Shown: positions 1 to 64,000 of the stretch, piece by piece | Numbering within the stretch: position 1 is the stretch's first letter | Layout: every line of letters starts with the position of its first letter | NCBI GenBank assembly: GCA_003168375.1 | Contig: PMSI01000005.1 | Location: 62,001 to 126,000, forward strand | Length of the DNA: 64,000 nucleotides | DNA from: Vulcanimicrobiota bacterium | GTDB lineage: Bacteria; Vulcanimicrobiota; Vulcanimicrobiia; Vulcanimicrobiales; Vulcanimicrobiaceae | Direction: 5' to 3' | The notes under the pieces: generated by a model | Told to the model about the DNA's origin: nothing | The model's database searches: none | Seen by the model: only the letters and a program-made list of their open reading frames with translations | Program-made: the position numbers and the translations under genes

Positions 1-483
1 CGCGAGATCGCGCCGCTCGGCAGCGTCGTCGACTTCGGGATCGAGGGCGACCGGACGCAGTTCGTGCTGTGGCGCGCGCGCAACGGCGAGCTCGACGGCT
101 CGAGCACGCGCGTCGTCGTGCTGATGGTCGGCACCAACAACCTCGCCAGCGCGACGCCGGAGAACGTGGCGCGCGGCGTCGCGGCGATCGTCGACACCGT
201 TCGCGAGAAACTGCCGAACGCGGTCATCGTGCTCAACGCGATCCTGCCGCGCGGCGGGCCGGACGATCCGGTCCGCGTGAAGATCGCGGATGTCAACGCA
301 CGGATCGCGGTGCTTGCCGACGGGAAGCGCGTGCGCTGGCTCGATGCCGGCCGCGGCTTCGTCGATGCGGGCGGCGCGATCGACCCCGCACTGATGCCCG
401 ACCGGCTGCACCCCTCGACGGCGGGCTACGGGGTCTGGGCGGCGGCCTTGCGTCCGGTCTTGCTCGAATCGCTCTCGAAATAG
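1..483 (+). CDS. SGNH/GDSL-type esterase, 5' part outside the window
   Basis: The frame is already open at base 1, so the start and the nucleophile (GDS) block lie outside the window; 160 residues are visible. They fit the C-terminal part of an SGNH hydrolase resembling the PAF-acetylhydrolase beta/gamma subunits. MVGTNN at visible residues 42-47 is the conserved Gly/Asn block, and DRLHPS at 134-139 carries the Asp and His of the catalytic site. Such enzymes deacylate esters, often on glycans or lipids; the substrate here cannot be read. The 3' end overlaps the convergent acyltransferase gene by 58 bases. Confidence 0.85.
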   Translation, partial: REIAPLGSVVDFGIEGDRTQFVLWRARNGELDGSSTRVVVLMVGTNNLASATPENVARGVAAIVDTVREKLPNAVIVLNAILPRGGPDDPVRVKIADVNARIAVLADGKRVRWLDAGRGFVDAGGAIDPALMPDRLHPSTAGYGVWAAALRPVLLESLSK

Positions 484-1550
484 CGCCGCGCGAGCCGCAG
501 CAGCGGCCGCTCGATCCAGCGGTACGCGAGGAACGAGAACGCGATCGCCAGCGCGTATCCGCCGAACACGATCGCGATGCGCGCCGGCACACCGTGCAGG
601 TGGATGCGGTTGAGCGCGAGCCCGATCGCGCCGATGACCGGCACGTGCCACAGGTAGAGTGCGTAGCTCGCATCGCCTTGCGCGCGCAGCCAGCGCGGTG
701 CGAGCAGCCCGAGGCGCTCCAACCCGAGCGCCGCGTAGACGAGCAGCGCCATCGGCAGGCCGACGGCCCACGGCCGCCACCATGCGACCTCGAGGAACTC
801 GCGTCCGGAGTACGCCGTCGCGATGCACACCGCGACGACCAGTGCCGCCGCAAGCACGAGGAGCGCGCGCGGGGCCGCGAGCGCGCCGCGCAGCACGAGC
901 GCCCCGATCGCCATCCCGAACACGAACTCCAGGTTGAACCAGCTGCCGAGGACGCGAACCCAGGGGTTCGCGTGCGGCCCGAACGCCCCGATCAGCACGA
1001 CCGCCAGCAGCCAAATCGCCGTCACGGCGGGAAGGTAGTGGCGTTGGAACCGCAGCGCCGCCGCGAACACCGCGTAGAACACCAGCTCGTAGGTCAGCGT
1101 CCAGCCGACGACCAGCAGCGGCTCGCCGCGCTGCGGCAGCGCGAGGAACGAGGCCAGGATATCGGGCGGCGCGCTGCGATGCTCACCGGTCGCGCTGGGG
1201 ACCAGCAGGTACGCGCCGAGGACCAGCGCGGTGACGATCACGTACGGTGGGTAGATGCGTGTCGCGCGCCGCGCAAGGAACCGGCGCGGCGCGGATCCCT
1301 CGCCGAACCAAGTCGCGGTCGAGACCAGCATCACCAGGCCGCTGATCACGAAGAACAAGTCGACGCCGTAGGTCCCCAGAACGTGGAACGGAGTGGTCCA
1401 CGGCCGGCCCGGAAGGTAGGTCGACTCGACCGAATACGCGTGAACGACGACCACCATCAGAGCGGCGATCGCGCGCAGCGCCTGGACGTTCCCGAGCACC
1501 TCCGGAGGTTCTGAGATGCGAGTGACGATCCTCGGCGCGACCGGCTTCAT
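426..1550 (-). CDS. acyltransferase family 3 membrane protein (OafA-like)
   Basis: A polytopic inner-membrane acyltransferase of about 374 residues, the usual size for the family, with about ten hydrophobic stretches. The family signatures are present: ALRAIAALMVVVVHAY at residues 24-39, with the conserved His37, and YGVDLFFVISGLVM at 61-74. These enzymes O-acetylate surface sugars, peptidoglycan or lipids. The ATG at 1550 would overlap the first 35 bases of the divergent epimerase gene. A GTG at 1499 would avoid the overlap and still keep the conserved N-terminus, so the start is uncertain. A convergent SGNH esterase sits at its 3' end, and in many bacteria the two activities are fused or paired. 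Confidence 0.88.
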   Translation of the reverse strand: MKPVAPRIVTRISEPPEVLGNVQALRAIAALMVVVVHAYSVESTYLPGRPWTTPFHVLGTYGVDLFFVISGLVMLVSTATWFGEGSAPRRFLARRATRIYPPYVIVTALVLGAYLLVPSATGEHRSAPPDILASFLALPQRGEPLLVVGWTLTYELVFYAVFAAALRFQRHYLPAVTAIWLLAVVLIGAFGPHANPWVRVLGSWFNLEFVFGMAIGALVLRGALAAPRALLVLAAALVVAVCIATAYSGREFLEVAWWRPWAVGLPMALLVYAALGLERLGLLAPRWLRAQGDASYALYLWHVPVIGAIGLALNRIHLHGVPARIAIVFGGYALAIAFSFLAYRWIERPLLRLARRYFESDSSKTGRKAAAQTP

Positions 1551-2361
1551 CGGCCGTCACCTCGGCGCGGCACTGCGTGCGCGAGGAGACGAGGTCGTGG
1601 AATCGAGCCTGCGCGACCCGGCCAAGGCCGCCGAGGCCAGCGCGGGCAGCGCGGTCGTCGTGAACCTGGCCGGGGCCCCCGTCGCCGTGCGCTGGACCGA
1701 GGCCGCGAAGCGCGCGATGACGACCTCGCGGGTTGACCTTTCGCGCGCCTACATCGACGCTCTGGCACGAATCGAGAACCGTCCGAGCGCCTACGTCGGC
1801 GGCTCCGCGATCGGATACTACGGATACCGCCGGACCGACGTGCCGTTCGACGAGTCGAGCCCGCCCGGCGACGACTTCCTGGCGCGCCTGTGCGTGGCGT
1901 GGGAGGCCGAGGCCGACCGGGCCGGCACGCTGGGGATGCGGGTGGCGAAGATTCGGACCGGGCTCGTCCTAGGCCGCGACGGCGGCGTCCTGGGCAAACT
2001 GCTTCCGCTCTTCCGGCTCGGTCTCGGCGGCGTGGTCGCGAGCGGCGATCAGTGGTGCTCCTGGATCCACATCGACGACGAGGTCGGCGTCCTGCTGCAC
2101 GCGATCGACGGGGCCGCCGGCGTGCTGAACGCGACCGCACCGAGCCCGGTGACAAACCGGGACTTCACCCACGCCCTGGGCCGGGCCGTCCACCGACCGA
2201 CGCTCTTCCCCGTCCCGGCCTTCGCGGCGGCCCTGATGCTCGGCGAGGGCGGCGCGGTGCTCACCGGCGGCCAGCGCGTGCTTCCGCGGAGGACCGTGGA
2301 GAGCGGCTACGTCTTTCGCCATCAGGCTCTTGACGAGGCGCTCCAGTCGCTCATGGCGTAG
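1516..2361 (+). CDS. TIGR01777-family epimerase (extended SDR, YfcH-like)
   Basis: A 281-residue NAD(P)-dependent extended short-chain dehydrogenase of the TIGR01777/YfcH group. The Rossmann motif GATGFIG lies at residues 7-13, followed by NLAGAPV (50-56), SAIGYYG (97-103) and SWIHIDD (182-188), all typical of the group. The last 45 residues match the DUF1731 tail. The physiological substrate of this family is unknown. The start is well supported: GGAGG at 1504-1508 is seven bases before the ATG. The acyl-CoA synthetase begins eight bases after its stop. Confidence 0.9.
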   Translation: MRVTILGATGFIGRHLGAALRARGDEVVESSLRDPAKAAEASAGSAVVVNLAGAPVAVRWTEAAKRAMTTSRVDLSRAYIDALARIENRPSAYVGGSAIGYYGYRRTDVPFDESSPPGDDFLARLCVAWEAEADRAGTLGMRVAKIRTGLVLGRDGGVLGKLLPLFRLGLGGVVASGDQWCSWIHIDDEVGVLLHAIDGAAGVLNATAPSPVTNRDFTHALGRAVHRPTLFPVPAFAAALMLGEGGAVLTGGQRVLPRRTVESGYVFRHQALDEALQSLMA

Positions 2362-2369
2362 CGGGCCGC

Positions 2370-4037
2370 ATGGCGACGATCCTTTCCGACCGGCTCGGCG
2401 GCACGGTGCCGTCGACGATGTCCGACCTGCCGCTCTCGATCCGGGCGATCTTCGAGCACGCGATGAAGTCGCATCCGCGCAAGCACATCATCGCGCGCGA
2501 CGGCGGCGAGCTGCTGCGCTTCACCTACGCCGAGTTCGGCAAACGGGTCGCGAAGCTCGCGCACGCGCTGCGAAAGCTCGGCGTGAAGCCGGGCGAGCGC
2601 GTCGCCTCGTTCGCCTGGAACGGCCACCGGCACCTTGAGCTGTACTACGCCGTGCCGATGATCGGCGCCGTGCTGCACACGGTGAACATCCGGCTGTTCC
2701 CGGATCAGATCGCGTTCGTCCTCGACCACGCCGAGGACGACATCGTCTTCTACGACGGCTCGCTGGTGAAGCTGATCAAAGCGGCGGCCGCGCTCGCGCC
2801 CGGGTCGGGGCGGCGCTTCGTGCAGATGGGCGCCTCGCCCGAACCGTTCGAGGGCGCGCTCGACTACGAGACGCTGCTCGCGCCAGAACCCGAGACCTAC
2901 GATTGGCCGGAGATCGACGAGCGCGCGGGCGCGATCCTGTGCTACACCTCCGCGACGACCGGCGATCCCAAGGGGACGCTCTTCTCGCACCGCTCGACGT
3001 TCCTGCACGCGCTGGCGGCGGGACTCGCCGACTCCCTCGGCTTGACCGAAACCGATCGCGTGCTGCCGATCGTGCCGATGTTCCACGTCAACGCCTGGGG
3101 GACGCCGTTCCTTGCCCTGATGGTAGGCGCCGACTTCATCATGCCGATGGAGCGCCTCGACCCGGCCGGTGTCATCGAACTCTGCGAGTCGGAAAAGGTG
3201 ACGCTCTCGGCCGGTGTTCCGACCGTGTGGCTCGCAGTGCGCGACGCGCTGCGCGCGCAAGGGAAAACGCTCCCGCACCTCAAGCGCATCGTCATCGGCG
3301 GCTCGGCGATGCCGCGTTCGCTGATGGACGATCTCCGCGCGCTCGGGATCGACGCGATCCACGCCTGGGGGATGACCGAGATGTCGCCGATCGGCACGGT
3401 GTGCCGCGACGTCGCCGAGCTCGCCGACAATCCTGAAAAGCAGCGCGAAGAACGCTACAAGCAAGGCCGCTTCTGCCCGATCGTGCAGTGGCGCCTGGTC
3501 GATGAGAGCGGCCACGACGTCCCGCCCGACGGCCGCTCGCGCGGCGAGCTATGGGTGCGCGGCTTCGCGGTGACCGCGAAGTACTACAAGAACGAGGAAG
3601 CGACCGCGACCGCATTCGAGCCGGACGGCTGGTTCCACACCGGCGACGTCTGCACGGTCGACGAGTACGGCTACCTCGAGATCGTCGACCGCGTCAAGGA
3701 CTTCATCAAGTCCGGCGGCGAGTGGATCTCGTCGGTCGAGGTCGAGAACATCCTGATGGGCCACCCGGCGCTCAAGGAAGCCTGCGTCTTCGGCATCCCG
3801 CATCCGAAGTGGCAAGAGCGCCCCGTCGCCGCCGTCGTCGCTCGCGAGGGACACGACGTCGACGAGGACGCGGTCCGCGCGTGGATGGCCGACAAACTCG
3901 CCAAGTGGCAGACGCCCGACCGCGTGATCTTCGTCGAAACGATCCCACGCACGGGCGTCGGCAAGTTCCTCAAACGCGACCTGCGAGAAACGTTTAAAGG
4001 GCTGTTTGCGGATCAAGATGAGACACGAGGCGCCTGA
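2370..4037 (+). CDS. acyl-CoA synthetase (medium/long-chain fatty acid-CoA ligase)
   Basis: An ANL-superfamily adenylating enzyme of 555 residues that activates a carboxylic acid, probably a fatty acid, to its CoA thioester via an acyl-AMP. The phosphate-binding loop [11 protein letters not shown] is at residues 192-202; the family more often has [15 protein letters not shown] supplies the adenine-side motif, [18 protein letters not shown] is the hinge region, and the C-terminal [13 protein letters not shown] contains the catalytic Lys. Overall it resembles AlkK-like medium-chain ligases. A second in-frame ATG at 2418 (residue 17) is an alternative start. It probably works with the beta-oxidation operon at 7010-12534. 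Confidence 0.92.
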
Positions 4038-4281
4038 GGCGAGCGCAAGGTGTACCGGTAGGCTCCGAACATCCTGAGTTCGTCCACGCCGCGTCGAATG
4101 GAACGACAATATCAAAGCATGCACGACACTAGAATGACCGTCACGTCCGAGCTGGCGCGTAAGAGCGCCTTGCACCCTCTAACAAAGGCGGGGCGAGAAC
4201 GCGCACACTTTCTCCGCGTAGATACCTTGCGCTCCTTCGGTCGGTGTTCGTCTTCCGATATTTTGCAGGCACGCTAGTCAC
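4038..4281. other. left junction of the lower-GC island, no gene seen
   Basis: These 244 bases separate the acyl-CoA synthetase from the TIR gene. Base composition drops here from the strongly GC-rich coding of the left flank to mixed sequence with A/T runs, and it stays lower until about 6960. I see no convincing gene, tRNA remnant, transposase or direct repeat. The TIR gene promoter should lie here, but I cannot pick a clear -35/-10 pair. Confidence 0.4.
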
Positions 4282-5262
4282 GTGAGCAACAATGACTACA
4301 GGGACGAAGGAGGACTTGGGCCTATCTTCCTGTCGCATAGCGCGGCTGACAAGCCCTTCGTCCGACGCTTGGCAAAGACGCTGAAGGCGCATGGCTTTAA
4401 CGTCTGGCTGGACGAAAAGGAGCTCCTCATAGGGGACCCGCTGCCACAGAAAGTTTCGGAAGCGATCGACCGGGCACGAGCCGTAATTATTGTTGTTAGC
4501 GCCGCGTCGGGAAAAAGCAAATGGCTCAGATTCGAGTTGAACAAAGCCACTCAGCGAATGATTACAGGGGGATGCCGCGTCCTACCGGTCTTAATTCAAC
4601 GCGCTGAACTCTTTCCGGAGTTGTCCGCGCTGCTCTATGCCGACTTTCGTAAGCGGCCGCGTTCCGCGTGGCGCACCTTACTCGAGACATTACGCATTGA
4701 GGCATCTCGCTATCCGAAGATTCCGCGCTATCGCCTTGACAGCTCAAATGCCCTCGATCGACAACGCGCGCTCGATAAGCTAATTCAGGCAGAGTTCGAC
4801 GGCCATGGTTGGGCCGACATGGACATTAGCGCCACGCGTTCGGTATCGTGGGAGGTCTTGACGCTATATCAGAGGCCTGGCCCGGAAATCTCCGTCGCGT
4901 ATCAAGAAGTCACCGATTACATAGATAAGCGGGAACCTCTTATGATACACGACTGGGACGACTTTGTTCTGACCCAGCAAGACGAATACGGCGAACAATT
5001 CGGCCTCCTCGTGAGCCAACGCCCGCCTTCGAGTCAACTCCGCGATCAACTTTATGCCGATAGTTCACACGTCCGATATGCCGTGCACAGGCGGACTTGG
5101 CATCCAAAGGTTGCAGCAACGATTCTTTGCGATGTATCAGACCGGCCCTCCGAGGCGGCGTCGCTGGCAAGGATTCATCGGGTTCAAGCGTTGATCATCC
5201 GGCTTGATCGAGAGTCACGCGAATCTGACGCGCCGATCGGCAGCCTACATAGTTCCGATTGA
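4282..5262 (+). CDS. TIR-domain protein with uncharacterised C-terminal half
   Basis: A 326-residue protein starting at GTG. Residues 13-130 form a TIR domain: FLSHS at 16-20 begins the first strand, NVWLDEKELLIGD (40-52) is the BB-loop region, and KWLRFEL at 80-86 contains Glu85 at the position of the catalytic Glu of TIR NADases. Bacterial TIR proteins often hydrolyse NAD or make cyclic ADP-ribose signals in anti-phage defence; NADase activity here is inferred from the retained Glu. Residues 140-326 match nothing I recognise and contain no obvious membrane segment; they may sense the trigger. The gene is convergent with the SLOG gene and less GC-rich than the flanks. Confidence 0.85.
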   Translation: MSNNDYRDEGGLGPIFLSHSAADKPFVRRLAKTLKAHGFNVWLDEKELLIGDPLPQKVSEAIDRARAVIIVVSAASGKSKWLRFELNKATQRMITGGCRVLPVLIQRAELFPELSALLYADFRKRPRSAWRTLLETLRIEASRYPKIPRYRLDSSNALDRQRALDKLIQAEFDGHGWADMDISATRSVSWEVLTLYQRPGPEISVAYQEVTDYIDKREPLMIHDWDDFVLTQQDEYGEQFGLLVSQRPPSSQLRDQLYADSSHVRYAVHRRTWHPKVAATILCDVSDRPSEAASLARIHRVQALIIRLDRESRESDAPIGSLHSSD

Positions 5263-5485
5263 CTTCGTGTTCCTCGAAACACCAAGATCGCGTTTGGGAC
5301 GCAAGTTTCCGACTATGCTACAAGGAGTAGCGAAAACGTCGCGCCGGTCTCGCGCTCTACTATGCGACGCCAGCCGGTCCGACGTGGTGCGACGCGAGCG
5401 AAGTCTTCGCTTATGTTGATAGCGTTGGGCGGGCGCCGGCGACCAGAAGATCAGCCACGAAAACGCTATACCGACCGCAGCGCCT
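5263..5485. other. convergent gap between TIR and SLOG genes
   Basis: This 223-base stretch lies between two convergent stop codons. Only short overlapping frames occur on both strands, and none has a credible start with a ribosome binding site. I see no gene here. It may contain a bidirectional terminator, but no strong hairpin with a T-run is evident. Confidence 0.35.
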
Positions 5486-6370
5486 TTAGAGGGCTTCGCG
5501 CCGACGGTCGGACGCACGTTGAACTACATCGCGTGCAGCCTTTGCTTCTAGGCGTAGGCCGATTGACGAAAGCACTTTAAGTACGGTTGCAAAGTCAGAT
5601 GTTTCAAGACCGTCGAGCGTACGACCGATGCTTTCGCCTGCACGTCTCGTGTTTGCCACTTGGTCGATTCTTCTATCTCGAACGATCGCGCCAATAGCAT
5701 TTATTACTGCGGTGGCGTCGCCTATTGCAAGCGCTTTATTGAGGGCAGATGCCGTCTCTTCTGCAGATAATCCTTTACCCTGTTCAGATGCCTTCGCTGG
5801 CGCCTCGTCGAGGAGCAATAGGAGTCTCGAATCCGTCTCGATTTGCTCGCCAGACCATTCTTCGGATGTGGCGCGTTGTTTGATGTCGGCCTGCAATTCG
5901 GTGTTGCACTTGGTAATGAAGTCGCGCCATTGGTCCATGGACTTAATATTCAACGCACGCATTTCCGGAACGTTGAAGAGCACCGAGATCTTGCCCGCAC
6001 GTACAAGTCGCAGCACATTCAAGGCCGTCCCGGGACTCTTGCCGTCCCATATCATGAATCCGATGTCTGCTTGTCTCGCCATTTCGCGATCCTTAGCAGC
6101 ATAAAACTGGAATCCCTTAGCATTTGCCGGCACGCTTACGGGGTGGATGGGCCATGACCCGAGGTTGTTCCGAGGTTTCAACCCGGAGCAAAATACTGTC
6201 ACGTTTTCGTACCGAACATCGAAGAAGAATTTTTGGACAGCCTTATCTGCTCCGTTGGCGTCGCCAACGATAACCTGGTGGCCGCTAGCGACGACCTTAT
6301 CCAAACGCTTCCTGACTTCTGACGGAAGACGCGAAACGTGTCGCGAGCCGCCGATGAACACGGTGTTCAT
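5486..6370 (-). CDS. SLOG-domain protein fused to a HigA2-like antitoxin domain
   Basis: A 294-residue two-part protein. Residues 1-135 form a SLOG (DprA/LOG-like, Rossmann-type nucleotide-binding) domain: FIGGSR at 5-10, GDANGAD at 36-42, and MIWDGKSPGT near 106-115. SLOG domains bind or process nucleotide ligands and are common in conflict systems. Residues 205-276 resemble the HigA2-type addiction-module antidote domain (ALNKALAIGDATAVINAIG, then SDFATVLKVLSSIGLRL). I infer a nucleotide-sensing regulator, perhaps DNA-binding. Its ATG overlaps the stop of the upstream phosphoribosyltransferase (ATGA), so the two genes form an operon. Low GC content suggests horizontal acquisition. Confidence 0.75.
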   Translation of the reverse strand: MNTVFIGGSRHVSRLPSEVRKRLDKVVASGHQVIVGDANGADKAVQKFFFDVRYENVTVFCSGLKPRNNLGSWPIHPVSVPANAKGFQFYAAKDREMARQADIGFMIWDGKSPGTALNVLRLVRAGKISVLFNVPEMRALNIKSMDQWRDFITKCNTELQADIKQRATSEEWSGEQIETDSRLLLLLDEAPAKASEQGKGLSAEETASALNKALAIGDATAVINAIGAIVRDRRIDQVANTRRAGESIGRTLDGLETSDFATVLKVLSSIGLRLEAKAARDVVQRASDRRREAL

Positions 6371-6959
6371 TGATTGCTCCGGGTTCGCGTGATCGTAAGA
6401 GCAAGAACGCTCTTGGCGCCACCTTCTGCTAGTAAAACGTCGGTAATCGCATTCATGGTTGACCCTGACCGGAATAGATCATCAAAAAGGAGAACACGTT
6501 TGTGAAGCGTCACGGCTTTGTCGACTCTATACAGGCCGTCGAGTAATTCCAGACGTTGATCCGGATCCGTTACACCCTTGAGCTGTGTCGACGGCCGGTG
6601 GTGGTAACGCAGGAAATCACAGGTACTTTGAGTGCGGCGCCGATTCCCTCCGCGAGCACGAGCACTGGCTGGACTGCGCGCGCCGTCGATGGCGGCACAG
6701 GGACGATTAGGTCGAACTTTCCGCGGCGTTCTTGCAAGAACTCAACTGCGGTATCGACGATTGACGAAGCCGCATCCTTGTCCGCGTGATACTTTAACTG
6801 ATACAGGAGTTCAGCTATTGGCGGCCTGAGAGTGTCGAATTGCATGTGGCCGTACGCGTTATGGCCGACTGGCGTGCTGCTTGTCGTGTGTAGATCCAAC
6901 GCAATACCACCCGCAAATCTTCCAAATATGGGCTGCGGATGAATCTCGACGATCGCCAT
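6367..6959 (-). pseudogene. ComF-like phosphoribosyltransferase, frameshifted
   Basis: The product would begin MAIVEIHPQPIFG at an ATG preceded by GGAGG with ten intervening bases. It reads in one frame through SCVTTTG and then meets TAA at 6572-6570. The homologous continuation, LKGVTDPDQRLELL followed by the PRPP loop VLLFDDLFRSGSTM, is in another frame from about 6590 and ends at a TGA (6369-6367) that overlaps the SLOG start. The full length of 593 bases is one short of a multiple of three, which fits a single lost base. It could be a real inactivation or a sequencing error in the acc/ggcc-rich tract near 6590-6610. Intact relatives are type I PRTases that use PRPP. Confidence 0.7.
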
Positions 6960-7009
6960 TTTATTGCTGCCTCCACTCCCGGCCGACGTCTCCTCAGCTT
7001 TGCGTTCGG

Positions 7010-8197
7010 CTAGTTCAGGTTGACTTCGAACAGCCCCGCGGCGCCCATGCCGCCGCCGATGCACATCGTGACGACGATGAACTTTTCGCCCCGGCGTTTG
7101 CCTTCGATCAGCGCGTGCATCACCATGCGGGCGCCGCTGACGCCGTACGGGTGGCCGATCGAGATCGCGCCGCCGTCGACGTTGATCTTCTCGTTGGGGA
7201 TGCCGAGCGTGTCGCGGCAGTAGACCGTCTGCACCGCGAACGCTTCGTTCAGCTCCCAGAGGCCGATGTCGTCGACCTTCAGGCCGTGGCGTTTGAGCAG
7301 ATCGGGGACGGCGAAGACCGGGCCGATCCCCATCTCGCCGGGGTCGCAGCCGCGCACGACCATCCCGCGGTAGAAGCCGAGCGGGTTGATCCCGCGGTTG
7401 CGCGCTTCGTCCGCGTCCATGATCACGACCGCGGCCGCGCCGTCGCTGAGCTGCGATGAGTTGCCGGCGGTGATCGAGGAGTCTTTCGAGAGCACGCCCT
7501 TGAGCGAGAGCAGTCCTTCGAGCGTCGTGTCCGGACGATTGCCCTCGTCCTTCTTCAGCGTGACCGCCTCTTCGCGGAACGCCTTGGTCTCTTTGTCCTG
7601 CTCGTACTTCCAGGTCGGGAGCGGAACGATCTCGGCGTCGAACCTGCCGGCATCCTGCGCGGCCGCCGTGCGTTGCTGCGACTGCAGCGAGTACTCGTCC
7701 TGCGCCTCACGCGAGATCTTGTACTTCTTCGCGACGGTGTCGGCCGTCTGCAGCATCGGCATGTAGAGGTTCGGCTCGTGGCGGAGCGCCCACTCTTCGG
7801 TGAACTCGTGCATGTTCATGTCGTTCTGCACGAGCGAGATCGACTCGACGCCGCCGGCGACCATCACCTTCGCGCCGTCGACGATGACCCGATGCGACGC
7901 TGTTGAGATCGCTTGCAGCCCCGACGCGCAGTAACGGTTGATCGTCGTTCCCGCGACGCGCTCCGGGAGGCCGGCGCGCAGCGCGGCGACGCGGCCGATG
8001 TTGTGACCGGTCGCGCCCTCCGGGAGGCCGGTGCCGATCACGACGTCTTCGACTTCGGCCGGATCGACGCCGGCGCGTTTCACTGCGTTCGCGATGACGT
8101 GTCCCGCCATCGTCGCGCCGTGGGTTTGATTGAAAGCGCCACGGAACGCTCTGCCGATCGGCGTCCGCGCCGCTGAGACGATCGCCGCCTCAGGCAT
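7010..8197 (-). CDS. fadA: acetyl-CoA C-acyltransferase (thiolase)
   Basis: A thiolase of 395 residues, full length for the family, catalysing the CoA-dependent cleavage of 3-ketoacyl-CoA that ends each beta-oxidation round. The acylated cysteine is Cys90 in NRYCASG. The base His349 lies in GHPYGVSGAR and the second cysteine, Cys379, in MCIGGGMG. It is the last gene of the padR-fadE-fadB operon, and its ATG lies eight bases inside the 3' end of the upstream multifunctional enzyme gene. The island's PRTase begins 50 bases beyond its stop. Confidence 0.95.
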   Translation of the reverse strand: MPEAAIVSAARTPIGRAFRGAFNQTHGATMAGHVIANAVKRAGVDPAEVEDVVIGTGLPEGATGHNIGRVAALRAGLPERVAGTTINRYCASGLQAISTASHRVIVDGAKVMVAGGVESISLVQNDMNMHEFTEEWALRHEPNLYMPMLQTADTVAKKYKISREAQDEYSLQSQQRTAAAQDAGRFDAEIVPLPTWKYEQDKETKAFREEAVTLKKDEGNRPDTTLEGLLSLKGVLSKDSSITAGNSSQLSDGAAAVVIMDADEARNRGINPLGFYRGMVVRGCDPGEMGIGPVFAVPDLLKRHGLKVDDIGLWELNEAFAVQTVYCRDTLGIPNEKINVDGGAISIGHPYGVSGARMVMHALIEGKRRGEKFIVVTMCIGGGMGAAGLFEVNLN

Positions 8198-10256
8198 GGG
8201 TCAACTCCTTGGTTTCGGTGGTGTGCGAGGTCTTCGGCGTGTTGTCACCCTGAGCTTGTCGAAGGGCAACCTCCTTGGCGTAGTGCATCGGTCCGCCATG
8301 GTGGGGCGGGAAGCCGTAGCCGTAGATCCAGACGATGTCGATGTCGCCGGGTCGCAGCGCGACGCCGGTACGCACGAGCTCGGCGCCGCTGTCGGCGAGC
8401 GCGCGCGTGCAGCGGGCGATGATCTCCTCGTCGGTCACGTTCGGATTCTGCGGGATCCCGGCTTCCTTCGCGAGCTGCGCGATCAGCTGCTCGACCTCGG
8501 GATCCGGGATCGCTTCGCGGCCCTTGCCGACCGCTTTGTCGTATTTGAAGAACCCGGCGCCGCTCTTCTGTCCGAGCCGGCCCTGTTCGACCAGCTTCGC
8601 GATGATCGGGATCCGTCCGAGCGGCGTGCCGTGCTGCGACTGCGAGATGAAGTTGTAGACGTCGAGCCCCGACAGATCGGCGACCGCGAACGGCCCCATC
8701 GCGAAACCGAACTTCGCCTTCATCACCTTGTCGATGCGGGCCGGGCTCACGCCCTCTTCGGCCAGCTGCACCGCTTGCGCTTCGTATTCGAACAGCATCC
8801 GGTTGCCGATGAAGCCGAACGCGTTCCCGGAGACGACCGCGACTTTGCGCAGCTTCTTGCCGAGTGCGATCCCGGTGGTGAGCGTCTGCGGCGAGGTCTC
8901 CTTGCCGCGCACGATCTCGAGCAGCTTCATGATGTTCGCCGGTGCGAAGAAGTGCAAACCCAGCACCTTGCCCGGGCGCTTCGTCGCGGCGGCGATCTCG
9001 TCGATGTCGAGCGTCGACGTGTTCGAGGCGAGGATCGCCTCGGGCTTCGTCGCAGCGTCGAGCTTTGCGAAGACCTCTTTTTTCACCGGCATCGACTCGA
9101 AGACGGCCTCGACCACGATGTCGACGTCGCCGAGCTCGGAGAAATCCGTCTCGAACGAGATCGAGTTGGCGCGCTTCCAGGCGTCCTCTTGCGAGAGCCG
9201 GCCCTTGTCGACCTGATACTTGAACATCCCGAAGATCATCTCGCGGGACTTCTCGACCGCTTCGTCCTTGGTCTCGATCACGGTGACCGGGATCCCGGCC
9301 TCGGCGAAGACGATCGCGATCCCGGTGCCCATCGTGCCGGCGCCGATGACGGCGGCCTTCTTGATCTCGAGCGGCTCGGTCTTCGGCAGCCCCGGGACCT
9401 TCGAGAGCTCGCGCTCGGCGAAGAACACGTGGCGCAGCGCGGCCGACTGCGGCGAGACGACGAGCTCCATGAACAGCCGCATCTCGCGCGCCCAACCGCG
9501 CGCGAACGGCAGCTCGATCGCGGCTTGCACGGCGTCGATCAGCTTGTGCGCGGCAAACCCGCCGTTCTCTTCGAGCGGCACCATCATGTGCGCTTGCGCG
9601 ACCACGAACGGCGTCGCGAAAAGACCGAGATTGGCGACGCCAAGCTCGGTCTTCATCGCGGAGATGCGGCGCTTCGGCTTGCCGGCGTACTTCTCGGCGG
9701 CCGCGACAGCATCGCTCTCAACGACCTCGTCGAGGATCTTCTTGGCGAGCGCGTCGGGGGCTTTGACCATCTCGCCCTTGAGCATCATCTGCAGCGCGTC
9801 GTTCGCACCGATCAGGCGCGGCAGGCGCTGCGTTCCGCCGGCACCCGGGAGCAAGCCCAGCTTGATCTCCGGCAGGCCGACGCGCGACTTCGAGGTTGCG
9901 ACGCGATAGTCGCACGCGAGCGCCAGCTCGAAGCCGCCGCCCAGCGCGTTGCCGTCGATCGCCGCGACGAACGTCTTGTTGCTGCGCTCCATCGCTTCGA
10001 TCACGTCGCGGACGGTCTTCGTCTCGGCGGTCGGCGGGGTCGAGAAATCATTGACGTCGGCGCCGCCGCTGAACATCCCGTTCGCACCGGTGAAGACAAC
10101 CGTGTTGACCGTTGCGTCCTTGGCGGCCGCTTCGACCAGCGGGACCAGCTCGGCGCAGAGCGCGTATCCGAGCGCGTTCACGGGAGGATTGTCGAGGGTG
10201 ATCAGCCGGATGCCGTCGCCGGCGTCCGTCGCACGCACTTTGTTGCTATCGCTCAT
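8190..10256 (-). CDS. fadB: bifunctional enoyl-CoA hydratase/3-hydroxyacyl-CoA dehydrogenase
   Basis: A 688-residue multifunctional beta-oxidation enzyme (FadB/FadJ type). Residues 10-200 are a crotonase domain with both catalytic glutamates (Glu110 in GGGFEL, Glu130 in GLPEIKLG). GAGTMGTG at 305-312 opens the NAD-binding dehydrogenase domain, followed by HFFAP and the C-terminal 3HCDH domains. It hydrates trans-2-enoyl-CoA and oxidises the resulting 3-hydroxyacyl-CoA. The start ATG lies 17 bases after fadE. The C-terminal tail, ALRQAQGDNTPKT and what follows, is partly encoded by a dispersed repeat (8242-8265) and is probably a late extension. Confidence 0.93.
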   Translation of the reverse strand: MSDSNKVRATDAGDGIRLITLDNPPVNALGYALCAELVPLVEAAAKDATVNTVVFTGANGMFSGGADVNDFSTPPTAETKTVRDVIEAMERSNKTFVAAIDGNALGGGFELALACDYRVATSKSRVGLPEIKLGLLPGAGGTQRLPRLIGANDALQMMLKGEMVKAPDALAKKILDEVVESDAVAAAEKYAGKPKRRISAMKTELGVANLGLFATPFVVAQAHMMVPLEENGGFAAHKLIDAVQAAIELPFARGWAREMRLFMELVVSPQSAALRHVFFAERELSKVPGLPKTEPLEIKKAAVIGAGTMGTGIAIVFAEAGIPVTVIETKDEAVEKSREMIFGMFKYQVDKGRLSQEDAWKRANSISFETDFSELGDVDIVVEAVFESMPVKKEVFAKLDAATKPEAILASNTSTLDIDEIAAATKRPGKVLGLHFFAPANIMKLLEIVRGKETSPQTLTTGIALGKKLRKVAVVSGNAFGFIGNRMLFEYEAQAVQLAEEGVSPARIDKVMKAKFGFAMGPFAVADLSGLDVYNFISQSQHGTPLGRIPIIAKLVEQGRLGQKSGAGFFKYDKAVGKGREAIPDPEVEQLIAQLAKEAGIPQNPNVTDEEIIARCTRALADSGAELVRTGVALRPGDIDIVWIYGYGFPPHHGGPMHYAKEVALRQAQGDNTPKTSHTTETKELTHA
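8242..8265. repeat. dispersed repeat copy in the 3' end of fadB
   Basis: This copy contains CCCTGAGCTTGTCGAAGGG, a short imperfectly palindromic element of a type scattered through many GC-rich genomes. Related copies are at 12577-12595, 13014-13070 and 18711-18727. Here it is read in frame and adds residues to the FadB C-terminus. Confidence 0.65.
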
Positions 10257-10273
10257 GGTCTTTCTGCCTGGTT

Positions 10274-12094
10274 TTATGCGGTGACGAGCGCGCGGCGCTC
10301 GACTTCGAAGTTGTCGTCCGTGCCGGCCATCACGTCGCCCGAACCCTCGACGATCTGCTTCTGCAGCCACGCTGCCTGCGAGAGGACGTTGTGCGCGTAG
10401 TAGGTCGCGGTTTGGATCTTCGCGGTGAAGAACGGATCGGAGTCGCCCGCCGCCAGCTTTTCGGCGGCGATCTTCGCGCCGCGGAAGAGCTGCCAGCCGC
10501 CGGCGACGATCCCGAAGAAGTTCATGAACGGAACCGAATTGGCGAACGCCTTGTGCAGGTCGCCCATCGCGGTCATCCCGATGAACTGCGCGGTGTCGCC
10601 GAGCCCCTTGACGGCCTCGGCGAGCGGCTGCGCGAGCGCCTTGACCTCGGCGTTCTCCGACGACTCGAGCTCTTTGGCGAATTTGCCCATCTGTTTGAGG
10701 ACCTTGGTCGCGCTGGCGCCCATGTCGCGCACCAGCTTGCGGCCGACGAGGTCGAGCGCCTGGATCCCGGTGGTGCCTTCGTAGATCGTCGTGATGCGCA
10801 CGTCGCGGTACTGCTGCGCGATCCCGGTCTCTTCGATGTAGCCCATCCCGCCGAACACCTGGAGCGCGGTCGACGCGACGACCTGCGAGTTCTCGGTCAA
10901 CCACCCCTTGACGACGGGGATCATCAGCTCGACGAACGCCTTGTGCTCCTTGCGCACGGCTTCGTCTTCGGACTTGTGCGCGTAGTCGAGGGAGGCCGCG
11001 GTCACGTAAGCCAGCGCGCGCATCGCTTCGATATTCGACTTGCACCACAGCAGCATGCGGCGCACGTCGGGATGCTTGATGATCGCGACCGGCTTGGGGT
11101 CGCGCGACGCAGCGTCGCGGAACTGGATGCGTTCCTTGGCGTACTCGACCGCGTGCTGGTACGCGCGGTCGGCGATCGCAAGTCCCTGGACGCCGACGCT
11201 GAAGCGCGCCGCGTTCATCATCACGAACATGTACTCGAGGCCACGGTTCGCCTCGCCGACGAGGTAGCCGATCGCACCCTCACCGCTCTCGCCGTAGTTC
11301 AGCGTGCAAGTCGGGTTCGCGTTGATCCCCATCTTGTGCTCGATGCCGGCGCACTTGACGTCGTTGCGCGCGCCGAGCGATCCGTCGGCGTTCACCAGCA
11401 CCTTCGGCACGATGAACATCGAGATGCCCTTCGTCCCTTCGGGTGCGCCGGGGAGGCGCGCGAGGACGAGGTGGATGATGTTCGGCGCCATGTCGTGCTC
11501 GCCGAACGTGATGAAGATCTTCTGGCCCTTGACGCGGTAGTGGTCGCCGTCCGGCGTTGCCGACGTGCGCACCTGCGCGAGGTCCGAACCGGCCTGCGGT
11601 TCCGTGAGGCACATCGTGCCGGTCCACTCGCCGCTCACCAGCTTGTGGATGTAGGTCTGCTTCTGTTCGTCGCTACCGAACTGCTCGATCGCCTCGATCG
11701 CACCCTGATTGAGCAGCGGGCCGTTCGCGAAGCCGATGTTCGCGGCGTTCCACATCTCGAGCGTCGGCCCGAGCATGAGCTGCGGCAAGCCCTGTCCGCC
11801 GAACTCGGCCGGCACGGGCAGACCGATCCAGCCCGCCTTCGCGAAGCTCTTGTACGCTTCTTTGAAACCCTTCGGCGTCGTGACGACGCCGTCGTTCCAC
11901 GTGCAGCCTTCCTTGTCGCCCGATTGATTGAGCGGGCCGAGGACCTCGCTCGCGAACGTCGCCGCTTCCTCCAGAATCGCGTCGAGAACGTCCGTCGTGT
12001 CCTCGTAACCGGGGAGCTTCGCGATCTCCTCGACGCCGGCGAGTTCGCGCAGGACGAACTGCATGTCGCGCAGGGGCGCGCGGTAGGTGCTCAT
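10274..12094 (-). CDS. fadE: acyl-CoA dehydrogenase with C-terminal extension
   Basis: A 606-residue FAD-dependent acyl-CoA dehydrogenase, longer than the usual 380 or so because of an extra C-terminal domain seen in large bacterial family members. MCLTEPQAGSDLAQVRTSA is the flavin/substrate-binding signature, and IYEGTTGIQALDLVGRK carries the probable catalytic Glu. It makes the first trans-2,3 double bond in acyl-CoA and passes electrons to ETF. Its ATG overlaps the stop of padR by four bases, so it is translationally coupled and probably under PadR control. Confidence 0.95.
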   Translation of the reverse strand: MSTYRAPLRDMQFVLRELAGVEEIAKLPGYEDTTDVLDAILEEAATFASEVLGPLNQSGDKEGCTWNDGVVTTPKGFKEAYKSFAKAGWIGLPVPAEFGGQGLPQLMLGPTLEMWNAANIGFANGPLLNQGAIEAIEQFGSDEQKQTYIHKLVSGEWTGTMCLTEPQAGSDLAQVRTSATPDGDHYRVKGQKIFITFGEHDMAPNIIHLVLARLPGAPEGTKGISMFIVPKVLVNADGSLGARNDVKCAGIEHKMGINANPTCTLNYGESGEGAIGYLVGEANRGLEYMFVMMNAARFSVGVQGLAIADRAYQHAVEYAKERIQFRDAASRDPKPVAIIKHPDVRRMLLWCKSNIEAMRALAYVTAASLDYAHKSEDEAVRKEHKAFVELMIPVVKGWLTENSQVVASTALQVFGGMGYIEETGIAQQYRDVRITTIYEGTTGIQALDLVGRKLVRDMGASATKVLKQMGKFAKELESSENAEVKALAQPLAEAVKGLGDTAQFIGMTAMGDLHKAFANSVPFMNFFGIVAGGWQLFRGAKIAAEKLAAGDSDPFFTAKIQTATYYAHNVLSQAAWLQKQIVEGSGDVMAGTDDNFEVERRALVTA

Positions 12095-12534
12095 GACGTC
12101 TCTCCGTACAGGTCACGGCGGAGTCGTTGCATCGCCGCGATCAGGTTTGTGAGGTAAGGCTTGAAGTTGGCTTTGATGGTCAGGAGCCGTTCTTCGCCGG
12201 GCTCCGTGATGTGGTACAGCGTCGTCCCGCGTTTGGTGGAAGCGTCGAGTTCGCCGCGGATGAACCCGCGCTCTTCGAGCCGCCGGAGCAGCGGGTAGAT
12301 CGTATTCGGATTAACCGGGAAGATGCCGCCGAGGGTGCCGATCCGCTGCATCAATCCGTAGCCGCTGTCGGGCTGGGCATGGAGCATTTGGAGGACGAGG
12401 GCCGGAAACACGGTCTTGGTCTTGATCTCGCCCGTGAACACACGGTCGCCCCACAGCTCGGAGGGGAAGTCGGTTACCTTGGGGGGCACCCCGGCGTCCG
12501 CGGACGCGAGAGCGGCCCTTGACCGCGCTGCCAT
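12091..12534 (-). CDS. PadR-family transcriptional regulator of the beta-oxidation operon
   Basis: A 147-residue repressor-type protein. SGYGLMQRI (57-65), NTIYPLLRRLEERG (77-90) and LYHITEPGEE (106-115) are the winged-helix core of the PadR family. The N-terminal 35 residues are a non-conserved extension. As first gene of the padR-fadE-fadB-fadA operon it is likely an autoregulator responding to an acyl-CoA or lipid ligand; the ligand is inference. The start codon lies only six bases beyond a TATAAA -10 element, so the message may be leaderless. Confidence 0.9.
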   Translation of the reverse strand: MAARSRAALASADAGVPPKVTDFPSELWGDRVFTGEIKTKTVFPALVLQMLHAQPDSGYGLMQRIGTLGGIFPVNPNTIYPLLRRLEERGFIRGELDASTKRGTTLYHITEPGEERLLTIKANFKPYLTNLIAAMQRLRRDLYGETS

Positions 12535-12540
12535 ATGTTA

Positions 12541-12569
12541 TTTATAATAGGTTACCGCTAACCCGTCAA
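12541..12569 (-). promoter_or_regulatory. padR operon promoter with palindromic operator
   Basis: On the minus strand TTGACG (12569-12564) and TATAAA (12546-12541) are 17 bases apart, a near-consensus sigma-70 promoter. The spacer contains the perfect inverted repeat GGTTAGCGGTAACC (12550-12563), well placed for a repressor that blocks polymerase. PadR is the obvious candidate. The expected transcription start falls on or next to the padR ATG at 12534. The divergent synthetase gene at 12602 may share this control. Confidence 0.65.
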
Positions 12570-12576
12570 GCCACCT

Positions 12577-12595
12577 CTCCTGAGCCTGTCGAAGG
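12577..12595. repeat. dispersed repeat copy providing a ribosome binding site
   Basis: CTCCTGAGCCTGTCGAAGGA is a variant of the repeat seen at 8242-8265. It sits between the padR promoter and the acyl-CoA synthetase ATG at 12602. Its terminal AAGGA lies about seven bases before that ATG, so the repeat seems to act as the Shine-Dalgarno sequence. Confidence 0.55.
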
Positions 12596-12601
12596 ACACG
12601 C

Positions 12602-14410
12602 ATGACCCCTTCCGATGACGTTGCGACGCTCCCGGCATTCATCGCGGAGCGCCTGTCGTCTCCCCGGCCGGTGGCGCTCGCCGAGCGCCGCGACGGACAG
12701 ACCGTCTCCCTGAGCGCCCAGGACGTCCACCGCCGCGCCGCCGCGGTTGCGCACGATCTGCGGGGACGGGGGATCGGACGTGGCGACCGGGTGGCGATCC
12801 TCGCGAACAACTCCATCGAATGGCTGGTCGCCGACTTCGGCATCCTGTACGCCGGATGCGTGGTCGTGCCGATGTTCGCGACGACCGCCGACGACCAGAT
12901 CGCGTTCATCCTGGCCGACAGCGAAGCGAAGCTGGTCTTCGTCGAGGACGACACATCCGCCGAGCGCCTCCGCGCAGCGGTGCCGAACGCACCCCCGCTG
13001 GTCGCGCTGACCGCCCTTCCCCTGAGCTCGGCGAAGGGTCAGGGTGACACGGTACAGGCTCAGGATGACAACCATGGGGACGAAGCCCGTCTGCGCTCGT
13101 ATCGCGAGGGGATCGCGCCTGACGACCTCGCGGTGCTGATCTACACCTCGGGAACGACCGGGCAGCCGAAGGGCGTGATGCTCTCGCACCGCAACATCGT
13201 CTCCGACGTCATGAGCGCGTCCGATCCGGCGGACAGCGCGCTGCACGAAGGCGAAATCGGTCTCTCGGTCTTGCCCTTCGCGCACATCTACGAGCACACC
13301 AATGCGCTCGGCTACCTCAACAACCGGCTGATCCACTACGTCACGACACCCGATCATCTGCTCGAGGACCTGCGCGCGATCCGGCCGACGTGGGTCGCGT
13401 TCGTGCCGCGCATCTTCGAACGGCTGATCGCCGGGATCATCGGCAGCGCCCGCGCGGCCGGCGGTGCCAAGGCGAAGCTCGTTCCGTGGGCGCTCGCAGT
13501 CGGCACCGCGTACGAGCGCGCGATTCGGAACGGCGGCGTCTCGCCGCTGCTGCGCGTCCAGCACGCGCTCGCGAAGCGGCTCGTGCTCAGCAAGATTCCG
13601 GCGACGCTCGGCCTCGACCGGCTGGCCTACTTCGTCAGCGGCAGCGCGCCGTTGCATCGCGATACCGCGCTCACGCTCGCGGCGATGGGCTTTGGGGTGC
13701 TCGAAGGGTACGGGCTCACCGAGACCTCACCGGTCGTCACCGTGAACCGCCCGGCGGACAACGTGCTCGGCACGGTCGGCCCCGCGGTGAAGAACGTGCA
13801 GATCAAGATCGCCGCGGACGGCGAGGTCCTGGTCAAGGGCCCGAACGTGATGCTGGGCTACTACAAGGTCCCGCGCGAGGAACAGCCGTTCGACGCGGAC
13901 GGCTGGTTCATGACGGGCGACATCGGCACGATCGACGCGCGCGGTCATCTCGAGATCACGGACCGCAAGAAAGAGCTGTTCAAGAGCAGCGGCGGCAAGT
14001 GGATCTCGCCCTCGCGCATCGAGACCGCGATCAAACGCTCGATCTACATCGGGCAGGTGATGGCGTTCGGCAACAACCGCGCGCACCCAGCCGTGCTGGT
14101 CGCGCCGAACTGGGACCTCGTCCGGGCGAAGCTCGACCTCTCGGCGGAGACCACCACCGCGCAGATGGCGGCCGATCCGCGCGTGCGCGCGCTGATGATT
14201 CGTGAAACCGGCGCGAACACCGCCGACCTGGCGACGTACGAGCAGATCCATCGCGTCGCGATCTTGCCGCGCGATCTGACGATCGAGGACGGCGAGCTCT
14301 CGCCGACGCTCAAGATCAAACGCCGCATCGTCGAGCAACGGTATGCGGCCTTGATCGAAGCAGCGTATGCCGAGGATCTCAGGGCACGGGTCACGGCCCC
14401 GGCTGATTAG
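12602..14410 (+). CDS. AMP-dependent long-chain acyl-CoA synthetase (FadD15-like)
   Basis: A 602-residue ANL ligase of the long-chain/FadD15 type that forms acyl-CoA from fatty acid, ATP and CoA. YTSGTTGQPKG at 181-191 is the P-loop; EGYGLTETSP and the hinge TDRKKELFKSSGGKWISPS follow in order. It feeds the divergent beta-oxidation operon and probably shares its promoter region. Residues 139-160 (LPLSSAKGQGDT and the next ten) are encoded by repeat copies at 13014-13070 and look like an in-frame insertion between two conserved blocks. Confidence 0.94.
   Translation: MTPSDDVATLPAFIAERLSSPRPVALAERRDGQTVSLSAQDVHRRAAAVAHDLRGRGIGRGDRVAILANNSIEWLVADFGILYAGCVVVPMFATTADDQIAFILADSEAKLVFVEDDTSAERLRAAVPNAPPLVALTALPLSSAKGQGDTVQAQDDNHGDEARLRSYREGIAPDDLAVLIYTSGTTGQPKGVMLSHRNIVSDVMSASDPADSALHEGEIGLSVLPFAHIYEHTNALGYLNNRLIHYVTTPDHLLEDLRAIRPTWVAFVPRIFERLIAGIIGSARAAGGAKAKLVPWALAVGTAYERAIRNGGVSPLLRVQHALAKRLVLSKIPATLGLDRLAYFVSGSAPLHRDTALTLAAMGFGVLEGYGLTETSPVVTVNRPADNVLGTVGPAVKNVQIKIAADGEVLVKGPNVMLGYYKVPREEQPFDADGWFMTGDIGTIDARGHLEITDRKKELFKSSGGKWISPSRIETAIKRSIYIGQVMAFGNNRAHPAVLVAPNWDLVRAKLDLSAETTTAQMAADPRVRALMIRETGANTADLATYEQIHRVAILPRDLTIEDGELSPTLKIKRRIVEQRYAALIEAAYAEDLRARVTAPAD
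13014..13070. repeat. two dispersed repeat copies inside the acyl-CoA synthetase gene
   Basis: Bases 13014-13049 read CCCTTCCCCTGAGCTCGG and continue GCGAAGGGTCAGGGTGACA; bases 13055-13070 read CAGGCTCAGGATGACA. Both are variants of the CCTGAGC/TCGAAGG family found at 8242, 12577 and 18711. The insertion keeps the frame open and adds about 20 residues in a region that is a surface loop in related ligases. Confidence 0.6.
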
Positions 14411-14462
14411 GTATTCGGCCGCGGACGGCGAACGGCAGCGGCATGAGACGGGTGCTTTTCTC

Positions 14463-14696
14463 ATGCTGGCGTTGGCGTGCGCGACCGGACCGGCGCTCGC
14501 GAAGAACCTCGACGTCGAGGTCATGGCACAACCCGAGTCCCCGATCCACGTGGTCGGATGCTCGGGCGATCTGCACGAGCTGCGCAACGGCCAGAACTTT
14601 TCGGCACAAGGATCCTTCGAAGACATCGGTCCGAAGACGGCGACCGCGGTGCGGATCGGTTTCTTTTTTTTCGACGCGGGCATAACGTGCAAATGA
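14463..14696 (+). CDS. small putative secreted protein
   Basis: A short protein of about 77 residues. A hydrophobic stretch MLALACATGPALAKN at the start resembles a signal peptide but lacks a basic N-region. An ATG at 14443 in another frame would give a more normal beginning (MRRVLF), so a frameshift near 14460 is possible. An upstream ATG at 14367 in the same frame would overlap the synthetase gene. The mature part (HVVGCSGDLHELRNGQNF and on) matches no family I know. The 3' end passes through eight Ts and overlaps the next start as ATGA. Confidence 0.4.
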   Translation: MLALACATGPALAKNLDVEVMAQPESPIHVVGCSGDLHELRNGQNFSAQGSFEDIGPKTATAVRIGFFFFDAGITCK

Positions 14697-15166
14697 AGCA
14701 AACCGCACGAACGGCGAGCGCCGCGCTGCTCGCCCTGTCGCTGGCGACGGGGGCCCCGCTCGCGGGCGCAGCCCAGACCGTGATGACGGGCTCGCAGCAA
14801 AGCGTGCTCCTCCAGCGCGCGCTCGCGCATTTCGATAGCGAGACGCAGACGCTGGCCGGCCTGAAGAACCACATCCCGTCGCGCGAGGTCGTCCCGGTGG
14901 GCGTCATGGGCCTCTCGATCGGCACACCTGAACGCCGCACGCTCACCGCGACGCGGACCGGAACCCGTCACGCCGCGCTCGAGTCCGCGCTCGCGAAAGC
15001 GACCGTCGCCGACGTCGACCGGCCGAACGGTGCGAGTCCCGATCAGAGCTCGCTCGCCGAGTTTCTGCAGCGCCGCGGCGTTGACCCGAACAAGGTCGTC
15101 GTCGTCGACGTCGATACGAAGACCGACGCACAGAACCCGCACGTCACGGTCTTCTACCGGAAGTAG
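14693..15166 (+). CDS. hypothetical secreted protein
   Basis: A 157-residue protein of unknown function. Residues 1-27 (MKQTARTASAALLALSLATG, then APLAGAA) form a clear signal peptide with cleavage likely after AGAA. The rest is soluble, without cysteines, and ends in VVVDVDTKTDAQNPHVTVFY, a beta-rich tail. Its ATG overlaps the stop of the preceding small secreted protein, so the two are probably coupled. It ends one base before the convergent thioesterase stop. Confidence 0.6.
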   Translation: MKQTARTASAALLALSLATGAPLAGAAQTVMTGSQQSVLLQRALAHFDSETQTLAGLKNHIPSREVVPVGVMGLSIGTPERRTLTATRTGTRHAALESALAKATVADVDRPNGASPDQSSLAEFLQRRGVDPNKVVVVDVDTKTDAQNPHVTVFYRK

Positions 15167-15673
15167 CTAGGTCGAAGGCTTGTCTTCGAGTACCATCAGC
15201 GTGGACGTGCCCGTCGCGTAGACGGTCCCGTTCGCGTCGACGACTCGTGCTTCGGAGCTCGCGGTGCGGCGGCCGGCGTGCACGACGTGCGCGTCGGCGA
15301 AGACCTTGCCGGTCGCGGCCGTGACCGGACGGTGGAAACGTGTGTGCAGGTCCATCGTCGTCGCGACGCGACCAGCGGGCAGGACCGACTGCACCGCGCT
15401 CCCGAGCGCGTTGTCGAGCAGCGTCGTGATGATCCCGCCGTGCACCGAGCCGATCATGTTGTAGAGCTTCTCCTCGGGCTGCATGGAGAACACGACGTGC
15501 CCGCGTTCCGCGGTTTCGAGCGAGAAGTTCATCCAGCGGGTGATGTTGGTGGTCGGAATCTCGCCGCGCTGCATCATCTGGAGCGCTTCGAGACCGTCCA
15601 TCCGCCGGAAGGCGTCCATCGCATGCGGATAGACCTTGATCGCTGCGTCGGCCTCAGGGCGCGTCGCGCTCAT
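15167..15673 (-). CDS. PaaI-family hotdog-fold thioesterase
   Basis: A 168-residue single hotdog-domain protein. GSVHGGIITTLLDNALGSAV carries the HGG...D/N motif of PaaI/YdiI-type acyl-CoA thioesterases, and the C-terminal half (VFADAHVVHAGRRTASSEAR) completes the fold. It hydrolyses acyl-CoA or aryl-CoA thioesters; the substrate cannot be told. The start overlaps the trxB stop (ATGA), so they are co-transcribed, although no functional link to thioredoxin reductase is evident. Confidence 0.88.
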   Translation of the reverse strand: MSATRPEADAAIKVYPHAMDAFRRMDGLEALQMMQRGEIPTTNITRWMNFSLETAERGHVVFSMQPEEKLYNMIGSVHGGIITTLLDNALGSAVQSVLPAGRVATTMDLHTRFHRPVTAATGKVFADAHVVHAGRRTASSEARVVDANGTVYATGTSTLMVLEDKPST

Positions 15674-16629
15674 CCGACCGAGACCGCGGCTTTGTGATGC
15701 GTCTCCAGCGACTCCAGGTACTTCTCGGCGTCGATCGCGGCTTTGCAGCCCATCCCGGCCGCGGTAACGGCCTGTTTGTAGCGGATGTCGTAGACGTCGC
15801 CGGCGACGAACACGCCCTCGACGTTCGTCTTCACGCCGTCGTCGCTGACGATGTAGCCCGCTTTGTCGAGCGTCAGCTGACCGCTGAAGATCGCGGTGTT
15901 CGGGTCGTGCCCGATCGCGATGAACAGCGCGTCGGCTGCGAGCGTCGTCTCCTCGCCGTCGATCAGGTTCTTCAGCCGCAACGCGGTGGTGTTGTCCTCG
16001 CCGATCACTTCCTCGACCGCGGTGTTCCAGATGAACGAGATCTTCTCGTGGTTCAGCGCGCGGTCCGCCATGATCTTCGAGGCGCGCAGGCTGTCGCGCC
16101 GGTGGATCACGGTGACCTTTCTGCCGAAGCGCGTGAGGAAGAGCGCCTCCTCCATCGCCGAGTCGCCGCCGCCGACGACGGCGATGTGCTTCTCGCGGAA
16201 GAACGCGCCGTCGCACGTCGCGCACGTCGAGACGCCGCGACCGCGCAAGCGCGCTTCGCCGGGGATGTCGAGCCAGCGCGCGCTCGCGCCGGTCGCGACG
16301 ATCACGCTGTCGGCCGTGTACTCGTCCTCGTAGGTGCGCACGACGAACGGCCGCTTCGTGAAGTCGACCGCGGTGACGTCGACGTTGTGGATGATCGAGC
16401 CGAACCGTTCCGCCTGCGCGCGGAACGCCTCCATGAGCTCGGGGCCCATGATCCCGTCGACGAAGCCGGGGTAGTTCTCGACCTCGGTGGTGAGCATGAG
16501 CTGCCCGCCGTACATGTGGCCGGCGAAGACGATCGGGGCCAGGTTGGCGCGGCCCGCGTAAAGGGCGGCGGTGAGGCCGGCCGGGCCGGAGCCGATGATG
16601 ATGACCTTGGCGTGGGTGGGGGCGGGCAT
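15670..16629 (-). CDS. trxB: thioredoxin-disulfide reductase
   Basis: A 319-residue flavoprotein, the standard length for low-molecular-weight TrxB. It has the FAD-binding GSGPAG at 13-18, the redox-active CATC (Cys136/Cys139) and the NADPH-binding GGGDSA at 153-158. It transfers electrons from NADPH to thioredoxin and so supports the thioredoxin-like proteins and peroxiredoxin further along the window. A CAACCC-N5-GGGTTG inverted repeat lies just upstream. Confidence 0.95.
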   Translation of the reverse strand: MPAPTHAKVIIIGSGPAGLTAALYAGRANLAPIVFAGHMYGGQLMLTTEVENYPGFVDGIMGPELMEAFRAQAERFGSIIHNVDVTAVDFTKRPFVVRTYEDEYTADSVIVATGASARWLDIPGEARLRGRGVSTCATCDGAFFREKHIAVVGGGDSAMEEALFLTRFGRKVTVIHRRDSLRASKIMADRALNHEKISFIWNTAVEEVIGEDNTTALRLKNLIDGEETTLAADALFIAIGHDPNTAIFSGQLTLDKAGYIVSDDGVKTNVEGVFVAGDVYDIRYKQAVTAAGMGCKAAIDAEKYLESLETHHKAAVSVG

Positions 16630-16640
16630 TCCGCCCTCTT

Positions 16641-16657
16641 CAACCCACGCCGGGTTG
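16641..16657. promoter_or_regulatory. inverted repeat between trxB and the PLDc_N gene
   Basis: CAACCC-ACGCC-GGGTTG is a perfect six-base inverted repeat in the divergent region between trxB (start 16629) and the small membrane protein gene (start 16686). It could be an operator for either gene or a short hairpin in the leader; no regulator is identified. Confidence 0.35.
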
Positions 16658-16685
16658 CGTCCGGTTCGGGCCGAAGTAATCCGAC

Positions 16686-16877
16686 GTGCTCAAGCTGATC
16701 TTCGAAATCCTGATCTCGGCGATTTTGCATCCGCTCGCCGTCGTTCTGATGTGGATCAACCTTGCAGGCCGCGACGATCTCGACTCACCCCGAAAAGTGC
16801 TCTGGGCGATCGTCGGGCTGGTCTGGGGGATCGGCCCGATCCTCTACATCCTCGTCGGCGACGGAGCGCTCTGGTGA
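16686..16877 (+). CDS. small membrane protein, PLDc_N-like
   Basis: A 63-residue protein from a GTG start with two hydrophobic helices (about 3-25 and 38-57). The loop NLAGRDDLDSPRKVLWAIV and the following GIGPILYILVG resemble the PLDc_N membrane module found at the N-terminus of cardiolipin synthases and as free-standing small proteins. No catalytic domain is attached. Its stop overlaps the GTG of the next gene (GTGA), so the two are coupled. Confidence 0.7.
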   Translation: MLKLIFEILISAILHPLAVVLMWINLAGRDDLDSPRKVLWAIVGLVWGIGPILYILVGDGALW

Positions 16878-17722
16878 GCGCGACCGCCGGCTGGCCCAAG
16901 ATCGGGCTCGAGGACGATCCGTCGGACCTGCTGCGCAAGGCGTCGCGCGGCGCGAAGCTCGATCCGAACGCGCTGGGCCGCCGGACCGGGATCGAGCCCG
17001 CCGCGATCTCGGCGTGGCTGAAAGGGGACGGCGTCCCGACCGAGGATCAGGCGCGCTCGCTGGCCGGGGTGCTCAGCATCGATCCCGGCAAGTTCGCGGA
17101 CGCCGCCGCTCGACGCTGGTATCCCGGCGCGGAGCTGCCCCCGTACGTGCGGCACCATCCGCACGATCCGCACCCCTCGAACGGCTATCTGTTCTTTCTG
17201 GAAGACGGCAAGACGGCGGCGCTCGTCGACCCGGCCGGCTATCCGAAGACGCTGCTGAACGCGGTCAACGAAGGTCCGTACGCGCTGCGCTACATCCTGA
17301 TCACGCACAAGCACGCCGACCACTGCGACGCGACCGCCGACGTCGCGCGCGCATTTCCCAAAGCCGAGATCGTGATGCACCGTGCGGACGTGAAAGCGAT
17401 CGGCGATCTCGGCAAGCGCGCGATCCCGGTCGCCGACGGCGACGAGCTGCCGTTCGGCGACGAAGCGGCGATCCGCATGCTGCACACGCCGGGTCACACC
17501 GACGGTTCGTCGTGCTTCCTGTTCCGCTCGACGGTCTTCAGCGGCGACACCCTGTTCGCCGGCTCGGTCGGCGGCATCTTCGCCGACGTCTCGACCTATG
17601 AAGACCTGCTCGCCAGCGTCAGCTTAAAGTTGTTCTCACTCGACGACGACACGGTCGTCATGCCGGGCCACGGCCCGCCAACGACGATCGGCCAGGAAAA
17701 AGCCCACAACCCGTTTTTCTGA
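16874..17722 (+). CDS. metallo-beta-lactamase-fold hydrolase with N-terminal HTH
   Basis: A 282-residue protein. Residues 15-82 resemble an XRE-type helix-turn-helix (RRTGIEPAAISAWLKGDGVP). Residues 95-282 are a glyoxalase II-like metallo-beta-lactamase domain with the metal ligands THKHADHCD (144-152), HTPGHTDG, the bridging Asp in GDTLFAG, and MPGHGP. It probably hydrolyses a thioester or related substrate. The HTH may bind DNA or be a structural remnant. The start is the GTG that overlaps the stop of the PLDc_N gene. Confidence 0.85.
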   Translation: MSATAGWPKIGLEDDPSDLLRKASRGAKLDPNALGRRTGIEPAAISAWLKGDGVPTEDQARSLAGVLSIDPGKFADAAARRWYPGAELPPYVRHHPHDPHPSNGYLFFLEDGKTAALVDPAGYPKTLLNAVNEGPYALRYILITHKHADHCDATADVARAFPKAEIVMHRADVKAIGDLGKRAIPVADGDELPFGDEAAIRMLHTPGHTDGSSCFLFRSTVFSGDTLFAGSVGGIFADVSTYEDLLASVSLKLFSLDDDTVVMPGHGPPTTIGQEKAHNPFF

Positions 17723-17734
17723 CGCAAGAGCGTA

Positions 17735-18016
17735 CTATGCGGCCGGCTTCTCCCTTGCCGCGTCGCGCCTGAGACGGAGCTCACGCTCGATCGGCCACTC
17801 GCGAAATGCGAAGGTAAGCAGCATGAAAATGTTGAGCGGCGAAACGATCGTCAGCAGCGAGAGGGCGGGCGGATACCCTGCCTTCGCGGCGATGCGCCAA
17901 TTCGCGGTCACGACGATAGGAACCAACACCGCGATGGTGACGAGTGCCAGCCGCTTCTTGCGATTGGCTCCGCTATCCGATTCGTCTCCCACGATCACGC
18001 CTCCGTACGACACCAT
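17735..18016 (-). CDS. hypothetical two-helix membrane protein
   Basis: A 93-residue protein with two clear membrane segments (about residues 23-41 and 51-70), a basic cytoplasmic stretch NRKKR before the first and a charged tail REWPIERELRLRRDAAREK after the second. No known domain is recognisable. It stands alone, convergent with the metallo-beta-lactamase gene. Confidence 0.55.
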   Translation of the reverse strand: MVSYGGVIVGDESDSGANRKKRLALVTIAVLVPIVVTANWRIAAKAGYPPALSLLTIVSPLNIFMLLTFAFREWPIERELRLRRDAAREKPAA

Positions 18017-18055
18017 ATGCGGAATATCCGCAGATGTTTCAACCGAGCGGTCGGG

Positions 18056-18655
18056 TCAGAGGCCGGCTGCGAAGTTCGAGTAAACGGAAAGCGCCATTAT
18101 TGGCGAGGGCACGGTCTCGGTTCCCGGGAGGACCGAACCTTTGATGACCATGATCGCGACGACATTTCCGGTCTGCATCGCCCAGACGACGGCACCGTCC
18201 GCATCCACGAAACAGCGCGCGTACGTTTTCTTACAGGCTGCTCCGCGCGGTTGCGCGTTATATAGCTCCTCGGGCGAGCGGTCGGCCAACGCTTTCTGAC
18301 ACTTCGCAACAACCGTTCGGCAGCCGACCCGAGCCATGGTCGAACCGACTTTCCGATCGCTCATCGTCGCCGCGTTGAACAGCGCCACGGTCACGCTGCG
18401 GAAATGGGGCTGCCAATCCTTCGTGGTCGCGTGGACGTCTCTGGGGAAGTTCCCGAACACGCACAAGCTCTTCGGCGATCGAGAGGTCGTCATGAGCTGC
18501 ACCTGCTCGCCGACCGCGGTGCTCACCGCCGCCGCCGAGACCAGCTCGCACGCCGCCTTCGGCGCGGAGCCGAATGCCGGCGGCGACGCCCCGGCCATCA
18601 CCACGGCGAGCGCGGCGCCGACTATGAGGATCCCTCGGGAGGAAGAGCGCATCAT
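18056..18655 (-). CDS. hypothetical exported protein with paired cysteines
   Basis: A 199-residue protein with a signal peptide (MMRSSSRGILIVGAALAVVM and on, cleavage near AFGS). The mature part has several cysteines (ACELV, LCVFG, GCRTVVAKC, ACKKTYARC) that could form disulfides outside the membrane, and an overall pattern somewhat like DUF3558-type lipoproteins. I do not recognise the family firmly. No neighbour suggests a function. Confidence 0.6.
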   Translation of the reverse strand: MMRSSSRGILIVGAALAVVMAGASPPAFGSAPKAACELVSAAAVSTAVGEQVQLMTTSRSPKSLCVFGNFPRDVHATTKDWQPHFRSVTVALFNAATMSDRKVGSTMARVGCRTVVAKCQKALADRSPEELYNAQPRGAACKKTYARCFVDADGAVVWAMQTGNVVAIMVIKGSVLPGTETVPSPIMALSVYSNFAAGL

Positions 18656-18710
18656 TCAACGCCTCGATTCTCGACAGCGGCTTCTATCGGTTCGAACGAT
18701 TGACAACGGT

Positions 18711-18727
18711 TCGGCTCAGGATGACAA
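18711..18727. repeat. dispersed repeat copy over the pspA-like stop codon
   Basis: TCGGCTCAGGATGACAA repeats the CAGGCTCAGGATGACA copy at 13055-13070. Read on the minus strand it encodes the last residues and the stop (TGA at 18718-18716) of the PspA-like gene, so the repeat has set that protein's C-terminus. Confidence 0.55.
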
Positions 18728-19291
18728 GGATTGGGGTGGCAGTTCTTCGCGGTCGACCGAGGCGGTGATCGACGGTTTCGGCGGCGCGGCGTCCATTGCG
18801 ACGAGTTCGGCCAGTGCTGCGGCGCGGGCTTGCAGCGAGAGGGTGCGTTCGCGGGCGTCGTCGAGGAGGGTGCGAATCTCCGCGTGTTCGGCGGTGATCC
18901 CGGCGATCGCGCCGTGCGCGGCGATCCCGGCTTTCGCCGCGGCGACACGCGCGCGCGTGATGTCGCGTTCTGCGCGCAGCGCGTCGGCGCGACGGCGCAG
19001 TTCATTGGCGGTCGCGGCGAGCGTGTCCTCACGTCCCCGTAGCTCGTCGATCTCGGCACGGAACGCCTCGACCGCGTCCTTCTGCGCGCCGGTGCGCTCG
19101 TACGAGGTCAATTGCATCTCGAGGCGCTTGCGCGCGGTGAGGAGCTCGACGAGGTGCCCGCGCACCTCGTCGACGATCTCCAGCTGCGTGCGGTACGCGG
19201 CATCGACCGATGCGGCAGGGTCGTCGAGGCGGTCGAACTGCGAGCGCGCCTCTCCCTGGAGCAGCCGGACGATCCGCGTCCAGAGACTCAC
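18716..19291 (-). CDS. PspA/IM30-like coiled-coil protein
   Basis: A 191-residue, almost entirely helical protein. The N-terminus (MSLWTRIVRLLQGEARSQFD) matches the amphipathic membrane-binding start of PspA/IM30 (ESCRT-III-like) proteins. Residues 25-165 form a long coiled coil rich in Ala, Arg and Glu. PspA proteins bind stressed membranes. The gene is coupled to flotillin by an ATGA overlap. The last residues come from a dispersed repeat. It is somewhat shorter than typical PspA (about 220). Confidence 0.72.
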   Translation of the reverse strand: MSLWTRIVRLLQGEARSQFDRLDDPAASVDAAYRTQLEIVDEVRGHLVELLTARKRLEMQLTSYERTGAQKDAVEAFRAEIDELRGREDTLAATANELRRRADALRAERDITRARVAAAKAGIAAHGAIAGITAEHAEIRTLLDDARERTLSLQARAAALAELVAMDAAPPKPSITASVDREELPPQSLSS

Positions 19292-20739
19292 TTCTTCTCG
19301 ACCGGCGCCGCCGGGACGATCGTGCCGTTCGCGGCCGGCGGCGAGCTGAGGTCGGTGCCGGACTTCGTGCGTGCGAGCAGGTTGCGTGCGAGCTGCATCC
19401 CGGCCACGCCCTGGGTGAGCACCTTGCCCAGCATCTCCGAGATGCCGTCGGCGCCGTTCATCACGATCATCTGATCGATGTTGTTGAACGCTTTCGCGCC
19501 GGCTTCGACGATCTGCGGCCAGTGCTCGGCGAGCTGCTGCGCGATGACCGCTTCCTGATTCTGGGCGAGCGCGTCGGAACGCGCCTTGATCGCGGACGCT
19601 TCCGCCAAGCCCTTCGCGCTGATCGCGTCGCCTTCGGCGATACCGCGCGCGCGAATCGCGGCGCCTTCCGCCTCACCGATCATCTTCGTGCGCTGCGATT
19701 CGGCATCGGCGGCAAGTTTGACCCGCGTCGCGTCGGCTTGTGCCTGCAACTCGATCTGCCGTGCGCGCGCCTCGGATCCGGCGATGTCGGCGTCGCGCTG
19801 CGCGGTCGCCAGCGTCGTCTTCTCGTAGGCGGCGGCATCGGCCGGACGCCGGACGGTGACCAGCAGCTCCGACTCCTTCTTGTGCGCGTCGAGCTCGACG
19901 ATCTTGGTCTCCTCGACGACGACCTGCTGGCGCGCGACCGCGTCGGCGAGCGGGCCCGATTGTTTCGCTTGCGCCGCGGCCCGGTCGACCTCGGCCTGAT
20001 AGCCGGCCTGTTTGATCTTGCTGTCGCGCTGCGCCTGCGCCTTGAGCGCGGCGGCTTCTTGTTCGCGCTGCGTCGCCTCTTGGTCGGACTGCGCCTGCGC
20101 GATGCGCGCGTCGCGCTGCACGGCCGCCGTATGCGGCTTCGCCAAATTGTCGATGTAGCCGCTCGGGTCGTCGATTTCCTGAATCTGCAGCGAGTCGACG
20201 ATCAGCCCCAGCTTCTCCATCTCGGTTCCGGATGCACCGCGCGTCGCTTCGGTCAGCTTGTCGCGCTCGCGGATCAGATCCTCGACGGTGAGCGAGCCGC
20301 AGATCGCGCGCAGATGACCGGCGAAGACCTGCTGGATCCGCGCGTCCATGCGATCCTGCTGATCGAGGAAACGCCGCGCTGCGTTCGCGATCGACGCAAA
20401 GTCGTCACCGACTTTGTAGATCACCACGCCCTTGATGTGGACCGGGATGCCCTGCTGCGTCACGCAGGCGATGACGAGCTCCGACTCGCGCAGATCGAGC
20501 GAAAGCCGGCGCACGACCTGCACGCCAGGGATCACCAGCGTGCCGCGCCCCGTCACGATCTTGAAGCCGAGCGACTCGCCCGTCGCCTCGTTCGGCTTGT
20601 GGTGGAGACCCGAGATGATCAGTGCTTCGTTCGGCTCGGCCACGCGCCACATCGCTCGAAAGATCACCACGAGCACGACGAACGCGACGACGACCAAACC
20701 CGCGATCACCGCAACCGAGAAACCGATGGTGGATTCCAC
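19288..20739 (-). CDS. flotillin-like SPFH-domain membrane protein
   Basis: A 483-residue flotillin (FloT/YqiK type). A single membrane anchor at about residues 8-29 is followed by an SPFH domain (EALIISGLHHKPN to about residue 200) and a long Ala/Glu-rich coiled coil (about 215-420, for example DREAQRDSKIKQAGYQAEV-like repeats). Flotillins scaffold membrane microdomains and affect fluidity and protein assembly. Here it lies between an NfeD-like gene and a PspA-like gene, a recurring membrane-integrity set. Confidence 0.9.
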   Translation of the reverse strand: MESTIGFSVAVIAGLVVVAFVVLVVIFRAMWRVAEPNEALIISGLHHKPNEATGESLGFKIVTGRGTLVIPGVQVVRRLSLDLRESELVIACVTQQGIPVHIKGVVIYKVGDDFASIANAARRFLDQQDRMDARIQQVFAGHLRAICGSLTVEDLIRERDKLTEATRGASGTEMEKLGLIVDSLQIQEIDDPSGYIDNLAKPHTAAVQRDARIAQAQSDQEATQREQEAAALKAQAQRDSKIKQAGYQAEVDRAAAQAKQSGPLADAVARQQVVVEETKIVELDAHKKESELLVTVRRPADAAAYEKTTLATAQRDADIAGSEARARQIELQAQADATRVKLAADAESQRTKMIGEAEGAAIRARGIAEGDAISAKGLAEASAIKARSDALAQNQEAVIAQQLAEHWPQIVEAGAKAFNNIDQMIVMNGADGISEMLGKVLTQGVAGMQLARNLLARTKSGTDLSSPPAANGTIVPAAPVEKK

Positions 20740-20763
20740 GTATTTCCTCCCGCGCCGGGCGTC

Positions 20764-20985
20764 TTACGCCTCGGCGACGATTACCGTCCGCGGCGGATAG
20801 TACTCGACGACCACGACGCGGGTGCCGACCGGGATGGTCTTGGGGTCGCAGGGGTGGGCGTGGAAATGTTCGCTCCCGCCCCGCACCGCGAGCATGACTT
20901 CGCCGACCCGTCCAGGACCGACGGTCCCCGTCACGCGCCCGACCTTCCCGACGACCTCGTCCGTGATGGCTTCCAGCCTTTCCAC
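20764..20985 (-). CDS. NfeD-like OB-fold protein
   Basis: A 73-residue protein read from a GTG at 20985. VGKVGRVTGTVGPGRVGEVM and TRVVVVEYYPPRTVIVAEA give the five-strand pattern of the NfeD C-terminal OB domain, without the membrane part seen in longer NfeD proteins. It lies 24 bases upstream of flotillin, the usual NfeD-flotillin partnership. A longer version starting at 21081 would overlap the upstream gene and has non-coding character, so I prefer the GTG. Confidence 0.65.
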   Translation of the reverse strand: MERLEAITDEVVGKVGRVTGTVGPGRVGEVMLAVRGGSEHFHAHPCDPKTIPVGTRVVVVEYYPPRTVIVAEA

Positions 20986-21022
20986 CGTTGACGCCCGTCC
21001 GTACCGGGCGGGCCCTGGGAAG

Positions 21023-22603
21023 TTACGCCGGGCTGGGCCGGAACCCCCCGATCTTGACGCTCGCGCTCGCGCCGTCCCCATCGACCCGAATCGTCGGCTC
21101 GCTCGGTGCCGCCGACTGCGGGATCACCTGGAACTCGATCACCTTCACGCCCGACGCCGGGAGCGCCACGATCGTGCGAAACGGCGCACACTGGCGGTCG
21201 CTGCAGAACGATGCCACCCAGTGCTTCGGCAAGCCGCCGGCGGCGAGCGCGACCGTTTTGCCCGGGGTCCCCGCGACGACGAGACGATACTTGTAGGTGC
21301 TCGCCACCGAGCCGGGCAGGTCCGGCCCGGTCCAGAGCGCCAGCGAGATCGCGGTCTTGCCGGCCGGGTGCGCGACGTCGAGCGCGACGGTCGCCTCCTG
21401 CGCTTCCTCGAGGTACATCGCGTAGCGCGCGTCGGTCTTCGGAAGCTTCGCCGTCCACGCCGAGGTTTGTGCGAACGCGGCGCGCGCCTTCTCCGGCTCG
21501 CCGGCTTTCACGTACATGCGGCCTTCGTACAGGTGAGCCCAGGCCAGCTTGCGGATACGTTTGGGATCGGTGGGCTTGGCCTTTACGGCGGCGCGCGCGG
21601 TTCCGATCGCCTGTGCGAACGCAACCGCAGCGTCGTTGAAGTGCTTCGCGTCACCGGCACTGACCCCGAGCGAAACCAGGTTGTCGACGCTGGGATCGAT
21701 CTTCGCGATCTTGTTGTAGACGTCGGTGGCGCGCACGTCGTCGCCGCTCGCGTGCAGTGCCGTCGCGTAGCCGCCGAGCAGATCCTCGTCGTCGGGGGCC
21801 AGCGCCAGACCGCGCTCGTAGGCGGCCAGCGCCTGCGGCCACTCCTCGCGCGTATAGGCCGCGTCGCCCTGGAGCTGCGCGAGCAGCACTTTGCTCTCGT
21901 CGGTCTCGGCGACGGGATCGAGCAGCGCGATCTCGGTGTCGCGGAGCGCGTTCTCTTCGGATTGGGTGCGCAGATAGTCGGTGTCGCCCTCGACGGCGTC
22001 GGCGGCCTCGATCGCCATCAGCACCGTCTTCGCCACGCGACGGATCGTCGCCGCGTCGCCGTCGAACGCAAACTTCGCCGGATCGAGGAGCGCGTCGATC
22101 TTCTTCTGCGCGTCGGTTGCGAGCACGCCGTTGCGTCCGGCGCGCGCGTCGCCGACGAAACCTGCCAGAATCTGCGGGGTGACGTTGCCGACGTAGCGAG
22201 CGCGCAGTATGCCGTCCGGCGAGATCACGAACGTCGTCGGAAAGGCCCGCACGTCGTACGCTTTCGAAAACGCTTTGTCGCCGTCGATCGCCTGCGCGTA
22301 CGGCATTGCTTTCGCGGCGACGAACGCGCGCACGATCGGCGCCGCCTCGGTCGAGTCGACGCCGAGGAACACGACGTCACCCTTGCCGCTCAGCTTCTTC
22401 GCCGACGCGATCAAGTCTGGGGTCTCTTCGCGGCACGGCGGACACCACGTCGCCCAGTCGTTCAGCACCAGCGTCTTGCCGCGAAAGTCGGCCAGTGTGA
22501 CGTGCTTGCCGTCGAGCGTGGTCAGGTGGAAGTCCGGCGCCGGCGAACCGACCTGCGGCCCGGTGAGGGCGAGCGCGGTCGCGGCGATGATCGCGTGCAG
22601 CAT
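21023..22603 (-). CDS. TlpA-like thioredoxin domain with TPR region, copy 1
   Basis: A 526-residue exported thiol-redox protein. After a short hydrophobic start, residues 18-135 are a TlpA/ResA-type domain with the active site WCPPC (Cys54/Cys57). Residues 210-370 contain TPR-like helical pairs (WPQALAAYERGLALAPDDED). The last 120 residues form a beta-rich domain shared with the next gene (TGPDLPGS, GGLPKHWVASFCSDRQCAPF). It is a paralogue of the gene at 22611, seven bases upstream. Reduction or maturation of exported cytochrome or copper proteins is a possible role. Confidence 0.85.
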   Translation of the reverse strand: MLHAIIAATALALTGPQVGSPAPDFHLTTLDGKHVTLADFRGKTLVLNDWATWCPPCREETPDLIASAKKLSGKGDVVFLGVDSTEAAPIVRAFVAAKAMPYAQAIDGDKAFSKAYDVRAFPTTFVISPDGILRARYVGNVTPQILAGFVGDARAGRNGVLATDAQKKIDALLDPAKFAFDGDAATIRRVAKTVLMAIEAADAVEGDTDYLRTQSEENALRDTEIALLDPVAETDESKVLLAQLQGDAAYTREEWPQALAAYERGLALAPDDEDLLGGYATALHASGDDVRATDVYNKIAKIDPSVDNLVSLGVSAGDAKHFNDAAVAFAQAIGTARAAVKAKPTDPKRIRKLAWAHLYEGRMYVKAGEPEKARAAFAQTSAWTAKLPKTDARYAMYLEEAQEATVALDVAHPAGKTAISLALWTGPDLPGSVASTYKYRLVVAGTPGKTVALAAGGLPKHWVASFCSDRQCAPFRTIVALPASGVKVIEFQVIPQSAAPSEPTIRVDGDGASASVKIGGFRPSPA

Positions 22604-22610
22604 GTGTTCC

Positions 22611-24227
22611 TTAAACGTTGGCGACGGTGCCGACCGTCGCGACGGTCCGTCCGCCGCTCGCGGCGTCGATGCGAACGTTGACCGGTCCCTTGTGCTCGGT
22701 GGTCGGGACGACCTGGAACTCGACGACCTTGACGCCGTTCGCCGGGACGACGATCGCGCTGCGGAACGGCGCGCAGACCCGGTCGGTGCAGAACGATCCG
22801 ATCCAGTGCTGCGGGAGGCCGCCCACCGTCAGCGTCAGCTTCGCACCGGGAACCCCGGTGACGACGAGACGGTACTTGAACGTGCTCTCGATCGAGCCCG
22901 GGAGATCGGGACCGGTCCAGGGCGCGAGCGAGAGCGCGGGGCGCGCACCGCGGACAATATCGAGCGCGACCGCGCCTTCCTGCGCCTGCTCCGCGTACCA
23001 CGCGCGGTGCGGATCGTTCTTCGGGATCGTCGCCGCTGCGGCCGCGGCGCGCGCGAACGCGGCGCGCGCCTTGTCGCGGTTGCCCACGCTCGTCTCCATG
23101 CGCCCGTAGTAGAGGTTGCTCCACGCGAGCCGTACGGGATTCCCCGCCGCGAGCGTGAGCGCGCGCTCGAAGCTCGCCTCGCCTTTCGCAACGTCGCCGG
23201 CTTTCGCCAGCGCACGGCCGAGCGTCACGTAAGCGGAATACGACGGCTCGCGCTCGGCGATCTGCGCGTCGATCGCGGCGACGCGCGCGTCGTCGCCGAG
23301 ATGCGAGACGGCGTACGCCTGACCGTGGAGCGCGTCCGAGTCGCCCGGAGCGTGCTTCAACGCTTCGGCGTAGTCAGCGTCGGCGTCGGCCCACCTTCCG
23401 AGCGCGGCCGCTTCGTCGCCGCGCAACCGCGCGAGCAGCGCCAAGTCGGCGTCCGCCGCCGCGACCGGCGCCAGCGCCGCGATCACGGCGGCGCGCAGGG
23501 TTTGCTGTTCGGACTGGGTCTTGATGAGGTCGTGATCGCGCGCGAGGTCGTTCATCGCGTCGTCCTGCAGATCGTCCGCCTTGGTGATCGCGGCGACTGC
23601 CCTGAGCGCGGTCGCTCGGATCGACGGAGCGTCGCCCGCGAACGAATACTGCGCCGGATCGAGGAGCGCGTCGAGCTGCGTTTGGAATGCCGTGCTCAGC
23701 GGAGCGCTCGTGCCGTGCTGCGCAGCGACGATGTAGGCATGCAGCTGCGCGCGCGGCAGAATGTTGTCGGCGTGACGCGCGCGCAGCACGCCGTCCGGCC
23801 CGATGATAAGGGTCGTCGGATAGTTGCGGATATCGTACGCCTTCGCGAACGCGCTCGTGCCGGTCGTGACCGCTTGCACGTACGGGACGCCCTTGGCGGC
23901 GACGAACGCCCGCACTACCTCCGCCGTCTCGGTCGTGTCGACGCCAAGGAACGCGACCCCGCGCGCTACGTCGGCCTTCGCTTCAGCAACGAGATCCGGC
24001 GTCTCCAGCCGGCACGGCGGACACCACGACCCCCACACGTTGACGACCAGCGTTTTCCCGCGATAGTCCGCCAGGCGCACGGTCTTGCCGGTGGTCGTCG
24101 CCAGGGTGAACGCCGGAGCCGACTGCCCCACGACCGGCCCGGGCAGTTGCGCGGCCGCCGGCCGCGGAGCGAGGCCGAGGCCGAAGCCGAACGCGCAGGC
24201 GAGCAGCCACGCTGCGAGTCGCTTCAT
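22611..24227 (-). CDS. TlpA-like thioredoxin domain with TPR region, copy 2
   Basis: A 538-residue paralogue of the downstream gene with the same three-part layout. It has a signal peptide to about residue 27, a TlpA domain with SWCPPC (Cys69/Cys72), TPR-like repeats (about 225-390) and the shared C-terminal domain (TGPDLPGSIESTFKYRLVV, GGLPQHWIGSFCTDRVCAPF). The C-terminal domain keeps two conserved Cys in the SFC...VCAPF segment, possibly a second redox or metal site. It lies between cytochrome P460 and copy 1, suggesting a cytochrome-linked role. Confidence 0.85.
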   Translation of the reverse strand: MKRLAAWLLACAFGFGLGLAPRPAAAQLPGPVVGQSAPAFTLATTTGKTVRLADYRGKTLVVNVWGSWCPPCRLETPDLVAEAKADVARGVAFLGVDTTETAEVVRAFVAAKGVPYVQAVTTGTSAFAKAYDIRNYPTTLIIGPDGVLRARHADNILPRAQLHAYIVAAQHGTSAPLSTAFQTQLDALLDPAQYSFAGDAPSIRATALRAVAAITKADDLQDDAMNDLARDHDLIKTQSEQQTLRAAVIAALAPVAAADADLALLARLRGDEAAALGRWADADADYAEALKHAPGDSDALHGQAYAVSHLGDDARVAAIDAQIAEREPSYSAYVTLGRALAKAGDVAKGEASFERALTLAAGNPVRLAWSNLYYGRMETSVGNRDKARAAFARAAAAAATIPKNDPHRAWYAEQAQEGAVALDIVRGARPALSLAPWTGPDLPGSIESTFKYRLVVTGVPGAKLTLTVGGLPQHWIGSFCTDRVCAPFRSAIVVPANGVKVVEFQVVPTTEHKGPVNVRIDAASGGRTVATVGTVANV

Positions 24228-24265
24228 ACGTTCTTGGGACGCCCTCCCTCAAACGGAAGTTGCGC

Positions 24266-24916
24266 CTATTTCGCGTAGTTGGGTTTGACCGTTCCTTTTG
24301 CTTTCGCGATTGCGAAGAGCGTTGGGTAGAACTGGGTGAACGAGTCGTCGACGGCACCGTGGTCGGCGTGGCACTGTAGGCAGTTCTTCGCGGGCTCCGG
24401 CTGCGGCAGGGTGGGACGCCAGGCGCCGTTGTTCTGCTCGAAGTTGAACCATGCCCATTTCGAAGGATATCGCGCGTCGTCTCGCATCTCCATCCGCATC
24501 GCGACGATATCGCCCTGGTAGAGCCCGCCCGGCGCCAAGAACTTCGACTGCCGTGCGACGCTCGTCCGGACTTCGAGAACGAACATCGTCTTGTCCGGCC
24601 AATGCCCGGTCTGAACGAACGCCCGATACGCCTCCGGAGTAACGAACACGTTTTGAAAAGCCGGCTTCTGATCGGCGGTCTTCGCCGGCGGAAGGTGCGC
24701 GCGCGCGAGCGTCGTCAGCTTCGCCTCCTCGTCGGGATACGACAGCGCCAGCGACGCGCTCGCGTACACCCAGCTGCGGTAATCCGGCGGGACCGTCACG
24801 ACCGGCCCGGGCACCGCAGCGGCCGGCGCGGCGAACGCCGGCGGCGGCTGCGCCCGCGATCCCAGCGCGACGAGAACCAGCACGAGAACGATCGGCCACC
24901 ACCGCATAGTATGCAC
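24266..24916 (-). CDS. cytochrome P460-family c-type haem protein
   Basis: A 216-residue exported protein with an N-terminal signal (IVLVLVLVALGS) and one c-type haem site, CLQCH (Cys179, Cys182, His183), followed by ADHGAVDDSFTQFYP, the classic end of the cytochrome P460 family. Cytochromes P460 oxidise hydroxylamine or NO-type substrates, but many family members are uncharacterised. Co-orientation with two TlpA-like genes suggests those help keep its haem-site cysteines reduced. Confidence 0.85.
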   Translation of the reverse strand: MHTMRWWPIVLVLVLVALGSRAQPPPAFAAPAAAVPGPVVTVPPDYRSWVYASASLALSYPDEEAKLTTLARAHLPPAKTADQKPAFQNVFVTPEAYRAFVQTGHWPDKTMFVLEVRTSVARQSKFLAPGGLYQGDIVAMRMEMRDDARYPSKWAWFNFEQNNGAWRPTLPQPEPAKNCLQCHADHGAVDDSFTQFYPTLFAIAKAKGTVKPNYAK

Positions 24917-24998
24917 CCCTTTTACGGTCGAGCGAATTCCGATCTCAGCTACGCTGCGCGGCCGGGTCCCCCCTGGCGAGGCCCGCCGGCCGAGGCGA

Positions 24999-25769
24999 TC
25001 AGGTCCGCAGCTTGTAGCCGGCAGCGGTCATCCCCAGGGCGACCGCGAACGCCGCGGCGGCGAACAGCGTGACGACCGAGAGGGAGAGCCACAGCGAGAC
25101 GTCGCCGGTGCCGATGTAGCTGTTGCGAAAGACGTCGATCATGTAGAACATCGGGTTCACCAGCGAGATCTTCTGGAGCACCGGCGGGAGCATCTGGAGC
25201 GAGGTGAACACGCCGCCGACGAAGACGAGCGGGGTGATGAAAAACGTCGTCAGCACTGCGATGTGGTCGAACTTCTCGGCCATCAGCCCAAAGATGATCC
25301 CGAGCGAGGAGAACAGCACCGCTACCAGCACGATCGTGAGCAGGTAGAGGCCCCAGTTCGTCGGGTAGGCGTGAACGAGCAGCGCGCCGAGCCCCGTGAT
25401 CAGCAGCGCGATGAAAACCGCGCGCACGACACCGGCTACGACGTACCCGAGGACCATCTCGATCGCCGAGAGCGGTGCGATCAGCAGTTCCTGGATCGAG
25501 TTCATGAAGCGCCCTTGGAACACCGACGAGGAGCTCTCGCTGTACGTCTGGTCGATCAGCTGCAGCATGATGAGTCCGGGTATCAGGAACTGCGCGTACG
25601 GGACGCCGTTCACGTTGTTGTTGAACCGGCTGCCGAGGCCGAAGCCGAAGACGAACACGTACAGCAGCGTCTGGATCACCGGCGGCCAGATGACCTGGTT
25701 GATGATCGAGAACGTGCGCACCATCTCGCGCTTGACCAGCGTCTGGAACCCGACGGCGTTCGCGATCAT
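24999..25769 (-). CDS. ABC-2 type transporter permease
   Basis: A 256-residue membrane protein with six hydrophobic segments and the family motif NSIQELLIAPLS followed by the late block PLVFVGGVFTSLQMLP and NPMFYMIDVFR. It is the membrane half of an exporter with the ATPase at 25766-26491, to which it is coupled by an ATGA overlap. The substrate class (drug, polysaccharide or lipid) cannot be read from sequence. Confidence 0.93.
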   Translation of the reverse strand: MIANAVGFQTLVKREMVRTFSIINQVIWPPVIQTLLYVFVFGFGLGSRFNNNVNGVPYAQFLIPGLIMLQLIDQTYSESSSSVFQGRFMNSIQELLIAPLSAIEMVLGYVVAGVVRAVFIALLITGLGALLVHAYPTNWGLYLLTIVLVAVLFSSLGIIFGLMAEKFDHIAVLTTFFITPLVFVGGVFTSLQMLPPVLQKISLVNPMFYMIDVFRNSYIGTGDVSLWLSLSVVTLFAAAAFAVALGMTAAGYKLRT

Positions 25770-26491
25770 CGCCGGGTCAGCTCCAGGAACACATCCTGCA
25801 GCGAGCCGTCGCCGATGAGCTTTTGCGTCGCCTCGAGCGCGACGAGCTTCCCGGCCTGGATGATCCCGATCCGGTCGCAGAGCTCTTCCGCTTCTTCGAG
25901 ATAGTGCGTGGTGAGGATGATCGTCGTGCCCTTGGTGTTCAGCTCGCGCAGCATCGACCACAGCTCGAGGCGCAGCTCGACGTCGACGCCGGCGGTCGGC
26001 TCGTCGAGGATCACCAGCCGCGGTTCGTGGATCAGCGCGCGCGCCAGCGTCAGCCGGCGCTTCATCCCGCCCGAGAGCTTGGTGTAGACGAGCTTCGCCT
26101 TCGAGGCGAGATCGAACCGCTCGAGCAGCATGTCGGCACGCCGTTCGACCGCCTTGCCGCGAATGCCGTAATAGCCGGCCTGAAAGATCAGCACGTCGCG
26201 GATGTTGAGGTAGCGGTCGAAGTTGTATTCCTGCGGCGCTAGACCGACCTGACGGCGCGCCGTCCGCCAGTCCCGCACGGTGTCGTATCCGAACAGCGAG
26301 ATCGATCCGCCGGTGATGTGCGCCAGCCCGACGATCGCGTTGATCGTCGTCGTCTTGCCGGCGCCGTTCGGGCCGAGCAGCCCGAAGAACTCACCCTCGG
26401 CGACCTCGAACGAGATCCCGTCGACGGCGGTGAAATCGCCGTAGCGCTTGACCAGACGCTCGATGCGCAGGGCGGGGACCGTTCCGCTCAC
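25766..26491 (-). CDS. ABC transporter ATP-binding protein
   Basis: A 241-residue ATPase with Walker A GPNGAGKTT, signature LSGGMKRR, Walker B LVILDEPTAG and the switch His in TTHYLEEAE. It resembles the drug/NodI/CcmA-type group that pairs with ABC-2 permeases. The start is the GTG at 26491, which overlaps the stop of the upstream metallophosphoesterase (GTGA); longer versions have no coding character. Confidence 0.93.
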   Translation of the reverse strand: MSGTVPALRIERLVKRYGDFTAVDGISFEVAEGEFFGLLGPNGAGKTTTINAIVGLAHITGGSISLFGYDTVRDWRTARRQVGLAPQEYNFDRYLNIRDVLIFQAGYYGIRGKAVERRADMLLERFDLASKAKLVYTKLSGGMKRRLTLARALIHEPRLVILDEPTAGVDVELRLELWSMLRELNTKGTTIILTTHYLEEAEELCDRIGIIQAGKLVALEATQKLIGDGSLQDVFLELTRR

Positions 26492-27225
26492 GGAATGACG
26501 GCGCCCGGCGGCCCGAGCTGCGCGTAGCGATGCCGGTGCAGCGTGGCCAGCCGCTTCTCGAGGTCGGGGATCCCGCTCTTGCGCAACTGGCGCGCGACCT
26601 TCTCCACGTCGAACGCGACGCGCCGCGACTGCACTTCCCAGCCGCCGCTGCGCTGGGTGAGGAGCGCGTAGTGCGCCCGCGGATCGCCGTCCTTCGGCAA
26701 GCCGGCGGACGCAACGTTGACCAGCGTCCGCCCGCGCCAGACGCGCACGTAGGGGAGGTGCAGATGTCCGAACGCGATCGTGCGCTGCGAAACGCCGTCG
26801 AAGCACTGCTCGAGCGTGTCGTCGTAGGCGTCGGGCCAGACGTGCCCGTCGTCGTTCTTCGGGTTCGCGTGGCAGATCAGCAGCCCGTCCTCGCCGTCAC
26901 CGAACGCGATCGAGAACGGCAGCTCGGCGAGCCAGCGGGTCCACTCGCCGCCGATCCGTTCGCGCACCCACGCGACGCCGCGTGCATCCTCCGGATCGAG
27001 CTGCGCGAGATCGCCTTCGCCGACCATCCGATCGGTGTTCCCGCGCAAGCAGCGGGCGCCCGACGTGCGCAGCCGTTTCAGGACTTCCTTCGGCCGAGGG
27101 CCGTCGAGGCACAGGTCGCCCGCCGCGACGATGACGTCCGCGCCGCCGCGCGAGGCGAGATCGTAGAGACAGCACTCGAGGGCGTGGACGTTGCCGTGGA
27201 TATCCGAGAGGATCGCGACTCGCAC
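26488..27225 (-). CDS. metallophosphoesterase (YfcE/PP2A-like)
   Basis: A 245-residue calcineurin-fold phosphoesterase starting at GTG (VRVAILSDIHGN). The two-metal ligands are visible in order: DIHGN, GDLCLDGP, RGNTD, CHANPK and GHLHLPY. Bacterial relatives cleave phosphodiesters or act as protein phosphatases; the substrate is unknown. It is the middle gene of a run from the DDAH-fold protein to the ABC exporter. Confidence 0.88.
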   Translation of the reverse strand: MRVAILSDIHGNVHALECCLYDLASRGGADVIVAAGDLCLDGPRPKEVLKRLRTSGARCLRGNTDRMVGEGDLAQLDPEDARGVAWVRERIGGEWTRWLAELPFSIAFGDGEDGLLICHANPKNDDGHVWPDAYDDTLEQCFDGVSQRTIAFGHLHLPYVRVWRGRTLVNVASAGLPKDGDPRAHYALLTQRSGGWEVQSRRVAFDVEKVARQLRKSGIPDLEKRLATLHRHRYAQLGPPGAVIP

Positions 27226-27239
27226 GGTTTCGCGCGCGC

Positions 27240-28088
27240 CTACGCGCGCTTCACGGCGAGGGCGAGCGAGAACGGGCCGAAACCGGCTTTGCCGAACTCC
27301 CACAGGTCGATCGCCTCGACCGAGATCTTCGCCTTACGCATGATCGCGATCGACTCGCGAAAACGGAGGTTCGCGACGACGAGCCGCTCCCCGAGCGCGA
27401 GCACGCCGGCGGCCAGTTCTTCGCCGCGCGGGACCTCGACGATGCGCAGGTCGGCTGCGGCGACGAGGTCGACGCGTTCGGGCGCCGCGACGATCGTGTC
27501 GAATCCTACGATCGAGAACACGTCACGGAGCCGCGCGACATCGTTGGCGACGGCGAGCTCCACGACGGAGTATCCATGTTGCGACACGATCGCTTCGAGC
27601 TGGCGCCGGCCCAGCTCGTTCGAGCGGCGGCGCAGACCGCTGCCCGCGCGCGGCACGCCGACGAAGACGCGGCCGGGCGCGATCGCGATGTCGGTCGCAT
27701 CGAGCAAGCCCGGCGCCTCGATGCGCCCGACGATCGGAATCCCCAGCTCGGCGAGATGCTTCTCGACCGCGACGACCTCGGTGCGGCGCTCGATCTGCGA
27801 GGGGCGCGCGATCAGCGCGCCGTGCGGCAGGACGATCGCGCAGTCGGCGACGAGCGTCTCGGTCGGCGACTCCGTGTGCGGGCGAATCTCGTGGACCGTC
27901 ACCCCGCGATCGCGCAGCGTGCGCACGAAGATCGCGTGCTGCTCCTGCGCGCGGTCGGCGATCGGCGAGGGTTCGCCCTTGATCGGCGGCAGCTGATCGA
28001 CGGCGGCGGACGGACGAAGCACGAGCGCGGCGGCGAGCGCCCCGGCATCGCTGCCGACGTACGGGCCAGCGTAGGTTTTCACGGTCAC
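27240..28088 (-). CDS. DDAH/arginine deiminase-fold protein lacking catalytic residues
   Basis: A 282-residue protein of the guanidino-group-modifying (DDAH) fold. ETLVADCAIVLPHGALIARP (77-96) matches the conserved 'VED..ALV...GA...RPG' block, and VGVPRAGSGLRRRSNELG the next block. Two catalytic positions are changed. The His of the HL(K/D) motif is Arg186 in ARLRDVFSIVG, and the nucleophilic Cys near the C-terminus is Ser274 in FGPFSLAL. The usual EGGD is also absent (LLDATD). It is therefore probably not a hydrolase and may bind a ligand. GTG starts at 28088 and 28082 are both possible. Confidence 0.75.
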   Translation of the reverse strand: MTVKTYAGPYVGSDAGALAAALVLRPSAAVDQLPPIKGEPSPIADRAQEQHAIFVRTLRDRGVTVHEIRPHTESPTETLVADCAIVLPHGALIARPSQIERRTEVVAVEKHLAELGIPIVGRIEAPGLLDATDIAIAPGRVFVGVPRAGSGLRRRSNELGRRQLEAIVSQHGYSVVELAVANDVARLRDVFSIVGFDTIVAAPERVDLVAAADLRIVEVPRGEELAAGVLALGERLVVANLRFRESIAIMRKAKISVEAIDLWEFGKAGFGPFSLALAVKRA

Positions 28089-28099
28089 GACCAACGGCG

Positions 28100-28114
28100 G
28101 TTCGCCGGGCGAAC
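28100..28114. promoter_or_regulatory. palindrome between the DDAH-fold gene and the TA operon
   Basis: GTTCGCC-G-GGCGAAC is a perfect seven-base inverted repeat 12 bases upstream of the minus-strand GTG and 55 bases upstream of the antitoxin ATG. Autoregulation is typical of Xre-RES modules, so this is a candidate operator. Confidence 0.45.
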
Positions 28115-28156
28115 GCCGGGGTCCTGAGCGCCTTGCTGCCCGTCTCGCGTCCGTGA

Positions 28157-28162
28157 TAGAAT
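28157..28162 (+). promoter_or_regulatory. -10 element of the Xre-RES operon
   Basis: TAGAAT lies seven bases before the antitoxin ATG at 28170, which would place the transcription start at or next to the ATG and give a leaderless message. A weak TTGCTG is 18 bases upstream. No Shine-Dalgarno sequence precedes the ATG. Confidence 0.4.
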
Positions 28163-28169
28163 CGGACAA

Positions 28170-28661
28170 ATGACCGCTAAGAGACAGGCAATTGTCGGTC
28201 GCGCGCACGATCCTGCCGATTCGCTCCTTCGATCCCTCGAGCGCTTTCGCGCCGGCGTATCGCTCCTCGACCTCAGCGACGCGAAAACCGGGAGTCCGCT
28301 CGATATGGCGGCGGCGATTCGCGGCGGAATCGCGTCCGCGGCCTGGTCGAGATTGCGCGCGATCGGATTCACGCCGCCCGAGCTCGCATCCGTCGTCGGG
28401 GTCAGCGAGAAAACGATCTCGCGCAAGAAGGGCGGCGACGCGGTGTTGACCGTCGCCGAAGGCGACCGGACGGTTCGGCTCGCGCAACTCGCTTTGGAGG
28501 CCGCGCGCGCGTTCGGCGAGCTCGACAAAGCGATGCGCTGGCTGCGAAAACCGAACCGCCTCCTCGGCGGCGAAAAGCCGCTCGATCTGATCGCCACTGA
28601 GCCGGGGACGGTCCTCGTTCGACGAGCACTTGGAGCGGTGGAGTACGGCGGGGTCGCGTGA
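28170..28661 (+). CDS. Xre/MbcA/ParS-type antitoxin
   Basis: A 163-residue antitoxin. Residues 60-90 contain a helix-turn-helix (TPPELASVVGVSEKTISRKK). The C-terminal DUF2384 toxin-binding domain ends GEKPLDLIATEPGTVLVRRA, in line with the MbcA/ParS/Xre family. It should neutralise the RES toxin encoded next, whose GTG overlaps its stop (GTGA), and probably represses its own promoter. Confidence 0.92.
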   Translation: MTAKRQAIVGRAHDPADSLLRSLERFRAGVSLLDLSDAKTGSPLDMAAAIRGGIASAAWSRLRAIGFTPPELASVVGVSEKTISRKKGGDAVLTVAEGDRTVRLAQLALEAARAFGELDKAMRWLRKPNRLLGGEKPLDLIATEPGTVLVRRALGAVEYGGVA

Positions 28662-29125
28662 TCCACGTCTGGCGCCTCACGCGGCGATTGCACGCCGTGC
28701 CACCCTCGGAGGCATACAGCGGGATCGGCGCGGAACGCACGGGCGGTCGCTGGAACCGCGCCGGAACGCGCGCAGCATATGCTTCGTCGGCGCGATCGCT
28801 CGCGGCGCTCGAGTACCTGGCAAACGTCGATCCGGAAGATCTGCCGAACGATCTCGTCTTCGTGGGCGCGACCTTCGAGGAGCGCGATCTCGAACTCGGC
28901 GATCCGCCGTCCGGTTGGAACTCGCTCGATTCGCCGGCTGCGGCGGGCTACGGTCAGGAATGGCTGCAATCGAGCCGCTCGCTGGTCCTCGGCATACCGT
29001 CCGCGATCGTCACGGCGGAGCGCAATTACATCATCAATCCGGAGAGCCCACGGATGAGAGCGCTGCGCGTCGTGCCTAATGTCGAGGAATTCGTCTTCGA
29101 TGCGCGTCTCCTGACGCGACGATAG
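28658..29125 (+). CDS. RES-domain toxin
   Basis: A 155-residue RES toxin. The conserved Arg31 (GGRWNR), Tyr41 (AAYASS) and Glu52 (ALEYL) form the family's active-site pattern, with a C-terminal Ser in NPESPRM. RES toxins such as MbcT and Res deplete or phosphorolyse NAD+, while ParT-type members ADP-ribosylate PRPP synthetase. The fold of the site looks intact, so an active toxin is expected. Together with the TIR gene this gives the window two possible NAD-consuming effectors. Confidence 0.92.
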   Translation: MIHVWRLTRRLHAVPPSEAYSGIGAERTGGRWNRAGTRAAYASSARSLAALEYLANVDPEDLPNDLVFVGATFEERDLELGDPPSGWNSLDSPAAAGYGQEWLQSSRSLVLGIPSAIVTAERNYIINPESPRMRALRVVPNVEEFVFDARLLTRR

Positions 29126-29126
29126 G

Positions 29127-29543
29127 TTACGTTTTCGGCAGGATCGCGATGCGGCCAGACCCCGCGATCGTGAGCGCGAGGCCGATGCCGACGATCAGGA
29201 TGAAGAACTCGACGCCCTCCCCGGCTTGCTTTCCCGTGAAGTTCATGAAGAAGCCGTTCTTCGCGTGGATCAGCACTGCCGCAACCGCCATGTCGATCGC
29301 GATGCCGAGCGCGGCCAGCCGCGTCAGGATTCCGAGCACGAGCGCGATCGGGCCGAGGAACTCGATCGCGATCACGATGTACGCAAGCGCCGGCGGAATC
29401 CCAGCGAACGAACCCATCCCCGCGACCGTGCCGGCAATCCCCGGTCCGCCGAAGAGTCCGAGCGCTTTCTGGGCGCCGTGCGGCCACACCACAACGGCCA
29501 GCGTCAGGCGCAGGATCGGCTGAGGAACGTCCGCGGCACGCAT
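29127..29543 (-). CDS. DoxX-family membrane protein
   Basis: A 138-residue protein with four membrane helices. VVWPHGAQKALGLFGGPG in the first third and the late NFTGKQAGEGVEFFILIVG are typical of DoxX proteins. DoxX relatives act in respiratory or thiol-redox membrane complexes, but the function of this one is unknown. It ends one base beyond the RES gene (convergent) and lies 15 bases after the YncE-phosphoesterase gene. Confidence 0.88.
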   Translation of the reverse strand: MRAADVPQPILRLTLAVVVWPHGAQKALGLFGGPGIAGTVAGMGSFAGIPPALAYIVIAIEFLGPIALVLGILTRLAALGIAIDMAVAAVLIHAKNGFFMNFTGKQAGEGVEFFILIVGIGLALTIAGSGRIAILPKT

Positions 29544-29558
29544 GCCGCGACGTTTAGT

Positions 29559-32345
29559 TTACCCCGGGAACGTGCCGTCGACAACGGCGAGCGCCCGCCG
29601 GTAGAGCGCGTCCTGCATGCGCCGGTACGCGTCCGGCTTCATCGCGTAGCGGCGCTCCGCGAGCTTGTCGGCTCGACGCGAGAGATCGACGATCCGGCCG
29701 CCGCGCGCCGTGTCGGCATCCGCGCGGCTCTGATCGGTCCGCTCGAGCAGCGCCGCGATGCGGTTCCCTTCGGCGCTCGCGGTCTGCGTCGACACCGGGA
29801 TCGCGTCGTACGGCGCCGCGTCGCCGCCCGCCGCGGTGAAGAAATCGCTCATGTCGGTGGCGAGCAGATCGCCGAGCGAGAGCGCTTCCACGCCGAGGAT
29901 TTGCTCGGTCGTCTTGAGGATGCTGACGGTCGAAAGGTGCCTCGTCCCCACGTAGTGCCGCTTGACGAATGGGCCTACGACGATCGCGTACGTCCGGTAC
30001 TCGTCGACGTGGTCGCGCGAGGATTGCGCGTCATCGGGCGTCACGAACAGCGCCGTCTGCCGCCACGACGGCAGATGCGAGAGATACTGGACGATCGCGC
30101 CGAGCGCGCGGTCGCCGTCGGCGACCTCTTCCGGGATCGGCGGAATGCCGGCCCCGGCGCCGGAGTGGTCCGCCGGCAGCCAGATGAAGGTGTACCGCGG
30201 CTGGCGCCCCTGCGCGACCAGCGCACCGTAGTCGCGGATGAACTCCTTTGCGCGCCGCTCGTCGCGGATGCGCAGGTTCCAGCCGGGAAAGTCGAGATCG
30301 ATGTGACCGGCGAGCACGGCAGGCGCCGGAACGTCGAGACTGTAGAGGCCGCCCAGACCCTGCGTCGGTGCGTCGCGATCGTCGACGCCGGCGAACTGCG
30401 GATCGTCGGCCTTCGGATCCTTCGCCGCGCCCTCGTCGTAGCCGCTGAGGCGGATGAAGTCGCCGTAGTCGCGGAATGCGATGCGGTGCCGTGCCAAGGT
30501 GTTGAAGATGTAGCCAAGCCGCGGATAGTCTTCGGGATCCTCGTTCTTGTTGACGAGTGGCGCGCGGCCGCCTTTCGCGAGCAGCGTGCGCTCCGTGTAC
30601 AGCGTCGCCATCCCGGCGGCGAAGAACTGATGACCGGCGTCGGATTCTTCGGCGTCGGCGAAGTTGTTCACCGCGACCCCGTAGCGGCGCGCGAGCGCGT
30701 GGAGATTCGGCGTCACGCTCTCGCCGAACGAGACCAGCGACGGATCGCCGTTCGGCGCGCCCAAATCGCCGAGCATCGCGTCGAACGTCTTGTTCTCCTC
30801 GAGGATCACGACGACGTGATCGAGCCCTTTCGGATAGGTCGACTTGGGGACGACGCGCCGCGTGTTGGCCAGCGCGTTCAACGTCGTCGACTTGAGCTGC
30901 ACGGCCGCGAGATCGACCCTTTGCAGCGTCGACCAGGTGGCATTGGAGTCGGCGAAGATCGAGGGATCGCCGATGAAGCCGGCGTCGTGCCCGAAGCCTT
31001 TGGTGTTGACGACGTAGAGCGTACGGTCGTCGTTCGCGAGCGCGAGCGCGGTCGGGTACCAACCGGTCGGGATCAATCCCAGCCGGTGCAGATGGAGGGG
31101 ATCACGCGCGTCCATCACGGCCACGGCGTTCAGCCCTGCCAGCGCGACGTACAGCCGCGATCCGTCTTTGGAGAGCGCGAGCGCAGCGGGCTGCGTCCCG
31201 AACGGACCCCTATCGAAGAGGCGCAACTCGGTGCCCCCGACCGCGCGCGGTGCGCCGCGCAGCGAGATCGTCGCCACCCGGTCGACGTTCGTGACCGCGA
31301 CGTATGCGTACGCGCCGTCCGGGGTCGTGATGACGGTGGTAGGATGCGCGCCGCCGACGATCCGCACACCGTCGGGCGTGGGATCGAGCGGCAGCGCGGC
31401 GTTTCCGAACGGCGGCGCGTCCTGCGGAAGCGCCGACAGATCGCCGTTCTGCGCGATCCCGACGAACGAGAGCGCGGACGCATGTTGCGGGTCGGAGGCG
31501 ACGGTCCGCAGCGGCGGCGCCGTCGCGGGCTGCGCGAGCTTCGCGTACCGCATCAAGCCCTCGTCGGTGACGAGAAGCCGGTCGCCGGCAAACGCCGCGC
31601 CGAACGGGAAGAACCCGACGTGCTGCTCGGGACCGCTCAGCGTGCGCGTCGCGGTGTCGATCGCGTCGACCGTCCCCGACGCCTCGTTCACGACGTACGC
31701 ACGCCGGCCGTCGCGCGAGAGCACGATCGTGCCGGGATAACTGTGGTTCTGATCCCCGTACGCGGGATCGCCGGGGACCGGCGGCGTGATGACGTGCGCC
31801 TTGTCGGCGGTGAGATGCCCGTTCGGGTCGAGGGCGAACGCGTACACGGCGTTGGTCGGACCGCCGGACGCGAGCACGAGCGTGCGCGAGGCGTCCGCCG
31901 GATCGGTCAACGCGACGACGCCGACCCAGAACTTCTCGCCCGGCGCGCGATAGCGGTCGACGACGCGCATCGTCGCGACGTCGACGACGGCGAGCGAGAA
32001 ACCGCCGGTCGCCGTGGAGTCGATCTGCGAGTGCACCAGCGCCTCACGCTCGTCGTCGTTGCTCACGATCGCGAACCGTCCGTCGGGGGTCAACGCCACG
32101 CCGAGTGCGTTCATCCCGGTGACGACGCTCGTGCCGAGGGGCGTGACGATGCGTCCGGAGGGCAGTACGGCGTCGAACGTCGCGCCGCGCAGGTGTCCGG
32201 CCGGGATGTTGCCGGCCGGAGCAGCGTACGTTACCGGAGCGAGGTGCCGCGGCGCAGGATGCGGGCTCCGCGTCGGCGCGGCGGCGGCGCCGCAGGGTGC
32301 GAGCGCGAGCAGCACGGCAACGAGCGCGAGTCGATTCGGCTTCAT
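29559..32345 (-). CDS. YncE-like beta-propeller/phosphoesterase fusion, exported
   Basis: A 928-residue secreted protein read from the ATG at 32345, which gives a signal peptide (MKPNRLALVAVLLALAPCG). The first 500 residues hold repeated YVTN-like blades (for example DGRFAIVSNDDERE, DGRRAYVVNEASGTVD). The second half is a PF04185-type phosphoesterase beginning LDHVVVILEENKTFDAMLGD, with GAPNGDPSLVSFGESVTPN and DAEESDAGHQFF downstream. Homologues are phospholipase C or acid phosphatases. It may recover phosphate outside the cell. Confidence 0.88.
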   Translation of the reverse strand: MKPNRLALVAVLLALAPCGAAAAPTRSPHPAPRHLAPVTYAAPAGNIPAGHLRGATFDAVLPSGRIVTPLGTSVVTGMNALGVALTPDGRFAIVSNDDEREALVHSQIDSTATGGFSLAVVDVATMRVVDRYRAPGEKFWVGVVALTDPADASRTLVLASGGPTNAVYAFALDPNGHLTADKAHVITPPVPGDPAYGDQNHSYPGTIVLSRDGRRAYVVNEASGTVDAIDTATRTLSGPEQHVGFFPFGAAFAGDRLLVTDEGLMRYAKLAQPATAPPLRTVASDPQHASALSFVGIAQNGDLSALPQDAPPFGNAALPLDPTPDGVRIVGGAHPTTVITTPDGAYAYVAVTNVDRVATISLRGAPRAVGGTELRLFDRGPFGTQPAALALSKDGSRLYVALAGLNAVAVMDARDPLHLHRLGLIPTGWYPTALALANDDRTLYVVNTKGFGHDAGFIGDPSIFADSNATWSTLQRVDLAAVQLKSTTLNALANTRRVVPKSTYPKGLDHVVVILEENKTFDAMLGDLGAPNGDPSLVSFGESVTPNLHALARRYGVAVNNFADAEESDAGHQFFAAGMATLYTERTLLAKGGRAPLVNKNEDPEDYPRLGYIFNTLARHRIAFRDYGDFIRLSGYDEGAAKDPKADDPQFAGVDDRDAPTQGLGGLYSLDVPAPAVLAGHIDLDFPGWNLRIRDERRAKEFIRDYGALVAQGRQPRYTFIWLPADHSGAGAGIPPIPEEVADGDRALGAIVQYLSHLPSWRQTALFVTPDDAQSSRDHVDEYRTYAIVVGPFVKRHYVGTRHLSTVSILKTTEQILGVEALSLGDLLATDMSDFFTAAGGDAAPYDAIPVSTQTASAEGNRIAALLERTDQSRADADTARGGRIVDLSRRADKLAERRYAMKPDAYRRMQDALYRRALAVVDGTFPG

Positions 32346-32361
32346 CGTATCCTTCAAACGG

Positions 32362-33798
32362 CTAGTGGAGGGCACGGGCAAGGCGGTCGACGGCTTGCAA
32401 CAACGCTGCGTCGTCGAGGTCGCCGAAGGAGAGCCGCAGTGCCGGCGGCCCGCTGCGGGTCGGATAGAACGGATCGGCGGGCATCACCAGGACACCTTCG
32501 CGGGCGCACAGATCGAACGCCGCCTGCGTCGAGAAGCGAGGCGGGAGGCGCAGCCACACGTTGGTCCCGGCGTCGGGCGGCCGCACGTCCGCCCAGGGAA
32601 GCGCGCGCGCCAGCGCGTCGACGAACAGATCGCGGCGGCGGCGGTACAGCGACCGCGCCGCCTTGATGTGCCGCGGATAAGCGGGCGTCCGCAAGTAGCG
32701 CCACAGTGCGCGCTGCGTCAGCGTCGAGGTGAACGAGTCGGTTCGTACCTTCGCCGCCTCGATGTTCATGCGCAGCGCACCCTTCACGCGCAGGTAGCCG
32801 ATCCGCAGCGCCGGGAAGATCGACTTCGAGAGCGACTCCATCATCACGACGCGCCCGTCGACGTCGTACGCGGCGAGCGGCGGCGGCGCCGGGCCGTCGT
32901 ATGCGAACATCCAGCCGGTCTGGTCTTCGAGGATCACGACGTCGTAGCGCCGCGCGAGCTCGACGATCGCCTTGCCCCGCCGCGCCGGCAGCACGACCCC
33001 GGTCGGGTTCTCGGCGATCGGGCAGATCGAGAACAGTCGCGGCCGGTATTCGGCGAACACGCGCTCGACGTCGTCGATGCGCACGCCGTCCGCATCGCTG
33101 CGCACCTCGACGTAGCTCGCGCCACGGGCGTCGAAGACGCCCAGCGTCCCCGGGTAGGTCGGCGACTCCGACGCGACCACGGCGCGATCGGCGAGGAGCA
33201 CCGACGCGATCAGATCGGCCGCCTGTTGTGCGCCCGAGGTGACGATGATCTCGCCGGCGCCGGCGTCGCAGCCGCGCGCGTTCAGCGACTCGGCGAGCGT
33301 CGCGCACAGGTCGGAATCGCCCGTGTTCGCGCGGTACTGCATCGCTTCGGGCGGATCGTCGGCGAACGTGCGCTGCATCGCGCGACCGAACTCCGCCATC
33401 GGAAACGTTTCGGGAGCGGGGTTCGCGCGCGCCAGCGAGATGACGCCGGGCGCCGTCGCCTGCGCGAGCCGGTCCATCACGCCTTCCATGCGCTCGCCGC
33501 GCGAGAGCAGCGAGGGTTCCCAGGTGCGTGCGAACGGTGCGTCGTCGGCCGCGTCTTTTGCCGCGACGAACGTGCCGCGCCCCACGCGCGAGACGACGCG
33601 ACCGCGCGCTGCCAGCGTCTCGTACGCCTGCGAGACCGTGACGAGGGCGACGTCGAGCTCGCCGGCGAGCGAGCGGATCGGCGGCAGCCGCTGCTCGGGC
33701 GCGAGCTCGCCACTCTCGATCGCGGTCGCCAGCGCATCCGCGATCTGCACGTACAGCGGCCGCGGATCGCGCGTGTCGAGCGCGATCGCCGGCGTCAC
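32362..33798 (-). CDS. MocR/PdxR-type GntR regulator with aminotransferase domain
   Basis: A 478-residue regulator. Residues 10-80 are a GntR winged helix (YVQIADALATAIESGELAPE, LPPIRSLAGELDVALVTVSQ). Residues 115-478 are a fold-type I PLP domain with ICPIAENPTGVVL and the PLP-binding Lys in MMESLSKSIFPALRIGY. Such proteins regulate genes for vitamin B6, GABA or taurine use; the target here is unknown. The GTG start at 33798 is one base past the response-regulator stop. Confidence 0.9.
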   Translation of the reverse strand: MTPAIALDTRDPRPLYVQIADALATAIESGELAPEQRLPPIRSLAGELDVALVTVSQAYETLAARGRVVSRVGRGTFVAAKDAADDAPFARTWEPSLLSRGERMEGVMDRLAQATAPGVISLARANPAPETFPMAEFGRAMQRTFADDPPEAMQYRANTGDSDLCATLAESLNARGCDAGAGEIIVTSGAQQAADLIASVLLADRAVVASESPTYPGTLGVFDARGASYVEVRSDADGVRIDDVERVFAEYRPRLFSICPIAENPTGVVLPARRGKAIVELARRYDVVILEDQTGWMFAYDGPAPPPLAAYDVDGRVVMMESLSKSIFPALRIGYLRVKGALRMNIEAAKVRTDSFTSTLTQRALWRYLRTPAYPRHIKAARSLYRRRRDLFVDALARALPWADVRPPDAGTNVWLRLPPRFSTQAAFDLCAREGVLVMPADPFYPTRSGPPALRLSFGDLDDAALLQAVDRLARALH

Positions 33799-33799
33799 G

Positions 33800-34483
33800 T
33801 CACCGTTCGTCCAGACGGTACCCGATGCCGCGGACGCTGCTGATCGCGAGGGTGGCGTTGACCTCGTTGAGTTTCTTGCGGAGCGCGGCCACGTGCACGT
33901 CGACGACGCGGGTCGGGACGCCCGAGACGTCGTTCCAGACGCGCTCCAGGATCTGCGCACGGGTAAGCAGCTTGCCGACGTTCTCGGCGAGATACCACAA
34001 CAGGCGGAACTCGAGCGCGGTCAGCGTGACGCTCTTGCCGTTGTTCTCGAGGGTGTGGAAATCACGGACCAGCGCCGCGCCGCCGACTTGGAGCCGGCCT
34101 TCCTGGTCGGTCTTGCGCGAGCGCTCGCGCCGGCGCAAGAACGACTGGACGCGCGCGACCAGCTCGTTGCCGGAGAACGGTTTGCGGATGTAGTCGTCGG
34201 CGCCGAGCCCGAGACCCTTGAGGACGTCGTTCTCGCTGGAGTGCGCGCTCACCATCAGGATGAACGCGTCCGACGAGTTGGCGAGCGAGGTACACACGTC
34301 GAGCCCGGAGATGTCCGGCAGTTCGACGTCGAGCAGCACGATCGCCGGCTTGAAGACCGGCTCGGCTTCGAGGCCGGCCGATCCGGTGCTGGCGATCCGC
34401 ACTTCGAACCCGTTGCGCTCGAGGATGACTTTCTCGAACTGGGCGACGTCGGCGTCGTCCTCGATGATCAGGATGCGCTCCAT
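33800..34483 (-). CDS. OmpR-family response regulator
   Basis: A 227-residue two-domain regulator. The receiver has acidic residues DD at 9-10, the phospho-acceptor Asp52 in IVLLDVELPD and the Lys in DDYIRKPFSG. A winged-helix effector domain follows (LTALEFRLLWYLAENVGKLL, RVVDVHVAALRKKL). No sensor kinase is nearby, so it is an orphan. The stop of malic enzyme overlaps its ATG by one base (TGATG), so the two genes are translationally linked. Confidence 0.94.
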   Translation of the reverse strand: MERILIIEDDADVAQFEKVILERNGFEVRIASTGSAGLEAEPVFKPAIVLLDVELPDISGLDVCTSLANSSDAFILMVSAHSSENDVLKGLGLGADDYIRKPFSGNELVARVQSFLRRRERSRKTDQEGRLQVGGAALVRDFHTLENNGKSVTLTALEFRLLWYLAENVGKLLTRAQILERVWNDVSGVPTRVVDVHVAALRKKLNEVNATLAISSVRGIGYRLDER

Positions 34484-35934
34484 CAGCGAACTCCCACCGG
34501 CTCCTGGGCGGCAACGTCGTCCGGCATCAGCAGTTCGCGCCGCGCGACGCCCTCCTCGATAGCCGCCTGTTTGACCGCTTGCGCGACCGCATCGACGACG
34601 CGCGAGTCGAACACGCTCGGGATGATGTACTCCGCGCTGCGCTCCTCGCCGACGATCGAGGCGATCGCCCGCGCCGCGGCGAGCTTCATCCCTTCGGTGA
34701 TCCGGCGGGCACGGCAGTCGAGCGCGCCGCGGAAGATACCGGGGAATGCCAGCAGGTTGTTGATCTGGTTGGGGAAGTCGCTGCGCCCGGTTCCCACGAC
34801 CGCCGAGTACGGGGCGGCGGCATCCGGCATCACCTCGGGGGTCGGATTCGCCATCGCGAAAACGATCGGGTCGCGCGCCATTGCGCCGATCCACTCCGGC
34901 TGCAAGATCCCCGGGGCGCTCACGCCGATGAAGACGTCTGCACCCTTGAGCACGTCCTGCAGCGAGCCGCGGCGACGCTCGCGGTTCGTGTGCTCGGCGA
35001 GCCACGTCCAGTGCGGGTTCTCGTAAAGCTGGTCGCGGCTGAGCGCGCCGTCGCGGTCGACCGCGATCACGTCGCGCACGCCGGCGGCGAGCAGCATCTT
35101 GATCGTCGCCGTCCCGGCAGCGCCGCTGCCGGTGAGCACGATCGTCAGCTCGTCCATGCTCTTCCCGACGACGGCGGCGGCGTTCATCAGCGCGGCGAGG
35201 ATCACCACCGCGGTGCCGTGCTGATCGTCGTGCATGACCGGGATGTCGAGCTCCTCGACCAGCCGGCGCTCGACCTCGAAGCAGCGCGGCGAGCTGATGT
35301 CTTCGAGGTTGATCCCGCCGAAGATCGGCGCGATGAGCTTCGCGGTCTGCACGATCAGGTCGACGTCCTTCGTGTCGAGGCAGATCGGGAACGCGTCGAT
35401 GTCGGCGAACTGTTTGAAGAGCATGCACTTGCCCTCCATCACCGGCGCCGCGCCGAACGGACCGATGTCGCCGAGCCCGAGCACGGCCGTGCCGTCGGTG
35501 AGCACGCACACCGTGTTGCGCTTGATCGTGAGTGCGTACGCCTTGGCCGGGTCGGCGGCGATCGCGCTCGAGACGCGCGCGACGCCGGGCGTGTACACGG
35601 TCGACAGATCCTGGCGCGTCTTCACCGGGCGCGTGATCCCGGTTCGTATCTTACCGCCGAGATGGGCCAGGAAGGTCGAGTCCGAGACGTTGAGGACGCG
35701 GACGCCGTCGAGCGCTTCGATCGCGTTGCGGACCTGATCGCCGATCAGCTCGCTCGCAACGTTGACCGTGACGTCCCGGACGATCGTCGTCTTGCCGACC
35801 GAGCGGGTGTCGACGGCTCCGACCATGCCGCCGGCGTCGCCGATCGCCGACGCCAGGATACCGAAAGAACCGGGTGTATTCGGGGTCTCCAGGCGCATCA
35901 CGAGCTGGGTGCCGATCGAAGGAGCCGAGGCCAT
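34483..35934 (-). CDS. malic enzyme with N-terminal ACT domain
   Basis: About 483 residues, oxidatively decarboxylating malate to pyruvate. Residues 10-85 resemble an ACT regulatory domain (RLETPNTPGSFGILASAIGD). The catalytic core has the Tyr in STVYTPGVARV, the Lys in LTIKRNTVCVLTDG, metal-binding Glu/Asp in the MHDDQHG region, and the NAD(P) motif GSGAAGTATIK. ACT-bearing malic enzymes are usually NAD-dependent and amino-acid regulated. The ATG at 35934 is preferred; a longer form from 36006 adds a low-complexity N-terminus. Confidence 0.93.
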   Translation of the reverse strand: MASAPSIGTQLVMRLETPNTPGSFGILASAIGDAGGMVGAVDTRSVGKTTIVRDVTVNVASELIGDQVRNAIEALDGVRVLNVSDSTFLAHLGGKIRTGITRPVKTRQDLSTVYTPGVARVSSAIAADPAKAYALTIKRNTVCVLTDGTAVLGLGDIGPFGAAPVMEGKCMLFKQFADIDAFPICLDTKDVDLIVQTAKLIAPIFGGINLEDISSPRCFEVERRLVEELDIPVMHDDQHGTAVVILAALMNAAAVVGKSMDELTIVLTGSGAAGTATIKMLLAAGVRDVIAVDRDGALSRDQLYENPHWTWLAEHTNRERRRGSLQDVLKGADVFIGVSAPGILQPEWIGAMARDPIVFAMANPTPEVMPDAAAPYSAVVGTGRSDFPNQINNLLAFPGIFRGALDCRARRITEGMKLAAARAIASIVGEERSAEYIIPSVFDSRVVDAVAQAVKQAAIEEGVARRELLMPDDVAAQEPVGVR

Positions 35935-36057
35935 CGACTTCCGGTACGGTATCGCCTGCCGGGTGTCCTCGCCCCGACCGCTTGTTGGCCTCCCGGCACG
36001 GCCCATCCCAGCGGTCGAATATCGACGGGCGGGCTCGGATTAGGGAATGCTGCGAGT

Positions 36058-37017
36058 ATGACGACCGTCACGGCGGTGGCCGCCGGCGCGCTTGGCGCGC
36101 TGGCGGTCCTCGCCCTGGGGACCGGACCCGCTCTGCGCCGCAAGCGCGAGACGCTCGAAGCGGCGATCGCGGCCGCGCTCGCCGCGGGCGTGATGGCAGC
36201 GGGCGGCGATGACGTCTTCGCCGGGGTAGCGCTCGTGCTCGGCCTCGCGGCCGTCGGCCGGTACGCCCAAGCGGTGGTCTCCGCGACGCGCGACGCTCCG
36301 GCCCGTCTCTTCGCCACCTTCGAGCGCGAGAGCGAGGCACGCGGCCGCTTCTTGCCCCGCACCCTGGTCGACCGGCTGGGGCGGGGCTCGCTGGCCGACA
36401 TCGAGATCGGCGACCGCGCAACCGAGACGATGACGGTCCTGTTCGCCGACATCCGCGACTCGACGGCGCTGACGGAGCAGCTCTCGTCGGAGGACGCCTT
36501 CGTGCTGATCGCCGACTTCTTCGCGCGCTCGGCCCGGGTCGTGCGGGATCACCGCGGCAGCGTCGACCGGTACCTCGGCGACGGCTACATGGCGCTGTTC
36601 CCCCGCTGCGTCGAGGACGCGCTCGACGCGGCGCTGGCGCTGCAGGCGGCGGTCCAGGACCTCAACCGCGAAGGACTCGGGCCGGAGATCGAGATCGGCG
36701 TCGGTCTCCACACGGGCCCGGTCACCTTCGGCACGGTCGGCGACGCTCGCCACATCGACACGACGGTGGTCTCCGACACGGTGAACATCGCGAAGCGAGT
36801 CGAGGGAATCTCGAAACGGCTGTGCGTGCCGGTCGTCGCGACTGAGGACGTGATGTACCAAGTCCGCGATATGTCGCGCTACATCGTGCGGCCGCTCGGA
36901 GCGCAGCCGGTCCGCGGTAAACGCAAGCCGATCGACGTCATGGCGATCGAGCCGATGCCCGACGTGCGCCGCATCAACACGGTACAAGTGCCGTACCCAG
37001 CGAAGCGGAACGCGTGA
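36058..37017 (+). CDS. membrane-anchored class III adenylate/guanylate cyclase
   Basis: A 319-residue protein with two or three N-terminal hydrophobic segments (about 5-22, 35-50 and 53-68), then a class III cyclase domain (about 122-290). The metal-binding Asp131 (FADIRDST) and Asp175 (YLGDGYMALF) are present, as are the transition-state Asn and Arg in VNIAKRVEG. It makes a cyclic nucleotide; which purine is used cannot be told securely. The gene is coupled to threonine aldolase (GTGA). Confidence 0.9.
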   Translation: MTTVTAVAAGALGALAVLALGTGPALRRKRETLEAAIAAALAAGVMAAGGDDVFAGVALVLGLAAVGRYAQAVVSATRDAPARLFATFERESEARGRFLPRTLVDRLGRGSLADIEIGDRATETMTVLFADIRDSTALTEQLSSEDAFVLIADFFARSARVVRDHRGSVDRYLGDGYMALFPRCVEDALDAALALQAAVQDLNREGLGPEIEIGVGLHTGPVTFGTVGDARHIDTTVVSDTVNIAKRVEGISKRLCVPVVATEDVMYQVRDMSRYIVRPLGAQPVRGKRKPIDVMAIEPMPDVRRINTVQVPYPAKRNA

Positions 37018-38087
37018 TCGAGGCTCCGCCGAAACGGTACCTCTCGAACAAACGCATCGCGAGCCCGGGCGACGTCCTCCACGCGCTGGCCCTCGCCACC
37101 TCCGAGGACGCGCCCTTCGACGTCTACGGCGCGGGGACGATCGTCGAGGGGTTGGAGCGCACCGTCGCATCGCTGCTCGGAAAAGAGGCGGCGGTGTTCT
37201 GCACCAGCGGGAGGGCCGCGCAGCTTTCGGCGCTGCGCGTGCACGCCGACCGCCGCGCGCGCCGCGTCGTCGCCGCGCACCCACGCTCGCACATCGTCGA
37301 GGACGAGAACGACGCGATCGGCGCGCTGTACGGCTTGCGCGTCGCACGCGTCGGCGCGCCCACCGAGCCGTTCACGCTGCAGGAGCTGCGCGCGGTACGC
37401 GATCCCCTTGCAGCAGTGGTCGTCGAGCTCCCGCTACGGCGCGCGGGATTCCGCGTCCCGCCGTGGGACGAGCTGGTCGCGATCGCCGAACACGCCCGCG
37501 GCACCGGCGCCGCGTTCCACCTCGACGGCGCGCGCTTGTGGGAGACGGCTCCCGGCTACGGCAAGACGCTCGCCGAGATCGCCGCGCTCGCGGATACGGT
37601 GTATGTGTCCTTTTACAAGGGGCTCGGCGGTCTAGCCGGCGCCGCGCTCGCCGGCGACGCGGAGACGATCGCCGGCGCGCGCACCTGGATCGGGCGCGCC
37701 GGTGCGACGCTGTACAGAATGTTTCCGTACGCGCTCGCCGCGCGCGAAGGCCTGCGCACCGAGCTGCCGCGGATGCCGGAATACCATGCGCGCGCGGTCG
37801 CGATCGCCGCGGCACTGCGGGATATCCCCGGCGTCGCGGCAAGCCCCGATCCGCCCGCCTGCAACGCCTTCGCGGTCCATCTCGACGGCGAGCGCGACGC
37901 GCTGCTTGCAGCGCGCGACGCCGTCGCCGAGTCGCACGGCCTGGTCGTCTTCGAAAACCTCGCTCGCACCGCGCACCCGCGCGTCTGCTCCTTCGAGCTC
38001 GCCGTCGGCCCGAACACGATGCAGCTCGAGCTCGACGAGATCCGCGCGGCGATCGCGCAGATCGCGTCCCGCGCTACGTCCCGCTGA
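37014..38087 (+). CDS. threonine aldolase/beta-eliminating lyase family
   Basis: A 357-residue PLP enzyme. GAGTIVEGLERTVASLLGKE and FCTSGRAAQ lie at the cofactor site, HLDGARLWE is the Asp/Arg block, and the PLP-forming Lys is in VSFYKGLGGLAG. It is expected to cleave L-allo-threonine or threonine to glycine and acetaldehyde, or to act on another beta-hydroxy amino acid. It begins at a GTG overlapping the cyclase stop. Its 3' end overlaps the convergent tldE-like gene by 14 bases. Confidence 0.9.
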   Translation: MIEAPPKRYLSNKRIASPGDVLHALALATSEDAPFDVYGAGTIVEGLERTVASLLGKEAAVFCTSGRAAQLSALRVHADRRARRVVAAHPRSHIVEDENDAIGALYGLRVARVGAPTEPFTLQELRAVRDPLAAVVVELPLRRAGFRVPPWDELVAIAEHARGTGAAFHLDGARLWETAPGYGKTLAEIAALADTVYVSFYKGLGGLAGAALAGDAETIAGARTWIGRAGATLYRMFPYALAAREGLRTELPRMPEYHARAVAIAAALRDIPGVAASPDPPACNAFAVHLDGERDALLAARDAVAESHGLVVFENLARTAHPRVCSFELAVGPNTMQLELDEIRAAIAQIASRATSR

Positions 38088-39420
38088 TCGTCATCTCGGC
38101 GACGCGGAACGACGGCGAGACGATCGTCCCGTCGAAGCGCAGGTCACCCGCGATCCCGTCGATGCTCTCAAGCATCTCCCCGAACGTCGAGGCGATGGTG
38201 AACTCGTCGATCGCGTACAGCGGCGCGCCGTCTTCGATGTAGATCCCGCGTGCGCCGCGGCTGTAGACGCCGCTGGCGTACTCGGTCGCGAAGCCGATCG
38301 TGTCGAGGACGAGGATCCCGCGTTCGGTCGAGGCGACGAGGTCGTCGAGCGTCCCGGTCCCCGGGAGGAGGTAGAAGTTGTTCGCGGCGACGCCGCCGCC
38401 CGACGCGTTGCCGGTCGACGCGATCCCGAGGCGGCGCCCCCAGTAGGTGTCGCTGAGATACGCCTCGAGGACGCCGCCGCGGATCGCGAACGTCAAGCGC
38501 GTCGGCACGCCCTCGCCGTCGAACGGCGAGCTGCCGAGTCCGCCGGGGAGGCGGCCGTCGTCGACGAGCGTCACGCGCTCGTTGCCGATGCGCCGGCCGA
38601 CGCGGTCGGCCAGCCACGAGTTGCCGAGCGCGACGTTCGCCGCGCTGAGCGCCGAGAAGACGTCGGCGAGAACGGCCGCTGCGACGTCGCGCTCGAAGAT
38701 CACCGGGAGGCGCGTGGTCGCGGGCTTGCGCGCGCCGATCAGCGCGAGCGCCCGGTGCACGGCGTGGAGCGAGACCGCCTGTGCGCTCTCGGCGGTCGCC
38801 CAGCCGCGGGCCGCGGTTCCGTAGTGGCCGATGCGCTTGTCGTCACCGTCGAGCGCGACCGGTGCAGCCGAGCGCGAGACCTGCGAACCTTGGGTCACGC
38901 CGCGGAAGCCGCGCGTGTTCGCGATCGCCCACGACGAGACCGAGTCGCCGACACGCGAACCGTCGGAGTTGGCGATGCGCACGTCGGCCTCGCGCAGCGT
39001 GCGCTCCATCGACAGCGCTTCCTCGATCTTCTCCTCGTCCGCACGCTCCGCGACGTCCGGCGCGACGGTGAACAGGTCGTGATCGCAGACGCCGTCGGAC
39101 TCCACGGTGTCGGGAAGACCGGCATGCGGGTCGTCGCCGACGAAGGCGGCCGCCGCGACGACGCGACGCGCGAGCGCGGCGACACCGTCGCGCGAGAAAT
39201 CGCTGGTCGCGAGCGTCGCGCGGCGCGTCCCGACGAACGCGCGCACCTGCAGGCCGCGGCCGCGCGAACGCTCGAGCTTGGTGACCTCGCGGTCGCGCGC
39301 CTCGCACGAGAAACGATCGGAGATCGAGACCGTCGCCTCGGCGTCGCCGGCGCCGGCCTCGATCATCAGCGCGACGGCCGTCTCGGCGAACGCCAGGGCT
39401 TCGTCGCGCGGATCAGCCAC
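38074..39420 (-). CDS. TldE/PmbA-like subunit of the metalloprotease pair
   Basis: A 448-residue TldD/PmbA-family protein without the HExxH motif, as expected for the TldE subunit. It forms a heterodimeric protease with TldD and provides part of the channel that admits unfolded peptides; known roles include microcin B17 maturation and CcdA degradation in E. coli. Its start is eight bases inside the end of tldD. SSPFDGEGVPT and VLDTIGFATEYASGVYSRGA are typical late motifs. Confidence 0.92.
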   Translation of the reverse strand: MADPRDEALAFAETAVALMIEAGAGDAEATVSISDRFSCEARDREVTKLERSRGRGLQVRAFVGTRRATLATSDFSRDGVAALARRVVAAAAFVGDDPHAGLPDTVESDGVCDHDLFTVAPDVAERADEEKIEEALSMERTLREADVRIANSDGSRVGDSVSSWAIANTRGFRGVTQGSQVSRSAAPVALDGDDKRIGHYGTAARGWATAESAQAVSLHAVHRALALIGARKPATTRLPVIFERDVAAAVLADVFSALSAANVALGNSWLADRVGRRIGNERVTLVDDGRLPGGLGSSPFDGEGVPTRLTFAIRGGVLEAYLSDTYWGRRLGIASTGNASGGGVAANNFYLLPGTGTLDDLVASTERGILVLDTIGFATEYASGVYSRGARGIYIEDGAPLYAIDEFTIASTFGEMLESIDGIAGDLRFDGTIVSPSFRVAEMTISGT

Positions 39421-40816
39421 GGCCGGTACCGCCGACCGTGCACGACGCGAGCTTGACCGTCGGTATCCCGACCCCGACCGGGACGCGCTGACCGCCTTTT
39501 CCGCAGGTGTACGAACGGTGCGCGAGCTGCGCGTCGTGCCCCACCATCGTCACCTTCGTCATCGCATCGGGTCCGTTGCCGACCAGCGTGGCGCCGCGCA
39601 CCGGCGCGCCGATCTTGCCGTTCTCGATCAGATAGCCTTCCGCGATCATGAACACGAAGTCGCCCTTACTGATCTCGACCTGGCCGCCGCTGAACGAGCT
39701 CGCGTAGAGCCCGCGGTCGATCGAGGCGATGATCTCGTCCCGCGTCGACGTCCCGGGCGGCATGAACGTATTGCACATGCGCGGCTGCGGCAGGACGCGA
39801 TACGACTCGCGCCGCCCGCTCCCCGTCGATGCAACGCCCATCAGGCGCGCGTTCAGCCGGTCCTGCATGTACCCGCGCAAGATCCCGTTCTCGACCAGCA
39901 CTTTGTGCTGTCCGGCCGTGCCCTCGTCGTCGACCGCAACGCTCCCGCGCTCGCCGGGCAGGTCGCCGTCGTCGTAGATCGTCACCAGCTCGCCTGCGAC
40001 GCGGTCGCCGATGCGACCGCTGTAGAGCGAGGTGCCCTTGCGATTGAAATCCGCCTCCAGCCCGTGCCCGACCGCCTCGTGCAGCAGGACGCCGCCGCCG
40101 CCGGCGCCGATCACCACCGGCATCTCGCCGGCCGGCGCGTCGCGAGCACCGAGCTTCGAGGTCGCGATCCGCGCCGACTCGCTCGCGATCGACTCGGGCG
40201 TTTGCACGTCGAACACATCGATGCTCGTGCGCCCCCCGTCGCCGACGTAGCCGTTCTCGCGCTCTGCGCCTTCGCGCGCGACGACCTGTACGCCGAGCGC
40301 GACCAGTGGCCGCCGGTCGGTCACCAGGCGCCCGTCGCTCGACGCGATCTGCACGTACTGCAGCTCGTCGGTCACGAACGCGTTGACCGACGCGACCCGC
40401 GGATCGAACGCGCGCGCGGCGACGTCCGCCCGCCCGAGCAGCTCGACGTAGCGTTTCGACTCGGCGGGCTCGTCCGAACCGGTCGCGTAGAGCACCGGCG
40501 CCGCAGCGGGCGTCAGCGCAACGATAATGTCGTGCTCGCCGCCCTCGCGCACGATCAGCGACGCCGCCTCCGCCGCGCGCAGCAGCGCCGCCTCGTCGAC
40601 GTCGTCCGAATACGCGTAGCCCGCTCGCTGCCCCACGACGACGCGCACGCCCGCGCCCCGCAGCACGCTCGACGACGCCTCCCGCACGATCCCGTCCTGC
40701 AGGCGGAACGTCTGCGTCAGCCGGTTCTCGAAGAACACGTCGGCGAAGTCCCCGCCCCGGCGCAACGCCCGGGAGAGCACGCGAGCGAGGAGCGACGGGT
40801 CGAGCGCGGTCAGCAC
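39413..40816 (-). CDS. tldD: TldD-like zinc metalloprotease subunit
   Basis: A 467-residue protease. HEAVGH at residues 246-251 is the zinc-binding HExxH and the third ligand Cys is in the late block (CGKGGQRVPVG). MGVASTGSGRRESYRVLPQP and the final block are family-typical. Together with the overlapping TldE it should form the active heterodimer that degrades peptides. It is followed, in the same direction, by a small exported protein gene six bases upstream. Confidence 0.94.
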   Translation of the reverse strand: MLTALDPSLLARVLSRALRRGGDFADVFFENRLTQTFRLQDGIVREASSSVLRGAGVRVVVGQRAGYAYSDDVDEAALLRAAEAASLIVREGGEHDIIVALTPAAAPVLYATGSDEPAESKRYVELLGRADVAARAFDPRVASVNAFVTDELQYVQIASSDGRLVTDRRPLVALGVQVVAREGAERENGYVGDGGRTSIDVFDVQTPESIASESARIATSKLGARDAPAGEMPVVIGAGGGGVLLHEAVGHGLEADFNRKGTSLYSGRIGDRVAGELVTIYDDGDLPGERGSVAVDDEGTAGQHKVLVENGILRGYMQDRLNARLMGVASTGSGRRESYRVLPQPRMCNTFMPPGTSTRDEIIASIDRGLYASSFSGGQVEISKGDFVFMIAEGYLIENGKIGAPVRGATLVGNGPDAMTKVTMVGHDAQLAHRSYTCGKGGQRVPVGVGIPTVKLASCTVGGTGRG

Positions 40817-40822
40817 GGCGCG

Positions 40823-41242
40823 CTATTTTACGTGGTGCACCATCGGCAGTGCGCCGCAAGACATCGTGTGCGTGCCGGCGGTGTTGAAGACGGCCACGAG
40901 GTACGGTCCCGGCTTCATCGCAGTCGGTTTCACCCGCGTGTTGGAACGGCCGCCGATCACCGGCTTGAGCCGGTATTCAGGCGTCGTCCCCATCTTCGCG
41001 CAGGTGCCGCGGTAGACGCCGGCTGGGTACTCGTTCTCGGGGATGAACACGCCGTCGAGCACGATCGTCACGTCGACGACCGGCGGCTCCATCGCGACGT
41101 GCGTGATCGTCGCGTTCCCCGCGATCTTCGAACCGTTCTGGGGATCGAGCTTTACCACGACGCTCGGCGGCGGCGTGGCCGCGAATGCGATGCCGACGAC
41201 GGCGAGCGTGGCCGCAAAGCTCAGCGCAGAGATACGAAGCAC
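40823..41242 (-). CDS. hypothetical exported beta-rich protein
   Basis: A 139-residue protein with a signal peptide (about the first 21 residues: VLRISALSFAATLAVVGIAF). The mature part alternates hydrophobic residues in a beta pattern, has two cysteines and ends GTHTMSCGALPMVHHVK. I do not recognise the family. The start is a GTG preceded by an excellent AAGGAGG seven bases away, which settles the choice over longer forms. Confidence 0.65.
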   Translation of the reverse strand: MLRISALSFAATLAVVGIAFAATPPPSVVVKLDPQNGSKIAGNATITHVAMEPPVVDVTIVLDGVFIPENEYPAGVYRGTCAKMGTTPEYRLKPVIGGRSNTRVKPTAMKPGPYLVAVFNTAGTHTMSCGALPMVHHVK

Positions 41243-41334
41243 GGGCAACCTCCTTTGAAGGGCGGGAGTTCGGTCGCATTCGTTCGCTCGCTGGGGATGC
41301 CTGGTGCAGCGCGTCGTCACCGTCCGGGCAGATC

Positions 41335-42798
41335 CTACGAACGTGCGAGGAGGTCCAGAGCGCGGTCGATGCCGCGTTCGACCGGGCCGTCGTCGGCCCG
41401 GCGGTCGTTGACGATGATCGCAAACGACACGCGCCCGTGGCGGCGCGTCTGCACGTAGCCGGTCAGCGCGTTGACGTGTGCGATGTGTCCGCTCTTGGCA
41501 CGCACGCGCCCGCGCGCGTCGGTGAGGTGCCGCCCGCGCACGGTCCCCTCGATCCCGGCGCGTGCCAGCGAGCCGACGAACACCTCACCGCCCGGCTCGA
41601 CGGCGGTGCGCGCCAGCAACGTCGCGAGCGTGATCGGCGTGACGCGGTCGCTTGGCGCGAGCCCGCTTCCGTCAACGATCCGCAGGCCGTCCTGGGGGAC
41701 GCCGCCGCGCGCGAGGACCGCGCGCTCGACCAGCGCTCCAGCGGCCTCGGTGCCGACGCCGCGCGTCGCGCCGACCGCGCGCAGCAGCTGCTCGGCGAAG
41801 TGGTTGTTCGACTCCAGCATCATCTCGTGCACGATCTCGCGCAGCTTCGGCGAGCGGTGCCGCCACAAAACGTACGGTGCGACCGGCGCGACCCCGGTGC
41901 GAATCCCGCCGTCGACCTCGACGCCGCGATCGCGCAGCATCGCGCGCGCGACGCCCGCCGCGTAGCGTGGGAGATCGATCACTGGGCGCCAGAACGACTC
42001 CTCCGCGCCCGCCGCGACGCGCCCTTCGAAGGCGAAGTCGTTGCGCCCGGGATCGCGCCGGATCGCGAGCAGCGTCGAATACGCCGTGATCACCGCGCCG
42101 CTGATGCGCACCATATCGGACGGCGGCAGCATCCGGATGCGCGCCGGCGCACCGACGACGAGCGGCACCAGATGGAACTCGACGGTCCCTTGGTCGAGCG
42201 AGAGCGCGCTCGTCCCGGCTGCGTACCCGTACTGCAGGTCGTCGGGATCCCAGCCGGGGTTCACCTCGGCCCCTGAAAAGAGCGTCGCGTCGGCGACGAT
42301 CGCACCACTGATCGCACGCACGCCGGCGCGGGCGATCGCGCCGGCACCGCCGCGCAGATCGTCGCGCGTCAGCAGCGGATCGCCGTTCCCGACGAGATAG
42401 ACGTCGCCGCGAATCTTGCCGTCGGCGGGATCGTCGACCGACTCGAACGTCGTCGAGAAACGATAGTCGGATCCGAGAACCTGCAGCGCGGCTGCGCCGA
42501 CGAGCACTTTGAACGTCGAGGCGGGGATCATCGGTGTCCGCTCGCGGCGGCTGAAGATCGGACGGCCGTTGCCGTCCACGACCGCGATCCCGCTGGTCGC
42601 CAGCGCCGACTCGCGGAGCGCGTCGCGCAGCTGCGCCTGCAGCGTTCCGAGCTCGCCGGTGCTCCAGGCCGGCGCGCTCGGCGCAGCGGCGATCGACGTC
42701 GGCCCGGGCGGCGCGGGCGCCGGCGGAACGCGCTGCGAGCACGCGGACGCCGCCGCGAGCGCGAAGATCGCGGCGGCGACCCGGCGCAGGACGATCAC
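41335..42798 (-). CDS. dacB: D-alanyl-D-alanine carboxypeptidase/endopeptidase (PBP4-type)
   Basis: A 487-residue S13-family penicillin-binding protein. The nucleophile is Ser94 with Lys97 in STFK, the SNN motif is in LESNNHFAEQLL, and the KSG triad motif is in VRAKSGHIAHVN. It removes terminal D-Ala or cuts crosslinks in peptidoglycan. LAAASAC at the N-terminus is a lipobox with Cys20, so it may be a lipoprotein. It is coupled to the M1 peptidase by ATGA. Confidence 0.92.
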   Translation of the reverse strand: MIVLRRVAAAIFALAAASACSQRVPPAPAPPGPTSIAAAPSAPAWSTGELGTLQAQLRDALRESALATSGIAVVDGNGRPIFSRRERTPMIPASTFKVLVGAAALQVLGSDYRFSTTFESVDDPADGKIRGDVYLVGNGDPLLTRDDLRGGAGAIARAGVRAISGAIVADATLFSGAEVNPGWDPDDLQYGYAAGTSALSLDQGTVEFHLVPLVVGAPARIRMLPPSDMVRISGAVITAYSTLLAIRRDPGRNDFAFEGRVAAGAEESFWRPVIDLPRYAAGVARAMLRDRGVEVDGGIRTGVAPVAPYVLWRHRSPKLREIVHEMMLESNNHFAEQLLRAVGATRGVGTEAAGALVERAVLARGGVPQDGLRIVDGSGLAPSDRVTPITLATLLARTAVEPGGEVFVGSLARAGIEGTVRGRHLTDARGRVRAKSGHIAHVNALTGYVQTRRHGRVSFAIIVNDRRADDGPVERGIDRALDLLARS

Positions 42799-45320
42799 CT
42801 ACTGCTACTGCCGAACTCGTCGAAGCGTTCGCGCAGCGTTCGGAACTCCGCGCGCAGCCGGTCGAGCTCTTCGCGCAGCTCCACCACCGCGGCGGATTTC
42901 GACTGATCCTCGCGGATGCGGATCGCCGCCTCCGCGGCGTCGCGGCGCAGCCGCGCGTCGCCCTCCACCTCGGCGAGATGGTCCAGCGCCGGCAACAGGC
43001 GGCGGTCGCCGAGACGCTCGGCCGCGGCGAACGCCGCGACGCGAACGAAATGCGAGCGATCGCGCAGCGCGTGCTCGATCGCGTCGACGACCTCGGTCCG
43101 CACCGCGTCCACCAGCGTCCCGAGCTGTCCGATCGCCGCGGCGGCGGCACGCCGAAGCGCCTCGGGGCGCGCCGGCTCCAGCGCTTCCCGCAGGACGGGC
43201 AACGCGCGCGCCTCAGCGAGTGCGCCGAGGCCGCGCACCGCGCCGGAAGCGACGGTCTCGTTCCACGACGGGGTCGCGATGCCGCGGACGAGCGCATCGA
43301 ACGCGCGCGGCGAGCGCGTTTTCCCGAGCGCGTGCAGCGCGGCCGCGACGACGAAGTACGAACGATCGTCGCGCATGCCGAGCAAGGCGCCGGCGACGCC
43401 TTCGTCGCGCCAGTGTCCGAGCGCATCGGCGATCGCGCGCCGGACCTTGGGATGCGCATGGCCGACGTTCGCGAGCAGCGTGTCGCGCGCCGACGACGCG
43501 CGCGAGCTGCCGAGCGCCGAGGCGACCTCGGCAGCCGTCCCCCAGAACGGATCGTTCGCCAGCGCGTGCGCGAGCGTCTCACGCGCGACGCGCCCCCCCT
43601 CCTTGGCGAGTGCTTTCGCGGCGCGAACGCGTGCGATCGGCGAGGGATCGCAGCGCACGATCGCTGCATGCACGTCGGTTCCGAGCAACGAGGTCCAGAC
43701 CGAGAGGATCCAGGCCGCCGGATCGACGCGCACCAGTTGCGGCGGCCTATCGAGCGCGACCGCGAACGTCTGCGGCGCGCGCTCGACGCGCAAGCGGACG
43801 CGGGTCTCGCCCGGCAGCGGCCCCGCACCGAAGTCCGTGCGAATCGCCTCGGGCGCCTCCGCGACGAACCCGACCTCGAGGTCGAAGACGTATGCGGGGT
43901 TCGCGTCGTCGATCGTCTGCTTCTGCGCGATCGTCACCAGCGCCGTCTTGCGATCGGCGTCCCAGCGGTACGATGCCTCGATCTTCGGGTGGCCGCCACG
44001 CTCGACCCACTGGGCGAAAAACTGCCGGGTGTTGCGGCCGGTCTCGGCCTCGATCGCGCGGATCAGGTCGATCGTCTCGACGTTGCGCCTCGCGTTCGTG
44101 CGCACGTATCGGCGGAGCGACCGCTTCGTGCGGCCCCAGCCCAGCTCGCCGCGCAGCATGTGGAGCACCGCGGCGCCCTTCTCGTACAAATGCCGGTCGA
44201 ACAGTTCGATCGGATCGCGGAAGACGTTGCACACGATCGGGCGCCGGTAGCGCTCCGCGTCTTCCTCGCGATAGCGCTGCACCGCTCCAAAGACGTCGTA
44301 GAGGTACTCGTCCCAGCCCTTGTCGGCTTCGAGCCAGATCGCTTCGCAGTACGTCGCAAAGCCCTCGTTGAGCCACGCGTGCGCCCAGTCGCGGCAGGTC
44401 ACGAGATCGCCGAACCACTGGTGAGCGAGCTCGTGCGACGCGAGGTACTCGGCCGAGTAGTCGAGATGCGCGCGCTCGTCGTGCAGGACGCGATCGGTCT
44501 GCGTCGTCGCCGAGGTGTTCTCCATCCCGCCGAAGATGAAGTCGGCGACCGCGATCTGCGAATAGCGCGCGAACGGGTACGGCACGCCGATCGTGCGCTC
44601 GAGGACGTCGATCATGCGCGGCGTGTTCCCGAACGCGCGCTCGCCGTCGGCCTCGCGGCCCGGCAGCGTGTAGTAAAACACCGGTATGCGGTCGTGAGGC
44701 TGCCGGATCTCGCTGAACGGCCCCGCGACCATCGTCACGAGGTAGGTGGAATGCGGCACGTCCTGCTCGTAGCGGAACACCGTTTCGGTCTGGCCTTCGG
44801 TGCGCGCCACGAGCGCGCCGTTGGCGAGCGCGAACTGCCCGTTCGGAACGATCACCGTCGCCGAGGTCGTCTGCTTCTCGAGCGGATAGTCGAAGCACGG
44901 AAACCAGTAGCGGGCGTCGGAGTCCTGGCACTGGGTCCACACGTGCTTCGGCTCGCGCTCGATGAAGTAGATGCCGCGCTGCGGGTTCTCGACCGCGTAT
45001 TCCACCGCGAACACGAGTTCGTCACCGGCGCGCAGCGGGGGCTCGATCGCGATCTCGAGCCGCTCGCTCGTCGATCGAAAGACGAGCGGCCGTCGGTCGT
45101 CGTCGCGGACGACCGAGGCGACGTCGAGGTCGACCGCATCGAGCGCGAGCACAGCGACGCCATCCTCGATCGCGCGGACCGTCGTCGTGCAGACGGCGTC
45201 GAGGCGCTTGCGCTCCAGGTCGGGACGAAGCCGAAGATCGATGTGCAGCACGTCGACGACCTTGTCGGGCCCGTACTGCGGACGCGCTCCCGGCAGCGCG
45301 AAGGGACGGTGTTCGCTCAA
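42795..45320 (-). CDS. M1-family aminopeptidase with C-terminal HEAT repeats
   Basis: An 841-residue zinc aminopeptidase. GGMEN (264-268) binds the substrate N-terminus, HELAH (296-300) and Glu319 bind zinc, and the catalytic Tyr is expected in the following 60 residues. After residue 520 the sequence becomes HEAT-like repeats of about 30 residues (SSARDTLLANVGHAHPKVRR, SPRAFDALVRGIATPSWNET) and ends in a coiled coil. The start is a TTG at 45320 whose TGA overlap couples it to the glycosyltransferase gene. Confidence 0.9.
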   Translation of the reverse strand: MSEHRPFALPGARPQYGPDKVVDVLHIDLRLRPDLERKRLDAVCTTTVRAIEDGVAVLALDAVDLDVASVVRDDDRRPLVFRSTSERLEIAIEPPLRAGDELVFAVEYAVENPQRGIYFIEREPKHVWTQCQDSDARYWFPCFDYPLEKQTTSATVIVPNGQFALANGALVARTEGQTETVFRYEQDVPHSTYLVTMVAGPFSEIRQPHDRIPVFYYTLPGREADGERAFGNTPRMIDVLERTIGVPYPFARYSQIAVADFIFGGMENTSATTQTDRVLHDERAHLDYSAEYLASHELAHQWFGDLVTCRDWAHAWLNEGFATYCEAIWLEADKGWDEYLYDVFGAVQRYREEDAERYRRPIVCNVFRDPIELFDRHLYEKGAAVLHMLRGELGWGRTKRSLRRYVRTNARRNVETIDLIRAIEAETGRNTRQFFAQWVERGGHPKIEASYRWDADRKTALVTIAQKQTIDDANPAYVFDLEVGFVAEAPEAIRTDFGAGPLPGETRVRLRVERAPQTFAVALDRPPQLVRVDPAAWILSVWTSLLGTDVHAAIVRCDPSPIARVRAAKALAKEGGRVARETLAHALANDPFWGTAAEVASALGSSRASSARDTLLANVGHAHPKVRRAIADALGHWRDEGVAGALLGMRDDRSYFVVAAALHALGKTRSPRAFDALVRGIATPSWNETVASGAVRGLGALAEARALPVLREALEPARPEALRRAAAAAIGQLGTLVDAVRTEVVDAIEHALRDRSHFVRVAAFAAAERLGDRRLLPALDHLAEVEGDARLRRDAAEAAIRIREDQSKSAAVVELREELDRLRAEFRTLRERFDEFGSSSR

Positions 45321-46861
45321 ATACCAGCTCCGTCGGTGATTCGCGCCGCCGTCCCCGGCGCGGCCGAGTCGTCCCAGCGCAAGATGCGGATCGCGTTCGG
45401 GCGCGGCTCCTCGCACCAGGTCAGGAAGTACGTGCGCGCGGGGACCGTGTGCCCGGTCGGATCGGTGTACGAATACTCGAGACTCGGCCCGGGCTTCACC
45501 GATCCGCATGCCATGCTGAGCCGCCGCGCAAAATCGGGCCGTCCCGGAAACGTTTTCGGCTGCCCGGGGATCGCCACGAGCGCTTCCTTGTCGACGAAGA
45601 GGATGCGTTTGGGCTTCATCGCCGCGTCGTACCAGTGCCGCGCTTCTTGGCCTTGATTCGCGTAGCCGATGACGACGGGCGGAATCCCCGCTTCGAAGTC
45701 CATCTGCGACGAAAAACCGTAGCCGTCGGTCACCACGACCGCTTCGTTGGCGGTCGCCATCCGCCGGACGTCCTGCGCCAGCGGCCAGTACGTGAAGATC
45801 TCGAGCGGCCCGCTGTTCCGCAGCGTAGAACCGGTCGCGCGAAACGCGGAGTACAGCTGGCCGGGGAACGCGGCGGCGAGAAACAGGAACGGGATGAGGA
45901 CCGCAGCCGGTACGGCACCCGCGGTCGCCCACAGCACGCGCGCGCGATTCGAGAGCGACTCGAACGCGACGCCGATTCCGACGGCCAGCGAGACGTACGG
46001 ACCGAAGAACCAGTGCAGCTCGATCGGCTCGTGCAGATTCAGCAGGATGAGGACGATGCTGAGCGGGGCCGCGGTCCAGGCGATCAGCGCGTTGCGCGGC
46101 CGGATCAGCACGAGCATCGCCGCGATCCAAAGGCCCGGCGAATACGCACCGGCATTGGCGAGCAGGTACAACAGCGGTCGATACCAACGCGGATTCGCCA
46201 CATGCCGCTGCGCGAGCGCAAACCGGAAGCTGATCCAGTGATGCTCGGCGTTCCACACGAGAAACGGGGTGTAGAGCACCGCAGCGATCGCGAACGAGGT
46301 CGCCAGGCCCTCGCGCCACAGCCGGCGCCGCTCGGGTGCCAGCGACCACGCGACGATGCCGGCGACCAGCGCCCAGGCGAACATCTTCGAGAGCAGCGCG
46401 AAGCCGATCGCGAGTCCGAGCAGCACGAAGTCGCGCCGCGCATGCGTCTGCGAGGCGCGGACGGTGAGATACAGGCTCAGCGCCCAGCCGGCCATCAGCG
46501 GTCCGTCCGGCGTTGCGAGCACGAAGCCGACCGAGAGCATCGGCGCGAGCGTCATCGCGAGCGCCGTCACCATCCCCGCGCGCTCGTCGCCGGTGATCCG
46601 CTTCGCCGCGCCCGCGGCGGCCAGCGTCGCGACGACACCGCACGCCAGGAAACCGAGCCGCACGAAGAGCGGGTTGGCCGTCACCCAGTCGAGCGGGAAG
46701 ATCAGGTAGGCGACCATCGGAGGATGGTCGGCATAGCCGAGGGCGAGGTGCTTCGCCCACTCCCAGTAGTAGGCTTCGTCGCCGGTCAGCGGCAGCTTCC
46801 ACGCCGCGAATCCGCGCAACAAGGTGACGAACGCGACGATGAACCAGGTCGCATACTTCAC
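45317..46861 (-). CDS. GT39/ArnT-like polytopic glycosyltransferase
   Basis: A 514-residue membrane protein with about eleven hydrophobic segments. TGDEAYYWEWAKHLALGYAD near residue 25 contains the acidic pair of GT39/ArnT-type enzymes, which transfer sugars from polyprenyl phosphate carriers on the outer face of the membrane. A GTG start at 46861 overlaps the SDR stop (GTGA). The acceptor could be lipid, glycan or protein; sequence does not tell. Confidence 0.9.
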   Translation of the reverse strand: MKYATWFIVAFVTLLRGFAAWKLPLTGDEAYYWEWAKHLALGYADHPPMVAYLIFPLDWVTANPLFVRLGFLACGVVATLAAAGAAKRITGDERAGMVTALAMTLAPMLSVGFVLATPDGPLMAGWALSLYLTVRASQTHARRDFVLLGLAIGFALLSKMFAWALVAGIVAWSLAPERRRLWREGLATSFAIAAVLYTPFLVWNAEHHWISFRFALAQRHVANPRWYRPLLYLLANAGAYSPGLWIAAMLVLIRPRNALIAWTAAPLSIVLILLNLHEPIELHWFFGPYVSLAVGIGVAFESLSNRARVLWATAGAVPAAVLIPFLFLAAAFPGQLYSAFRATGSTLRNSGPLEIFTYWPLAQDVRRMATANEAVVVTDGYGFSSQMDFEAGIPPVVIGYANQGQEARHWYDAAMKPKRILFVDKEALVAIPGQPKTFPGRPDFARRLSMACGSVKPGPSLEYSYTDPTGHTVPARTYFLTWCEEPRPNAIRILRWDDSAAPGTAARITDGAGI

Positions 46862-47628
46862 TCGTGCGGCCCCGTCAATCCGCCGTTCACACCGAGCACC
46901 ATTCCGTTCAAGAACCCGTTCTCTTCCGCCGACGCGAAGAGCACCGCAGCCGCGACGTCTTCCCATGAGCCCGCGTGGCCGGTCGGGTTGTTCGCCGCCT
47001 GCGAACGGGCCGCCGCCCGGCCGGCGTCCTTGTCGCGGATATCGCCGGGCTCGATCACGTTGACCGAGATGCCGTGCGCTGCTTCTTCGAGCGCGAGCGT
47101 GCGCGCGAACGCTACCACGCCGGCTTTGGCCGCGCCGTAGAGCGCCATCCCGCGGGCGGGCTGCGTCACCGACGAACCGTTCATCCCGAAGTAGACGAGC
47201 CGGCCGTAACGCCGCTCCCGCATCCCCGGCAGCAGCGCGAACGCGAGGGCGACCGCCGAGCCCAGATTGGCCTCGACCATCGCACGGTAGTCGTCGGGCG
47301 TGCAGCGCCCGAAGGGCTTCACGACGATCGGACCGACCGCGTGGACGAGGATGTCGACCGGACCGCGGGCGGCTTCCACCGCGCGGACAGCCTCAGCCGC
47401 GGCGTCGAAGCAGCCGAGATCGGCGGGTATCGCCAGCACGTCGGGATCGTGCGACCCCACCAAGGCGAGGGTTGCGTCCGGCGGCGTCCCGCCGGGCCGA
47501 TAGGTGAACGCGACCCGGTCACCCCGCTCGGCGAGCCGCAGCGCGATCCCCTTGCCAAGGCCGGCGGCCGCCCCCGTTACGAGGGCGACCCGACCGATTC
47601 GCGGCGCGTCGGAACGGGGCACGGGCAA
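46858..47628 (-). CDS. SDR-family oxidoreductase
   Basis: A 256-residue classical short-chain dehydrogenase. TGAAAGLGKGIAL is the nucleotide-binding Gly motif, HAVGP replaces the common NNAG, YGAAKAG carries the catalytic Tyr and Lys, and NVIEPGDI follows. It is similar to FabG-like 3-oxoacyl reductases but the substrate is unknown. It is the first gene of the coupled SDR-GT39-M1-DacB run. Confidence 0.92.
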   Translation of the reverse strand: MPVPRSDAPRIGRVALVTGAAAGLGKGIALRLAERGDRVAFTYRPGGTPPDATLALVGSHDPDVLAIPADLGCFDAAAEAVRAVEAARGPVDILVHAVGPIVVKPFGRCTPDDYRAMVEANLGSAVALAFALLPGMRERRYGRLVYFGMNGSSVTQPARGMALYGAAKAGVVAFARTLALEEAAHGISVNVIEPGDIRDKDAGRAAARSQAANNPTGHAGSWEDVAAAVLFASAEENGFLNGMVLGVNGGLTGPHE

Positions 47629-47671
47629 TCCGTGAGACGCCGGATGCGCCGCGCCCTGCTCCGCTGCCGCC

Positions 47672-48811
47672 TTACTGGATGGTGACCCGCTCCTGGACCG
47701 GGTTCGCGGTCGCGCCGGTCTGCAGGTCCGTCGCGGTGATCACGATGGCGAGCTGAGTGCCGGACGGCGCCGCGATGTTCACCTGCTGGCTAAAAGCACC
47801 GTTACCGTTCGCCGTCACGGTAAAGCTGGCGGTGCTCCCCTGGTTGCCGCCGGCACCGCCGAGGATCGCCCCGATAAGGCCGCCGATCGTGTTCTGGCCG
47901 CCGGTCGCAGCGCCGACCTGGATCGTCACGCGAGCCCCGGGCGCCGCGCGACCGGAGACGACGAACTGGTTCGGGACCATACCTCCGTCGGAGGGGCGAA
48001 CGTTGGTGATCTGCCCTGCGCTGACCGTCGACGTGCCGGACGTGAAGCGCCAGCCGCGGCTGAACGTGCCGCCGTTCGTGTCGGTGCCGCGCACTTGGAC
48101 CGTGTGCTCTCCGGCCTGCAGCGGCGAGCGCGGAGCGTACGAGAACCCGCGCGGCGAGCGCGTCGAGTCGTTGGTGACGTCGAGCTGGTCGAGCGAGACC
48201 CGAATCGAACTCGGGTCCGCAGTGCCGCCGGCGAACGCCGCTTCGATCGTCGGACGCCGCGAGCTCACCGCCGCGCCGCGCCCGGGCAGGACGCTTGCAA
48301 GGGTGATCGCACCGCTTTGCCCGTTGGCATTGGGTGCCGGTGTGATCGTCTGGTTCGACGGCGCCACGGCCGTCGCGCCGCTCGCCGAGATCGCGACGAT
48401 GTTGTTCGCGCCGTCGTAGTTCACGGTCGCGCCGAGCGCTTGCGAGACGAAGCGCAGCGGGACGTACGTCGACGCGCCGATGATGAACGGCGCAACGTCG
48501 AGGGTCTGCTGCTGTCCGTCGACCGTCGCTTGCTGCGAACCGATGTGCAGCGAGACGGTATGCCCACGGCCGGTCGCGTTGATCACGCCGCCGGCGTAGA
48601 CGACCGACGCGCCGAGGTTTTCGAACACGCCGCGCAGCGGCACGAAGACGCGCCCCGCGCGCTCGGTCGGCGCCGGGTTCAAGTTGAGGGTGCTGCCGTT
48701 CAGCTGGACGGTGACGGGACCGGCCGCGAAAGCGGGGACCGCGAGCAGCGTCGTCAGCAGAGCCGTTGCACTGATCGCGGACAGATTGCGCGTGGTTTGT
48801 GATGATGGCAT
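47672..48811 (-). CDS. exported protein with copper-amine-oxidase N-terminal (stalk) domain
   Basis: A 379-residue protein with a signal peptide to about residue 30. Residues 35-145 contain the Cu_amine_oxidN1/stalk repeat (GRVFVPLRGVFENLGASVVY, then ASTYVPLRFVSQALGATVNY). Two or more Ig/Big-like beta modules follow (IRVSLDQLDVTNDS; FVVSGRAAPGARVTIQVGAA). Such proteins bind the cell wall or surface. The ATG at 48811 gives the best signal peptide; an upstream ATG at 48913 adds an unlikely leader. Confidence 0.82.
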   Translation of the reverse strand: MPSSQTTRNLSAISATALLTTLLAVPAFAAGPVTVQLNGSTLNLNPAPTERAGRVFVPLRGVFENLGASVVYAGGVINATGRGHTVSLHIGSQQATVDGQQQTLDVAPFIIGASTYVPLRFVSQALGATVNYDGANNIVAISASGATAVAPSNQTITPAPNANGQSGAITLASVLPGRGAAVSSRRPTIEAAFAGGTADPSSIRVSLDQLDVTNDSTRSPRGFSYAPRSPLQAGEHTVQVRGTDTNGGTFSRGWRFTSGTSTVSAGQITNVRPSDGGMVPNQFVVSGRAAPGARVTIQVGAATGGQNTIGGLIGAILGGAGGNQGSTASFTVTANGNGAFSQQVNIAAPSGTQLAIVITATDLQTGATANPVQERVTIQ

Positions 48812-48949
48812 CGAGTACGAGGACCTCCGCAAGCATTGTTGCCAAGAGTCCTCATACCCGTTCTGGGCGATTCTCAGGTTGGTCGCTTCGTTACCACGAC
48901 ACCACGACGACAATCGTTTGAATTCGCGCTCCGCGCGATCGCCGAGCGC

Positions 48950-51900
48950 TCAGTCGCCCATCGCACCGGCCGGAATACGCTCTGGCGTGAACTCGTCGTC
49001 CTCGTGCTCGCTTCGCAGCGCGCGCCGGTCGGCGTTCACTTCCAGCCAACCGACGACCCAGCTGTATACGACCGGGACGAGGAAGAGGGTGAGGATCAGC
49101 GAGCTCAGCAGGCCGCCGATCAGCACGGTGCCCATCGAGCGCCTGAACTCCGCCCCTTCCGCCAGCCCGAGCGAGAGCGGCAGCATGCCGAACACCATCG
49201 CGGCCGTCGTCATGACGATCGGGCGCAGCCGCGTGCCGGCGGCAGCGCGCATCGCCTCCACGGCACGCATACCTCTCTTTCGCATGGTGTTGGCATAGTC
49301 GACCAGCAAGATGCCGTTCTTCGCGACCAGCCCGAAGAGCATGATGATCCCGATCATCGAGAACAGGTTGAGCGTCTGGTGCGTCGCGGCGAGCCCGAAC
49401 AGCGCGCCGACGATCGCGACCGGCACCGAGAGCATGATGACCGCCGGCGTGAAGAACGAGCCGTACAAGATCACCATCAGCACGTAGACCAGCGTGAACG
49501 AGGTCAGCAGCGCGAACGCCATGCTCGACATCGTCTCTTCGAAGAACTGGGAGTCGCCCGAGGCGCGCAGGGAGACGCCGCTGGGGAAAAAGCCCGGCGT
49601 CGCGACGGCTTGGTTGATCTTGCCGACCACCGGACCCAGGGTCGTCACGCCTGGATCGATGCCGGCCAGGACACGCACGACGCGCTGCTTGTCGAGGCGT
49701 TCGATCTTCGCCGGAGCCTTCGCGAAGCTGAACGACGCGACGTCGGCGAGGCGGTACGTCGAGCCGTCGTAGGCGCGCACCTTGATGTTCTGCACGTCGG
49801 CGAAGTGGTTGCGGTACTTCAGCGGGAGCTGCACGCGCACGTCCACCAAGCCGCTGACCGTCCGCACCCGCGTCGCGACCGCGCCGCCGATCGCGATTCG
49901 CGCGGCGGTCGCGGCCGCACCGGGGTCGACCCCGAGGACGCCGCACTTGCCGCGATCGATCGTGATGTTGAGGCGGTCCGCCTCGGTTTCGGCGCCGGTT
50001 TGCACGTTCACCGTTCCGGGGACTTGGCGAATGAACTTGGCCAGCTTTTCGGCGGCGCCCTGGATCACGTCTTCGGGGCCCGACAACGTGTAGAAGATCG
50101 GGCTCCCGCCGCCGCCGCCGCCACCTTGGCCCGCGACGGTGAAGTCCGCGCCCGGTACGAACGTGCCCAGCTTCCGAAGGTCGCGCACGGCACGGTTCGT
50201 CTCGCCGCGCCGAGCCTTGTCGAGTCCGGCGTACATGCGCGCATAATTGCCGCCGATCGTCGAGCCGAAGCCCGACGGTTTCGTGCCGGTCGTCGTGATG
50301 ACTTTTTGCACGCCGTCGACGGCGATGATCTTCGATTCGAGGAGATCCGCGGCGGCTTGCGTCTTCGTCAGCGGCGTCCCGGTCGGGAAGCTCAGCGTCA
50401 TGTAGATCGAGCCGCTCTCGCTCGGCGGAATGAACTCCGACTCGATCCCCCGCTGCGTCACCAAGAGCAGCGCGACGCAGCCGGCCACGCCGATGATCAC
50501 CGCCGACAAGCCGAGACTGCTCTTGGTGCTGACGCGCGGCCGATCGACCATGAGATGCGTGATCGCGACGGTGAGGAGCGCGAGCACGAGAAGGCCGCCG
50601 CCCACCGCGGCGACCGCGCCGCCGGCCGGCATTTTGCCCATCGCCAAGCCGGCTCCGACGATCGCCGTCACGAGGCCGGTCCCCGCGCCGATGAGGCCCC
50701 ACTTCTTCAGGCGCGGACCGTTCGCGTCCGGAACGTGCCGCCCGATCGCGTACACCAACCGCGAGAGCGGCAGCCAGAGCAGCGTCACCGCGAGCGCGAA
50801 ACCGTCGACGGCGAGCGCCACCATCATCCCCGAGGTTCCAGCCGGGAGCACGATCGCGTTTACGACCAGCAGCACGCACACCACGATGGTGAGCCAGCGG
50901 TGGCGGATCACGTAGGCCAGGCCGACGTCGCGATACCACGCCGTGAACCGTTCGAACCCGTACTGAAACCAGGCCAGGGCGCGCGGCGGCTCAGCCGAGC
51001 GGCGACGTACCGACCAGCGCGCCGCGAGCATCGGCGTCAGCGTGAACGAAACCAGCAGCGAGACGAGCGTCGCGACGACCACGACGATGCCGAACTCGAT
51101 CATGAACTTGCCGACGATCCCGCTCAGGAAGGCGATCGGAAGAAAGACCACGACGTCGACCAGCGTGATCGCCACGGCAGCGCCGCCGATCTCGCTGCGC
51201 CCGGTGATCGCCGCGTCGAATGGCCGCTGACCCAGATCGCGGTGCCGCGTGATGTTCTCGAGCACGACGATCGAGTCGTCGACCAGGATCCCGATGATCA
51301 GCGAGAGACCCATCAGCGAGACGATGTCGAGCGTGAAGTTCAGCATCCGCATGACGATAAACGTCGCGAGCAGCGACGACGGGATCGCGATCATCACGAC
51401 CAGCGCGTTCCGCCAGGCGTGCAGAAAGAACATCAGCACGACCGCCGTCAGCAAGATCCCTTCGGCGAGGCTCTGGAGGACGCCGGTCAGCGAGGCCTGC
51501 GTGTACTCGGAGGGAGCTTCGATCTCTTCGAACTTGACCGCCGGGTACTTCTGGGCGATATCGAGGAGTTGCGCGCGCGCGACCGCGGTCGAGTTGATCT
51601 CGTCGGCCGTGATGACGCGGTTGATATCGAGGATTACGGTCGGCGCGCCGTTGTACTTGGAGACGATGCGCTGCTCGACATGCCCGTCGTCGGCGGTCGC
51701 GAGGTTTCCGATCGTCAGTCCCCGCACGGCGCCGCCCGGCGGCGCGACCGGTACGCTCAGCAAATCTTCGGGTCCGTAGATGCTCGAACGGATCGAGACA
51801 TCGGTTTCCTGCGCTGGCGAGTCCAGCCGGCCGCCGGGCAGGTTCTGGTTGGTGACGGCGACCGCGTTGAAGATGTCAGGGAGGGTGGCACCGGTGCCGA

Positions 51901-52483
51901 TCAGGCGCTGCGGATCGGGGTTGACGTGGAACTCGCGCTTCACCTCACCGCGCGCGTCGACGCCCTGCACGTCCGGGATGTGCTTGATGTCGGGAACGAT
52001 GCGCTGATCGACGAGATCGGAGAGCGCCGTCCCTGAGAGCGTCTGCGAACTCAGCGCGAGCTCGAGGATCGGGGCCTGCTGATCGCCGGCGCTCTTGTCG
52101 ACGATCGGCGGGTCCAAGTCGGTCGGCATGAACACGCGCGCGGTGTCGACCCGGCGCTGGACGTCGATCGCCGCGAAGTCCAGGTTCGTGTCCAGCTTGA
52201 ACTGGACGCCGAGCACCGCGCGGCCTTCCTGCGCCGTTGCCGTCACGCGGTCCAGATGATCGATGCCGTCCAGCTGATCCTCGATCGGCTTGATGACGAG
52301 CCGTTCCATCTCTTCGGGCGAAGCGCCGGGGTACGAAGCAACCACAATGATGATCGGGAAGGTCACGTTCGGGTTGAGGCTGCGGCCGAGCTTCTGATAC
52401 GAAATGAGCCCGAACACCGCCAGCGCGATGAAGAGCATGGCCGTGATGATCGGGCGCTGGATCGAAAACCTCGTCAACCACAT
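48950..52483 (-). CDS. RND efflux permease with extra membrane insertion
   Basis: A 1177-residue inner-membrane RND transporter (HAE1/AcrB-like), about 130 residues longer than usual. SIQRPIITAMLFIALAVFG is TM1, and the proton-relay Asp pair is in ILVDDSIVVLEN (402-403). The surplus lies between about residues 545 and 675, just before GIESEFIPPSESG, and includes three or four additional hydrophobic segments. No membrane-fusion protein or outer-membrane channel gene flanks it. It may export hydrophobic or amphiphilic compounds. A hydrophilic Gly run in VAGQGGGGGGGSP lies in the second porter half. Confidence 0.92.
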   Translation of the reverse strand: MWLTRFSIQRPIITAMLFIALAVFGLISYQKLGRSLNPNVTFPIIIVVASYPGASPEEMERLVIKPIEDQLDGIDHLDRVTATAQEGRAVLGVQFKLDTNLDFAAIDVQRRVDTARVFMPTDLDPPIVDKSAGDQQAPILELALSSQTLSGTALSDLVDQRIVPDIKHIPDVQGVDARGEVKREFHVNPDPQRLIGTGATLPDIFNAVAVTNQNLPGGRLDSPAQETDVSIRSSIYGPEDLLSVPVAPPGGAVRGLTIGNLATADDGHVEQRIVSKYNGAPTVILDINRVITADEINSTAVARAQLLDIAQKYPAVKFEEIEAPSEYTQASLTGVLQSLAEGILLTAVVLMFFLHAWRNALVVMIAIPSSLLATFIVMRMLNFTLDIVSLMGLSLIIGILVDDSIVVLENITRHRDLGQRPFDAAITGRSEIGGAAVAITLVDVVVFLPIAFLSGIVGKFMIEFGIVVVVATLVSLLVSFTLTPMLAARWSVRRRSAEPPRALAWFQYGFERFTAWYRDVGLAYVIRHRWLTIVVCVLLVVNAIVLPAGTSGMMVALAVDGFALAVTLLWLPLSRLVYAIGRHVPDANGPRLKKWGLIGAGTGLVTAIVGAGLAMGKMPAGGAVAAVGGGLLVLALLTVAITHLMVDRPRVSTKSSLGLSAVIIGVAGCVALLLVTQRGIESEFIPPSESGSIYMTLSFPTGTPLTKTQAAADLLESKIIAVDGVQKVITTTGTKPSGFGSTIGGNYARMYAGLDKARRGETNRAVRDLRKLGTFVPGADFTVAGQGGGGGGGSPIFYTLSGPEDVIQGAAEKLAKFIRQVPGTVNVQTGAETEADRLNITIDRGKCGVLGVDPGAAATAARIAIGGAVATRVRTVSGLVDVRVQLPLKYRNHFADVQNIKVRAYDGSTYRLADVASFSFAKAPAKIERLDKQRVVRVLAGIDPGVTTLGPVVGKINQAVATPGFFPSGVSLRASGDSQFFEETMSSMAFALLTSFTLVYVLMVILYGSFFTPAVIMLSVPVAIVGALFGLAATHQTLNLFSMIGIIMLFGLVAKNGILLVDYANTMRKRGMRAVEAMRAAAGTRLRPIVMTTAAMVFGMLPLSLGLAEGAEFRRSMGTVLIGGLLSSLILTLFLVPVVYSWVVGWLEVNADRRALRSEHEDDEFTPERIPAGAMGD

Positions 52484-52786
52484 AAAATGAGGACCGTCCT
52501 CTCGCCGGTCGCCCGAAACTACGAGCCGGAACAGCCCCAAGTTTCGCCCGACCTCCTAATTTCACCGTTGATGGCCATTCAAAGTTGGAACAAGGCCCCG
52601 CGGACCCACGCCGGCACCCGTCCTGCCAGGCGGCGGGGGCGGGCGACGGCACCACGGCGGGGCCTTTCGAAGGCGCGAAGGCCCGGAAGGCCGAGAGCGC
52701 CGGAGAACGGAGCGACCAGAGCGCAGGATGCGCGCCGGGAGCGTCCCCGCTGCGGTGCCGTCGCCCGCCCCCGCCAAGCCCCAACG
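52484..52786. repeat. non-coding region with a large inverted repeat
   Basis: Between the RND gene and the tRNA-Leu terminator I see no convincing gene. Bases 52632-52662 and 52745-52775 form a 31-base inverted repeat with 22 consecutive identical positions (GGCGGGGGCGGGCGACGGCA plus CC), separated by 82 bases that themselves contain a smaller stem around 52661-52684. Short frames on both strands through it are GC-driven. Confidence 0.6.
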
Positions 52787-52817
52787 CACAAAAGAAGCCG
52801 CCAGCAAGAGCGGCGGC
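52787..52817 (-). terminator. Rho-independent terminator of tRNA-Leu
   Basis: On the minus strand GCCGCC (52817-52812), a nine-base loop, GGCGGC (52802-52797) and then TTCTTTT form a stable stem with a T-rich tail, 14 bases beyond the tRNA CCA end. Confidence 0.65.
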
Positions 52818-52830
52818 CGCCGAGAGGGTG

Positions 52831-52917
52831 TGGTGCGCGAGACTGGATTTGAACCAGCACGCCCTTACAGGCGCTAACCCCTCAAGCTAGTGCGTCTACC
52901 AATTCCGCCACTCGCGC
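52831..52917 (-). tRNA. tRNA-Leu (anticodon GAG)
   Basis: 87 bases with a complete cloverleaf: acceptor GCGCGAG pairs with CTCGCGC, followed by discriminator A and encoded CCA (52833-52831). The D-arm reads GCGGAATTGGTAGACGC, the anticodon stem CTAGC/GTTAG encloses loop TTGAGGG with anticodon GAG, and a long class II variable arm precedes the T-arm GGTTCAAATCC. It decodes CUC and CUU. Confidence 0.95.
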
Positions 52918-53000
52918 ACGGGGTTGCTCCCCGGCGGCCTGGGCCGACGGGGACAACCACGAGAGTGTAGGCCATCCGAGCGGCCCACGCAAGAGGCGAG

Positions 53001-53465
53001 TTACGAGGCGGCCACCTTGTCGCCGAGGAGCGCGCCGATCTTGTCGTGGAGGCGCTCGAAACCGCGGTCGCCGGCCTGCCGGTGAACCAGTTTGTGGTCG
53101 CGGTCGAAGACGTAGTACGCCGGGACGAACTGGTTCTCGAAACGGCCCACGAGGGTGTGATCGTTGTCGATCGCGCAGGGCCAGTGGATCGCCATCGGTC
53201 CGCGCGCGTCTTCGCTGACCTTCGCGACGTCGAGCTCCTCGGCGCTGCGCGGCTGATGGATGCCGATCACCGCGAGGCCGCGCGGGCCGTACTCGGCCTG
53301 CCAGCGCGCGACCTCTTCGGCGACGTTGTGGCAGATGTAGCACGTGATCGACCAGAAGTGGACGAGGAGCGGCTTGCCCGCCAGCTCCTCGGCCTTCGGC
53401 TCGCCGTTGATCCAGGTGGAAACGCCGCTCAGGTCGGGGAGCGGGCTTCCGGTTCGCAGCGGCAT
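53001..53465 (-). CDS. thioredoxin-like redoxin (TlpA/ResA-type)
   Basis: A 154-residue single-domain thioredoxin-fold protein with CYIC (Cys42/Cys45) as its active-site pair. It lacks a signal peptide, so it is probably cytoplasmic. It lies one base after the peroxiredoxin stop and in the same direction, so a joint role in peroxide reduction is likely. The active-site dipeptide YI differs from the GP of ordinary thioredoxin and the PP of TlpA. Confidence 0.85.
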   Translation of the reverse strand: MPLRTGSPLPDLSGVSTWINGEPKAEELAGKPLLVHFWSITCYICHNVAEEVARWQAEYGPRGLAVIGIHQPRSAEELDVAKVSEDARGPMAIHWPCAIDNDHTLVGRFENQFVPAYYVFDRDHKLVHRQAGDRGFERLHDKIGALLGDKVAAS

Positions 53466-53466
53466 C

Positions 53467-54021
53467 TTAGGGCTTGACCAGGAGCTCCGCGCCGGGCTTC
53501 CACTCAGCGGGGCATAGGCCGCCGGTCTGGAGCGCTTCGAGGATCCGGATCGTCTCGTCGACCGAACGGCCGACGTTGTCGTCGGTGACGACCGCGTACT
53601 TCAGCACGCCGTCGGGATCGATGATGAAGAGCCCGCGCTGGGCGGTGCCGGTCTGCTCGTTGAGAACGCCGTACGCGCGCGCGACTTCCTTGGTGTAGTC
53701 GGCGACCAGCGGGTACCGCGTACCGGCGATCCCGTTCTTCTCGCGCGGCGTGTTCAGCCAGGCGAAATGCGAGTGCACGCTGTCGGTCGATGCGCCCAGG
53801 ACGTCGGCGTCGAGATCCTTGAGCTCGTCGTAGCGGTCGGAGAGTGCCGTGATCTCGGTAGGGCAGACGAACGTGAAGTCGAGCGGATAGAAGAAAAAGA
53901 TCAGCCACTTGCCGCGGTAGTCCGACAAGCTGATCTTCTTGCCGAGTTCCTTGGGGGTCTTCGCGTCCTTCGTCGACTCGAGGGTGAACGACGGGGCGGG
54001 CTGACCGACCTTCGCTAACAC
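53467..54021 (-). CDS. 2-Cys peroxiredoxin (AhpC/TSA family)
   Basis: A 184-residue typical 2-Cys peroxiredoxin. Peroxidatic Cys53 is in DFTFVCPTE and the resolving Cys170 in GGLCPAEWKPG. It reduces H2O2 and organic peroxides, using a thioredoxin-like donor, perhaps the downstream CYIC protein. The divergent Fur-family gene suggests peroxide- or metal-responsive control from the shared upstream region. Confidence 0.95.
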   Translation of the reverse strand: MLAKVGQPAPSFTLESTKDAKTPKELGKKISLSDYRGKWLIFFFYPLDFTFVCPTEITALSDRYDELKDLDADVLGASTDSVHSHFAWLNTPREKNGIAGTRYPLVADYTKEVARAYGVLNEQTGTAQRGLFIIDPDGVLKYAVVTDDNVGRSVDETIRILEALQTGGLCPAEWKPGAELLVKP

Positions 54022-54053
54022 AGGGACAAACCTCCGATACTTGCTATGGGAGC

Positions 54054-54085
54054 CGGTTCTCGCGTATAACTGAGACTGAGAACCG
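54054..54085. promoter_or_regulatory. inverted repeat in the peroxiredoxin/Fur intergenic region
   Basis: CGGTTCTC (54054-54061) and GAGAACCG (54078-54085) are a perfect eight-base inverted repeat with a 16-base spacer. It lies between the divergent starts at 54021 and 54127, so it is a candidate operator for the Fur-like regulator. Confidence 0.5.
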
Positions 54086-54126
54086 ATTTCACTTCCGACT
54101 ACGGAGGCTACCCCATCGGAAACCCC

Positions 54127-54549
54127 GTGTCAACAGCTTCTGCCGCCGAGGCCGCGGCGAGCCCGTCGAAGGGACTCCCGCCGAACTACCGGACCGTCCT
54201 CGACGTCGTCGAGCAGGCCGGGCCGGGAAGCCATCTCACCGCCCAGGAGGTGTGGTCGCGGGCGCGCGCGCTGCAGCCCCGGATCGGCTTCGCCACGGTC
54301 CATCGGGCGCTGATCCGGCTGCACGAGGCGGGGGCTGTGATGAAGATCGACGTGGCGGGCGAAGCGTCGGCGGTCTACGAACCTGCCGCGAGCCCGCACG
54401 CGCACTTCCGCTGCTCGGTGTGCGGGTCGATCGCCGACCTCGACTTCGCCGTTCCCGCCGGAACGATTCGCGCGCTTGCGCAGCGGCACGGCGTCGCGAT
54501 CGAGCGCGAGACCGTCACCTTCACCGGCCGCTGCGCCAACTGCGCGTAA
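54127..54549 (+). CDS. Fur-family transcriptional regulator (PerR-like)
   Basis: A 140-residue metalloregulator with a winged helix in residues 20-80 (HLTAQEVWSRARALQPRIGF). Two CxxC pairs (Cys96/Cys99 and Cys136/Cys139) form the structural zinc site of the Fur/PerR/Zur family. HAHF at 91-94 supplies further metal ligands. Its position divergent from peroxiredoxin favours a PerR-type role, but Fur-type iron control remains possible. The start is a GTG. Confidence 0.88.
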   Translation: MSTASAAEAAASPSKGLPPNYRTVLDVVEQAGPGSHLTAQEVWSRARALQPRIGFATVHRALIRLHEAGAVMKIDVAGEASAVYEPAASPHAHFRCSVCGSIADLDFAVPAGTIRALAQRHGVAIERETVTFTGRCANCA

Positions 54550-54558
54550 CCCGCCGGG

Positions 54559-55164
54559 ATGCTCGCACCGCAGCCCTGCACGCTCGAGACGCCGCGCGTG
54601 CTGCTAGAGCCGATGACTCCCGATCACGAGCAGGGTCTGCGCGCGGCAGCGCGCGACGGTGAGCTGTGGACCCTGCGCGTCACCTCGGTCCCGGCGCCCT
54701 CCGAGACGGCCGCCTACATCGCCGCGGCGCTCCAGGGCTACACGGACGGCCACATGCTGCCCTTCGTCGTCCGCGACCTCCCCGGCGGCCGAATCATCGG
54801 CAGCACGCGCTATCACGACATCATGCCCGAGGTGGAACGTCTTGAGATCGGCTACACGTGGTACAGCAAGAGCCGCCAACGGACGCACGTCAATACGAGC
54901 TGCAAGCTGCTGCTCATGACACACGCCTTCGAGACGCTCGGTGCAAAGCTCGTGGGCTGGCGGACCGACAACGAGAACCTGGCGAGTCAGCGGGCGATCG
55001 AGCGGCTTGGCGCGCGCAAGGACGGCGTGCTGCGCAGCCAGGCACTCCGGCGCGACGGCACGGTGCGCGATACGGTAATGTACAGCCTGACGCCCGACGA
55101 GTGGCCCGCCGTCAAAGCGCGCTTGACGCGCATGCTCGACATTCACGGGACCGCAATCGTATGA
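54559..55164 (+). CDS. GNAT-family N-acetyltransferase (RimJ/RimL-like)
   Basis: A 201-residue acetyltransferase. The opening LETPRVLLEPMTPDHEQGL is typical of the RimJ/RimL group, EIGYTWYSKSRQRTHVNTSC covers the acetyl-CoA pyrophosphate region, and NLASQRAIERLGARKDGVLR the conserved tail. It acetylates an amine on a protein or small molecule. It starts nine bases after the Fur-like stop, which may put it under the same promoter. Confidence 0.9.
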   Translation: MLAPQPCTLETPRVLLEPMTPDHEQGLRAAARDGELWTLRVTSVPAPSETAAYIAAALQGYTDGHMLPFVVRDLPGGRIIGSTRYHDIMPEVERLEIGYTWYSKSRQRTHVNTSCKLLLMTHAFETLGAKLVGWRTDNENLASQRAIERLGARKDGVLRSQALRRDGTVRDTVMYSLTPDEWPAVKARLTRMLDIHGTAIV

Positions 55165-55607
55165 GCGCCGAGTTGCCGATCATTCTGAACATCCGCACGC
55201 CGGGGACCGACGCCGGTGCGGTCGACACCGAGGTGTACTGCGTCAACGTCACGCGGTACGCGTTCCGGGTCGCGGCGAGCAGTGCGTCGTTCAGCATCAT
55301 CGACGACGATGGGACAATCATGCATCACGGGGCTCCCGCGGTGGAACTGGAGCTCCGCCCGGGCGATGCCGCCCGGATCTCCGACGTGGTCGCTTGGGAA
55401 TGGGACGGCCGGGTCGGGCTGCTCGTCGCCTTCACGAATCTCGCCAGCGGCGTGGCGCGTCGCGCCGTCTACAGTCTCTCGCTCGATATCGACCAGCGCA
55501 CGTGGCGCCCGTCCGGCGTTCGCGAGAAGAGCGGCTATATCTCGCCGCCCACGTTGCTGACGTCCGATGAGGGACACCCCGACCAGCGAACCTTATCCGA
55601 GCCATGA
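55161..55607 (+). CDS. hypothetical protein after GNAT gene
   Basis: A 148-residue soluble protein, coupled to the GNAT gene by ATGA and to the msrB remnant by the same overlap. It has no signal peptide and alternates beta strands (VYCVNVTRYAFRVAASSASF; VGLLVAFTNLASGVARRAVY). I do not recognise a family. It probably headed an operon with the ancestral msrB. Confidence 0.65.
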   Translation: MSAELPIILNIRTPGTDAGAVDTEVYCVNVTRYAFRVAASSASFSIIDDDGTIMHHGAPAVELELRPGDAARISDVVAWEWDGRVGLLVAFTNLASGVARRAVYSLSLDIDQRTWRPSGVREKSGYISPPTLLTSDEGHPDQRTLSEP

Positions 55608-55665
55608 ACAAGATCGAGAAGACCGACGCCGAGTGGCGTGCCGATTTCTCGCCGGATGGTCGCTG
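55604..55665 (+). pseudogene. 5' remnant of an msrB gene
   Basis: ATGAACAAGATCGAGAAGAC and the next 15 bases are identical to the start of intact msrB at 58410 apart from the start codon, and the translation MNKIEKTDAEWRADFSPD parallels VNKIEKTDAEWRAELSPD. Homology ends within about 20 codons; the frame then runs into unrelated sequence antisense to the Dyp peroxidase end. The remnant still keeps the ATGA link to the upstream gene. Confidence 0.8.
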
Positions 55666-55693
55666 CGGGGCTGCGCGGCCGCGGGCCGGCGTG

Positions 55694-57055
55694 TCAGCCG
55701 AGGGTCGCCAGCCAGCGAAGCGCGCTGACCCCGGGGACGAAAAAGTACGCGCCGCCGACCAGGCGCACGAAGCTCGGCACGCCGGTGATCCGCCGTCTCA
55801 CCGGCGTCTGCTGGAGGGTCATGACGGCCGCATCCGATTGCGCGCCGACGAGCGGGTCGACCTCGACGCCGAGCTCGCCGAAGACCGGGTTGTTGATCCA
55901 CGTCTGCTGGACGAACTCGAATTGCCGCGCGATGTTCGCGCACAAGCACATGAAGTGCAGCCCGCGCTCCTGGCCGTCGGGAACCAGCGGGTCGGCGATG
56001 CGCGGACCGTAGGAACGCCCGCGCCGCATGATGCGGTGGCGCGCCGTGCGCTTGAGCGACTCCGCCGGCTTGTCGGTCAGCAACGCATCGCGCGGATTGG
56101 CGCGGCGAGCGTGCGCGCCCAGCGGGCAGCCGAAGCCGTGCGCGTCGTTCTCGGCATAGCCGAACGCATCGGTCGCGCCGAGGTTCGGATCGTCGGCGTC
56201 CGGCGCGAGCGCCAGCGGCGCACCGCTTTTCCAGCGGCCGACGAACTTCGCGCCGAGCCGCTCGCGCGCCACGGGATCTTCGCGCCCGTCGGGCGTGCGC
56301 GACTGCCGGTCGAGGAATTGCCAGAAGCCGGCGACGTCCTGCGTCGTATGGCGGAACACGAGATAGCTGCCGTTCTTGCCGAGGTCCCGTTTCGGCCCGA
56401 GCGCCGGCGCTTCGGCCGCGTAACCGTATTCGTTCTCGTAGCCGAACAGGAACTCACCCGGGTTGACGACGTTCGCGGCGTGCGCGCGCTTGGCGTGGCC
56501 GGTCCCGTCGATCGCGGGCTGGCCGACGCCGTCGGCAAACCCGAAGTGCTCGTTGCGGTCGGGATAGAGCCCCGCATCGAGGAGCGCGCATTCCGCCAGT
56601 GCGCCCGAGGCGGCGATCTCCGCGCGTATCCGCGCGACCAGCGCGTCGCGGTTCCGGTCGGAATCGGCGTACAGCATCAGCAGCACGTCGACAGGATTGT
56701 GCGGGCCGCCCCAGCGCCATTGTTCCGGCCCCGTGTCGCCGGTCGCGTCGCCGAGGATGCGCGAGCGCAGCGGCGAGTTCATCCCGTCGGTGAACGGGAT
56801 CGCGAAGGAGTCGAGGGCCGTCCGGTCCAGGCCCAGGTTCGCGAGCCCAGTCGCGGTGAGCGCGAGGTTGACCGACGAGGCGTCTTCCTTGCCTTCGGCG
56901 GTAGTGATCGCATCGGCGATCGCGCCCAGCCAACGGCGCGCGCCGCCGGCGTGCGCCGGGTCGATGGTCAGCAGCATGAACGCCGACCACGGCAAATGCA
57001 CGTACCCGCTCAAGATGATCCCTTGGATGTCCGCACGCTCGAGGAGGTCAGCCAT
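55694..57055 (-). CDS. Dyp-type peroxidase
   Basis: A 453-residue haem peroxidase. GFADGVGQP at 172-180 contains the catalytic Asp175 of the GXXDG motif. The distal Arg and proximal His are in the late ARRANPRDAL and RHRIMRRGRSYG blocks. It has no signal peptide. It oxidises dyes, lignin-like compounds or haem. The partner gene 12 bases upstream (57068-58330) appears to be in the same operon, and both sit between two msrB-type sequences. Confidence 0.92.
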   Translation of the reverse strand: MADLLERADIQGIILSGYVHLPWSAFMLLTIDPAHAGGARRWLGAIADAITTAEGKEDASSVNLALTATGLANLGLDRTALDSFAIPFTDGMNSPLRSRILGDATGDTGPEQWRWGGPHNPVDVLLMLYADSDRNRDALVARIRAEIAASGALAECALLDAGLYPDRNEHFGFADGVGQPAIDGTGHAKRAHAANVVNPGEFLFGYENEYGYAAEAPALGPKRDLGKNGSYLVFRHTTQDVAGFWQFLDRQSRTPDGREDPVARERLGAKFVGRWKSGAPLALAPDADDPNLGATDAFGYAENDAHGFGCPLGAHARRANPRDALLTDKPAESLKRTARHRIMRRGRSYGPRIADPLVPDGQERGLHFMCLCANIARQFEFVQQTWINNPVFGELGVEVDPLVGAQSDAAVMTLQQTPVRRRITGVPSFVRLVGGAYFFVPGVSALRWLATLG

Positions 57056-57067
57056 GATGCGCTCGGA

Positions 57068-58330
57068 TCACAATCGCTGTAGCCAAGCTGAGAGAGCACC
57101 GCCGGCCGGCGGTTTCGCGAGGCCGTCGCGGATCGCGCTGTTGTTTTCTATCGCCGGGACGGTCAGCATCGGATACGCACTGTAGCCGACGTTGGTGAAG
57201 GCTTGGGTCTTGCGCGCGATCGCTTTGAACTTGCGCTCGTCGCGCGCACCGCCGAGCACCAGAAACGCGGTGCGCGGAAAGTTGAGCGTGTTGCTCCAGA
57301 TCGCGGTCAGGCCGATCGCCGCCTTGTCGATGAAGTCGTCGAGATAGTTCTCCCAGCTGCCGTCGTAGTTCGTCATGAAGAGGAGCCGGCGGCCGTCGTC
57401 GATGATGACCCAGTGCGCGAAGTGCAGGCTGTTGAGCCCGATCAGCTTGCCGGAGACCGAGACGCGCGCGACGAGCTTGGTCAGAAACAGCACGAACCGC
57501 AGGGTGCAGAGACGGAACCTGCCCGGCTTGAGATAGCACAGGCTCGCCATGTGGTTCTGCACGATCTGGTCCTCGTTCGCCGCCAGCGCGGCGATCTGTT
57601 TGGGATCGGGCGGCGAGATCTCGATCCGCCCGGTCACTTCGTGCACCCGCAAAACGATCGCAAACACGAGCAGCAACGGACCGACGAGCGGCCAGAGCAC
57701 GAACGCGAGCACCGCCGGCGCAATGAGGGCGAACCAGCGTGTCGCGAGCTCGATCCGGCCGATGCGACGCTCGGCCGCGAACGCCCAACCGCACCGGTCG
57801 CGCGCGAACGCGCGCAGCCGGGCGAAGATCTCGCCGGCGGAGGTCGGCGCGCCGGCGCTCACCAGCGTGTCGAGATGCGTCTCGAGCTCGGTGCGCAGCG
57901 CGCTCTCGTCCTTGATGCGCCGCACGCTGCGTCCGACGTTGCCGATGTAGCCCGCGTCCGGCAGCACCATATTGGCCAACAGCAAGGCACGCAGCCGCGC
58001 TCGGTCGGCCGGTCCGTCGCCGTCGTAGTCGCGGCACGTGCCGTAGATGCGGTGGAGCGCCGGCAGGGCGGCGTCGAGCAGCGACTCGAGGTATCCCTGC
58101 GGCGTGCCGTCGACATTGTTCTCGAACACGAGATACGGACCGAACTCGTCGTCGTAGAAAATCACGAAACTGGCGAAATGCAGCATCGGCAGCGACGCGA
58201 ACGGCAGATCAGGATCCCGAGGGACGTTCTTGCGAACCTGCGCGAGGTACGCTTCGAGCTCGCTCAAGCGCGCCGGATCGACCTTGGTGATGAAGGTGAA
58301 GATGCTCTGCGTCATCCGTGCGACCCCCAT
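57068..58330 (-). CDS. hypothetical partner of Dyp peroxidase with internal duplication
   Basis: A 420-residue protein of unknown function. Two similar blocks are visible: LHFASFVIFYDDEFGPYLVF with NNVDGTPQGYLESLLD (near residues 45-80) and LHFAHWVIIDDGRRLLFMTN with YDGSWENYLDDFID (near 290-325). One or two hydrophobic segments lie between them (LVGPLLLVFAIVL). The repeated alpha/beta block recalls the dimeric alpha/beta barrel that Dyp peroxidases also use. The start at 58330 is preferred because longer forms overlap the divergent msrB. Confidence 0.7.
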   Translation of the reverse strand: MGVARMTQSIFTFITKVDPARLSELEAYLAQVRKNVPRDPDLPFASLPMLHFASFVIFYDDEFGPYLVFENNVDGTPQGYLESLLDAALPALHRIYGTCRDYDGDGPADRARLRALLLANMVLPDAGYIGNVGRSVRRIKDESALRTELETHLDTLVSAGAPTSAGEIFARLRAFARDRCGWAFAAERRIGRIELATRWFALIAPAVLAFVLWPLVGPLLLVFAIVLRVHEVTGRIEISPPDPKQIAALAANEDQIVQNHMASLCYLKPGRFRLCTLRFVLFLTKLVARVSVSGKLIGLNSLHFAHWVIIDDGRRLLFMTNYDGSWENYLDDFIDKAAIGLTAIWSNTLNFPRTAFLVLGGARDERKFKAIARKTQAFTNVGYSAYPMLTVPAIENNSAIRDGLAKPPAGGALSAWLQRL

Positions 58331-58409
58331 AGACGCTCCGCCTCGCGCGCACCTGCCGGTCGGTGGAGGCGCTTGCCTCCGTCGGCGCCCGGCATGGGTT
58401 CTAAGGATC

Positions 58410-58811
58410 GTGAACAAGATCGAGAAGACCGACGCCGAGTGGCGCGCGGAGCTGTCCCCGGACCGCTACGCCGTGCTGCGCCGGAGCGCGACGGAACCCG
58501 CCTTCAGCGGCGAACTCTACCACAACCATGCCGACGGGACGTATACCTGCGCCGCGTGCGGCAACGCGCTGTTCTCCTCGGCGACGAAGTTCGAGAGCGG
58601 GAGCGGCTGGCCGAGCTTCTGGGCTCCCGGGGACCGGGCCAACGTCGAGCTGGTCGAGGACCGCTCGCACGGGATGGCGCGGACCGAAGCGCGCTGCGCG
58701 CACTGCGGCTCGCACCTCGGCCACGTCTTCGACGATGGCCCGGCGCCGACCGGACAGCGCTACTGCATGAACTCGCTGGCACTCGAGTTCACCCCGCAGA
58801 ACGACGCCTGA
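58410..58811 (+). CDS. msrB: peptide-methionine (R)-S-oxide reductase
   Basis: A 133-residue MsrB that repairs methionine-R-sulfoxide in proteins. Structural zinc ligands are Cys47/Cys50 and Cys96/Cys99, GWPSF is at 66-70, and the catalytic Cys119 is in RYCMNS. The start is a GTG with AAGGA very close upstream. A truncated second copy of its first 20 codons lies at 55604, on the other side of the Dyp module. Confidence 0.95.
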   Translation: MNKIEKTDAEWRAELSPDRYAVLRRSATEPAFSGELYHNHADGTYTCAACGNALFSSATKFESGSGWPSFWAPGDRANVELVEDRSHGMARTEARCAHCGSHLGHVFDDGPAPTGQRYCMNSLALEFTPQNDA

Positions 58812-58853
58812 ACCTCGGACCGCCTTTCCTCGACGCAGCGGTATGGAAGGGCG

Positions 58854-59405
58854 ATGAACGATCCCGACGATCGGACCCTGCTGGAGCGGATCGCCGCACG
58901 CGACCGGGTCGCGTTCGAGACGTTCTTCCGCGCGCACGGGCCGGCGGTCCACCGGTTCGTCCGGGATCTCGTGCGCGACGACGGTCTGGCTGAGGAGTTG
59001 ACGAGCGACGTGATGGTCGAGGTTTGGCGGAGCGCCGGAAAATACGGCGGCCGGTCGCGCGCACGAACGTGGGTGTTCGGCATCGCGCATCACAAGGCGA
59101 TCGACGCGCTGCGCAAGCGGCGGGCGACGCTCGTTCCGCTCGACGACCTGCTCGGCGCGGCGAGCGACGCGATCGGCCCCGAAGAAGCCGCCCTTCGCGC
59201 CGACGACCGGCAGCGGCTCGACGAGGCGCTGGCCGCGCTGAGCGCCGACCATCGCGCGGTCCTCGAGCTCACCTATGTCGAAGGGTTCTCCCAGAAGGAC
59301 ATCGCCGAGATCGTCAACTGCCCGGTCGCCACCGTGAAGACGCGCGCGTTCTACGCGAAGCAGCGGCTGCGCGACGCGCTCGCCACAGCGGAGCATCGCG
59401 GATGA
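58854..59405 (+). CDS. ECF-type RNA polymerase sigma factor
   Basis: A 183-residue sigma-70-family factor. Region 2 (about 22-92; AELTSDVMVEVWRSAGKY, RARTWVFGIAHHKAIDALRK) and region 4 (about 130-178; VLELTYVEGFSQKDIAEIVN) are intact with no region 3, as in ECF factors. It is coupled to its likely anti-sigma gene by ATGA. The regulon cannot be read from this window. Confidence 0.93.
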   Translation: MNDPDDRTLLERIAARDRVAFETFFRAHGPAVHRFVRDLVRDDGLAEELTSDVMVEVWRSAGKYGGRSRARTWVFGIAHHKAIDALRKRRATLVPLDDLLGAASDAIGPEEAALRADDRQRLDEALAALSADHRAVLELTYVEGFSQKDIAEIVNCPVATVKTRAFYAKQRLRDALATAEHRG

Positions 59406-60619
59406 CCAAGCACGATATCGCAGAACTGCTCCCGTTCTACGCCAACGGCACGCTCGACGCCGCCGAACGCGTCCGCGTCGAAACCGAGCTCGCGACCTGT
59501 GCGGAATGTTCGGCGGAACTGCGCGAGCTCGAAGGGCTCGGCGCATCGCTGAAGGCGCACGCCGCGACGGCCGGCCCGCTGCCGGCCCGCATTCTCGACG
59601 ACGCCCTCGCCCGCATCTCCGCGGCGGTGCCCCCAGTCGCGGTGACCAAACTGCGCACCGAATGGTGGGGCGGCCCGGCGCGGTACGCCACCGCGGCGGC
59701 GCTCGTCGTCGGCTTCGGCGCAGCCGCGGTCGCCGCGTACCACGCGCACGAAGCGGATCTCACCCGCACCACGAACGGCAGCGCCGCGTCGGATCAGGTC
59801 GCGAGTACGACCGTGTTCCGCGCGGGGCAAATGCACCAGATCCACATCGACAAGAGCGCAAACAACCCGGTCGGCGCCGCGGTGCCCCCGGGATCGCACG
59901 ACGCGCCCAAATCCGAGACGACCGCCGCGAAGCAGCACCGGCTCGCGAAGAAAGCGCACATCGACCTGCTCGTCCGCGACGTCGAAGCTTCGCTGAAAGC
60001 AGTGCAGTCCATCGTGCGCGGCGCGGGCGGCGAGATCGTCTCGCTGGCGGACTCGAACCCGCGCACCGCCGACGCCGTTCACGATGCGAAGCTGGACGTG
60101 GAAGTCCCAGCCGACCGGCTCGAAAGCACGCTCGACCGGATCGGCACCGCGGGCACCGTGCAGAACCGGGCGATTGAAGCTGAAGACGTCGATGCCACGA
60201 TCGTCGACGAAGAAGCGCGGCTGCGCAACCTGCGCCGCGAAGAGATCGACCTGCGCACGCTGATGGACAAGGGCGGAAAGGTCACCGACATCCTCACGGT
60301 CCAGGAGAACCTGAGCGAGGTCCGCGGTCAGATCGAACAGCTCGAAGCGCAGCACAAGAACGACGTCCACCGCGTCGCGACGAGCACGATCAGCATCCAA
60401 ATGGCGGAAGACCGCCCGAACCTGACGCCCGCCAAGCCGGGCCCGACCGCGCGCATCGACGGCGCCTGGCACAGCGGCCTCAACGCGCTGACCGATACGG
60501 TCATCAGCCTGCTCACCACGATCGCCTGGTGCGTCGCCTACGCCCCCATCCCGCTCGCGCTCGCGGGGATCACCTACGCGGCAATCCGCCTGCTGAGACG
60601 CCGCACGGCGTCGGCGTGA
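59402..60619 (+). CDS. putative anti-sigma factor fused to DUF4349
   Basis: A 405-residue membrane protein. Residues 5-40 resemble a zinc-binding anti-sigma (ZAS) domain, with Cys33/Cys36 in CAEC, but the expected His at position 29 is Glu, so zinc binding by HxxxCxxC is lost. A membrane segment follows (about 98-113), then a DUF4349 periplasmic domain with coiled coil (about 170-360) and a second membrane helix near 375-395. It probably restrains the sigma factor encoded just upstream in response to envelope signals. Confidence 0.82.
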   Translation: MTKHDIAELLPFYANGTLDAAERVRVETELATCAECSAELRELEGLGASLKAHAATAGPLPARILDDALARISAAVPPVAVTKLRTEWWGGPARYATAAALVVGFGAAAVAAYHAHEADLTRTTNGSAASDQVASTTVFRAGQMHQIHIDKSANNPVGAAVPPGSHDAPKSETTAAKQHRLAKKAHIDLLVRDVEASLKAVQSIVRGAGGEIVSLADSNPRTADAVHDAKLDVEVPADRLESTLDRIGTAGTVQNRAIEAEDVDATIVDEEARLRNLRREEIDLRTLMDKGGKVTDILTVQENLSEVRGQIEQLEAQHKNDVHRVATSTISIQMAEDRPNLTPAKPGPTARIDGAWHSGLNALTDTVISLLTTIAWCVAYAPIPLALAGITYAAIRLLRRRTASA

Positions 60620-60635
60620 CGTTCAGCCCCGGCGG

Positions 60636-61556
60636 CTAGGTGTTCGGGTCGAGCGCGTCGCGCAGTCCGTCGCCGAGGTAGTTGATCGCCAGCACGGTGA
60701 TCAGGATGCAGAGGCCGGGGAAGATCGCCGCCCACGGTGCGACCGTGATGTTCGACTGCGCGTTGGCGAGCATGTTGCCCCATGACGCCGTCGGCGGCTG
60801 GATCCCGAAGCCGAGGAACGAGAGCGTCGACTCCAGGATGATGACGTTCGCAACCTCGAGCGTCGCCTGCACGATGATCGGCGCGATCGCGTTCGGCAGC
60901 AGATGCCGGAAGATGATGCGCCCGTCGCGATTGCCGAGCGCCTTCGCCGCCTCGGCGAACTCGCGTTCGCGCAGCGAGAGGAACGAGGCGCGCACGAGCC
61001 GGGCCACCGCCGGCCACGAGAGGCCGCCGATGATCAGGACGATGACGCCGAAGTTGAGCGCCGCCTTGTTCGAGGTGCCGGCGACGATCGCCGTGATCAC
61101 GAGCAGCAGCGGCAGCAGCGGGATCGAGAGCACGACGTCGGTCGCGCGCATGATCACGAAGTCGATCCAGCCGCCGTAGTAGCCGGAGATCGCGCCCAGG
61201 AACGTACCGATCGAGATCTCCATGATCACCGCGAACAGCGCGACGGTCAGTGAGATGCGCGCGCCGAAGATGAGGCGCGCGAGCAGGTCGCGTCCGTTCT
61301 CGTCGGTGCCGAGCAGGTGCCCGGCGATGCCGGGAGCGAGCGGATACCCCTGCCAGTTGACTTGGTCGATGAAGTTCGGGTCGGCCGGCGTGATCAGGTT
61401 GGCGGTGATTGCCACCAGCCCCATCAGCACGATGATCACACCGCCGACGAGCGCGACCTTGTGGCGCCGGAAGCGCCGCCAGACGGTATTGCGCGACGGA
61501 GCGACGTCGTCGGCGGTCGTGGCCGTGGCCGGGGTGAGCGGAACCGATGCTGCCAC
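60636..61556 (-). CDS. dipeptide/oligopeptide ABC permease (OppC/DppC-type)
   Basis: A 306-residue permease with about six membrane segments. GTDENGRDLLARLIFGARIS is the OppC/DppC signature, and EAAKALGNRDGRIIFRHLLPN is the EAA loop that contacts the ATPases. It pairs with the OppB-type protein encoded two bases upstream. No binding protein or ATPase is in view. Substrates may be peptides, or nickel/opines. Confidence 0.93.
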   Translation of the reverse strand: MAASVPLTPATATTADDVAPSRNTVWRRFRRHKVALVGGVIIVLMGLVAITANLITPADPNFIDQVNWQGYPLAPGIAGHLLGTDENGRDLLARLIFGARISLTVALFAVIMEISIGTFLGAISGYYGGWIDFVIMRATDVVLSIPLLPLLLVITAIVAGTSNKAALNFGVIVLIIGGLSWPAVARLVRASFLSLREREFAEAAKALGNRDGRIIFRHLLPNAIAPIIVQATLEVANVIILESTLSFLGFGIQPPTASWGNMLANAQSNITVAPWAAIFPGLCILITVLAINYLGDGLRDALDPNT

Positions 61557-61557
61557 G

Positions 61558-62529
61558 TTACGTGTACTTCACGCGCGGGTCGAGCCACGCGTAACAGAGA
61601 TCGGCGAGCAGGTTACAGAAGATCACGAGGAACGAGACCAGCAACAGGTAGCCCATCAGCAGCGCGAAGTCGAACTGGCCGAGCGCGTTGATGAAAAGCC
61701 GTCCCATCCCGGGCCAGGCGAAGATCGTTTCGGTGATGACCGCACCCGCCACCAGGCCCGGCAGGGTCAGCGCGATGATCGTGACCAGCGGGATCAATGC
61801 GTTCTTCAGCCCGTGCTTGAGGATGACGGCGGTCTGCGAGACGCCCTTGGCGGCCGCCGTCCGCATGTAGTCCGTGCGGATCACTTCCAGCATCGAGCTG
61901 CGCATGAACCGGCTGTACTGCGCGATGAAGGCCAGCGAGAGCACGATCGTCGGCAAAACGAGATGCTGCAAGCGGTCCCCGAGGTCGAAGTTGTCCAGGC
62001 TTGCGATCCCGGCCGACGGCAGCGAGAGGTGGTACCCGAACGCGGTGATCCCGACGACCGAGAACGCGAGCTGCAGCATCAGCGCGAACCAGAACACCGG
62101 CATCGACTGCCCAAAGAACGCGAACGTCGTGATCAGGTAGTCCAGCCACGAATACTGGCGGACGGCGCTGACGATCCCGAACGATACGCCCACGACGATC
62201 GAGACGAAGAACGAGCAGCCCATCAGTTCCAGCGTCGCGGGCATGCGGTCGAGGATCGCCTGGGTGACCGGCTCCGAGTTGGACATCGACCAGCCGAAGT
62301 CGCCCCTCACCACCTGCCACAGCCACTTGAAGTACTGCACGTACACCGGCTGATCGAGCCCGAGGTTGTGCCGGAGGCGCGCGATGTCCGCCTCGGTGAT
62401 GTGCGGGTTCTGGAGGTACGGCGTGAGCGGGCCGCCCGGCGCCTGCTGAAGGATCGAGAAGAGCACGACCGAGACCAGCAGCAGCAGCGGAATGTTCTGC
62501 AGAGTGCGGCGGACGGCGTACGTGAGCAG
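61558..62529 (-). CDS. dipeptide/oligopeptide ABC permease (OppB/DppB-type), CTG start
   Basis: About 323 residues. FSILQQAPGGPLTPY and the EAA loop RTAAAKGVSQTAVILKHGLK are family-typical. Conventional starts allow only the GTG at 62466, which would remove the first membrane helix. Twenty-one codons further upstream in the same frame, CTG (62529-62527) opens LLTYAVRRTLQNIPLLLLVS, the expected OppB N-terminus, with GGGGAGG five bases before it. No ATG, GTG or TTG exists upstream in that frame, so a CTG start is the best explanation. Confidence 0.85.
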   Translation of the reverse strand: MLTYAVRRTLQNIPLLLLVSVVLFSILQQAPGGPLTPYLQNPHITEADIARLRHNLGLDQPVYVQYFKWLWQVVRGDFGWSMSNSEPVTQAILDRMPATLELMGCSFFVSIVVGVSFGIVSAVRQYSWLDYLITTFAFFGQSMPVFWFALMLQLAFSVVGITAFGYHLSLPSAGIASLDNFDLGDRLQHLVLPTIVLSLAFIAQYSRFMRSSMLEVIRTDYMRTAAAKGVSQTAVILKHGLKNALIPLVTIIALTLPGLVAGAVITETIFAWPGMGRLFINALGQFDFALLMGYLLLVSFLVIFCNLLADLCYAWLDPRVKYT

Positions 62530-62595
62530 AGTGACCTCCCCGGGGAACGAACCGACGCCAGTTCCGGCCGCGCGCCACGGTCTCCTATGGAACGG

Positions 62596-63465
62596 TCAGG
62601 CGGCGGCCCCGGTTTGAATGCCGAGAATCCGCCGCGCCTCGTCAGGGGTCGCCACCGGACGGCCGAGCTCCTCGGCGATCCGCACGATTCGGGCGACCAG
62701 CTCCTCGTTCGTCGCCAGCCTGCCCTTGCTGTAGTAGAGGTTGTCCTCGAGGCCCACCCGGACGTGCCCGCCCATCGCGACCGCGACCGCGGCGAGCGTC
62801 AGCTGCATTCGGCCGATCCCGGCGACCGTCCAGGTGCAGCCCGGCGGCAGCGCGCGGACGCAGTCGACGAGGTGCTCGACCGACGCCTCGAGCGCGCCGG
62901 GGACGCCGAGCACGAAGTCGACGTGGGCCGGCAGGCGGATCGCGCCTTCGGCGGCGAGCCGCTTCGCGTTGGAGAGGTGGCCGAGATCGAAGAGCTCGAG
63001 CTCCGGAACGACGCCGTGCTCGGCGATCTTCGCGGCGATCCCGCGCATGATCGGAAAGCTGTTCTCGAAGATGTCGTCGCCGAAGTTGACGGAGCCGCAG
63101 GTGAGCGTTGCCATCTCCGGTCGCAGCGCGAGCGGCGCGGCCCGCTCGGCCGGCGTCATCCCGATCGCGCCGCCCGTCGAGAACTGGACGATCAGATCGC
63201 TCGCTTCACGGATCGCCGCGTACGCCTGGCGGAAGCGCTCGACGTCGTGCGTGTTCGACCCGTCGTCGTTGCGGCAGTGCACGTGCACGATGCTCGCGCC
63301 GGCCTCGCGAATCGCGCGCGCCGTCGCCCCGAGCTGCGCGGGCGTGACGGGCAGGTAGGGCGTCTGGTCCGGCATGACCTCGCCGCCGACCGGCGCGACC
63401 GTGATGATCAACGGGTCCACGCGAGAGGGTTCGCTGGCCGAGCCCCACGCTCCGGTGTAGGGCAA
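62596..63465 (-). CDS. BKACE-family beta-keto acid cleavage enzyme
   Basis: A 289-residue zinc enzyme of the DUF849/BKACE family, which condenses a beta-keto acid with acetyl-CoA (the founding member, Kce, acts on 3-keto-5-aminohexanoate in lysine fermentation). HVHCRNDDGS has the zinc-binding His pair at 61-63, and TCGSVNFG, VGLEDNLY follow. The start may be TTG at 63465 or GTG at 63420. Proximity to the peptide/opine-like permeases suggests use of an imported amino-acid-derived compound. Confidence 0.9.
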   Translation of the reverse strand: MPYTGAWGSASEPSRVDPLIITVAPVGGEVMPDQTPYLPVTPAQLGATARAIREAGASIVHVHCRNDDGSNTHDVERFRQAYAAIREASDLIVQFSTGGAIGMTPAERAAPLALRPEMATLTCGSVNFGDDIFENSFPIMRGIAAKIAEHGVVPELELFDLGHLSNAKRLAAEGAIRLPAHVDFVLGVPGALEASVEHLVDCVRALPPGCTWTVAGIGRMQLTLAAVAVAMGGHVRVGLEDNLYYSKGRLATNEELVARIVRIAEELGRPVATPDEARRILGIQTGAAA

Positions 63466-63564
63466 CCGGGCCTCGATCTCTGCTCAGCTCGGCGTGATAT
63501 CCGTGTGCCTAGCAAAATCTGTGGAGGGGTCCCGGCGCCTCGTGCTAGTGGATATCAGGTACGG

Positions 63565-63651
63565 TTATCCACGGCGTTCGCGCGGGGACCCTACACAGGC
63601 TGCGGCTGGTTGTCCACAACCGGATGCCATCCGGAGCAGCGATCATCCACA
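63565..63651. promoter_or_regulatory. cluster of DnaA-box-like 9-mers
   Basis: TTATCCACG (63565-63573), TTGTCCACA (63610-63618) and TCATCCACA (63643-63651) each differ from the DnaA-box consensus TTATCCACA at one position. They share one orientation and lie within 90 bases. A fourth, weaker match is ATATCCACT on the minus strand near 63548. No AT-rich unwinding element is obvious. Confidence 0.5.
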
Positions 63652-63709
63652 ACGTCGTCGGACGTTCTCGACAAAGGCGGGTTCGGTCTCCGGCCCGATG
63701 TGTACGGTA

Positions 63710-64000
63710 ATGGCCACGCAAATGTTCACGTTGCTCTTGATCGACGGCTGCCACTACATCGACGACGGCGACGCAAATCGCGTGGCGGTAGCCGTGCGTG
63801 AAAGGCGGGACAGCGTCGATGTCGTGGCTCACATCACCGCGATTCCGAACGTCACGCGGCGTACCCGAGTCGCGACGAAGGATGTTCTCAAGTTGATCGC
63901 GCACGACGTCGCACGCGACGATGCGAAGCCTCACGCCGTCTCGTTGTCAGCTTTTCGCGGCAAACGCGCAGGCCGAAGCGGATCGACCATCCCGTTCGCA
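63710..64000 (+). CDS. unrecognised gene, 3' part outside the window
   Basis: An open frame starts at ATG 63710 and runs to the end of the window, 97 codons without a stop. Its third-position GC bias and composition match real genes, and MATQMFTLLLIDGCHYIDDG begins it. The visible part has an early hydrophobic stretch, then charged soluble sequence. I do not recognise the family. It is downstream of the DnaA-box cluster. Confidence 0.5.
   Translation, partial: MATQMFTLLLIDGCHYIDDGDANRVAVAVRERRDSVDVVAHITAIPNVTRRTRVATKDVLKLIAHDVARDDAKPHAVSLSAFRGKRAGRSGSTIPFA

Follow-up and report, generated by a model that had tools for sequence, protein, structure and literature searches.

The low-GC insert examined here, located in the genome of a soil bacterium, is best explained as carrying a diverged toxin-antitoxin unit of the ShosTA/PsyrTA kind, and we consider this reading likely: a PRTase, the predicted toxin, which is probably dead in this copy, is followed by a SLOG protein, the predicted antitoxin, with a HigA-like tail, and the two lie beside an independent TIR gene. 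On this reading, the insert represents turnover cargo at a chromosomal junction of variable content and brings together two unrelated items, the PRTase-SLOG unit and the TIR gene. The window, that is the whole 64-kb stretch of DNA analysed (G000:C5:62001-126000), belongs to a genome of 4.43 Mb in 7 contigs. Its relevant features are listed in Table 1.

Table 1. Coordinates in the window of the insert, its genes, its flanks and the direct repeat.
Feature	Position	Strand	Remarks
Fatty-acid ligase	2370-4037	+	left flank
Low-GC insert	4038..7009	.	between fatty-acid ligase and thiolase
TIR-domain protein	4282..5262	+	326 aa; PF13676, E 1e-28
Repeat copy 1	5250..5267	+	18-bp imperfect direct repeat (16/18); TIR 3' end
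SLOG protein, predicted antitoxin	5486..6370	-	frame intact; SLOG residues 1-175, tail about 202-277
ComF/ShosT/PsyrT-like PRTase, predicted toxin	6367..6959	-	frame broken near 6597
PRPP-binding loop FDDLFRSGST (VLLFDDLFRSGST)	6457..6486	-	second frame, past break and premature stop
Thiolase	7010-8197	-	right flank
Repeat copy 2	7011..7028	+	thiolase 3' end

Genomic setting of the insert

The earlier note on this DNA had described a sharp fall in base composition between the ligase and the thiolase, and this was borne out by three measures. Indeed, (i) the GC content of the insert is 0.553, against a mean of 0.683 (sd 0.018, minimum 0.651) in non-overlapping windows of the same size, the baseline being the 64-kb window only, (ii) its tetranucleotide distance reaches 0.53, whereas no other part of the window exceeds 0.25, and (iii) GC3 is 0.56-0.60 in its two intact genes (TIR and SLOG), against ~0.90 in the flanking genes. 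Nothing useful was obtained from an Rfam search, and a promoter and terminator scan gave results at chance level.

The ligase and the thiolase are adjacent in at least eight genomes of the same genus, with variable content between them: only ~24 bp in G003, one small gene in G004, one low-GC gene in G001 whose predicted product resembles Abi-type proteins, a gene read from its sequence as a putative anti-sigma-type ATPase in G006, G009 and G010, two genes in G007, and other genes in G002 and G005; in G008, the ligase is followed by a transposase and a large repeat protein. A Uma2-like gene is also found among the junction fillers of G001-G010 (L022-L036). The filling thus changes between nearly all genomes of the genus, which makes the junction a hotspot of gene turnover; compared with G003, the island has been inserted. 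The deviant composition, a site that is empty or differently filled in same-genus genomes and, in other phyla, homologues carried by conjugative plasmids together indicate a horizontally acquired insert, so that the acquisition by transfer proposed earlier is upheld.

The two copies of the 18-bp repeat bracket the PRTase-SLOG block only, and none of 300 shuffles reached a match of 16/18. The repeat is a possible insertion footprint; its position would fit a later, separate insertion of that block.

A broken PRTase gene

Residues 1-121 of the PRTase are read from positions 6959-6597 (-) and residues 122-197, including the PRPP loop, from 6597-6367 (-), in a different frame; the first frame stops at 6572-6570. 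Relatives encode the PRTase as one open frame. The PRPP-loop PRTase overlapping the SLOG gene that had been reported previously is therefore there as far as the loop and the overlap (4 bp, at the SLOG start) are concerned, but as a frame-broken gene rather than a single intact one. Programmed frameshifting was considered and rejected, since the break lacks a slippery run and the gene is read in a single frame in relatives. A frame check against the relative G001 detected 0 frame changes in 20 conserved genes of the window, which makes a true break more likely than a sequencing or assembly error, in what is one assembly and short of proof. As the frame is broken before the PRPP loop, the toxin encoded in the window is probably dead, and the SLOG gene would have been left as a relic or as a stand-alone immunity gene.

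The PRTase ORFs of the family encode 193-202 aa and have no helicase domain. The PsyrT toxin model PDLC03928 matches the PRTases with E-values of 1.3e-7 to 2e-16, and the ShosT toxin model PDLC03962 matches the intact PRTases of the family with E-values of 1.1e-3 to 1.1e-7 (PADLOC). The best profile match of the PRTase is to positions about 503-687 of PsyrT, and the comF model TIGR00201 recognizes the 197-aa PRTase with an E-value of 2.5e-7, far below the cut-off of that model.

A SLOG protein with a predicted ShosA/DprA-like fold

The tail of the SLOG protein is HigA2/HI1420-like (PF21716, E 5e-8), as had been noticed from the sequence alone. The SLOG core (residues 1-175) was predicted with a pLDDT of about 90, and the predicted fold is ShosA/DprA-like. 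Indeed, the top PDB match of the model by Foldseek is ShosA 8zva (E 2.9e-5), the only match below 1e-3 among the PDB matches listed, followed by H. pylori DprA; the similarity to 8zva is modest, with a TM of about 0.36 over the whole query and 15% identity. Run against 12 genomes or records, the ShosA sequence model (PDLC03961) picks up chromosomal DprA-type genes but misses the SLOG gene; it gave no SLOG match in the PADLOC scans, nor did the PsyrA model (PDLC03927) match the SLOG gene. PDB sequence searches with SLOG or PRTase returned nothing useful. The PRTase by sequence and the SLOG protein by fold point independently to the same known system, and the failure of the ShosA and PsyrA sequence models to detect the SLOG protein marks the unit as a diverged relative, which is not filed here as ShosTA.

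The tail varies among members of the family, being HI1420-like or XRE in some, replaced by a separate HTH gene in others, and absent in several. On an Agrobacterium vitis plasmid (L055:3501-5026), the PRTase, the SLOG and a separate small HTH gene lie in a row; this small gene is the HTH tail of other members, split off.

The LOG-type motif is PGGxGTxxE. In the alignment of the family, the conserved SPGTxxN is without the glutamate of that motif; a role as a LOG-type phosphoribohydrolase was rejected on this ground, and a binding role is more likely for the SLOG protein.

Distribution of the PRTase-SLOG pair and one-sided loss

The nearest named match of the SLOG protein of the window comes from a Candidatus Eremiobacterota MAG. 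Relatives of this protein are encoded on 98 plasmid records, and a search of phage records and viral contigs yielded none. Across phyla, the two genes are kept together as an operon, with identities of about 24-70% (PRTase) and 35-70% (SLOG), and in intact relatives the PRTase comes first and is followed by SLOG with a short overlap or gap. The operon occurs on plasmids as well as on chromosomes and ranges from Eremiobacterota to Proteobacteria and Clostridiales, with examples in Eremiobacterota (L004), Bradyrhizobium (L005), Paracoccus (L006), an Alcanivorax MAG (L007) and a Clostridiales MAG (L008), and plasmids of Xanthomonas, Agrobacterium, Rhizobium, Sinorhizobium, Methylorubrum, Roseomonas, Sagittula, Klebsiella, Enterobacter, Pantoea and others. 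Among 398 evenly drawn Pseudomonadota genomes, SLOG lies directly downstream of all seven strong PRTase matches (two of the seven genomes had been preselected, five had not); an eighth PRTase match is weak and without SLOG.

The neighbours of the pair are mobile or defensive, namely CBASS, restriction, SIR2, TA and ArdC-like genes. On four rhizobial plasmids (L039, L040, L046 and L048), the pair adjoins a CBASS cluster (DncV-like cyclase, ThiF protein and patatin).

The PRTase is broken and SLOG intact in five loci, namely the window, L008, L040, L045 and L046 (IS insertion), not all of which are independent, L045 and L046 being related plasmids. In L047, the PRTase is broken and SLOG absent. 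Neither an intact PRTase without SLOG nor a broken SLOG with an intact PRTase was found in the loci read. Loss is thus one-sided, as expected of a toxin and its antitoxin, with the reservation that some of these plasmids are related and that the sampling of loci started in part from SLOG. SLOG is also found alone, without PRTase, in L042, L044, L057 and L058, so that it may have other roles. These stand-alone genes are carried by rhizobial (L057 Mesorhizobium, L058 Shinella), Sphingobium and Methylobacterium plasmids; in two cases a DUF2493 gene lies a short distance upstream.

The two genes could alternatively encode a ComFC/DprA-like DNA-handling pair, which would aid incoming single-stranded plasmid DNA and would not be a toxin-antitoxin system. 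An interaction between ComFC and DprA is reported from two species, and ComFC binds ssDNA (PMC9005727); the PRTase is ComF-like according to TIGR00201, the predicted SLOG fold is DprA-like, and many copies are located on conjugative plasmids, in some cases with ArdC-like, ParA or transfer genes nearby. This alternative is nevertheless unlikely: the PRTase has repeatedly been lost while SLOG was kept and never the reverse, the HTH tail, where there is one, resembles those of antitoxins, the PsyrT score of the PRTase exceeds its ComF score, and the best fold match, ShosA, is an antitoxin.

An independent TIR gene

The TIR domain spans residues 15-132, and residues 14-104 align with solved bacterial TIR NADase chains; the claim that the catalytic glutamate is retained was confirmed (E85, the WxxxE glutamate, in WLRFE). 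The gene is predicted to be an NADase-type gene of the ordinary type. For the C-terminal ~190 residues (134-326; window 4681-5259), no relatives were found in plasmids or in 60 related genomes, and an AlphaFold prediction of the protein made without relatives was of low confidence (pLDDT 39).

The earlier note had interpreted the three genes as one nucleotide-centred defence or signalling module, with SLOG and/or PRTase as maker or sensor of a nucleotide and TIR as the NAD-depleting partner. All three families are indeed of conflict type and share one low-GC insert, and the TIR protein keeps its glutamate. However, the TIR gene (+) converges on SLOG and PRTase (both -), so that the three genes cannot form one operon; a TIR profile search of 33 PRTase-SLOG loci (363 kb), in which every control TIR was recovered, found no TIR; the nearest relative with the pair, G007 (L037), carries it at another chromosomal site and without TIR; the PRTase is broken; and the 18-bp repeat that brackets PRTase-SLOG only suggests a separate arrival. 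The joint module was rejected for want of any TIR co-occurrence in the 33 loci and is extremely unlikely. What stands of the earlier reading, besides the acquisition by transfer, is the conflict character of the SLOG and PRTase genes and their co-occurrence elsewhere; the TIR gene is separate cargo, given its absence from these loci and from the surroundings of the G007 pair.

A Thoeris variant, with the TIR protein as ThsB and the SLOG protein as the cADPR-sensing effector ThsA, is the least probable of the explanations weighed. The TIR protein has a sub-threshold match to ThsB_TIR (21.1 vs 21.2 bits) and aligns to bacterial TIR NADases, and a weak ThsA match (E 0.019) comes from L043, a distant member of the family, but no SIR2 or macro domain was found on the SLOG protein of the window, its fold is predicted to be that of ShosA/DprA, with no ThsA among the 50 matches listed, and SLOG is coupled to PRTase, not to TIR, everywhere else. 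The variant was rejected on the lack of a SIR2/macro partner and on the fold. A joint module with SLOG or PRTase as the nucleotide maker or sensor is likewise not supported by the missing Thoeris SIR2 partner, the predicted ShosA/DprA-like fold and the broken frame of the PRTase, the presumed nucleotide maker.

It is also very unlikely that the insert is decayed genomic junk in which neither the PRTase-SLOG pair nor TIR is functional. The broken PRTase and the rapid turnover of junction content in the genus would agree with such decay; against it, the reading frames of TIR and SLOG are open over 326 and 294 codons, respectively, and the TIR protein still has its catalytic glutamate.

Proposed function and significance

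For the favoured toxin-antitoxin reading, the following mechanism can be proposed. The SLOG protein, with its ShosA/DprA-like nucleotide- or ssDNA-binding fold, would hold the PRTase in check, and its variable helix-turn-helix tail could bind an operator or DNA. By analogy with ShosT and RqlH, an unrestrained PRTase might use PRPP or nucleotides and thereby disturb both the purine pool and the integrity of the DNA; a PRTase set free by infection or by the loss of the mobile element would stop or addict the cell. Published data on related proteins include the following: according to a review, ShosT acts both as a phosphoribosyltransferase and as a pyrophosphatase and disturbs purine metabolism, and ShosA is DNA-binding (PMC12593503); a DprA-like protein together with a PRTase confers protection against T7 and lambda (PMC9122126); the genotoxicity of RqlH, for which the PRPP-site aspartate is needed, is kept down by RqlI, which binds to the PRTase part (PMC4670107). 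The PRTase domain of RqlH alone was not toxic (PMC4670107), so that a PRTase-only protein need not be toxic.

A more far-reaching version, which we regard as tentative and rather doubtful, is that the pair forms a third branch of PRTase-SLOG toxin-antitoxin or defence systems, overlooked on its antitoxin side by sequence-based defence catalogues, carried across phyla by plasmids and provided with exchangeable HTH tails; its loci with a dead PRTase and an intact SLOG, the window among them, would act as stand-alone immunity genes and neutralise the toxin of incoming elements that bring the full pair.

Annotation of the pair goes no further than 'ComF family protein' together with 'hypothetical' or 'addiction module antidote protein', and neither the ShosA nor the PsyrA model detects its predicted antitoxin; defence surveys would therefore miss it. 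It represents an under-recognised, plasmid-borne branch of probable PRTase-SLOG toxin-antitoxin systems, of which the window copy is a decayed member; the branch reaches Eremiobacterota and is found in about 1-2% of the Pseudomonadota genomes sampled. As a minimal, helicase-free PRTase-SLOG system, it bears on the means by which a PRTase poisons a cell and is restrained by a DprA-like fold, and the broken-toxin loci provide natural cases for the anti-addiction question.

Comparison with known systems

The TIR protein shares with the bacterial TIR NADases AbTIR, AaTIR and BtTIR the aligned TIR domain with the WxxxE glutamate, and differs from them by its unmatched C-terminal half (~190 aa).

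With ShosTA, the window family has in common two adjacent genes, a PRPP-loop PRTase matched by the ShosT model, a SLOG protein whose best fold match is ShosA 8zva, and a mobile and defence context. It differs in that the SLOG protein is missed by the ShosA sequence model and has a shorter core, in that the tail is often HigA/HI1420-like or XRE, and, in the window, in the broken frame of the toxin. PsyrTA/RqlHI consists of a RecQ-like helicase-PRTase fusion and a DprA-like antitoxin; the PRTase of the window family best matches PsyrT, and in both cases the toxin gene lies upstream of its SLOG/DprA-like partner in one operon, whereas the window family has no helicase domain and a SLOG protein missed by the PsyrA model. 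Finally, ComFC and DprA of natural transformation display the same two folds, but the window family is distinguished from them by its weak comF score, by a SLOG protein that is not a DprA orthologue and by its organization as a plasmid-borne operon.
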